NCBI GenBank assembly: GCA_027365145.1
Contig: DAHXOA010000041.1
Coordinates: 1 to 34,783, forward strand
Source of the DNA: Acidimicrobiaceae bacterium
Lineage (GTDB): Bacteria; Actinomycetota; Acidimicrobiia; Acidimicrobiales; RAAP-2
Length of the DNA stretch: 34,783 bases
Direction: 5' to 3'
Program-made: the position numbers and the translations under genes
The notes under the pieces: model-generated
What the model was told of the DNA's origin: nothing
The model's database searches: none
What the model saw: the letters and a program-made list of their open reading frames with translations, nothing else
Shown: positions 1 through 34,783 of the stretch, in pieces
How positions within the stretch are numbered: the stretch's first letter is position 1
How the letters are laid out: every line of letters begins with the position of its first letter

Positions 1-546
1 GGCGCCCGCCATGCCGTCCTGCGCGACCTGGTGGACGAGATCGGCGAGAGCTGCAACATCACGGCGCTCTCCGGTGACGAGGTCGTCTACTTGGACCGGG
101 TCGAGACGCCGGAGCCGTTGCGGTTCCACCTCCACGCCGGCTCCCGCGTGCCAGTCCACGCATCCGCTAGCGGGAAGATGATCCTCTCCCAGATGCGCCC
201 CACCCAACGGAGGCAACTCCTGGCCCATGCGCCCCTCCGGCGCTACACCCCGAAGACGGTCACCGACCTCCAGGAGTTGGAGAACGAGCTGAGGCGGATC
301 CGACGTGACGGGTTCGCCGTCGACGACGAAGAGTTCCTCCCCGGCCTGGTCTGCGTGGCCGTGCTCGTGCCCACCTCGACCAGCCGCTCCAACGTGTGTG
401 TCGCCGCCCAGGCTCCGGTCGTCCGGCTCACACCCGACAAGGCTCTGGCGCTGCTCCCCGCGCTCCAGCGGGCCGCTGCCGCCATCGGCGACGTCGAAGC
501 CGATGCCGCGCCCCTCTCCCCCGGCACTGCCTCCCGAGGCGCATGA
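1..546 (+). CDS. IclR-family transcriptional regulator, C-terminal part (5' truncated by window edge)
   Basis: This is the effector-binding half of an IclR-type regulator. The reading frame is open from base 1, so the ORF-track start at 31 is internal and the N-terminal winged helix lies outside the window. Visible family features are the segment 'VVYLDRVETPEPLRFHLHAG', the 'HASASGKMIL' stretch of the ligand pocket, and 'RRDGFAVDDEEFLPGLVCVA' near the end. IclR proteins bind a small-molecule effector in this domain and usually control a neighbouring catabolic operon. The stop codon overlaps the next start (ATGA), so it is probably translated together with cobS and cobT. The ligand cannot be predicted from the sequence. 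Confidence 0.9.
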   Translation, partial: GARHAVLRDLVDEIGESCNITALSGDEVVYLDRVETPEPLRFHLHAGSRVPVHASASGKMILSQMRPTQRRQLLAHAPLRRYTPKTVTDLQELENELRRIRRDGFAVDDEEFLPGLVCVAVLVPTSTSRSNVCVAAQAPVVRLTPDKALALLPALQRAAAAIGDVEADAAPLSPGTASRGA

Positions 547-1592
547 CCGTCGTGCCCACTGATCACTCCGCGTCCGACTTGCCCGACACCATGGTCGACC
601 GCGACTATCCCGACACCACGTTCGGCCCCGACCGACCTGACACCACGATCGACGTGCGGCAGACCTTTGGCATCGACGTCGACCTCAGCGTTCCGGCCTT
701 CGCTACCCCCACGGAGCACGTGCCGGACATCGATCCTGCCTACCGGTTCAACCCCGACGTCACCCTGGCGCTCCTGGTCGGCTTCCGCCTCGGCCGGCGA
801 GTGATGGTGAAGGGCCGGCACGGTACGGGCAAGTCCACCCACGTCGAGCAGGTCGCCGCCAGGCTGAATTGGCCGTGCATGCGGGTCAACCTGGACGGTC
901 ATCTGAGCCGCATGGACCTGGTCGGGCGCGATGCTGTCGTACTCGAGGCAGGTAAGCAGGTCACTGCGTTCCAGGAGGGCATCGTCCCCTGGGCGCTCCG
1001 ACGCCCGATGGCGCTGGTCTTCGACGAGTACGACGCTGGCCGGCCCGAGGTGATGTTCGTCATCCAGCGCCTCCTCGAGCGCGACGGGGCCTTCACCCTC
1101 GTCGACCGGAACATCGTCATCCGCCCGCATCCGTCGTTCCGGCTCTTCGCCACCACCAACACCGTCGGCCAGGGCAACCTGAACGGCCTCTACCACGGCG
1201 CCCAGCGCCTGAACCACGCCCAGTTGGACCGCTGGAACATCGTGGCTGCCCTCGACGGCCTCCCCGCCGACGAAGAGGTGGCGATCGTCCAAGCTCGCGT
1301 GCCCGAGCTGGCCGACGAAGCCGGCACGACCCTCGTGGCCTCGATGGTGGCAGTGGCCAACCTCACCAGGAGTGGCTTCGACGCCGGTGACGTCTCGACG
1401 CTGATGTCGCCGCGGACGGTGATCAGCTGGGCGGAGAACCTCGCCGTCTTCCACGATCTGGAGCTGGCATTCCGCCTCGCCTACCTGAATCGGTGCGACG
1501 AGGCCGAGCAGGTGATCGTGGCCGAGTACTTCCAACGCTGTTTCAGGGTCGAGCTCGCCGCCGCCGGCATGCGCGCCGCCGTGGGGGGATAG
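543..1592 (+). CDS. cobS: CobS-type AAA+ ATPase (aerobic cobaltochelatase subunit family)
   Basis: AAA+ ATPase of the CobS family, 349 aa from the ATG at 543. That start overlaps the IclR stop by 4 nt; the ORF-track start at 396 lies inside the IclR gene. Walker A is 'GRHGTGKST' (about residues 91-99), Walker B 'ALVFDEYDAG' (about 157-166), and 'LFATTNTVGQG' fits sensor I. The segments 'VRQTFGIDVDL', 'RLNWPCMRVNLD' and 'MSPRTVISWAENLAVF' match what I recall of proteobacterial CobS, more closely than generic MoxR ATPases. In the aerobic B12 pathway CobS and CobT drive cobalt insertion by CobN into hydrogenobyrinate diamide. CobN is not in this window, so the actual partner is unknown. Residues 13-36 hold an odd PDT-containing repeat. 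Confidence 0.9.
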   Translation: MTVVPTDHSASDLPDTMVDRDYPDTTFGPDRPDTTIDVRQTFGIDVDLSVPAFATPTEHVPDIDPAYRFNPDVTLALLVGFRLGRRVMVKGRHGTGKSTHVEQVAARLNWPCMRVNLDGHLSRMDLVGRDAVVLEAGKQVTAFQEGIVPWALRRPMALVFDEYDAGRPEVMFVIQRLLERDGAFTLVDRNIVIRPHPSFRLFATTNTVGQGNLNGLYHGAQRLNHAQLDRWNIVAALDGLPADEEVAIVQARVPELADEAGTTLVASMVAVANLTRSGFDAGDVSTLMSPRTVISWAENLAVFHDLELAFRLAYLNRCDEAEQVIVAEYFQRCFRVELAAAGMRAAVGG

Positions 1593-1593
1593 C

Positions 1594-3447
1594 GTGCCGA
1601 GCCGGCCCGGAGCTCGGCTGTCCGGCGCCACCGCCGCCGGTGCTCCGCAGACGGTCACCCCCGATGGCCGCGCCGGGGAGGCCGGTGCCGAGAAGTCGGG
1701 TGCCATCGGGGAACCAGGGATGACCCCGCGGGAGCAGCGACGCCTCGACGACGTCCTCGCCGCCGCCATCCGCGCCATCAGCGGTGACCCCCAGGTCGCC
1801 TGGCACGAGGGGGAACTCCGTCGGCGGGGTGCGCGCGTGCCACTCCCCGCCCCGCACCTCCACCCCGCTGCTGGTGACGACCTGGCCTCGTTCCGAGGTT
1901 CGGCCGACGGCGTGGCGCTGCGGCTCCAGCACTGCGACCTCCGTCTCCACGAACAGCTCTGTCCGGCCGACCCGATGGCCCGGCTCCTCTTCGACCTCCT
2001 CGAGCAGTACCGGGTGGAGTCCCTCGCCGACCCGTCGATGGTCGGAGTTGCCACCAACCTGGACCATCGTCACCGGCAGTGGTCACTCGCCTTCCACCAC
2101 TCGGGTCTGACCGACACGGCCAGCGGCCTCCTCGTCTACACCGTGGCTCAGGTCTGCCGGGCCCGGATCACCGGGCGTCCTGTCGTGCACGAGACCGAGG
2201 ACGTGATCGAGAGCACGCGGTTCTCCCTTGCTCCGGTGATCGGGTCCGACCTGGCCGGGCTCCGCCGGCATCGGGACGATCAGCGGGCCTACGGGGTCCA
2301 TGCGCTCGCCATCGCCCACACCGTGGCCACCATGCTCCACGAGACGCAGGCCTCCCCTGGCGGTGGCGCCCGTGCGCGCGGAGCGGACGAGGCCGCGCAG
2401 TGGCACGCGCTCCTGTGGCAGGGACTTGGTGGCGACGACCTCCCTAGCGCCCGAGACTCTGGCCCGGACACTGCCCCAGACGGGAGCCGACCGGGCGGCA
2501 CGGCCACCTACACGGTCTTCACCACCGCCTACGACCGTGAGGAGCGTGCGGTGACGACGGTCCGCCCGGAGCTCGCTAGGCAGTACCGGGCCGAGCTCGA
2601 TAAGCGCCTTGCCGCGCTCGGGATCAACGCCGGCCGCCTCGCCCGACGCCTGGCCGACCAGCTCGGCGAACCCGGCCTGGCCGGGTGGGAGGCGGACCAG
2701 GAGGCGGGCCACATCGACGGACATCGGCTGGCCCAGCTCATCAGCGACCCCGACCTCCGGCGCCTGTTTCGGGTCGAGCACGTCCGCTCTACAGCCCACG
2801 CGTCGGTCACGTTCCTCCTCGACTGCTCGGGATCGATGCGGGCACACGGTCTGGCGATCGCGCTCCTCGTGGACGTCTTCTCCCGAGCTCTAGAACAGGC
2901 GGGCGTGTCCAATGAGATCCTCGGCTTCACCACGGGGGCCTGGAGCGGGGGCCGCGCCCAGCGCGACTGGCTCCGGACCGGGCGGCCGCCGCGGCCCGGG
3001 CGGCTGAACGAGCTCAGGCACCTGGTCTTCAAGGACGCAGCTGCGTCCTGGCGCCAGGCGAGGCCCGGCATCGCCGCGTTGCTCCATCCCGACCTCTACC
3101 GGGAAGGCATCGACGGCGAGGCTGTCGCTTGGGCCCTCCGTCGATCCGGGGCCATCGACGCCCGGCGCCGGATCGTTGCCATCGTGTCGGACGGGAGCCC
3201 GATGGACAGCGCGACCGTCCTCGCTAACGACCCCGGCCTGCTCGACGCCCACCTCCGGGAGGTGGTGGCACGCGAGGAGGAGCGGTGTGCCGCGGAGATT
3301 GTCGGGATTGGCGTTGGCCTGGACTTGAGCCGGTACTACGAGCACTCCTGCATGCTCGATCTGTCGGGCGACGGAGGGCTTCGGACGATGTTCGGTGTGG
3401 TGGCCGACCTCCTCTGCCGGCGACGGGAGGGCGAACCGCGCCGCTGA
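1594..3447 (+). CDS. cobT: CobT-type protein with C-terminal VWA domain
   Basis: Partner of CobS, 617 aa from a GTG one base after the cobS stop. An ATG at 1722 (MTPREQRRLDD) would remove a 42-residue Pro/Ala-rich leader and is a credible alternative. The N-terminal part contains 'LLFDLLEQYRVESLADPS', typical of CobT. The C-terminal VWA domain starts near residue 400 with a MIDAS motif 'DCSGS' (D at about 410), followed by 'GEAVAWALRRSGAIDARRR' and 'VSDGSPMDSAT'. The usual acidic middle segment looks poorly developed and is Gly/Ala/Asp-rich instead. In the chelatase the VWA protein bridges the AAA+ ring and the catalytic subunit. With no CobN nearby, the pair could also act as a MoxR/VWA-like metal-insertion or remodelling chaperone. 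Confidence 0.88.
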   Translation: MPSRPGARLSGATAAGAPQTVTPDGRAGEAGAEKSGAIGEPGMTPREQRRLDDVLAAAIRAISGDPQVAWHEGELRRRGARVPLPAPHLHPAAGDDLASFRGSADGVALRLQHCDLRLHEQLCPADPMARLLFDLLEQYRVESLADPSMVGVATNLDHRHRQWSLAFHHSGLTDTASGLLVYTVAQVCRARITGRPVVHETEDVIESTRFSLAPVIGSDLAGLRRHRDDQRAYGVHALAIAHTVATMLHETQASPGGGARARGADEAAQWHALLWQGLGGDDLPSARDSGPDTAPDGSRPGGTATYTVFTTAYDREERAVTTVRPELARQYRAELDKRLAALGINAGRLARRLADQLGEPGLAGWEADQEAGHIDGHRLAQLISDPDLRRLFRVEHVRSTAHASVTFLLDCSGSMRAHGLAIALLVDVFSRALEQAGVSNEILGFTTGAWSGGRAQRDWLRTGRPPRPGRLNELRHLVFKDAAASWRQARPGIAALLHPDLYREGIDGEAVAWALRRSGAIDARRRIVAIVSDGSPMDSATVLANDPGLLDAHLREVVAREEERCAAEIVGIGVGLDLSRYYEHSCMLDLSGDGGLRTMFGVVADLLCRRREGEPRR

Positions 3448-3565
3448 GGCTGCGGCGACGGTCCGCCAACCCGGATGCCCATCGACAGAAAGCGCTGTTG
3501 CCGTTGCCCTGTCATTGCCCGCCTCTCCAGCCGTGTTGCGGTTCATCGACAGGGGCTCCGGTCTG

Positions 3566-3595
3566 TTGACGCCACACTCCGCGAGCTGTGAGGAT
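3566..3595 (+). promoter_or_regulatory. Candidate promoter for the enoyl-CoA hydratase gene
   Basis: A TTGACG -35 box (3566-3571) is followed after 18 nt by GAGGAT (3590-3595), which keeps the A2 and T6 of a -10 box. The GTG start lies 6 nt further on, so transcription could begin at the start codon. The same bases (GAGGA) could instead serve as a Shine-Dalgarno sequence. This is inferred from sequence only. Confidence 0.4.
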
Positions 3596-3601
3596 TCGTC
3601 C

Positions 3602-4414
3602 GTGGGGGAATCTCGATCGGCGTACGCACACATCCGGTTGGAAGTGCGCGACCGAGTCGCCGTGGCGACGCTCGATCGCCCCGAGGTGCTCAACGCCCTC
3701 GACGCCGAGCTGCGCGACGACATCCTCAGGCTGGCCGACGACGTGCGCAACGACGACGAGATCCGCGTGCTCGTGGTCACCGGCGAGGGACGGGGGTTCT
3801 GCTCGGGTGCCGACCTCTCCAGAGGGCTTCGCGGCGGCGAGCACGAGCAGAGCCAGAACGAGCGGCTGGACGAATGGGGCTGGGTCGGGCGCCAGGCGCT
3901 GGCCCTCCACGGCATCGACAAACCGACGATCGCCGCCGTGAACGGGGTCGCCGTCGGCGCCGGGATGAGCCTCGCCCTGGCCTGCGACCTGCGGGTCGGC
4001 GGGCCGGCCACCCGGTTCCGGACCATGTTCGCCGAGCGGAGCCTGAGCCCCGACTCCGGCATGAGCTACTTCCTCACCCGGATCCTCGGCTACTCCCGGG
4101 CCGCCGACCTGGTGTTCACCAGCCGGGACGTCGGTGCCGAAGAGGCATTCCGGCTGGGCCTCCTCGATCGCCTGGTCGGTGAGGGGGAGGTGGTCGACGC
4201 ATCCCTGGCGCTGGCAGCGCAGATCACCCGGCTACCGCCTCTCGCGATTCGCTCTGCGAAGCGGGTGCTGCAGCACAACGTCGACGCGGTGCTGACCGAG
4301 TCCCTCCGTTACGAGACTGCCGGCTTGGAGTTCGCCCGGCGGGCACCCGGAGACGTCGCCGAGTCGGCCGCCAGCTTCCGCGAGCGCCGGGCACCCGACT
4401 TCACGGGTCGCTGA
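3602..4414 (+). CDS. Enoyl-CoA hydratase/isomerase (crotonase family, PaaG-like)
   Basis: Crotonase-fold enzyme of about 270 aa, acting on an acyl-CoA double bond. The GTG at 3602 is chosen because it gives the family length and has GAGGA 7 nt upstream; the ORF-track extension to 3395 overlaps cobT. The oxyanion-hole segments are 'GFCSGADLSRG' (about residues 64-74) and 'VNGVAVGAGMSLALACDL' (about 112-129). 'ERSLSPDSGMSYFLTRILG' resembles the PaaG/ring-epoxide isomerase subgroup, where an Asp sits in the position of a hydratase glutamate. Typical roles are beta-oxidation or aromatic-CoA degradation. The IclR regulator and the CoA-transferase nearby suit a catabolic setting, but the substrate is not determinable. 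Confidence 0.92.
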   Translation: MGESRSAYAHIRLEVRDRVAVATLDRPEVLNALDAELRDDILRLADDVRNDDEIRVLVVTGEGRGFCSGADLSRGLRGGEHEQSQNERLDEWGWVGRQALALHGIDKPTIAAVNGVAVGAGMSLALACDLRVGGPATRFRTMFAERSLSPDSGMSYFLTRILGYSRAADLVFTSRDVGAEEAFRLGLLDRLVGEGEVVDASLALAAQITRLPPLAIRSAKRVLQHNVDAVLTESLRYETAGLEFARRAPGDVAESAASFRERRAPDFTGR

Positions 4415-4474
4415 CGCTCGGCAGCCTTGCGCCATTGGTGACGCCAGTCGCTCGGCAGCCCGGCCCGCAGGCGC

Positions 4475-4511
4475 CGGTCCTTCAGGCACTCGGTCCTTCA
4501 GACACTCGGTC
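4475..4511. repeat. Short 16-bp tandem repeat at the convergent gene junction
   Basis: CGGTCCTTCAGGCACT (4475-4490) is followed directly by CGGTCCTTCAGACACT (4491-4506), with one mismatch, and then a partial third unit CGGTC. The array covers the stop codon of the alpha/beta hydrolase. A second repeat, CGCTCGGCAGCC, occurs at 4415-4426 and 4449-4460 in the same gap. No terminator hairpin is obvious here. Confidence 0.7.
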
Positions 4512-5226
4512 GGGCCGACGCCAGTGCGGCGGGCACCCAGGCATACAGCCGGTCGAACACCTCGTCGGCCGCCTCCTGCAGACCGTGGCCGGCGGTCGGC
4601 AGGACGACCAGCTCGGCGTGGGGTGCGAGCATGCGAACCAGCTCGCTGGCGGCCGGGGAGAGGACCTGGTCGGAGCCGCCATGGACGAGGAGCATCGGGC
4701 AGCCGTCGAGCTCTTCGGCGGGCTCCGCCCCTCCGGCCTGGGTCGAGAGAGTGACGACCCCGGCGGCTGACGCCCGACGGGCTGCAGCCGCCCTCACCGC
4801 CACCGCCCCGCCGAAGGAATGCCCGATGGTCACCACCCGGTCGGCCCCCTGCATCAAGGCCAGGTCGACGGCGGCGACCGCGTCGGTGGTGCAGCGATCC
4901 AGGTCGCCGGGCCGGCGATAGCCGACCCGAAGCGTGGCGATGCCCATTTCGGCCCAGGCTTCCCCGAGCCGGTAGAAGAGGGCGCGGGCCGGCCCGAGCA
5001 GGCTTCCGACCGCCCCGCCACAGGTGACGACGGCAGTCGGGGAGTCGAGCGGGCCGTGCCACAGCACGGTGAGCAGACCGGACCGACCGAACAGCTCGAG
5101 GTGCCACAGCCCGGAGTGCAGCTCGACGTGCTCGCTGTAGCGCACCTCCAGCGCTTCGAGCCCCTCCGCGGGCTCCGGTTCCCCCGGATCGCGCCCCTCC
5201 ACCTGCTCCCCCGGCTCTTCGGCCAC
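4498..5226 (-). CDS. Alpha/beta hydrolase-fold protein (dienelactone-hydrolase-like)
   Basis: Serine hydrolase-type protein of about 242 aa. The catalytic triad can be read as Ser in 'GHSFGG', Asp in 'LLVHGGSDQVL' and His in 'AGHGLQEA'. 'MGIATLRVGYRRPGD' is the strand/turn after the oxyanion region. The ORF track opens at 5391, but the first 55 residues are Arg/Pro-rich without hydrolase features. I therefore prefer the GTG at 5226, although it has no strong ribosome-binding site; the start is uncertain. The gene points towards the enoyl-CoA hydratase and is divergent from the CoA-transferase. The substrate is unknown; small esters, lactones or thioesters are all possible. Confidence 0.82.
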   Translation of the reverse strand: MAEEPGEQVEGRDPGEPEPAEGLEALEVRYSEHVELHSGLWHLELFGRSGLLTVLWHGPLDSPTAVVTCGGAVGSLLGPARALFYRLGEAWAEMGIATLRVGYRRPGDLDRCTTDAVAAVDLALMQGADRVVTIGHSFGGAVAVRAAAARRASAAGVVTLSTQAGGAEPAEELDGCPMLLVHGGSDQVLSPAASELVRMLAPHAELVVLPTAGHGLQEAADEVFDRLYAWVPAALASARPSV

Positions 5227-5356
5227 CAGCCCGAGGCTACCGGGTTCGTGGGAACGAGAGAGCGGGCACGCGGCCGTGCGTGCGCAACGACACCACCCGG
5301 TGCGCCCCCCATCGACGGGGCACAGTCGGGGAGCTGCCTCTGGGCGCGGCCTGGCA

Positions 5357-5394
5357 GAGCTGGTCGCGCCACGGTGAGCTGATCGCGCCACGAG
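5357..5394. repeat. 19-bp direct repeat in the hydrolase/CoA-transferase divergent region
   Basis: GAGCTGGTCGCGCCACGGT (5357-5375) is followed at once by GAGCTGATCGCGCCACGAG (5376-5394). The first 17 bases differ at one position. The array ends 41 nt before the CoA-transferase start, between two divergent genes, so it could be a tandem operator. It could also be a neutral duplication. Confidence 0.65.
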
Positions 5395-5435
5395 AACATC
5401 TGGGAGGATGGGGGCACCGATCGAGGGGGTGTCCC

Positions 5436-6854
5436 ATGGACCATGCCGACGTAGAACGGGCCGTAACGCTCGCAGGCCTCTCCCTTCCCGCCGGAGCGGA
5501 CTTCGAGGTCAGCGGCGACGAGCCGATCCTGGCGTCGCCCCACTACCTCGGCACCGGAGCAGCGGCAGCTCGCCTGCTCACCGGGTTGGCAGCGGCAGAG
5601 CTGTGGCGCCTGCGCACCGGCCGGCGCCAGCACGTCGTCGTGGACGCCCGCCATGCGGCGGCCAGCTTGCGCTCCTACCAGTACGCCCGTCCCGTCTCGG
5701 AGCCAGAGCAGACCCTCGAATCGCTGGCCACCCGCACCGGGACGTCCGCACGGCTACGGATCACCCGGATCGTGGCCGCCCGCGACCGCCGCTTCGTGCA
5801 GCTCCACGGCTCCTTCCACGACGCACCAGCCGTCCTGGCCGAGCTCGGCCTCGACGAATCGGCGACCACCGAGGAGATCGACGCCGCCGTAGCTGGTCGC
5901 GACGCGTTCGAGCTCGAAGCCGCCTTCGTCGGGCGCCGGATCTGCGGCGGCGTGGTCCGCTCCAAGGAGGAGTGGGCCGCGCACCCCCAAGGACGCGCCA
6001 TCGGTGAGCTGCCGGCGGTGACCATCACGAAGATCGCCGACGCGCCCCCCATCCCTCTCCCTGACGGAGACCGGCCCACGGCCGGGGTGCGGGTCCTCGA
6101 TCTCACCCGGGTTCTCGCCGGTCCCACCTGCGCCAAGACGCTCGCCGAGCACGGGGCCGATGTCCTCCACGTGAGCGCTCCCCACCTGGAGGGTGGTGGT
6201 CCCTTCGAGATGGAGACGGGCATCGGCAAGCGCCAGGCCGCGCTCGACCTCGACGACCCCGAGCAGGCGGCCGCGCTCGTCGAGCTCATCGCCGGCGCCG
6301 ACATCTTCTCGCAGGGCTACCGGCTGGGCTCGCTCGATCGTCGTGGCCTGTCGCCGGCGCAGGTCGCCGCCGTGCGGCCCGGCATCGTGTACGTCTCGGA
6401 GAACTGCTACGGCCACGTCGGCCCGTGGGCGCAGCGGCCGGGCTGGGAGCAGCTCGGCCAGGCAGCTACGGGCATGTCCTACCGGGAAGGACGCGACGGG
6501 CCCGATGGCGTCCCACGCCTGGCCCCCGCGGCGGTGAACGACTACAGCACGGGTTTTCTCGCCGCATACGGGGCGATGGTGGCGCTGGCCCGCCGGGCCT
6601 CCGAAGGCGGGTCGTGGCACGTACAGGTGTCGCTCAGCCAGACGTGCATGTGGTACCAGAGGCTGGGCGACGACAACGACGTCGCCGCCGCACACCTCGG
6701 CGACGTCGAGCCCTTCACCGCCGTGATGGACACCGACGACTTCGGCACCATCCGCTATCTCACGCCTGCGGTCCACATGTCCGAGACGCCCACCCGCTGG
6801 ACCCTGCCGCCGGCTCGCATCGGCGCCCACGAGCCCGTGTGGCTGGCCCGCTGA
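5436..6854 (+). CDS. Class III (CaiB/BaiF) CoA-transferase with permuted N-terminal segment
   Basis: Family III CoA-transferase, 472 aa from the ATG at 5436, with GAGGGGG 6 nt upstream. The core begins near residue 210 with 'GVRVLDLTRVLAGPTCAKTL', continues with 'GADVLHVSAPH', and has 'SENCYGHVGPWAQRPGWEQL'. The probable catalytic Asp is in 'NDYSTGF' (about residue 369), aligned by memory to Asp169 of formyl-CoA transferase. Residues 30-200 look like the back half of a CaiB protein: 'RTGRRQHVVVDARHA', 'FVQLHGSFHDAPAVLAELG' and 'KEEWAAHPQGRA'. C-terminal-type segments thus precede the Rossmann core. Family members move CoA between carboxylic acids; the acids here are unknown. The neighbouring hydratase suggests acyl-CoA catabolism. 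Confidence 0.88.
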   Translation: MDHADVERAVTLAGLSLPAGADFEVSGDEPILASPHYLGTGAAAARLLTGLAAAELWRLRTGRRQHVVVDARHAAASLRSYQYARPVSEPEQTLESLATRTGTSARLRITRIVAARDRRFVQLHGSFHDAPAVLAELGLDESATTEEIDAAVAGRDAFELEAAFVGRRICGGVVRSKEEWAAHPQGRAIGELPAVTITKIADAPPIPLPDGDRPTAGVRVLDLTRVLAGPTCAKTLAEHGADVLHVSAPHLEGGGPFEMETGIGKRQAALDLDDPEQAAALVELIAGADIFSQGYRLGSLDRRGLSPAQVAAVRPGIVYVSENCYGHVGPWAQRPGWEQLGQAATGMSYREGRDGPDGVPRLAPAAVNDYSTGFLAAYGAMVALARRASEGGSWHVQVSLSQTCMWYQRLGDDNDVAAAHLGDVEPFTAVMDTDDFGTIRYLTPAVHMSETPTRWTLPPARIGAHEPVWLAR

Positions 6855-6923
6855 CGACCCTGCGGCCCAACCCTCGCGACTGGCGACGACGCGATCTTCC
6901 TCGCACAGACCGGCACCTCCGGC

Positions 6924-6944
6924 GAGCAGCGCACGACGCTGCTC
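6924..6944. terminator. Hairpin between convergent CoA-transferase and yraN
   Basis: GAGCAGCG, loop CACGA, CGCTGCTC form a perfect 8-bp stem that covers the yraN stop codon, 70 nt after the CoA-transferase stop. There is no T-tract on either side. It could end transcription from both directions, as an I-shaped terminator. Confidence 0.4.
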
Positions 6945-7377
6945 AGAACGCGGCCTCGATCACCGAGATCCGCCCGGCCGTGATGGAAACCACGTCGAAC
7001 CGGACGGTGACCCGGGACCGGGCCGCCGCCGGCGTGATCTCGTTCAGCCACCGCTCTGCCAGGCGCCGGATCCGGCGTTGCTTGGCCGGGAGCACCGCCT
7101 CGACACCCTCGCCGAAGCGGGCGCTCGAACGGGCCTTCACCTCGACGAAGACCACGGTCCGACCCTCGCGAACGATGAGGTCCACCTCCCCCTCCCTGCG
7201 ACGCCAGTTGCGTTCCAGGACCTCGTAGCCCTTCGACTCGTACCATCGAGCCGCCAGCTGCTCCCCCGCCTCCCCGAGCGTCGACGGCGTGACCCGGTCG
7301 GGCTCCGGTACCACCCGGTCGGACCCCGGCGTGACCCGGTCGGGCTCCGGTGCTGCCGGGTCTACCCCGTCATCCAC
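6943..7377 (-). CDS. yraN: YraN/UPF0102 family putative endonuclease-like protein
   Basis: UPF0102 protein, 144 aa, with the restriction-endonuclease-like core 'GEVDLIVREGRTVVFVEVKA' (about residues 63-82). D66 and E79-x-K81 fit a PD-(D/E)xK site. 'LGEAGEQLAARWYESKGYEVLERNWRR' is the usual family opening. The function of the family is not settled; a role in nucleic-acid processing is assumed. The GTG start at 7377 overlaps the DUF2469 stop by 8 nt. The first 30 residues are an extension built from a 7-residue repeat (PDRVTPG/SDRVVPE/PDRVTPS). It is the last gene of the long minus-strand block. Confidence 0.9.
   Translation of the reverse strand: MDDGVDPAAPEPDRVTPGSDRVVPEPDRVTPSTLGEAGEQLAARWYESKGYEVLERNWRRREGEVDLIVREGRTVVFVEVKARSSARFGEGVEAVLPAKQRRIRRLAERWLNEITPAAARSRVTVRFDVVSITAGRISVIEAAF
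7285..7368. repeat. 21-bp minisatellite inside the yraN 5' end
   Basis: A 25-nt stretch starting CGGCGTGACCCGGTCG occurs identically at 7285-7309 and 7327-7351, with a diverged unit (CGGTACCACCCGGTCG...) between them and a partial one after. The period is 21 bp, so the array keeps frame and codes for the repeated PDRVTP-type heptad at the YraN N-terminus. Confidence 0.8.
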
Positions 7378-7669
7378 CGAATTCCCGCTCGGGGAGCCGT
7401 TCGATGTTCACGTCCCGGAAGGTGAGGATCCGCACGGAAGGCACGAACCGGGCCGGGCGGTACATGTCCCATACCCAGGCGTCGCGGAGCCGCACCTCGA
7501 TACAGGCGGGCGACGATGCCGTCAGGGTCTGGACCTCCACCTCGTTGGCCAGGTAGAAACGGCGCTCGGTCTCCACCACGTAGGCGAACATCGGCAGCAC
7601 CGCCCGGTACTCCTGCACCAGTGCGAGCTCGATCTCCGACTCGTAGCGCTCGAGGTCCTCTTCGCTCAT
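7370..7669 (-). CDS. DUF2469 family protein
   Basis: Small protein of 99 aa that I recognise as DUF2469 (Rv2901c type), a family essentially confined to Actinobacteria. Typical segments are 'MSEEDLERYESEIELALVQE', 'PMFAYVVETERRFYLAN' and 'DAWVWDMYRPARFV'. It has no signal peptide or membrane segment and no known activity. Its stop overlaps the yraN GTG start by 8 nt, suggesting translational coupling. In mycobacteria lepB and rnhB lie between rplS and this gene; here DUF2469 follows rplS directly. Confidence 0.92.
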   Translation of the reverse strand: MSEEDLERYESEIELALVQEYRAVLPMFAYVVETERRFYLANEVEVQTLTASSPACIEVRLRDAWVWDMYRPARFVPSVRILTFRDVNIERLPEREFGG

Positions 7670-7708
7670 CGCGTCAGACGGGCCCGATCGGTTGAGGTTG
7701 CGCAGCCC

Positions 7709-8062
7709 TCACAGGCGGGCAGTCCGGCGTTCCTTGATCTTCGCAGCCTTCCCGTGGCGGTCCCGGAGGTAGTACAGCTTGGCCCGGCGGACGTCACCGA
7801 GCGAAACCACCTCGGTCTTGGCGATGATGGGCGAGTGGACGGGGAAGGTCCGCTCCACGCCCACACCGAAGCTGACCTTCCGCACGGTGAACGTCTCCCG
7901 GACGCCGGTGCCCTGCCTCCGGACGACGGCGCCCTGGAAGACCTGCACCCGCTCCCGGTTGCCTTCGACCACCCGGACGTGGACCTTCACGGTGTCGCCC
8001 GGACGGAAGTCGGGGACGTCGTCTCGGAGACTGTCCCGGTCGATGATGTCGGTGGGGTTCAT
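7709..8062 (-). CDS. rplS: 50S ribosomal protein L19
   Basis: Ribosomal protein bL19, 117 aa, located at the 30S-50S interface. Conserved parts are '[20 protein letters not shown]', '[20 protein letters not shown]', '[14 protein letters not shown]' and '[18 protein letters not shown]'. The ORF track opens at 8371; I chose the ATG at 8062 because it gives the family N-terminus and has GGAGA about 8 nt upstream. It follows trmD after a 131-nt gap, larger than others in the block, and that gap may hold a separate promoter or leader control. Confidence 0.97.
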
Positions 8063-8099
8063 GGCGCGGTTCTCCAGAAATCGCTCGGCGGCTGCTCGA

Positions 8100-8114
8100 C
8101 CGGTCACCGACCGG
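8100..8114 (-). promoter_or_regulatory. Hairpin in the rplS leader
   Basis: CCGGTC, loop ACC, GACCGG form a 6-bp stem 37 nt upstream of the rplS start, in the trmD-rplS gap. A TACCAT hexamer (a -10-like TANNNT) lies further upstream on the minus strand near the trmD stop. Either could help set rplS expression apart from trmD. The evidence is weak. Confidence 0.25.
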
Positions 8115-8193
8115 CTCGCGAGGGCCGGCTGGTGCTCCCGGCACGCGACCGGCGCGACGGACCCGGTTGGGCCCACTAATGGTAGCCGTGTTG

Positions 8194-8940
8194 CTAGAGC
8201 CCGTGCACCTCTCCTACCTCGGCGAGGAGCGCGAGCTCCTCCGGCCGCAGGCCGCCACGTGCTTCGATCAGGTCGGGTCGGTGCGCCACGGTCAGCCGGA
8301 TGGCTTGGGCCCGGCGCCACCGGTCGATCCTGGCATGATCGCCGGAGCGCAGGATCTCGGGCACCGGCCACCCCCTGAACTCGGCAGGTCTCGTGTACTG
8401 GGGGTACTCCAGCAGGCCGTCGGCGAAGCTCTCGTCGCCGGCCGAGCGGTCGTTGCCGAGCACCCCGGGAAGGAGCCGGGCCACGGCCTCCACGACGACG
8501 AGCGCCGCCAGCTCACCACCGGCCAGGACGAAATCACCGACCGAGAGCGCACCGTCGGCCAGGTGATCGGCCACTCGCTGGTCCACACCCTCGTAGCGAC
8601 CGCACAGGAGCGAGAACCCCCCTCCTTCCGCCAGCTCCTCGGCCCGGTCCTGGTCGAAGCGGGCGCCGGACGGCGAGAGCAGGTAGAGCGGTCGGGCAAG
8701 CCCGTCGTCTGAGGCCTCGACCCTCTCCACCGACGCGAACAGTGGTCCGGGTGCCAGCACCATGCCGGCACCCCCGCCGAAGGGGGCGTCGTCGACGGAG
8801 CGCCGGGGATCGTCGGCCCCGTCCCGCAGGTCGTGGATCCGGAGGTCCAGGTGGCCGTGCTCCCTGGCTCGCCCCAGGATCGAGGCCCCGGCGTAGGCAG
8901 CCAGCACCTCCGGGAAGATGGTGAATACCTCGATGCGCAC
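8194..8940 (-). CDS. trmD: tRNA (guanine-N1)-methyltransferase TrmD
   Basis: SPOUT-class methyltransferase of 248 aa that makes m1G37 in tRNAs with G36, preventing +1 frameshifts. Clear signatures are '[18 protein letters not shown]' at the start, '[13 protein letters not shown]' (about residues 50-62), '[12 protein letters not shown]' (112-123) and '[15 protein letters not shown]' (132-146), which form the trefoil-knot SAM site. '[14 protein letters not shown]' and '[12 protein letters not shown]' follow in the C-terminal domain. It starts with GTG 12 nt after the rimM stop and has the usual family length. Confidence 0.97.
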
Positions 8941-8952
8941 TCGACCAGGCCC

Positions 8953-9498
8953 CTAGTCGAGCTCGAAGAGCCCGGCCGGCGGGTCGATGACCACCCGGAT
9001 GCCCGGCTCGTGACCGACGACGAACCGCAGCGGGACCAGACCGCCTCCAGAGAGGACGAGCAGGTCGCTGGCCGGATTGGCCTGCACGGACTCGACGGTG
9101 CCGCGGTGCGCCCCGGACACCTCGACGACCTCTGCACCGATGAGCTCGTGGACCCAGAGCGTCCCCGCCTCGGTCCTGGGCGAGGCGAACAGCGTCGTGC
9201 CTCGGAGCTCCTCGGCGGCGTCGATCGTGCTCACGCCAGCGAAACGCACGATCCAGCGGTGGTGGTGCGGCGACGATGCCTCCACCACCAGCTCTCCGCC
9301 GTCCGCTGCGGTGAGTACCGTCCCGGCCGCCAGGCGGTCGTCCCGGTTGGTGAGCAGCTCCACCACCACCTCGCCCCGCAGCGCGTGTGGCTTGACCACA
9401 CGGCCGACCTCCAGCAAACCGACTCCGTCCCCGACCGGTGCCGGCTCCGGCGCCACGTTCCGCTCCGGGGTGGCCCCGGCCGCCGGGTCCAGGCCCAT
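8953..9498 (-). CDS. rimM: Ribosome maturation factor RimM
   Basis: RimM, 181 aa, binds S19 and helps assemble the 30S head. Recognisable parts are 'LLEVGRVVKPHALRGEVVV' (about residues 28-46), 'ELRGTTLFA', the PRC-barrel entry 'WVHELIGAEVVEVSGAHRGT', and 'VPLRFVVGHEPGIRVVIDPP' at the end. The first about 25 residues are Pro/Ala-rich and may belong to an upstream extension, so a later start is possible. It lies 16 nt after the KH-domain gene and 12 nt before trmD, the standard order. Confidence 0.95.
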   Translation of the reverse strand: MGLDPAAGATPERNVAPEPAPVGDGVGLLEVGRVVKPHALRGEVVVELLTNRDDRLAAGTVLTAADGGELVVEASSPHHHRWIVRFAGVSTIDAAEELRGTTLFASPRTEAGTLWVHELIGAEVVEVSGAHRGTVESVQANPASDLLVLSGGGLVPLRFVVGHEPGIRVVIDPPAGLFELD

Positions 9499-9514
9499 CG
9501 GTTCCCGAGAACCC

Positions 9515-9916
9515 TCAGTCGTCGACGATGTCGACAGTGGCCTGCCTGCCGTCGCGGGACGCAGCGGCGGCGACCACCGTCCGGATGGACTGGGCCACCC
9601 GACCGCGACGGCCGATCACCCGGCCCATGTCCTCCGGTGCGACCCGTACGCTGAAGCGGACGGTCCTCCCCCGCTCCTCGGTGTCGATCGTCACCGCGTC
9701 GGGATCGGACGCCAGGGAGCGCACGACGTAGGCCGCCACGGCAGCCGACGTCCCGCCGTCGATGCGGTTCCCGACGTCCCCGTCCCGGTCGTTGCCCCCG
9801 TCGACTTCGTACTCGTTGCCCTCGTCGGCCTCGTACTCGTCGTCGCCGAACTGGTCGTCGGCCTCGTTGCCCACGTTGTCGGCCTCGTCGGCCAGAGGTC
9901 CGTCCTGGTCGGTCAC
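9515..9916 (-). CDS. khpA: KH-domain RNA-binding protein KhpA with acidic N-terminal extension
   Basis: Small KH protein placed between rpsP and rimM as in most Gram-positives. The KH fold is at residues 58-133 and contains the GXXG loop in '[18 protein letters not shown]' (G102-RR-G105). KhpA usually is about 75-80 aa and partners with KhpB/Jag in RNA regulation and cell-size control. Here 133 aa are predicted, because residues 1-50 form an Asp/Glu/Asn/Gly-rich tract ([20 protein letters not shown]). The GTG start at 9916 overlaps the rpsP stop as GTGA, which supports the long form. The tract is encoded by imperfect CTCGTCGGCCTCGTA-like repeats. Confidence 0.9.
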
Positions 9917-10200
9917 GTGGCCGCCTTCGCCGCCGCCAGGTCGTCGAGGGCGCCCGACTGCCGCAACAGCTTCTCCACGCGTTCGGTGGGCTGGGCGCCC
10001 TGCGAGAGCCACTTCACCGCCTTGGCGTTGTCGATCTCGACGACCGCGTCCGGCTCGGCCAGCGAGCGTCCGCGGGGTGCGTAGGTCCCCAGGATCTCGA
10101 TGAACCGACCGTTCCGGGGCGAGCGACTGTCCGCTGCCACCAGCCGATACGTCGGCTGCTTCTTCTTGCCCATCCGCACAAGGCGGAGCTTGACTGCCAC
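9913..10200 (-). CDS. rpsP: 30S ribosomal protein S16
   Basis: Ribosomal protein bS16, 95 aa, with '[20 protein letters not shown]', '[16 protein letters not shown]' and '[21 protein letters not shown]'. The GTG at 10200 is chosen because AGAGGAG stands 6 nt upstream and the product begins at the family N-terminus; the ORF-track start at 10278 adds 26 unrelated residues. The strong ribosome-binding site and the 137-nt gap to ffh suggest its own promoter. The stop overlaps the KH gene start by 4 nt. Confidence 0.97.
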
Positions 10201-10337
10201 GTTGCACTCCTCTGGTTCTCGTACCGGCGGCACACAGTCTCGCATCATCTCGGACCCTGTCGCGCCATCGGGCCCCACGGACGCGCCCCGCCCGTCGCCG
10301 CGCCCGTCGCCACGGGTATCCGGTGTCCCCCTGACGT

Positions 10338-11870
10338 TCAGCGCGCCTTGGGGGTGACCCGGCCGCCGCCCTTGCGCTTCTTGCCCTTCCCCGGGGGTTT
10401 CCCCTTCCCGGCACCCCTCGCCGCCGCCGGCGCACCCGGTTGACCTCCGCCGAGGGTGGCCAGCCCCCCGGTCCCACCCGCGTCTATCCCGTCGCCCATG
10501 GCGCCGAGCTCCGCCAGTTGCCTCGGGTTGATCCCGCCCTTCCCGAAGAGCCCACCGAGGCCGCCCATCGCTCCACCCAGGCCGCCCTTGCCGAAGCCCT
10601 TCATGAGCTTCTGCATCTCCCTGAACTGCTTCAGCAGGGCGTTGACCTCCGTGGTCGTCGTGCCACTACCCCTGGCAATGCGCACCCGCCTCGAACCGTC
10701 GATGACCGTGGGGTCGATCCGTTCCGCCGGTGTCATGGAGCGGATGATCGCCTCGATCTGCCCGATCTGCCGGTCGTCGACCATCGACGAGGCCTGTCGC
10801 AGGTCCTTCGACACGCCCGGCAGCATGCCCAGCATCCCCGAGACCGGACCCATCTTCTTCACCTGCTGGAGCTGTTCCAAGAAGTCCTCCAGGGTGAACC
10901 TTCCAGACAGGATGGCCGAAGCCCCCTTGACCGCCACGCCCTCGTCGAAGGTCCGTTCCGCCTGCTCGATGAGGGAGAGGATGTCCCCCATCCCCAGGAT
11001 CCGGTCGGCCATGCGGTCGGGATGGAACTGGTCGAAGTCCGCCAGCTTCTCCCCGGTGGAGGCGAAGGCGATGGGCCTGCCCACCACTTCTTTCACCGAG
11101 AGCGCCGCCCCACCGCGGGCGTCACCGTCGAGCTTCGTCAACACGACACCGTCCAGGGAGAGGGCGTCGTGGAAGGCCGACGCCGTGGCAACGGCGTCCT
11201 GACCGGTCATGGCGTCGATCACGAGGAACGTGTAGTGGGGCTCGACGGCCGCCGAGATGCTGCGCACCTCTTCCATCAGCTCCTCGTCGACGGAGAGGCG
11301 GCCCGCCGTGTCGACGATCAACACGTCACGCCCGAGCCGCCTGGCCTCCTCCAAGCCGGCGATGGCCACGGCGACCGGATCGGTCGGCTCGCTGAACACG
11401 GCCACCTGGGCCTGGGCGCCGAGGATCCGGAGCTGGTCGACCGCGGCAGGCCGCTGGAGGTCGGCTCCGACGAGGAGCGGGTTGCGTCCCTGCCGCTTGA
11501 ACCACTGTGCCAGCTTCGCCGCCGTGGTGGTCTTCCCCGAACCCTGCAGCCCGGCCAGGAGGACGACGGTGGGAGGTCGACCGGCGTAGGTGATCCGGAG
11601 CGTCTCGCCGCCGAGGATGGAGGTGAGCTCCTCGTTGACGGCCTTGATCACCTGCTGACCCGGGCTCAGGCTCTGCGAGAGCTCCAGGCCCACGCAGCGT
11701 GCCCGCACGCCGGCGGTGAACGTCCGGACGACACCGAGCTCGACATCGGCCTCCAGGAGCGCGACGCGGATCTCGGCCAGGATCTCGTCGACGTCGGCAT
11801 CAGACAGCCGTCCCCGGCTCTTCAGCCGGGAGAGGATGCCTTCGAATCGGTCGGTCAGGCTCTCGAACAT
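10338..11870 (-). CDS. ffh: Signal recognition particle protein Ffh
   Basis: SRP54 GTPase, 510 aa, that binds 4.5S RNA and signal sequences on nascent membrane proteins. The N domain is at residues 1-90, the P-loop '[10 protein letters not shown]' at 107-116, followed by '[13 protein letters not shown]' and '[14 protein letters not shown]'. The Met-rich M domain begins near 300 with '[13 protein letters not shown]' and includes '[13 protein letters not shown]'. The tail is long, rich in Gly, Met and Lys, and ends in a basic patch ([12 protein letters not shown]), longer than in E. coli but common in Actinobacteria. Its receptor ftsY lies 106 nt upstream. The RNA gene ffs is not in the window. 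Confidence 0.97.
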
Positions 11871-11976
11871 CGGACGCCCAGGTTACAGGGGACGGGCACA
11901 CCCGCTGCCCCGCCGGGGGTGGTCGAGTGCCGTCGCCCGGGCAGAGTGGCTCCGTCCACGGAGCGCCACGTGGCGG

Positions 11977-13236
11977 TCATCCCGCCGGGTCGAAGAGCGC
12001 CTCGACGAACGCAGCCGGCTGGAAGTCGACCAGATCCTCGGCACCCTCGCCCAGGCCGACCAGCTTCACCGGCACGCCGAGCTCCCGTTGGATGGCGACC
12101 ACGATCCCGCCCTTGGCCGTCCCGTCCAGCTTCGTGAGGACCACGCCGGTCACGTCCACGGCCTCGGAGAACACCTTGGCCTGGGCCAATCCGTTCTGTC
12201 CCGTGGTGGCATCCAGCACGAGCAGGACCTCGGTCACGCGTCCGGGCGGTCGGTCGGCGATCCTTCTGACCTTCTTCAACTCCTCCACCAGGTTCACCTT
12301 GTTGTGGAGGCGGCCGGCGGTGTCGGCCAGCACCACGTCGTGGCCCCGCGCCCCCGCCCGCTGGACGGCGTCGAACACCACGGCGCTCGGGTCCCCGCCC
12401 TCGTTGCCCCGCACGATGTCGGTTCCGGACCGGGATGCCCACAGCGCGAGCTGCTCGGCCGCCGCGGCCCGGAACGTGTCGGCGGCTGCCAGGGTGACAC
12501 GTGCTCCCTCCCGGGTCAGGCGGGTCGCCACCTTGCCCACGGTGGTCGTCTTCCCCACCCCGTTCACCCCGACGAACAGCCAGACGTCGACGGTGCGGTC
12601 CGGTGCCGACGCGTCTCCCCCAAACCCCGAGCCGACCGGGGCGAGCCCGGCCTCGGGCGCCGTCAGGATCTCCACCAAGGATGCCTGCAGGGCATCGATC
12701 AGCTCCCCGGCACTCGAGATCTCTCCCGCCTTCACCCGGCCACGCAACGTTCCAAGCAGGGCATCGGTCGAGCGCACCCCTACGTCCGCCCGGATCAACG
12801 CCTCTTCCAGCTCGTCCCAGGTCGTCCCGTCGATGCGGTCCCCCGAACGAACTGCGCCGAGGTAACCGGCGAGCAGACCTCGCGCTTTACCCAGACGACC
12901 TCGGAACGTCGGCCTGGCGACCTCCGGTTCCAGAGTGGATCCCGGGGGGACCGCCGGTGTGATCGGGGCCGGCTCCTCTGGCGGAGCGATCCGCACTGCA
13001 TCTGGCGTTGCCTCCGGCGACGCCTCCCCTCCAGGAGTTGCCGGCGCCCTCCCAACGGCAGCCTCGGGAGACACGGCAGCCTCAGGTCTGCCCGGTGCCG
13101 CGGAGGGCCGGCGCCGGAGGCGAATGGAGATCGCCGTGACGCCACCGACCACCACGACCGGGACGGCGATGGCCAGGGCGAGGGTGGCGTCGGAGACCGT
13201 TGCAAGGGGCGGCGTCACCGCGACGACCCCAACCAT
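11977..13236 (-). CDS. ftsY: SRP receptor FtsY
   Basis: Membrane-docking GTPase for SRP, 419 aa. A predicted transmembrane segment at residues 15-39 (LALAIAVPVVVVGGV) is followed by a Pro/Ala/Glu-rich linker to about 105, as in other actinobacterial FtsY proteins. The NG domain follows, with P-loop 'GVNGVGKTTT' (223-232), 'AAADTFRAAAAEQL', 'DTAGRLHNKVNLVEEL' and 'TKLDGTAKGG'. The ATG at 13236 overlaps the end of smc by 22 nt, so translation is probably coupled. Together with ffh it delivers ribosomes making membrane proteins to the translocon. Confidence 0.97.
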   Translation of the reverse strand: MVGVVAVTPPLATVSDATLALAIAVPVVVVGGVTAISIRLRRRPSAAPGRPEAAVSPEAAVGRAPATPGGEASPEATPDAVRIAPPEEPAPITPAVPPGSTLEPEVARPTFRGRLGKARGLLAGYLGAVRSGDRIDGTTWDELEEALIRADVGVRSTDALLGTLRGRVKAGEISSAGELIDALQASLVEILTAPEAGLAPVGSGFGGDASAPDRTVDVWLFVGVNGVGKTTTVGKVATRLTREGARVTLAAADTFRAAAAEQLALWASRSGTDIVRGNEGGDPSAVVFDAVQRAGARGHDVVLADTAGRLHNKVNLVEELKKVRRIADRPPGRVTEVLLVLDATTGQNGLAQAKVFSEAVDVTGVVLTKLDGTAKGGIVVAIQRELGVPVKLVGLGEGAEDLVDFQPAAFVEALFDPAG

Positions 13237-16200
13237 TCGGCAGGCCCGGCCGACCCGGCAGGTCCAACCGCCCCGGAGCGATCAGGTCCCGGTCCGTCGA
13301 CCGGCACCCGGCGCACCTTCTGACTGACCACCTTCGACGACCCCCCCGGGGCCATGGTGACGCCGTAGAGCGCGTCGCCCGCCTCCATCGTCCGCTTCTG
13401 GTGGCTCACGATGATGAGCTGCGCCTCGGCCCGGAACTCCTGGACGAGCCCGAGGAACCGATGGAGGTTGACGTCGTCGAGCGCGGCCTCCACCTCGTCC
13501 ATGAGGTAGAACGGCGAGGGGCGGCTCCGGAAGACGGCGAACAGGAAGGCCAAGGCGACGAGGGAACGCTCCCCTCCCGACAGGAGCGACAGCCGCCGGA
13601 CGTTGCGGCCCGCCGGACGCACCTCCACCTCGATGCCGGTATCGAGCAGGTGCTCCGGGTCGGTGAGCGAGAGCCGCCCGGTACCGCCCGGGAACAGCGA
13701 CGACACCAGCGAGGAAAAGTGCTCGTTGACGTCGGCGAACGCAGCATCGAACACCGACATGATCTCCTCATCCAGCGTCCGGATCCCGTGCTGGAGCTCA
13801 CGCCTGGCGCGCCGGACGTCCTCCACCTGGGTCTCCAAGAAGTGGTGGCGCTCCGAGAGCTCCGAGAGCTCCTCCACCGCCAGCGGGTTGACCGGGCCGA
13901 TCTCCGCCATGGAGGCCTCGATCTCCGCCATACGGACCTCCGGCTCGACACCGGGCGCCAGGTCGGGCTGCGGGGCAAGCCGAGCCTCCTCGGGACCGCA
14001 GCCGAGCTCGCGCCCCAGGACGTCGACGATCCCGTCCCTCCGGATCGTGGCCTCGGCCAGGTCGAGCTCGATCCGTTGGAGCCGGCTCCGCACGGCCGCC
14101 AGCTCGTGCTCGGCCGCCGACCGCTCCCGGCGCAAGCTCTCCAGGCGGGCACCACCGGCTCTCGCCGCCTCGACCTCGGCCCGGTGCCGGGCCCGGAGCT
14201 CTTCCAACAACGCGGTCAGCCGGCCGTAGGCGTCTGCCACTACGGTCTCCAACCGGTCGACGGCCCGGGCGTCGGCCTCGAGCCGGCGACGGCGCTCGGC
14301 CGCCTGAAGGCGCTCGCCGACGTGCCCCTCCAGGCGGCGCTCCACCTCCATCAGCCGGTCGGCGAGGACACGCCGGCGCTCTGCCATCGCCGCCAGCCGC
14401 ACCTCGAGCTCCTTGCGGGCCGTCGCCGCCCCGGCCAGACGGCGCTCGATCTCGGCGCGGGCGCTGGCCGCCCGTTCGGCGATCTCCGACAGCTGCCGGC
14501 GGCGTTCCTCGAGCGCAGGCAGCTCCGCCTCGAGCGCCTCCAACCCGGCCCGGTCGCCCGCCACACGGGCCTCCAGCTCGTTGCGCTCCCGGTCCACGTC
14601 CACGAGCTCGGCCGCCAACCCGGCCCGGTCGTCGGCGATCCGTTGCAGCGCGGCGCGGGCGGCGCCGTGCGCCGACTCGTTGCGGTCGTCCCGGCGCGAT
14701 GCCTCGGCCGCGGTTGCACGCGTCTCTTCCACCTGGCGTCGCGCTGCGCTGCGCTCCTCGGCCGCCGCCTCCGCCTCCGCCTCCGCCCGCTCGGCCCGCT
14801 GGCGGGCTTCCTCGACGAGCGCGGCGGTGACGACCCCGCCAGCAGCCCGGACGCGCCACCCGGTTGCCGAGAACCGGTCCCCGTCCTTCGTCACGACCAC
14901 CAGCTCCGGGCGGGCGAGTGCCAGGTCGATGGCTGCCGACCAACCGCCGTCGCAGCACACCGCGTCCTGCAGCACTCGGTCGAGCAGGGCACCGAGTCCC
15001 GGCGGGGAGATGTGGTCGGACCGGGGCCGGACATGATGACGGACCGGTTGGCCGGTGCCGACCGAGACCAGCGGGACCGGGTCCGAACTGCGACGCGGCA
15101 GCTGCCCGGTCAGCGCCAGAACGGCGCCGGACGCCTCACCCTGCCGCAGCTTCGCCAGCGCGGCTCGTGCGGCGTCGTCACCCGACACGACGACGGCGGC
15201 CAGCGAGGCGCCGGCGGCCGCCTCGAAGGCGTCCTCCCACCCCGCATCCACCTCGATGAGGTCGAGGAGCGTCCCGACCACCCCACTCACTCCGGCGAGG
15301 AGCTCGGCGCCGGCGGCGCCGCGGGCTTCCTCCAGCACCCGGGAGAGCGCGTCGGCCCGAGCCATCGAACGGTGGTGCTCCTGCTCGGCCTGGCGCAGCG
15401 TCTCCTCGCCCGCCTCCAATCGGGCCGACGCCGTGCGGTGGGCGGCCTCCGTCTGCGCCACCGCCTGTTGCAGCTCGGCGCGGGCCTGTTCCGTGTCGGC
15501 CAGGCGCGCCGACCACTCGCCCTCCTCCTTCCCGCATGCCTCGAGCCGGCGAGCGAGCGACGCCTGGCGAACGGCGATCTGGTCCAGCGCCCGGCGGTCG
15601 CGCTCCAGGCCTGCGCGCACCGAGACCACCTGCGTCCGGGCCACGGTGACCGCCTCGTCGGCTGCCCGCATGGCCTCCGGCGCTCCGCCTCCCTCCCGGG
15701 CGTCCTCCAGCTCACCGGCGAGCACCTCCTCGGCCCGGACCAGCCGCTGGCGCTCCGGCTCCCCCTCCTCGACCGCCGCCGATGCCGCCTCCAGCTCGTC
15801 GGACAAGCGGGCGCCTTCGGCTTCCAGCGTGGAGACGACGTCGACGTCGGCGGCGGCGTCGATCGCCCGCTCCAGGCCGCGCCGGCGCTCGCGGAGCACC
15901 CCGGTCAGGCCCCGAGACCGCTCGACCAACCCCTCGACCCGTCCGAGCGCGGAGGCCATGTCCGCCTCCCGCTGCGCCGAGAGCGCATCGGTGGTCCGGC
16001 TGGTGGCATCGTCCAGTTCCGTGAGCGAGGTCCGGAGCGCGCCCTCCGTGACCCGCAGGGCGGCGGCGGCCTTCGCTCCCTCCGAGCAGCGGTCCTCCAG
16101 GCGGACGAGCTCCACGCCGGCCAGATGGAGCCGGAGTGCGCGCAGCTCACTGGCCAGCGAGGCGTGGGAGCTCGCCGCCGCCGCCTGCCGCTCGAGCGGC

Positions 16201-16808
16201 CGGATCTGCCGCTTGACCTCTCGCACGAGGTCGTAGAGGCGCTCCAGGTTCTCCTCGGTCACGGCGAGGCGGCGCTCCGAGCGCTCCCGACGGCGGCGGA
16301 ACTTCAGCACCCCGGCCGCTTCTTCGATCACCGACCGGCGGTCTTCGGGGCGGGCGTTCAAGATGGCGTCCAGCTGGCCCTGGGAGATGATGACGTGCTG
16401 CTGGCGGCCCACGCCGGTGTCGGACAGCAGTTCCTGGACGTCGAGCAGGCGGCACGGGGCGCCGTTGATGGCGTACTCGCTCTCCCCCGATCGGAACAAG
16501 GTCCGCGTGATGGTGATCTCGGCCAGGTCGGACGGGAGCTTCCCGGAGCTGTTGTCGATGGTGAGGCTCACCTCTGCCCGTCCCAGCGCCGGCCGGGACG
16601 CAGTGCCCACGAAGATGACGTCCTCCATCTTCGCCGACCGCACCGTGCGCGGGCCCTGGGCGCCCAGCACCCAGGCCACCGCGTCGACGACGTTGGACTT
16701 CCCGCTGCCGTTAGGACCGACGACCACGGTGATGCCGGGCTCGAACTCGAGCACGGCCGGATCGGCAAACGATTTGAACCCTTTGATGGAGAGCGCCTTC
16801 AGGAACAC
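13215..16808 (-). CDS. smc: Chromosome segregation protein SMC
   Basis: Condensin-type SMC ATPase, 1197 aa, which organises and separates chromosomes as a dimer with ScpA/ScpB. The Walker A 'GPNGSGKSNV' (31-40) is in the N-terminal head. Long Glu/Arg/Ala-rich coiled coils flank a hinge around residues 500-650 (ELLAGVSGVVGTLLDLIEV...). The C-terminal head has the signature 'LLSGGERSLVALA' (about 1074-1086), Walker B 'FYLMDEVEAALDD' and 'IIVSHQKRTM'. It starts with GTG at 16808, with GGTGAG close upstream. The last 30 residues are Gly/Pro-rich. The 3' end overlaps ftsY. scpA and scpB are not in the window. Confidence 0.97.
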   Translation of the reverse strand: MFLKALSIKGFKSFADPAVLEFEPGITVVVGPNGSGKSNVVDAVAWVLGAQGPRTVRSAKMEDVIFVGTASRPALGRAEVSLTIDNSSGKLPSDLAEITITRTLFRSGESEYAINGAPCRLLDVQELLSDTGVGRQQHVIISQGQLDAILNARPEDRRSVIEEAAGVLKFRRRRERSERRLAVTEENLERLYDLVREVKRQIRPLERQAAAASSHASLASELRALRLHLAGVELVRLEDRCSEGAKAAAALRVTEGALRTSLTELDDATSRTTDALSAQREADMASALGRVEGLVERSRGLTGVLRERRRGLERAIDAAADVDVVSTLEAEGARLSDELEAASAAVEEGEPERQRLVRAEEVLAGELEDAREGGGAPEAMRAADEAVTVARTQVVSVRAGLERDRRALDQIAVRQASLARRLEACGKEEGEWSARLADTEQARAELQQAVAQTEAAHRTASARLEAGEETLRQAEQEHHRSMARADALSRVLEEARGAAGAELLAGVSGVVGTLLDLIEVDAGWEDAFEAAAGASLAAVVVSGDDAARAALAKLRQGEASGAVLALTGQLPRRSSDPVPLVSVGTGQPVRHHVRPRSDHISPPGLGALLDRVLQDAVCCDGGWSAAIDLALARPELVVVTKDGDRFSATGWRVRAAGGVVTAALVEEARQRAERAEAEAEAAAEERSAARRQVEETRATAAEASRRDDRNESAHGAARAALQRIADDRAGLAAELVDVDRERNELEARVAGDRAGLEALEAELPALEERRRQLSEIAERAASARAEIERRLAGAATARKELEVRLAAMAERRRVLADRLMEVERRLEGHVGERLQAAERRRRLEADARAVDRLETVVADAYGRLTALLEELRARHRAEVEAARAGGARLESLRRERSAAEHELAAVRSRLQRIELDLAEATIRRDGIVDVLGRELGCGPEEARLAPQPDLAPGVEPEVRMAEIEASMAEIGPVNPLAVEELSELSERHHFLETQVEDVRRARRELQHGIRTLDEEIMSVFDAAFADVNEHFSSLVSSLFPGGTGRLSLTDPEHLLDTGIEVEVRPAGRNVRRLSLLSGGERSLVALAFLFAVFRSRPSPFYLMDEVEAALDDVNLHRFLGLVQEFRAEAQLIIVSHQKRTMEAGDALYGVTMAPGGSSKVVSQKVRRVPVDGPGPDRSGAVGPAGSAGPAEWLGSSR

Positions 16809-16853
16809 CGGTCGCTCACCCTATCGGCCGCCGGGGCGGAACCGGGGCGGCCC

Positions 16854-17693
16854 TCACACCTGGCAGTGCTCGCACAGGTAGGTCGATCGGCCGCCGGACT
16901 TCACCCGGACGACCGTGGCGCGGCATCGCCGGCAGGCCTTCCCCTCCCGGTCGTAGACCTGGTGTTGTCCCTGGTAGTCGCCGATCTCCCCGAAGAGGTC
17001 GCGGTACTGCTCGTCGGCGAGCGACGAGCCACGGTGCTTGACCGCGTCGGCCAGGGTCTCCACCATCGCCCGGTACAACCGCCGGACCTCCTGGGCCGAC
17101 AGCGAGTCGGACATCCGGTCGTAGCGCAGGCCGGCGGCGAAGAGGATCTCGTCGGCGTAGATGTTGCCGATGCCGGCGACGAACTCCTGGTCCATGAGCA
17201 GCGACTTCAGGCGCATCTTCCGGGAGGCGAGGTGCGCCCAGAACCGGTCCCAGCTCATCACGTCCTCCAGGGGGTCGAACCCCAGGTGGGCCAGCTCGGG
17301 GACGCGCGCGCCCCCCTCTGTCGTCGCCGAGACGAACAGCTCCCCGAAGGTCCGCGGATCGACGAACCGGAGCTGCCCACCCTGGGTGAACGTGACGACG
17401 ACCTGGGTATGGGGCGCCTTGGGCTCCTTCAGGCTCTTGGCCCGCTGGAGCTGGCCGCTCATCCCCAGGTGCACGACGAGCGTCTCCCCGTTCTCCAGCC
17501 CGAACAGCAGGTACTTCCCGGCTCGGCCGACCGACTTCACCGTCCGGCCCTCCAGGCGGGCCCGGAAGTGCTTGGCGCTCGGGTGCCGGCGGACCGTACG
17601 CCCGTTGCGCACCTCCACCGACTTGATCTTCTTCCCGACGACCTCTCCCTGCAGGTCGCGCCGGATGGTCTCCACTTCGGGAAGCTCAGGCAT
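16854..17693 (-). CDS. mutM: Formamidopyrimidine-DNA glycosylase
   Basis: Bifunctional DNA glycosylase/AP lyase that removes 8-oxoguanine and ring-opened purines. The mature N-terminus is 'MPELPEVETIRRDL', with catalytic Pro2 and Glu3. 'HPSAKHFRARLEG' carries the conserved Lys. 'LLMDQEFVAGIGNIYADEIL' is the helix-two-turn-helix. The C-terminal zinc finger uses C254, C257, C274 and C277, with the active-site Arg in 'GGRSTYLC'. I chose the ATG at 17693 (279 aa), which overlaps the rnc stop by 8 nt; the ORF-track extension to 17870 lies inside rnc. It is placed between rnc and smc, as in other actinobacteria. Confidence 0.97.
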   Translation of the reverse strand: MPELPEVETIRRDLQGEVVGKKIKSVEVRNGRTVRRHPSAKHFRARLEGRTVKSVGRAGKYLLFGLENGETLVVHLGMSGQLQRAKSLKEPKAPHTQVVVTFTQGGQLRFVDPRTFGELFVSATTEGGARVPELAHLGFDPLEDVMSWDRFWAHLASRKMRLKSLLMDQEFVAGIGNIYADEILFAAGLRYDRMSDSLSAQEVRRLYRAMVETLADAVKHRGSSLADEQYRDLFGEIGDYQGQHQVYDREGKACRRCRATVVRVKSGGRSTYLCEHCQV

Positions 17694-18441
17694 CCCCCCC
17701 GCCCTTCTCGTCGTGCAGCACCCGGATGGCCGATCGAGCTGCCTCCTGCTCTGCGTCCTTCTTCGATCGCCCGTCACCCCCGCCGAGCCGAGCACCTGCA
17801 ACGTACACCGTCGCCGAGTACCTGCGGTCATGGTCCGGGCCCCGGCCCGCCACCTCGTAGTGGGGCACACCCCGCCCCAGGTGCACGGTCAGCTCCTGGA
17901 GCCGGCTCTTGTGGTCGGTCCGACCGGGCTGCTCCGTGGCCTGCTCGATGCGCTCCCGCAGCAGGTCCAGGATGACCTGCCGGGCGGGCTCGAACCCACC
18001 GTCGAGGTAGATGGCTCCGAACACCGCCTCGAGCGTGTCGGCCAGGATCGACTCCTTTTCCCGGCCACCCGAGAGATCCTCGCCCCGGCCCAGCCTGACC
18101 AGCTCGCCCAGCTGGAGCTCGCGTGCCAGCTCACCGAGGACGCGGGTGTTGACCACCGATGCCCTGACCTTCGCCAGCACGCCTTCGGACAACTCCGGGT
18201 GCGAGCGGTAGGAGTCCTCGGCGACGACCAGCCCGAGCACGGCGTCGCCGAGGAACTCGAGGCGCTCGTTCGACGGCAGGCCGCCCTGCTCGGCGCACCA
18301 GGACCGGTGGGAGAGGGCCTGGTCCCACAACGCCACCTCCCTGAACCGGTACCCGAGCCGGCCCACGGCCCCGTCAGAGCCCTCCGGAGCCTGGAGGTGC
18401 CGTGCTCCGCCGGTCGGGGCTCCCGGCACGGGATCGATCAC
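17686..18441 (-). CDS. rnc: Ribonuclease III
   Basis: Double-strand RNA endonuclease for rRNA and mRNA processing. The RNase III signature 'NERLEFLGDAVLG' is at residues 58-70, with the Mg-binding acidic residues 'DTLEAVFGAIYLDGG' further on. A double-stranded RNA-binding domain covers about 175-250 (SRLQELTVHLGRGVPHYEV...KKDAEQEAARSAI). The ORF opens at 18474, but a GTG at 18441 has GGAGG 6 nt upstream and gives the usual length of 251 aa, so I prefer it. It follows acpP closely, as in the acpP-rnc-smc order of many bacteria. Confidence 0.95.
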   Translation of the reverse strand: MIDPVPGAPTGGARHLQAPEGSDGAVGRLGYRFREVALWDQALSHRSWCAEQGGLPSNERLEFLGDAVLGLVVAEDSYRSHPELSEGVLAKVRASVVNTRVLGELARELQLGELVRLGRGEDLSGGREKESILADTLEAVFGAIYLDGGFEPARQVILDLLRERIEQATEQPGRTDHKSRLQELTVHLGRGVPHYEVAGRGPDHDRRYSATVYVAGARLGGGDGRSKKDAEQEAARSAIRVLHDEKGGGDA

Positions 18442-18481
18442 CGGAGGCCTCCGGGATCCAACGACCACACCCACGTCGCGC

Positions 18482-18760
18482 TCAGGCTCCCTCCAGCTTG
18501 GCGTAGACGTAGTCGACCGCGTCCCGGACCGTCCGCAGGTCCTCCAGGTCCTCGTCGTCGATCCGAAAGCCGACCGACCGCTCCCCGAGCTCCTCTTCGA
18601 GCGCCTCGACGAGCTCGATCAGCGCGAGCGAGTCGGCATCCAGGTCCTCGGCGAACGACGACGACTCTGAGATCCCCGCCGGTTCGATCTCCAGGATGTC
18701 GGCGAGCTGGTCACGGATGAGCTCGAACACCTGCGGGCGTCCGAGGGGACCACCGCCCAT
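18482..18760 (-). CDS. acpP: Acyl carrier protein
   Basis: Acyl carrier protein for fatty-acid synthesis. The phosphopantetheine Ser (about residue 44) lies in the 'DLDADSLALIELVEALEEE' helix. 'FRIDDEDLEDLRTVRDAVDYV' is the usual helix III-IV region. The ATG at 18760 gives 92 aa with a short lead-in before helix I. The GTG at 18778 (nearer to GAGGAGAG) and the ATG at 18805 are alternatives in the same frame. It is followed by rnc after 40 nt. plsX, which often lies in the same cluster, is 2 kb away behind a globin and an acyl-CoA dehydrogenase gene. Confidence 0.92.
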   Translation of the reverse strand: MGGGPLGRPQVFELIRDQLADILEIEPAGISESSSFAEDLDADSLALIELVEALEEELGERSVGFRIDDEDLEDLRTVRDAVDYVYAKLEGA

Positions 18761-18925
18761 ATGGGTCTCTGCTGGCACGGCTCTCTGCTCTCCTCGTTGG
18801 GACATGGGCGCCCGGCAGGCCACCCATCGGGGCTCCGGACGCCCGGGGAACGGACCCCACGCGACGGCTCCGGGACACGGCAGTCACGCCCCGAAGGCGC
18901 ACCACCCATCGTGCCCGCGGGCGCT

Positions 18926-18951
18926 CCGGTCCCGGCATGATACCGGACCGG
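18926..18951 (-). terminator. Hairpin between the globin gene and acpP
   Basis: CCGGT-C-CCGG, loop CATGATA, CCGG-ACCGG form a 9-bp stem with one bulged C, 33 nt after the globin stop on the minus strand. A further 10-bp palindrome GCCCGCGGGC lies at 18913-18922. There is no T-tract. The minus strand of the loop contains TATCAT, which could instead be a -10 box for acpP. Confidence 0.4.
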
Positions 18952-18984
18952 CCGGTCGTCGGCGCTGAAACCCCGGAGAGGTCG

Positions 18985-19359
18985 TCAGCCCGGCACGTTG
19001 ACCAGGCTGTGCGCGGCCGCGGTGAGGTAGTCCAGGAGCTCGCCCCGGCCGTCGGCATCCAGCCCCGATGCGTCGACCGCCGCCCGCATGTGGGTGAGCC
19101 AGGCCGCCGCCTCCACCTCCCCTATGGCGAGATGGGCGTGGCGCATGCGGAGGCGCGGGTGTCCGCGTTCGTCCCGGTAGAGGGGGGGACCACCCCAGTA
19201 CTGGATGAGGAACCAGGTCAGGTGCTCTCTCGAGTCGGTCAGGTCGTCGGGGTACAGCGGCCGGAGCACCGGGTCGGATGCCACCCCGTCGTAGAACCGA
19301 TCGACCAGGTCGACGAAGAACCGCTCCCCTCCCCATCGCTCGAAGGGTGTTCCCTTCAC
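18985..19359 (-). CDS. glbO: Group II truncated haemoglobin (GlbO type)
   Basis: Small haem protein for O2/NO chemistry. Starting at the GTG at 19359, which has GAGGA about 9 nt upstream, it has 124 aa. Group II residues then fall at expected places: Tyr23 (B10) in 'RFYDGV', Tyr36 (CD1) in 'PLYPDD', proximal His74 in 'HPRLRMRHAHLAIG' and Trp87 (G8) in 'AAAWLTHM'. 'FLIQYWGGPPLYRDERGHPR' is the group hallmark. The ORF track opens at 19401 (138 aa), adding 14 residues. In mycobacteria GlbO is linked with the membrane and oxygen use; here it is divergent from an acyl-CoA dehydrogenase gene. Confidence 0.94.
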   Translation of the reverse strand: MKGTPFERWGGERFFVDLVDRFYDGVASDPVLRPLYPDDLTDSREHLTWFLIQYWGGPPLYRDERGHPRLRMRHAHLAIGEVEAAAWLTHMRAAVDASGLDADGRGELLDYLTAAAHSLVNVPG

Positions 19360-19520
19360 CGATCGGGGTCCTCGTATCTGCACGCCACGACTGTACGGCA
19401 CGGGCCGGCCCCTCCGGTCAGCGGTCGCCCGCCCACCGGCGATCCCGCCTCTGCCCGGGCCGTGCCACGATGAACCCGGAGTGAGGCCCGTCTGTGGAGA
19501 CGGCCGGTCGGGAGCCTGTC

Positions 19521-20786
19521 ATGTTCGAATGGTCAGACGAGCAGCTGATGGTACGTGACGCCGTGCGGGCGTTCGTGGAGGCGGAGGTGAAGCCCCACAT
19601 CGTCGAGCTGGAGCACGGCGACCTCCCGCCGTACGGGATCATGCGGAAGCTCTACACCACGTTCGGCATGGACCAGCTCGCCCGCGACCGTTTCGCCCGG
19701 CAGCTCGAGGCACGCCGCACGGAGTCCGACCGGCCGAGCGGGCCGGGCGGGGAGCGATCGGCGGGCGTGCCCGGGGGCACCCCGAGGCGCGGCGACGGCG
19801 GGGCGGCGGCGATGACCCTGATCCCGATCATCGAGTTGTGCCACTACTGCCCGGGGATCGTGACCGCCATGGGAGTGAGCATCGGCCTGGCCGCCGGGAC
19901 GGTTCTGAAGCGCGGCACCCCGGCGCAGATGGAGCGGTGGGGCCTCCCCCTGGCCACCATGGAGAAGATCGGTGCATGGGCGATCACCGAGCCGGGATCA
20001 GGATCGGATGCGCTCGGTGGCATGCTGGCCTCGGCCCGGCGCGACGGGGACGGCTACGTCCTCAACGGCAACAAGACCTTCATCACCAACGGGCCGTACG
20101 CCGACACGATCGTCTTCTACACCAAGCTCGACGACGGCACCGACACGCCGATCCGCGACCGGAAGGTCCTCACCTTCGTCCTGGACACGGGCACTCCCGG
20201 CCTGGTCCAGTCGCGGCCGTTCGCCAAGATGGGGCTGCACTCCTCGCCCACCGGGGAGCTCTTCTGCTCCGACGTCCGGGTGGGTCGCGACCACCTGCTC
20301 GGCGAGACCGAGAACGAGGCGGACGGGGGTGGCCGCGAGTCGGCGAAGGACAACTTCGTCCAGGAGCGCGCCGGCGTGGCGGCGATGGCGCTCGGGGTCA
20401 TCGAGGCCTGCCTCGCCCTCTCCGTGGACTACGCCCGGGAGCGGATGCTCTGGGGACAGCCGATAGGCGATCGGCAGCTCGTCCAGCTGAAGCTGGCCAA
20501 GATGGAGGTAGCCCGGTTGAACGTCTCCAACCTCGTCTTCCGCCACATCGAGCTGTCGGCCGCCGGCAAGCAGCTCACCCTGGCCGAGGCCTCGGCCATG
20601 AAGCTCTACTCGGCCCAGGCCGCCTCCGAGGTGGCGATGGAGGCCGTCCAGCTGTTCGGGGGCAACGGCTACATGTCCGAGTTCCGCGTCGAGCAGCTGG
20701 CGCGGGACGCGAAGGTCTTCCAGATCTACGCCGGCACCGACGAGATCCAGGTCACCCACATCGCCAAGGCCCTCCTCGCCACCTGA
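19521..20786 (+). CDS. Acyl-CoA dehydrogenase (FadE-like)
   Basis: FAD-dependent dehydrogenase that introduces the alpha-beta double bond in acyl-CoAs; 421 aa from the ATG at 19521 (GGGAG just upstream). FAD/substrate motifs are 'GAWAITEPGSGSDALG', 'LNGNKTFITNGPYADT' and 'MGLHSSPTGELF'. At the end 'IYAGTDEIQVTHIAK' has Ala where many homologues have the catalytic Glu, but E282 in 'FVQERAGVAAMALG' sits at the isovaleryl/long-chain type position, so activity is plausible. About 40 low-complexity residues (RPSGPGGERSAGVPGGTPRR) are inserted between N-terminal helices. It is the only plus-strand gene between 6.9 and 30 kb. The substrate chain is unknown. Confidence 0.93.
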   Translation: MFEWSDEQLMVRDAVRAFVEAEVKPHIVELEHGDLPPYGIMRKLYTTFGMDQLARDRFARQLEARRTESDRPSGPGGERSAGVPGGTPRRGDGGAAAMTLIPIIELCHYCPGIVTAMGVSIGLAAGTVLKRGTPAQMERWGLPLATMEKIGAWAITEPGSGSDALGGMLASARRDGDGYVLNGNKTFITNGPYADTIVFYTKLDDGTDTPIRDRKVLTFVLDTGTPGLVQSRPFAKMGLHSSPTGELFCSDVRVGRDHLLGETENEADGGGRESAKDNFVQERAGVAAMALGVIEACLALSVDYARERMLWGQPIGDRQLVQLKLAKMEVARLNVSNLVFRHIELSAAGKQLTLAEASAMKLYSAQAASEVAMEAVQLFGGNGYMSEFRVEQLARDAKVFQIYAGTDEIQVTHIAKALLAT

Positions 20787-20827
20787 GGACCAGCGCCCCC
20801 CTCGGCTCGGCCGGAGCTCCCGCCGGA

Positions 20828-21865
20828 TCAGGCAGGCGTCGGGTCCGCCGTCACGGCGGCCGCCACATCCCGGACAAGCCCGCTGACCGCCAAGTCGTGG
20901 GCCACGGTGATGGCGTTGACCACGGCCGTCGCCGACGACGAGCCGTGGCTGATGACGCATACCCCGTCGACACCGAGCAACATGGCCCCCCCGGTCCCCT
21001 CGGGGTCGAGCGCGCCCGCCAGCGGGAGCAGGTGGGGCAGGATCTTCTCCGCCGCCTCGCGGACGTCGTCCCTGGCGAGCACGGCGCCGAGCGCGGCCAC
21101 GAGGAAGCCCATCGATCCTTCCATCGTCTTCAGGGCCACGTTCCCCGTGAACCCGTCGGTGACGACGACGTCCACCACCCCGTGGAAGAAGTCCCTCCCC
21201 TCCACGTTGCCGGTGAACTCCAGGCCCGGACCCCCTGCGCCGGACGCCAGCATGGCGTGAGCCTCCTTCACGAGCGGCGTGCCCTTCGACTTCTCCTCCC
21301 CGATGGACAACAGCGCCACGTGGGGACGGGCCGTCCCGTACCGGCACCGAGCGAACACGGCACCCATCCGTGCGAACTGGACGAGCATCTGGGGGGTGCA
21401 CTCGGCGTTCGCCCCGGAGTCGAGGAGCACGGTGGGCGGGCGGTCGCCACCGGGATTGGGGATCGGCGTGGCGATCGCCGGACGGATGACCCCGGGGAGC
21501 CGTCCCATCCGCAGCAGCGCCGACGCCATGGCCGCGCCCGTGTTCCCCGCCGACACCATGGCGAGAGCACGGCCGTCCCGGACGGCCTCGGCCGCCCGCA
21601 CCAGCGAGGAGTCCTTCTTCCGGCGGACGCCCTGGGCCGGGTCGTCGTCCATGCCGATGACCTCGCCGGCGTGGATCTCGGGAAGGCCCCCGGTATCGCC
21701 CATGTCGCCCGGCCGACCCACGAGGACCACGTCGATCCCTCGCTCATCGCGGGCGCGTCGCGCCCCGCCGACGATCTCACCGGGTGCCCGGTCCCCGCCC
21801 ATCGCGTCCACAGCCACGGGGAGGGCGGCGAGCGCCGCTCCCTCGGGCCGGTCGTGGCGCGCCAC
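20828..21865 (-). CDS. plsX: Phosphate acyltransferase PlsX
   Basis: PlsX converts acyl-ACP to acyl-phosphate for phospholipid synthesis. Family motifs are 'VAVDAMGGDRAPGEIVGGA', 'SAGNTGAAMASALLRMGRL', 'GNVEGRDFFHGVVDVVVTDGFTGNVALKTMEG' in two overlapping parts, and 'GGAMLLGVDGVCVISHGSS'. I chose the GTG at 21865, whose first base is shared with the last base of the rpmF stop (TAGTG); the ORF-track extension to 21955 lies inside rpmF. This gives 345 aa, the normal size. The ACP gene it works with is 2 kb away on the same strand. It converges on the acyl-CoA dehydrogenase with a 41-nt gap that shows no clear terminator. Confidence 0.96.
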   Translation of the reverse strand: MARHDRPEGAALAALPVAVDAMGGDRAPGEIVGGARRARDERGIDVVLVGRPGDMGDTGGLPEIHAGEVIGMDDDPAQGVRRKKDSSLVRAAEAVRDGRALAMVSAGNTGAAMASALLRMGRLPGVIRPAIATPIPNPGGDRPPTVLLDSGANAECTPQMLVQFARMGAVFARCRYGTARPHVALLSIGEEKSKGTPLVKEAHAMLASGAGGPGLEFTGNVEGRDFFHGVVDVVVTDGFTGNVALKTMEGSMGFLVAALGAVLARDDVREAAEKILPHLLPLAGALDPEGTGGAMLLGVDGVCVISHGSSSATAVVNAITVAHDLAVSGLVRDVAAAVTADPTPA

Positions 21866-22044
21866 TAGTCGACGTCGATCGCCTGCCTGCCCTTGTACCA
21901 GCCGCACTGGGGGCAGACGACGTGTGGGAGCTTGGCCGCCGTACACTGCGGGCACACCGAGCGGGCCGGGGTGCGCAGCACCCAGTTGGACGCCCGGCGG
22001 CTCCGGCTCTTCGCCTTCGAGGTCTTCTTCTTCGGGACGGCCAT
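21865..22044 (-). CDS. rpmF: 50S ribosomal protein L32 (missing from the ORF track)
   Basis: A 59-aa protein below the ORF-track cutoff, read directly from the minus strand. It begins 'MAVPKKKTSKAKSRSRRASN', the standard L32 N-terminus, and has two CPQC knuckles ('SVCPQCTAAKLPHVVCPQCG') for a zinc ribbon, so it is the zinc-binding form. The ATG at 22044 has GGAG 9 nt upstream. The stop shares one base with the plsX GTG start, the usual rpmF-plsX coupling. yceD normally precedes it directly, but here a secreted-protein gene intervenes and rpmF has its own 231-nt upstream region. Confidence 0.96.
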   Translation of the reverse strand: MAVPKKKTSKAKSRSRRASNWVLRTPARSVCPQCTAAKLPHVVCPQCGWYKGRQAIDVD

Positions 22045-22066
22045 GTTCGATTACTCCACGTTCGTA

Positions 22067-22084
22067 GGTCCCGCCGGCGGGACC
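22067..22084. promoter_or_regulatory. Perfect 18-bp palindrome upstream of rpmF
   Basis: GGTCCCGCCGGCGGGACC is an exact palindrome 22 nt before the rpmF start codon, overlapping the expected 5' leader. It could be an operator for a dimeric regulator or an RNA stem near the ribosome-binding site. No known binding motif is recognised. Confidence 0.55.
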
Positions 22085-22136
22085 GTTCGTCAGGTCCGCA
22101 CCACCCAGCGGGATGCCGGGCCGGCGGGGAAGCAGT

Positions 22137-22157
22137 GTAGGGGCACCGCGCCCCTAC
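22137..22157 (-). promoter_or_regulatory. Hairpin in the rpmF upstream region
   Basis: GTAGGGGC, loop ACCGC, GCCCCTAC form a perfect 8-bp stem between the secreted-protein gene and rpmF. It may be a second terminator stem or part of a long rpmF leader. Confidence 0.4.
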
Positions 22158-22190
22158 CCGCCACCACGGGTCACGCCAGCGTACACGCGT

Positions 22191-22220
22191 CGGATCCCGG
22201 GGCAAGAGCCCCGGGATCCG
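22191..22220 (-). terminator. Strong hairpin after the secreted-protein gene
   Basis: CGGATCCCGGGGC, loop AAGA, GCCCCGGGATCCG form a perfect 13-bp stem 55 nt after the stop codon of the secreted-protein gene. It is the strongest simple stem-loop I noticed in the window. It lacks a T-tract, as is common for high-GC actinobacterial terminators. It would separate the upstream genes from rpmF-plsX. Confidence 0.65.
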
Positions 22221-22275
22221 GCCGCTCCCCATGCGGCTCCTCCGGGAGCAGGCGTGGGTCAGGATCCGGCCGCCA

Positions 22276-23322
22276 CTACCACCACGGGCCGAATTGGTTC
22301 CCGCCGGGTGCTTCGTTCCCGGTCACCGTGAACGGCGCCGTACCACTGGCCGTGCCGTCCGTGGCCACGATGGGGTTCGATCCGTCGCTGTCGGTCCGGC
22401 TGACCGTGACGAACCCTCCGAGCGACCCGTTGGCATCCACGCGGGCGGACCCCGTCGACGCCGGCGACCCGCTCGTGAAGGACAAGGACGCGTCCGACGC
22501 CAGCGTGGTCCAATTGAGCCCGATGACGGCGGCGGTCGTCCCGGCGGTGCCGGTGGTCGGGACGCTGTAGACGGTGTCGGTACCACCCGAAAGGCCGTTC
22601 ACCAGGGTCGTGTCGAACCTCAGGGAGGAGGCACCCGGGGCGAGCGGGAGTCCGGCGAGGGAGTTGGTGAGCACGGCCACGAGGCCGGGGCAGGTGGCAG
22701 AGGGCTGCACGGCGGGCACGGCGAAGTCGTCGGCCACGAGCACGCCCGACTGCACGCCACCCAGCAGGCCGGTGATGGGCGTGCCCGTCAGGTCGCCGCT
22801 CGTCCCCGTGGTCAGCTGGGCCGTGATCGGCCCGATGGTGCACGAGAACGGCCCGACCTGGGCGGTGGTCTCCAGCGACGCCGAGATCGTCGACGTGATC
22901 GCCCCGTTGGCGTGGATCTGGGCTGTCCCGGCCAACGCGCTCGTGGCCGTGAAGGTCGCCGGCAGCCCGACACCGAGCGGACCGAGGCTCAGGCGAGCCG
23001 TATTCGGTTGGATCTGCACGTCGGACCGGGGGACGTCGATCGCCAACGGGTTCGCCAGGGATCCGTCGATGGACAGGGTGCCCGTCGACACGCCGGTGAT
23101 CCCGGTGGCGGCGATGTGGGAGCCGATCGTCGCTGATCCGTTGGTCAGCGCGATGGCGATCGGGATCTGGATCGACGACGGCGCTGCCGATGCCGCCGGC
23201 ATCCCAAACAGCCCGGTCCCAAAGACGCCGAGGGTCGTGACCGCACCGACGGCGGTTGCCACTGCCATCCGGACGGCCCGGACCCTGGAGCGGGTGGTTC
23301 GAGTTCGTAGGTGGGAGGTCAT
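22276..23322 (-). CDS. Secreted Ser/Thr/Gly-rich protein of unknown function
   Basis: I do not recognise this 348-aa protein. The N-terminus is a classic export signal: Arg-rich 'RTRTTRSRVRAVRM', a hydrophobic core 'AVATAVGAVTTLGVFGTGLF', and a likely cleavage after 'AASA'. The mature part is rich in Ser, Thr, Gly and Ala, predicted mostly beta, with only two Cys (FSCTIG and SATCPGL) that could form one disulfide. It ends with 'NQFGPWW'. No membrane anchor or LPXTG motif is seen. The ORF-track TTG at 23358 is part of a candidate -35 box, so I chose the ATG at 23322. It lies between yceD and rpmF and has its own promoter-like and terminator-like elements, which suggests an insertion. The overlapping frame 22259-23341 is a shadow. 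Confidence 0.8.
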   Translation of the reverse strand: MTSHLRTRTTRSRVRAVRMAVATAVGAVTTLGVFGTGLFGMPAASAAPSSIQIPIAIALTNGSATIGSHIAATGITGVSTGTLSIDGSLANPLAIDVPRSDVQIQPNTARLSLGPLGVGLPATFTATSALAGTAQIHANGAITSTISASLETTAQVGPFSCTIGPITAQLTTGTSGDLTGTPITGLLGGVQSGVLVADDFAVPAVQPSATCPGLVAVLTNSLAGLPLAPGASSLRFDTTLVNGLSGGTDTVYSVPTTGTAGTTAAVIGLNWTTLASDASLSFTSGSPASTGSARVDANGSLGGFVTVSRTDSDGSNPIVATDGTASGTAPFTVTGNEAPGGNQFGPWW

Positions 23323-23329
23323 GGAACGA

Positions 23330-23358
23330 ACGGTGAAGCACGAACCGGGAGATGTCAA
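23330..23358 (-). promoter_or_regulatory. Candidate promoter of the secreted-protein gene
   Basis: On the minus strand TTGACA (23358-23353) is a consensus -35 box. After 17 nt comes CACCGT (23335-23330), a weak -10 that keeps A2 and T6. Seven nt later is the ATG, so a leaderless transcript is expected. No Shine-Dalgarno sequence is seen before this ATG, which agrees. Confidence 0.45.
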
Positions 23359-23428
23359 GACATCCGACCCGTGATCACGTCAGATACGCGACCCCCGTCC
23401 CACCCCGGACTACCCCTCTGGACTGGGA

Positions 23429-23460
23429 CAATATTATTTCTTACTGGTCAGTAGATAGAT
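23429..23460. promoter_or_regulatory. AT-rich island with inverted repeat TACTG-GT-CAGTA
   Basis: About 32 bp of clearly AT-rich sequence (ACAATATTATTTCTTACT) in an otherwise very GC-rich window. It contains TACTGGTCAGTA (23442-23453), an inverted repeat with 5-bp arms and a 2-bp centre. It lies after the yceD stop and about 70 bp upstream of the candidate -35 box of the secreted-protein gene. This could be an operator for a TetR- or MarR-type regulator, or an upstream activating region. Confidence 0.45.
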
Positions 23461-23498
23461 CCGAACCCCGCCGAAACCCGCCACGGAGCGTAGATCCA

Positions 23499-24041
23499 TC
23501 ACCGCGTTCCGCTGTCTTCGGAGCCGGCCGACCCGGCGGAGAGCGCGTCCAGGGCAGCCCAGCGCGGGTCGTGCACGGGCGCACACCCACAGGGCGCCGC
23601 GTTGCGATCGGCCCCGCACCCCGGGCAGAGCCCGCGGCAGTCGTCGGCGCACAGGGGAGCGAGCGGGAGGGCGAGCATGACCGCGTCGCGCACCATCGGC
23701 TCCAGGTCGACCAGGTCCCCGTCGAGGGGGTAGGCGTCCTCGTCCTCCCCGGTGCAGTCACCTTCGACGAACCGCTCGCGTACCTCGACATGGACCGAGC
23801 CGTCGACCCGACCACCGCAGCGCCGGCACTCTGCCCGCCACGGCGCGTCGATGAACCCGGTGACGGCGATCCCCCCCGGGTAGGCCGAGAGCACCAGCTC
23901 GACGGCCACGTCGGCCCCACCCGGCACCTCGGCGCCCAGGACGGCCAGGTCGTCCACCGGGCCCTGGGTGGAGACCTGCCGGACGCCGGACGTCCGACGG
24001 CGCAGGGATGCGATCGGGACGGCGAAGCGGGGCGGTGGCAC
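23499..24041 (-). CDS. yceD: YceD/DUF177 family protein
   Basis: DUF177 protein, 180 aa, linked to ribosome or rRNA accumulation and almost always encoded just before rpmF. Features are 'CRRCGG' near residue 73, 'ERFVEGDCTGEDEDAYPLDG', 'DLEPMVRDAVMLALPLAPLC' and the C-terminal cysteine cluster 'CRGLCPGCGADRNAAPCGC'. It starts with GTG at 24041 without a visible Shine-Dalgarno sequence, 23 nt after the sepIVA stop. The unusual point is its downstream neighbour: a secreted-protein gene instead of rpmF. Confidence 0.92.
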   Translation of the reverse strand: MPPPRFAVPIASLRRRTSGVRQVSTQGPVDDLAVLGAEVPGGADVAVELVLSAYPGGIAVTGFIDAPWRAECRRCGGRVDGSVHVEVRERFVEGDCTGEDEDAYPLDGDLVDLEPMVRDAVMLALPLAPLCADDCRGLCPGCGADRNAAPCGCAPVHDPRWAALDALSAGSAGSEDSGTR

Positions 24042-24064
24042 GTCGGCGGCTCGGGCGGGACGGA

Positions 24065-24685
24065 TCAGGCGAGATCCTGGTCGAAGAAGCCTTCGGCGTC
24101 CTCGTCGCGCTCGACGATCCCGGTCGGGGACGAACCCTCCGCTTCGAGACCCGACGACCAGCCTTCCGCCGGGGGCGGTGGCGCGCCCTGGGGAAGGACC
24201 TGGAGCTTCTCCCGCCCGGCTTGGACGGTCTTCATGACGCGGTCGAGCACGATCTCGAAGTTGGCGAGCTGGCGGTCGGCGTAGTCCTCCGCCTCGTGGC
24301 GGAGCCGGCGGGCCTCCTCGTTGGCGTCGTCGAGGATGCGCTGGGCGGCGTGGTTCGCCTGGCGGACGATCTCGGTGCGCTGCACCATGCGCTCGGCCTG
24401 CACTCGCACCTCGTCAAGAAGGCCTTCGGCCTCCCGCTCCTTCTCCGCCAAGAACTCCTCCCGCTCCTTCAACAGCCATCTGGCCTGCCGCAGCTCTTCG
24501 GGCAGCTGGTCGAGGGCGGCGTACAACAGCTCGGCCATCTCGTCCCGCGACACCAGGACCGAGGCGGAGAGCGGCATGGCCTTCGCCGAGAGCACCAGCT
24601 CGAGGGCGTGGCGGACCAACGTCTCGGCGTCGTGCTCCTCCGAGAGCGCCTGGCGCTCCTCGAAGTCGTCGAAGACGTCACTCAT
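24065..24685 (-). CDS. sepIVA: SepIVA/DivIVA-like coiled-coil protein
   Basis: A 206-aa protein, mostly helical. From about residue 50 to 160 it is a charged coiled coil (EELRQARWLLKEREEFLAEK ... ANEEARRLRHEAEDYADRQL), and it ends in a Pro-rich, acidic tail. Gene order next to coaD and yceD matches mycobacterial Rv2927c/SepIVA, a DivIVA-domain protein needed for septation. The classical N-terminal DivIVA lipid-binding motif is not evident. The ATG overlaps the coaD stop by 8 nt. The name rests on context and general sequence character; another DivIVA/Wag31-type scaffold protein is possible. Confidence 0.72.
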   Translation of the reverse strand: MSDVFDDFEERQALSEEHDAETLVRHALELVLSAKAMPLSASVLVSRDEMAELLYAALDQLPEELRQARWLLKEREEFLAEKEREAEGLLDEVRVQAERMVQRTEIVRQANHAAQRILDDANEEARRLRHEAEDYADRQLANFEIVLDRVMKTVQAGREKLQVLPQGAPPPPAEGWSSGLEAEGSSPTGIVERDEDAEGFFDQDLA

Positions 24686-25160
24686 CGGCGAACTTTTCCT
24701 GGAGTCGGGTGGCGACCACCTCGGGCACGAACGACGTGACGTCGCCGCGGAAGCGCGCCACCTCCCGGAGCAGGCGCGACGCGATGAACGAATGGGCCGA
24801 GCTGGTCGGAATGAACAGCGTCTCCATCCCGGAGAGCTCCTTGTTCATCTGCGCCATCTGGAGCTCGTTCTCGAAGTCCGACACGGCTCGGAGGCCCTTC
24901 ACGATGGCGGTGGCGCCCACGTCACGGGCGACGTCCACCACGAGCGTGCTGACCGAGACGATCCGCACGTTGGCCAGGTGGCCGAGCGACTTCTCCAGCA
25001 TCTCCTGGCGCTCGTCCAGGCTGAAAAGGGGCTCGGTCTTCTGCGGGTTGCGGAGGGCGGCCACCACCACCTCGTCGAAGAGGCGGGAGGCCCGCTCGAT
25101 CACCTCGAGATGGCCGTTGTGCACGGGGTCGAACGACCCGGGAATGAGCGCGATCCTCAC
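24678..25160 (-). CDS. coaD: Phosphopantetheine adenylyltransferase
   Basis: CoaD, 160 aa, adds AMP to 4'-phosphopantetheine in coenzyme A synthesis. The nucleotidyltransferase motif is 'PGSFDPVHNGHLEVIERASR' near the start. 'GLRAVSDFENELQMAQMNKE' and 'SSAHSFIASRLLREVARFRG' are the family's substrate-binding segments. The GTG at 25160 overlaps the rsmD stop as GTGA; the ORF-track extension to 25739 covers rsmD in another frame. CoA made here is also the source of the phosphopantetheine arm of the ACP encoded in this window. Confidence 0.97.
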   Translation of the reverse strand: MRIALIPGSFDPVHNGHLEVIERASRLFDEVVVAALRNPQKTEPLFSLDERQEMLEKSLGHLANVRIVSVSTLVVDVARDVGATAIVKGLRAVSDFENELQMAQMNKELSGMETLFIPTSSAHSFIASRLLREVARFRGDVTSFVPEVVATRLQEKFADE

Positions 25161-25714
25161 GAAGCACCTTTCTCTGTCGCCCGGATCGTCCGGGCCACGG
25201 TGACGAGCGTACCGCCGTAACGGCGCGACCTGATGATGCACCACTCCGGCGGCGCGGGGATGTCGGCGCGGGACTCGAGTACCACCAGATCGGCCGGCAG
25301 GGTCGGGATCAGCGCATCCCACTGGGCGAACGCGTAGGGGGGATCGCAGAAGGCCAGGTCGAAACGGGCGGCCGTGGTGGCCGACCACGAAACGGCGTCG
25401 CTCCGGACGATGGAGACCGTCCCGGACGCCTCCGCCTTCCCCATCCCGGTGCCGGAAAGGTTCTGCCGCACCGAGGCGAGCGAGCCGGCGTCGTTGTCGA
25501 CGAACGTCACGGAGGCCGCCCCCCGCGAAAGTGCCTCGATCCCGAGAGCGCCCGAGCCGGCGAAGAGGTCGGCGACCCGGAGCCCCTCCACGTCCCCGAG
25601 CGAGAAGAGCATGTCGAACATCGCCTCCCGGACCCGGTCCGAGGTGGGACGCACCGCGCCCGACGCCGGCACGGTCAGGCGCCTGCCCCGGAGCTCCCCC
25701 GCGATCACGCGCAC
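25157..25714 (-). CDS. rsmD: 16S rRNA (guanine966-N2)-methyltransferase
   Basis: RsmD methylates G966 of 16S rRNA in the small subunit. It has 185 aa and the family features 'MRVIAGELRGRRLTVP', 'RPTSDRVREAMFDML', the SAM site 'VADLFAGSGALGIEALSRGA' and the N6/N2-methylase motif IV 'FCDPPYAF'. It starts with GTG at 25714, 60 nt after recG, and its stop overlaps coaD by 4 nt. The rsmD-coaD order is widespread. Confidence 0.96.
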   Translation of the reverse strand: MRVIAGELRGRRLTVPASGAVRPTSDRVREAMFDMLFSLGDVEGLRVADLFAGSGALGIEALSRGAASVTFVDNDAGSLASVRQNLSGTGMGKAEASGTVSIVRSDAVSWSATTAARFDLAFCDPPYAFAQWDALIPTLPADLVVLESRADIPAPPEWCIIRSRRYGGTLVTVARTIRATEKGAS

Positions 25715-25774
25715 CGGCCCACCCTACCGGCTCCGACACGACCGGTTCTCGGGCGGGCGGTCAGCTCTCGGCGG

Positions 25775-28045
25775 TCAGCTCTTGAACAGGAACTCGGCGT
25801 CGTCGTCGTCGATGAAGATCCGGACCTCCTCTTCCAGCAGCTCCCAGGTGGCAGGTCCACGCTCGCCGGCGACCACGGACCGCGCACCCTCCGCCGCCGC
25901 CACCACCAGGTCTCGGTCCCCGGTGACGGACGCCAACCGGAGGTCGCTCCTCCCCTTCTGCCGGGCACCCAGGATGGTGCCCTCGCCGCGCTGGGAGAGG
26001 TCGATCTCGGCCAGCTCGAAGCCGTCGTTGCTGCGCTCGAGGGCGTGCAGGCGCGCCTTCGCCTCGGGCGATCGGCTGGTGGACAGCAGGTAGCACCACG
26101 ACCGATCCCCCCCTCGCCCGACCCTGCCCCGCAGCTGGTGGAGCTGGGCGATCCCGAAGTGGTCGGCGTCCTCGATGACCATGACCGTCGCCTCCGGGAC
26201 GTCGACCCCGACCTCGATCACGGTGGTGGCCACGAGCACGTCGAGCGACCCGGCCCTGAAGGCCGCCATCACCTGCTCCTTCTCCGTCGAGCGGAGCTGG
26301 CCGTGGAGCAGGCCCAACCGCAGCCCAGCCAGCTCCCCGTCGGCCAACCTCGCCATCTCATCGGTGACCGATGCCGCTTCCACGAGCTCGGAGCCTTCGA
26401 CGAGCGGGCAGACCACGAACGCGCGGCGGCCGGCGGCCACCTCGGAGCGGACCCGCCCCCACGCCCGCTTCACCGCCGCCGGTGTGCGCGCCCACTCGGT
26501 GGTGACCGGCTGGCGGCCGGGCGGCAGCTCGTCGACCACGGTCATGTCGAGATCGCCGAAGACCACCATCGCCGCTGTCCGGGGGATAGGTGTCGCCGTC
26601 ATGACGAGGAGGTCGGGATCCAGACCCCGTCCGCCCGGTGCGTGCCCCTTCGCCCGGAGTGCCGCCCGCTGCTCCACGCCGAATCGATGCTGCTCGTCGA
26701 TCACGGCCACACCGAGCGCGGCGAAGACGACGGACTCCTCGAGCAGCGCGTGGGTGCCGACAAGAAGGTCGACCGTGCCGGCAGCCACGCCTCCGAGGAT
26801 GGCAGCGCGGGCCTTCGCCGGCGTGCGACTGGTGAGCACCTCCAACCGTGGCGGCCGGGCGCCTCCCAGCACCTCGGGGTCGGCGACGGTGAGCCCGGAC
26901 AGCATCTGGCGGATGCCGAGCGCGTGCTGGTCGGCCAGGACCTCGGTGGGCGCCATGAGGGCACCCTGGTACCCACCCTGGACGGCGACGAGGAGGGCGG
27001 CCAGCGCCACCACGGTCTTTCCCGCGCCCACGTCCCCCTGGAGCAACCGGTGCATCGGGAGCTCGCCGGCCAGGTCGGCGCAGATGGCGTCGATGGCCCG
27101 GCGCTGGGCGCCCGTCGGCTCGAAGGGGAGCTGGTCGAGGAAGCGGTCGACGAGGCTCGGCGCGCCGCCCGGGTCGCGGACGACGTGGGCGATCCCGCGG
27201 GCGTCCTGGCGCATCCTGGCCTTCTTCAGGGCCAACACCAGCTGGAGGCGCAACAGCTCGTCGAACGCCAGCCGCCGGCGGGACGGCTCCACGTCCTCGG
27301 GGGAGGCTGGCTGGTGGATGCCCCGCAGTGCGGTCGTCCGCCCGACGAGGCCGAGGTCGCCCCGCCAGCGATCGTCGACCGGGTCCGCCAGCTCCCCGGC
27401 GCGATCCAGCGCCTCGGCGACGTAACGGGCGATCCGCACCGAGGTGAGCCGGGACTTCTCCGAGAGGGGGTAGACCGGGTAGACCCTCCCGGCGAGGATC
27501 CCGCCGGGAGGGCCGCCGTGCCCGACGCCCCCGGGATCCCCTCCCCACCCTGAGCCGGCGACCGGCGACGACGGTGCCGGTCCCGGTCCCAGGACCTCGA
27601 CGGTCGGGCTCGCCATCTGGAGGACATCCCGGTAGCGCGTCACCTTCCCGTAGAACAGTGCCAGCATCCCCGCGGAAAGGGTGGAGACCCGCCACGGCTG
27701 GCCGAAGAAGACCACGCGGAGCGATCCCGACGCGTCGGTCACCTCCACTTCCACCCGGGAGATCCCCCGACCCCGCCGGGCGGCTCCCCCCGAGGACCGG
27801 ATACGGCGGACCTGACCCACCACGGACGCCGACTCCCCCTCGGTCAGGCGGTCCAGCGTGACGAGGTGGGAAGCGTCGACGTGCCGACGCGGGTAGTGGG
27901 TGAGCAGATCGAGAACCGTCGCGATCCCGAGCGCACCGAGCTCGCCTTCGGCCACCGTGCCCACACCCCGGAGCACACCGACCGGGATCCCGGCCAGCTG
28001 GCGCAACCGGCGACCGGGAACTCCTCCCCCAGGAGCGGCGTTCAT
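25775..28045 (-). CDS. recG: ATP-dependent DNA helicase RecG
   Basis: RecG remodels stalled replication forks and branched DNA. It has 756 aa. The wedge/OB region is in the N-terminal third (ASVVGQVRRIRSSGG ... VEVTDASGSLRVVFFGQPW). Helicase motifs follow: Walker A 'LLQGDVGAGKTVVALAALL', 'MAPTEVLADQHA', the box 'AVIDEQHRFGVEQR', 'VMTATPIPRT', 'LLHGQLRSTEKEQVMAAF', and 'HQLRGRVGRGGDRSWCYL', typical of RecG/Mfd. 'DEQH' in place of DEEH is usual in RecG of Gram-positives. It starts with ATG 46 nt after the DAK2-kinase gene. Confidence 0.97.
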   Translation of the reverse strand: MNAAPGGGVPGRRLRQLAGIPVGVLRGVGTVAEGELGALGIATVLDLLTHYPRRHVDASHLVTLDRLTEGESASVVGQVRRIRSSGGAARRGRGISRVEVEVTDASGSLRVVFFGQPWRVSTLSAGMLALFYGKVTRYRDVLQMASPTVEVLGPGPAPSSPVAGSGWGGDPGGVGHGGPPGGILAGRVYPVYPLSEKSRLTSVRIARYVAEALDRAGELADPVDDRWRGDLGLVGRTTALRGIHQPASPEDVEPSRRRLAFDELLRLQLVLALKKARMRQDARGIAHVVRDPGGAPSLVDRFLDQLPFEPTGAQRRAIDAICADLAGELPMHRLLQGDVGAGKTVVALAALLVAVQGGYQGALMAPTEVLADQHALGIRQMLSGLTVADPEVLGGARPPRLEVLTSRTPAKARAAILGGVAAGTVDLLVGTHALLEESVVFAALGVAVIDEQHRFGVEQRAALRAKGHAPGGRGLDPDLLVMTATPIPRTAAMVVFGDLDMTVVDELPPGRQPVTTEWARTPAAVKRAWGRVRSEVAAGRRAFVVCPLVEGSELVEAASVTDEMARLADGELAGLRLGLLHGQLRSTEKEQVMAAFRAGSLDVLVATTVIEVGVDVPEATVMVIEDADHFGIAQLHQLRGRVGRGGDRSWCYLLSTSRSPEAKARLHALERSNDGFELAEIDLSQRGEGTILGARQKGRSDLRLASVTGDRDLVVAAAEGARSVVAGERGPATWELLEEEVRIFIDDDDAEFLFKS

Positions 28046-28091
28046 GCGGCAGGCGGGCTCATCTGGTGGGCGGGCTCACTCGATGGAGAGC

Positions 28092-29927
28092 TCACTCGAT
28101 GGAGAACAGGTAGGGGTAGAGCGGCTGCCCGCCGTGATGGACCTCGATGTCCACGTCCGGCCAGTGTTCGTGGAGCCATTCGGTCAGACGGCGGGTGTCC
28201 GCCGCCGTCGACGCCTCTCCCTCGAAGATCGTGACCAGGTTGTGCCCTGGCTCGACGAGCAGGTCGAGGAGCCTGCACCCAGCGTCGCTCGGCGCCGGGG
28301 ACACGACCTGGATCCCCGCCCGCGAGATGCCCAGCCAGTCCCCTGCTCGGATCGGCCCATACGGACCATCGGCGTTCCTGACGGCCCTCGTCACCTCCCC
28401 CGGCACCACCCGGGCTGCCGACGCCTCCATCGCCGCTGCGTTGGCGTCCACGTGAGCGGCGGGGTCGTAGGCGAGCAGGGCAGCGAACCCCTCCACGATG
28501 GTCGCCGTCGGGATGATCCGCACCTGCTTGCTCGTGAGGGCGTCGACCCGGCCCGCCACGGCATGGATGTTGTCGTTGTTCGGGAGCACGATCACCTCGT
28601 CGGCATCGACCGCTTCCACAGCGTCCAGCATCTCGGCCGTCGACGGGTTCATCGACTGACCACCGGCGATCACCCGCTGCACGCCGAGGGACCTGAAGAT
28701 CCGTCCGATGCCCTCACCGGCGGCGACGGCGACGGCACCCGTCGTGCGACGGGGCCCCGGCGGGATGTCCGACGGTCCGGTCCCGGCCGTGCCCGCGGCC
28801 TCCCGCACCCAACGCTCCTCCTCGACCTGCTCGAGGAGGTCGGTCACGCGGATCGAATGCGGCCGCCCGGCGTCGATCGCCGCTTCGATCGCAGCGCCGA
28901 TGTCGTCGGTATGGATATGGCAGTTCCACAGGCCACCCCCCCCGACGACGACGATGGAGTCCCCCACGCCGGCCCAGACCTCCTTGAAGTGGGGGATCGT
29001 CTCGTCCGGGGCATCGAGGAGGTACATCACCTCGTAGCGCAGCTTGGCCAGCGTCGCCGTCGAACCGGCAGCGTCGCCACCGGAGTCCACCGCCGACCGG
29101 ACCGAACCCGTCGGGCCGCTGGCTACCGGAGGATCCCCGTCCGCCGGGACCGGTGGCGGTGGGAGCGGACTGCCGGCCACGACGTGCAACAGCGCGTCGA
29201 ACAGCAACAGGTACCCCGCCCCACCGGCGTCGACCACCCCGGCGTCGGCGAGCACGGCAAGGAGCTGGGGCGTCCGGGCCAGCGCGTCGGCAGCGCCGCC
29301 CTTCGCCGCCTGGACCACGTCGTAGAGCGACTTGCCCACCTCGGCCGCTTCGGTGGCGGCTTCGGCAGCTCCGCGTGCCACCGTGAGGATCGTTCCCTCG
29401 ACCGGGCGCATCACCGCCTCGCGCGCCAACCGATCGGCGGCGGCGAGCGCTCGGGCCAGTTCGGGCGCTCCGACGGCATCACCGGGCCGGCCCCCCGCAC
29501 CGTCACGCCCGTCACGCCCGTCGCCTCCGGTTCCCGGACGTGCCGCCTCGACGAACGCATCGGCAAGGCCCCGGAGGAGTTGGGACAAGATCACCCCCGA
29601 GTTTCCCCGTGCCCCCATCAGCGACCCGTGGGCGATCGCCTCGCAGATCTGGCCCATGGCAGGCGCCTTGCCCGAATCCGCCGGCACCCCGCCGTTACCG
29701 ACCCCGCCGTCGTTGCCGACCTCGCCGTCGCCCGGATCGCTTAAGGTCCGGTCGATCGCCGCCACGGTCGACTCGACGGTGAGCGCCATGTTGGTGCCGG
29801 TGTCGCCGTCGGGGACCGGGTAGACGTTGAGGCGGTTGATCGCCTCCCGATGCGCCTGGAGCACATCACGGTAGGAGACGATCACCGCCTGCACGTCAGC
29901 GGCGTCGAGCGCCTCCAGAGTGGTCAC
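28092..29927 (-). CDS. DAK2/YloV-family protein (fatty-acid kinase FakA-like)
   Basis: A two-domain protein of about 611 aa. The N-terminal DAK2 kinase domain has the nucleotide/Mg site 'NRLNVYPVPDGDTGTNM' and 'HGSLMGARGNSGVILSQLLR'. The C-terminal part carries 'VIAGGQSMNPSTAEMLDAVE' and 'VIVLPNNDNIHAVA', the DegV-like DAK1 region. Family members (FakA) phosphorylate fatty acids held by FakB, which would feed PlsX/PlsY lipid synthesis; plsX is in the same block, but no fakB is seen. Gly/Asp-rich inserts occur at about 65-90 and 135-155. I chose the GTG at 29927: TAGCAT lies 7 nt before it, suggesting a leaderless start. The ORF track starts at 29957, which adds ten residues and is possible. 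Confidence 0.9.
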   Translation of the reverse strand: MTTLEALDAADVQAVIVSYRDVLQAHREAINRLNVYPVPDGDTGTNMALTVESTVAAIDRTLSDPGDGEVGNDGGVGNGGVPADSGKAPAMGQICEAIAHGSLMGARGNSGVILSQLLRGLADAFVEAARPGTGGDGRDGRDGAGGRPGDAVGAPELARALAAADRLAREAVMRPVEGTILTVARGAAEAATEAAEVGKSLYDVVQAAKGGAADALARTPQLLAVLADAGVVDAGGAGYLLLFDALLHVVAGSPLPPPPVPADGDPPVASGPTGSVRSAVDSGGDAAGSTATLAKLRYEVMYLLDAPDETIPHFKEVWAGVGDSIVVVGGGGLWNCHIHTDDIGAAIEAAIDAGRPHSIRVTDLLEQVEEERWVREAAGTAGTGPSDIPPGPRRTTGAVAVAAGEGIGRIFRSLGVQRVIAGGQSMNPSTAEMLDAVEAVDADEVIVLPNNDNIHAVAGRVDALTSKQVRIIPTATIVEGFAALLAYDPAAHVDANAAAMEASAARVVPGEVTRAVRNADGPYGPIRAGDWLGISRAGIQVVSPAPSDAGCRLLDLLVEPGHNLVTIFEGEASTAADTRRLTEWLHEHWPDVDIEVHHGGQPLYPYLFSIE

Positions 29928-29934
29928 CGCCAGG

Positions 29935-29944
29935 ATGCTAACCT
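29935..29944. promoter_or_regulatory. Overlapping divergent -10 boxes between the DAK2-kinase gene and rpmB
   Basis: The ten bases ATGCTAACCT contain TAGCAT on the minus strand (29940-29935), 7 nt before the kinase GTG. On the plus strand they contain TAACCT (29939-29944) preceded by TGC, an extended -10 form, 42 nt before rpmB. No good -35 boxes are seen. The two transcripts would compete for the same site. Confidence 0.4.
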
Positions 29945-29986
29945 TTTCCCGGTCCACGAGGAGCCCCGAGAGGAAGTCTGCGTACC

Positions 29987-30220
29987 ATGGCAGCGGTCTG
30001 TGACGTCTGCGGTAAAAAACCTTCGTTCGGCATGAGCGTCAGTCACTCCCATCGCCGCACGAAGCGTCGGTGGGACCCGAACATCCAGCGGGTCCGGGCC
30101 CTGGTCAGCGGGTCCCCCACCCACATCCACGCCTGCACCTCGTGCATCCGCTCGGGCAAGGTCACCAAGCCCCCGGCCCGCCAGATTCCCCAAGCGACGC
30201 CGGAGGCTCGCGTGCGATGA
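29987..30220 (+). CDS. rpmB: 50S ribosomal protein L28
   Basis: Ribosomal protein bL28, 77 aa, with '[20 protein letters not shown]', '[16 protein letters not shown]' and '[11 protein letters not shown]'. The two CXXC pairs mark the zinc-binding form. The C-terminal [16 protein letters not shown] is about 15 residues longer than the usual protein. The ATG has GAGAGGAA upstream. It is transcribed alone, divergent from the DAK2-kinase gene; this rpmB/DAK2/recG order is common in Gram-positive bacteria. Confidence 0.96.
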
Positions 30221-30314
30221 GGCGGTTGTCACCGGGTGGAACCGTCGGCGCGCCCGTCCGGGCAAGTCACCCGACAGTCCTCCCGGCCCCGATCTTCTGA
30301 TCCGCACTCCCAGC

Positions 30315-30350
30315 GCTCTGGGAAGCGGGTGCTCTGGGAAGCGAACCCGC
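30315..30350 (+). repeat. Tandem 16-bp repeat and possible rpmB terminator stem
   Basis: GCTCTGGGAAGCG occurs at 30315-30327 and 30331-30343, with a period of 16 bp. The second copy lies in the loop of a 6-bp stem, GCGGGT (30325-30330) with ACCCGC (30345-30350), followed by a pyrimidine-rich run (CGTTCTCCCCTCTTCTC). This is a weak terminator candidate about 130 nt after rpmB. Confidence 0.4.
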
Positions 30351-30416
30351 CGTTCTCCCCTCTTCTCTCCTCCCGGAGCGTTACCCGGGTCCGATCAGGA
30401 TTGGATCGCCATCCGC

Positions 30417-30521
30417 GACCGGCTTGTTGAGAAGATTGCCCCCCATCGAGCCGTGGAAGTCGGCGCGCCCGTAGTCGAACACGCCACCGCTACCCGCCGG
30501 TAGCCCGTCGCCGGCACGGTC
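30417..30521 (-). pseudogene. Remnant of a 'GGVFxYGxAxFxGSxGG' repeat protein
   Basis: On the minus strand the frame reads 'GGVFDYGRADFHGSMGGNLL' followed by NKPV. This closely fits one unit of the repeat in actinobacterial secreted proteins of the form GYWLVASDGGVFxFGDAxFYGSxGGxxLNxPVVGMA. The preceding residues DRAGDGLPAGS look like a degraded 'DGxGYWLVASD'. No partner units or a start codon in a sensible position follow, and the rest of this 93-aa ORF is unlike the family. I therefore call it a decayed fragment of a once larger gene. The match is by memory of the repeat, not by search. Confidence 0.5.
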
Positions 30522-30978
30522 ACCGACGGCGGAGCGGGAACGCCGTCGCGGCCGAGAAGGGTGGGACCGGGTCCTGATCCTCAGCGTCGTCGCGAGCACC
30601 TCCGGCTGTCGTGGCCCGTTCACCGTGCCGGCATCTGCGGTCGGACACCCACACACCCACACCCGACACGGTGCCCGACCGGTCGGACCCCATCAGGAGC
30701 GGTGTTTAGCGGTGATAGCTGTCGGCTCGGACTGACGTACTGGGACTATGCGCACACCGGTATTCGAGCTACCTGCGATCGGGCGACGCGGCGCCGCGTG
30801 TACTGCGGCGGTATCGCGTCGATCTCCAAGGAACCTCCAAGGAAGATCCATGACCTTTCCAAGGTGGGTGACGTGTACTCGCAGCACTGCGGGGACCGAG
30901 AGCGCCTCGGAAACCCGGAGGGCGAGGCCTACGAGCCCCGCCGCTCGATCCCCCAGACTCAGGTGCCGAGGAGACGTG
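30522..30978. other. Gene-free stretch before the MacAB-type operon
   Basis: With 30221-30416 this makes a gap of about 0.75 kb without a convincing gene apart from the remnant above. The ORF-track frames that cross it (30561-33107 and 30748-32217) are upstream extensions of the ABC ATPase and membrane fusion protein frames. It has a short CACACCC-type run at 30647-30661 and a doubled CTCCAAGGAA near 30824-30842. No clear -35/-10 pair was found, though the operon promoter should lie here. Confidence 0.5.
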
Positions 30979-32213
30979 ATGGACGCCAAACACCGACGGT
31001 GGTCGAAGAAATGGACGATCGTGGTCGTGGCCGTGGTCGTGGTGGCCGGCGGCGGTGTGGGGCTGTGGCTCGGGACCCGGTCCTCGTCGCCTGCTGCTGC
31101 TGCCACCACCGAGACCGAGGCCGTCACCACCGGTACCATCTCCGAGAGCGTCTCGGCCACCGGGACCCTGGAGCCGGCCACCGAGGCGAACCTCGACTTC
31201 GGGACCTCCGGAACCGTCGATGCGGTCGATGTCACCGTCGGCCAGAAGGTCACCGCAGGACAGACCGTGGCCACCTTGGACACCACTACGCTCACCGCCT
31301 CGGTGGCCGTGGCCCAGGCCACCGTGTCCTCAGACGAGTCCAAGCTGGCCACCGACGAGGCCGACGACGCGTCGAGCTCGCAGATCGCCGCCGACAACGC
31401 CGCCGTTGCCTCGGCGGAGACCCAGTTGACCAGCGCCAACCAGGCGCTCGCCGATGCCACGCTCACCTCCACAATCGCCGGGACCGTGGCGGAGGTGAAC
31501 CTCACCGTCGGCCAACAGGTGTCCGGGACCGCAGCATCGTCGGGCGCCTCGGCGTCGTCGGCAGCCGCTGCGACCGGGGCGGGAGCGGGCGGTGCCGGAG
31601 GGTTCGGCGGTTCGGCGGCCGGCACCGGATCGGCGTCGACGGCCACCACGGCTACCGCCCAGATCGAGGTGATCTCCACTGGCTCCTATATCGTGAACAC
31701 CACCGTCGACGACACCGAGGTGGGCGAGATCGCCGACGGAGACCAGGCGACCATCACGCTGAGCGGAGCGACGACCCCGGTGTACGGCACCGTGGGATCG
31801 ATCGGGCTCCTGGCGACGAGCACGTCCGGCGTGGCGTCGTTCCCGGTCGTGATCGACGTGACGGGAGACCCCTCCGGGCTCTACGGGGGCATCAGCGCCA
31901 CCGTCACCATCATCTACAAGGAGCTCCAGGACGTCGTCATCGTCCCCACCGCCGCCATCCACTACTCCGGGAGCTCGGCCACGGTCGACGTGGTCGACGG
32001 GTCGAAGCAGGAGCCCCGCACGGTGACCGTCGGGACCACCTCCGGTGCGGAGAGCCAGATCACCTCGGGTCTCCAGGTCGGAGAGAAGATCTCCATCCCC
32101 GTGATCCGCTTCGCGCTGCCGTCCGGGGCAGCCAAGGGCGCTGCCGCCGGGGGGCTCGGCGGCAGGGGCGGCGGGGGCTTCGGGGGCTTCGGGGGCGGCG
32201 GGGGCTTCGGCGG

Positions 32214-32217
<4 letters not shown>
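30979..32217 (+). CDS. HlyD/MacA-type membrane fusion protein
   Basis: Periplasmic-adaptor-like subunit of an ABC exporter, 412 aa. The ATG at 30979 has GAGGAG 5 nt upstream; the ORF-track extension to 30748 has no protein features. A membrane anchor lies at residues 12-33 (WTIVVVAVVVVAGGGVGLWL). Lipoyl-type half motifs are 'TVGQKVTAGQTVATLD' and 'AGTVAEVNLTVGQQVSG', joined by a short Ala/Ser-rich helical hairpin. A beta-barrel segment 'VNTTVDDTEVGEIADGDQAT' and 'VPTAAIHYSG' follow. A Gly-rich insert (GAGAGGAGGFGGSAAG) and a Gly/Phe tail (GGGGFGGFGGGGGFGG) are unusual. The stop overlaps the ATPase start (ATGA). Confidence 0.92.
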
Positions 32218-33103
<886 letters not shown>

Positions 33104-33107
<4 letters not shown>

Positions 33108-34330
33108 ACTGGCTGGAGACCTTGCGCACCGGTTTGGAGGCCACCGTCACCCATCGGCTCCGATCGGGCCTCACCGTGCTCGGCATTCTCATCGGTATCG
33201 CCGCCGTGATCCTGACCGTCGGGCTGGGGGAAGGGGCGCAGAACCAGGTGGCGTCGGAGATCTCCTCGCTCGGCTCGAACCTGCTCACCATCACCCCGGG
33301 GAGCTCGACGTCGTCCACCGGCGTTCGGGGTGGGCTCGGGACGGCCACGACGCTCACCATGGGCGATGCGACGGCGCTCGCTTCCCACACAGTTGCGCCC
33401 GACATCGCCGCGGTCGCGCCCACGACGTCGGTCTCCGAGGTGCTGACGGCGGGGACGAGTACCTGGACCACGTCGGTCGTGGGCACGAGCCCGGCGTGGC
33501 TGAGCGTGCGCGACGAGACCGTCGCCGAGGGGCGGTTCATCACCACCAACGACGTCGCCGATCACGCCATGGTCACGGTGCTGGCATCGACGACATCCGA
33601 GGAGCTCTTCGGCTTCCGTGATCCGGTCGGTCAGACCGTCGACGTCGGCGGCACACCGATGACGGTGGTCGGGGTACTGGCATCGGTCGGCGACTCCTCG
33701 ACCACCAACGAGGACGACCAGGCGGTCGTCCCGATCACCACCGCCCAGGACGTGCTCTCCGGCGGCAGCGACGTGGTCCAGGACATCCTCGTGTCTTCGA
33801 CCTCGTCGGGCACCCTCTCCGGCGCCTACCAGGAAGCCGACGCGGAGCTCCTCGCCCTGCACCACATCACCTCTCCCGCCAATGCCGACTTCACGATCGA
33901 GTCACAGCAACAGGTGCTCTCGACCGCAACATCGGTCGACAAGACCCTCACTGTGCTCCTCGGCGGGATCGCCGGGATCTCCCTCCTCGTCGGTGGCATA
34001 GGGGTCATGAACATCATGCTGGTGTCGGTGACCGAGCGGATCCGGGAGATCGGGCTCCGCAAGGCACTGGGCGCGACCCCGAGCATCATCCGGCGGCAGT
34101 TCCTCGTCGAGGCGTCGGTGTTAGGGCTGGTCGGTGGCGTCCTCGGGGCCGGTCTCGGTCTCCTCGGGGCGGTGGTCCTCCCCCACTTCATCTCGGACCC
34201 GATCGCCATCTCACCGGTCGCCATCGTGGGGTCCATCGTCATCGCCATCTGCATCGGCATCCTCTTCGGTGTCTATCCGGCCAGCCGGGCGGCACGCCTG
34301 GCACCGATCGATGCCCTACGGAGCGAGTAG
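33104..34330 (+). CDS. MacB/FtsX-type ABC transporter permease
   Basis: Membrane subunit, 408 aa, with the four-helix MacB topology. The first membrane helix is at about 20-42 (SGLTVLGILIGIAAVILTVG). A large extracytoplasmic domain covers about 45-280. Three C-terminal helices begin with 'GIAGISLLVGGIGVMNIMLV', followed by 'VTERIREIGLRKALGA', then 'LGLVGGVLGAGLGLLGAVVL' and 'GSIVIAICIGILFGVYPASR'. It ends with 'AARLAPIDALRSE', typical of the family. The GTG start overlaps the ATPase stop (GTGA). With the fusion protein it should form an exporter for a peptide, lipid or drug-like substrate; the substrate cannot be inferred. Confidence 0.95.
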
Positions 34331-34435
34331 CGATGCCGGACCACAGGACCGACCCGCGTTCCACTGGGGCACCAGCGTCTGCAGAGACCGCTGGGCGTAC
34401 CCACACATGCACTACCTCACCGTAAGGAGCACGAG

Positions 34436-34783
34436 ATGGCGAAGCACGCGATGGGAGCCACAGGGCGGCGTTACCGGATCCCGGGCACTCGTCACCTCGT
34501 TGGCCTGCCGGTCCTGGCCACCTGTGCCGTCGTCCTCGCGGCGTGCGGCGGGGGGTCCACCACCACGAGCGCCACGACCAAGACCGGGAGCAGCGCGCCT
34601 GGGCACAGCTCCTCCGCTCCCAGGGGAACTGCGATACCGGGAACGTCCGGGACGCTCGCTGCCATCGACGGCACCTCCCTCGAGGTGCAGAACCCCGCGA
34701 GTGGGCAGACCACCGTCACCTACACGCCGACGACGACGTTCTCCCAGACGGTGCCCGCGTCACTTGCGAACGTGACCGTCGGT
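34436..34783 (+). CDS. Lipoprotein, N-terminal part (truncated by window edge)
   Basis: The frame is open from the ATG at 34436 to the end (116 codons) and is not listed in the ORF track in this form. AAGGAG stands 6 nt upstream. A signal peptide with a lipobox 'VVLAAC' (Cys at about residue 37) is followed by a Gly/Ser/Thr-rich linker. Then comes 'GTLAAIDGTSLEVQNPASGQ' and a Thr-rich strand, resembling DUF5666-like small beta domains. It is probably anchored on the outer face of the membrane. Its place 105 nt after the exporter permease suggests a functional link, but a separate unit is possible. Confidence 0.82.
   Translation, partial: MAKHAMGATGRRYRIPGTRHLVGLPVLATCAVVLAACGGGSTTTSATTKTGSSAPGHSSSAPRGTAIPGTSGTLAAIDGTSLEVQNPASGQTTVTYTPTTTFSQTVPASLANVTVG

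Follow-up and report, generated by a model that had tools for sequence, protein, structure and literature searches.

A self-contained gene for an exported, probably cell-surface two-domain protein in the yceD-rpmF junction of an Acidimicrobiaceae bacterium

The yceD-rpmF junction in the analyzed DNA of an Acidimicrobiaceae bacterium (the window: 34,783 nt of contig DAHXOA010000041.1) is interrupted by the gene of a 348-aa exported protein, a real, selected insertion that is so far known from one genus only. The interpretation favored here, with somewhat more confidence than doubt, is that a self-contained gene, whose exported product probably resides at the cell surface, was inserted at this site in the ancestor of the genus, and that this product has a structural or binding role in the cell envelope. 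Pairing of yceD and rpmF shows remarkable conservation across bacteria (PMC5049393). The window contains the flanking genes of the standard YceD (DUF177)-rpmF-plsX cluster (PMC5049393) in their standard order, with yceD at 23499–24041 and rpmF, encoding L32, at 21865–22044, both on the reverse strand, and with plsX next after rpmF. It differs from that cluster in that yceD and rpmF are parted by 1,454 nt holding the gene of a secreted protein, complete with promoter and hairpin. The coding sequence (22279–23322, reverse strand) starts with ATG and ends at a TAG at 22276–22278.

Lengths of the yceD-rpmF gap were compared in 58 genomes, 56 from the family and order outside the genus and two from the genus itself. 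Outside the genus, the gap did not exceed 178 nt in 53 of the 56 genomes and was shorter than 30 nt in many of them, which bears out the proposal of an earlier note on this DNA that the gene was inserted between yceD and rpmF. Within the sampled family and order, the sole other carrier of the gene at this site was the sister genome G001, an ‘Actinomycetes bacterium’ MAG of the same genus (contig JAKADK010000039.1), in which the copy has the same flanks and the gap measures approximately 971 nt. The lack of the gene at the junction in every other sampled member of the family and order argues against an ancestral gene present there throughout the class. Gaps of 959–1224 nt occurred in three distant members of the order, with contents unrelated to the window gene; these insertions of approximately 1 kb lie at L088, L089, and L091. 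Transposase remnants were found in the junction of G059, a 157-aa open reading frame of no known kind in that of G056, and an open reading frame for a membrane-anchored protein, on the opposite strand, in that of G053. The junction had been counted among the best-conserved bacterial gene pairs, but it is not as inviolable as that view implies: rpmF has a promoter-like −10 element of its own in the nearest relatives, and unrelated insertions occupy the junction in three distant genomes. The insertion in the window is still unusual.

In the nine nearest relatives (L009–L017), TAG(A/G)(A/C)T or TACCAT was found exactly 9 nt before the rpmF ATG, a position that suggests that rpmF has its own, near-leaderless promoter in these genomes. 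In some of them, this TANNNT element overlaps the yceD stop codon. With such an element in front of rpmF, an insertion into the junction would plausibly be tolerable. In the genus under study (window and G001), the TANNNT element 9 nt before rpmF is gone; a Shine-Dalgarno-like GTGGAG precedes the gene and a TACACT lies approximately 90 nt upstream, both kept in G001. The rpmF leader of the window (22050–22145, reverse strand) also contains a conserved inverted repeat, TAGGGG...CCCCTA, which overlaps TACACT in this genus, as well as GGTCCCGCCGGCGGGACC, a near-perfect hairpin that immediately precedes the Shine-Dalgarno region. Neither was seen in the short-gap relatives, and a possible function of these repeats is leader control of L32.

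Full-length homologues with approximately 58% identity were detected in G003 and G022, both from a sister genus. In these genomes, the gene occupies another chromosomal site, between genes for an R2-like oxidase and a DEDDh-type exonuclease (both named by sequence reading), and the yceD-rpmF gaps themselves are short (L016 and L012). A more divergent full-length relative in a genome of another family (G174) adjoins a sigma-factor gene. Searches with a four-sequence profile yielded matches in 15 of 397 genomes of the order and, within the family, in 6 of 172, two of which matched the Ig-like domain only. Clear homologues were present in 4 of the 172 family genomes, a patchy distribution. A match in G009 (L005) overlaps the frame of an ABC-transporter ATPase and was rejected as chance. 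The protein had been described as an orphan, a label that does not hold, since homologues and domain relatives occur in approximately 4% of the sampled genomes of the order.

Because high-GC DNA yields many long spurious open reading frames, a chance frame in high-GC intergenic DNA, not expressed separately, was considered as an explanation. Its probability is negligible: full-length homologues with 58% identity in another genus, together with codon constraint and a signal peptide, already refute it. Over the 186 codons that remain in the G001 copy, which align in frame with the window gene at 83% identity, dN/dS ranged from 0.10 (YN00) to 0.19 (NG86). The corresponding values for yceD were 0.15–0.32, so that constraint on the 348-aa gene is no weaker, and within genera the gene family gave values of 0.10–0.25. 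These ratios (approximately 0.1–0.2) point to strong purifying selection on the coding sequence.

The G001 copy lacks approximately the first 160 codons through an in-frame deletion that removed the start codon and signal peptide. Since no ATG is left and the promoter box itself supplies, with its TTG, the earliest in-frame start listed, the copy in that assembly is probably a pseudogene, or else an assembly error; unless the latter applies, at least one assembled species can do without the gene. The deletion and the patchy occurrence in the family would suit a degenerating passenger, a chance insertion of little use that is being lost as in G001. However, dN/dS of the shared part is comparable with or below that of yceD, the window copy is intact and retains its promoter and hairpin, and the deletion could have arisen recently or result from faulty assembly. 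Loss of a useless passenger was therefore judged unlikely. A moron-like origin, in which a mobile element or phage carried the gene and an integrase or transposase moved it, was rated lower still. Homologues do reside at three different chromosomal sites, and a transposase remnant occurs in the same junction in G059, but the window insertion showed no transposase, integrase, or flanking terminal repeats and no convincing target-site repeats around it. Moreover, the viral contigs, phages, and plasmids that were searched contained no relatives, and GC and GC3 of the gene are in line with those of its neighbors.

Self-contained insertion, the preferred interpretation, is further supported by the region upstream of the gene. 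The TTGACA promoter proposed earlier is present at 23353–23358, as part of a putative promoter at 23330–23358 (reverse strand) in which a 17-nt spacer separates it from CACCGT (23330–23335), 7 nt from the ATG. The copies at the other locus in G003 and G022 are preceded by TTGAC(C/G)-N17-CACCGT-N7-ATG, with spacing identical to that in the window, while the remaining upstream DNA could hardly be aligned (overall similarity modest; shuffle P 0.005 and 0.04). Because TTGAC-N18-CACCGT-N7-ATG recurs at both chromosomal sites, in different genera, a leaderless-type promoter of its own probably came with the gene. As a −10 element, CACCGT is weak, sharing only A and the last T with TANNNT, and a promoter scan called nothing at TTGACA/CACCGT. 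The leaderless layout is common in actinobacteria; in Mycobacterium tuberculosis, it accounts for 26% of the genes that have a primary start site, with a TANNNT −10 element centered 7–12 bp upstream (PMC3898074). With a −10 element just 7 nt from the ATG, transcription would begin at or next to the ATG, and the mRNA of the 348-aa gene would then be leaderless. No Shine-Dalgarno sequence was found upstream of the ATG.

Just upstream of TTGACA, a palindrome, CGTGATCACG (23370–23379), is kept in G001 and absent from the G003 and G022 copies; it is a possible regulator site. Further upstream, an AT-rich island had been interpreted as operator-like. The island exists (approximately 23428–23455), but ordinary sequence takes its place in the sister genome G001, which makes an operator unlikely.

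Downstream of the stop codon, the window contains a perfect, GC-rich 13-bp hairpin (22191–22220, reverse strand), the probable 3′ end of the transcript. G001 retains this hairpin, in which a T-A pair has been replaced by C-G through a compensatory change; the G003 and G022 copies are likewise followed by strong hairpins, but these are unrelated in sequence. The G174 copy is followed by a hairpin with a T tract (identified by reading). While the 13-bp stem of the terminator described in the earlier note is thus confirmed, it has no T tract and a consensus terminator scan did not call it. Because hairpins in both this genus and the sister genus lack a T tract, terminator function is a conditional assignment. 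An own promoter common to copies elsewhere and a strong hairpin after every copy are consistent with the self-contained cassette envisaged in that note. A search for RNA families gave nothing above threshold in the window and one sub-threshold chance match near the insertion.

The predicted protein carries an Ala-rich signal peptide (residues 1–46; 23185–23322, reverse strand), with a hydropathy peak at residues 16–39, a predicted ASA-A cleavage site (residue 46/47), and the same layout in homologues. Hydropathy analysis revealed no second transmembrane segment in the 348 residues. The signal peptide and AXA site, read from sequence and hydropathy rather than from a dedicated predictor, are those expected for Sec export and agree with the exported, Ser/Thr-rich product predicted previously. 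The mature part of 302 aa consists for 26% of Ser and Thr and for 26% of Ala and Gly; it contains no lysine, 5 Arg, 15 acidic residues, and only two cysteines.

Alignment divided the mature protein into two domains, the first of which has relatives in other architectures. This N-terminal domain (residues 48–243, approximately 195 aa; 22594–23181, reverse strand) is marked by the motif TTGTSGxLTGTPxTG...DFAVPAVQ...CPGL...N.LxGLP. Cys161 and Cys211 are invariant among its aligned relatives, and the domain may well be β-rich and disulfide-linked. The C-terminal domain (residues 242–348; 22279–22599, reverse strand) has an Ig-like pattern, P.SG..GT...V.G..W/F ... F...G ... V...G, as in IPT/TIG (PF01833), neocarzinostatin (PF00960), and Glucodextran_B (PF09136). 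The best weak matches of its relatives were 0.014 for TIG, 0.049 for neocarzinostatin, and 1.1e-5 for Glucodextran_B. In contrast to those families, the window protein ends in an unusual aromatic tail (GNQFGPWW; WPFGW in the G003 and G022 copies, no tail in G174) and matches none of them; its C-terminal domain gave no Pfam gathering-score match to IPT/TIG or neocarzinostatin. An Ig-like fold, as yet unproven, is suggested by the sequence pattern. AlphaFold2 with a two-row alignment returned pLDDT values of 30–35. In Pfam and NCBIfam searches, no family scored above its curated cut-off for the 348-aa protein or for members of the N-terminal domain, and a PDB search with profiles of the two domains gave only matches with E > 0.2, none of them credible. 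These searches support the earlier claim that no known family matches. The protein is a member of an unnamed family with an undescribed domain. Two other secreted proteins (L047 and L049) combine this Ig-like domain with a duplicated module that comes after it, GxWxxxPLxxVxNxxVExLxDAT...FxxxxPYY...NVWRAPxEFPGxLVxHNGDQGPQ.VYGTW; no Pfam family matched the L049 protein.

All matches of the N-terminal domain profile fell inside the order except for one genome elsewhere in the class. The domain stands before three SLH domains in L053, before PKD domains in L057, L059, and L060, and after a He_PIG domain in L041. SLH, PKD, and He_PIG are extracellular modules, and fusion of the N-terminal domain to them makes a surface role the best inference; the 348-aa protein likely acts at the cell surface. 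This domain, with its two cysteines and the TTGTSG / GxFAVP motif, also links it to surface proteins from the order and class that contain SLH or PKD domains (L053, L057, L059, and L060), but the window protein is small and lacks SLH, PKD, or a Thr-rich linker. A Pfam search detected no SLH domain in the protein itself, which also has no LPXTG with a C-terminal transmembrane segment: it ends in GGNQFGPWW without a C-terminal hydrophobic stretch. Lacking these anchors, it could be freely secreted.

A secreted antagonist, bacteriocin-like or carrying a ligand in the manner of neocarzinostatin, would be compatible with the patchy distribution and the weak neocarzinostatin resemblance of the C-terminal domain. 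However, what the C-terminal domain resembles is the Ig fold at large; no immunity gene or biosynthetic cluster adjoins any copy, and large surface proteins with SLH and PKD modules also contain the N-terminal domain. An antagonistic function was consequently considered very improbable. On a speculative and rather doubtful view, many surface proteins would use the N-terminal domain as a wall- or glycan-binding module, as yet undescribed and largely confined to the order; the window protein would be its minimal stand-alone form, encoded on a portable leaderless promoter cassette able to settle in housekeeping junctions.

Under the favored interpretation of an envelope protein gene acquired by the genus ancestor, a stand-alone gene would have entered the yceD-rpmF junction with its own promoter. 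It would be transcribed as a monocistronic, probably leaderless mRNA with its 3′ end at the strong hairpin, and its product would lose the signal peptide upon Sec export. The mature protein, composed of a disulfide-linked, β-rich N-terminal domain and an Ig-like C-terminal domain, would then act in or on the cell envelope in a structural or binding capacity, for example as an adhesin- or S-layer-associated protein. Lineage-specific secreted proteins are common, and this finding alone answers no long-standing question. It defines an unnamed extracellular domain common to small secreted proteins and SLH- or PKD-bearing surface proteins of one actinobacterial order. It also shows that the yceD-rpmF junction can be broken, plausibly because rpmF can possess a promoter of its own, a view backed by the three further insertions within the order.
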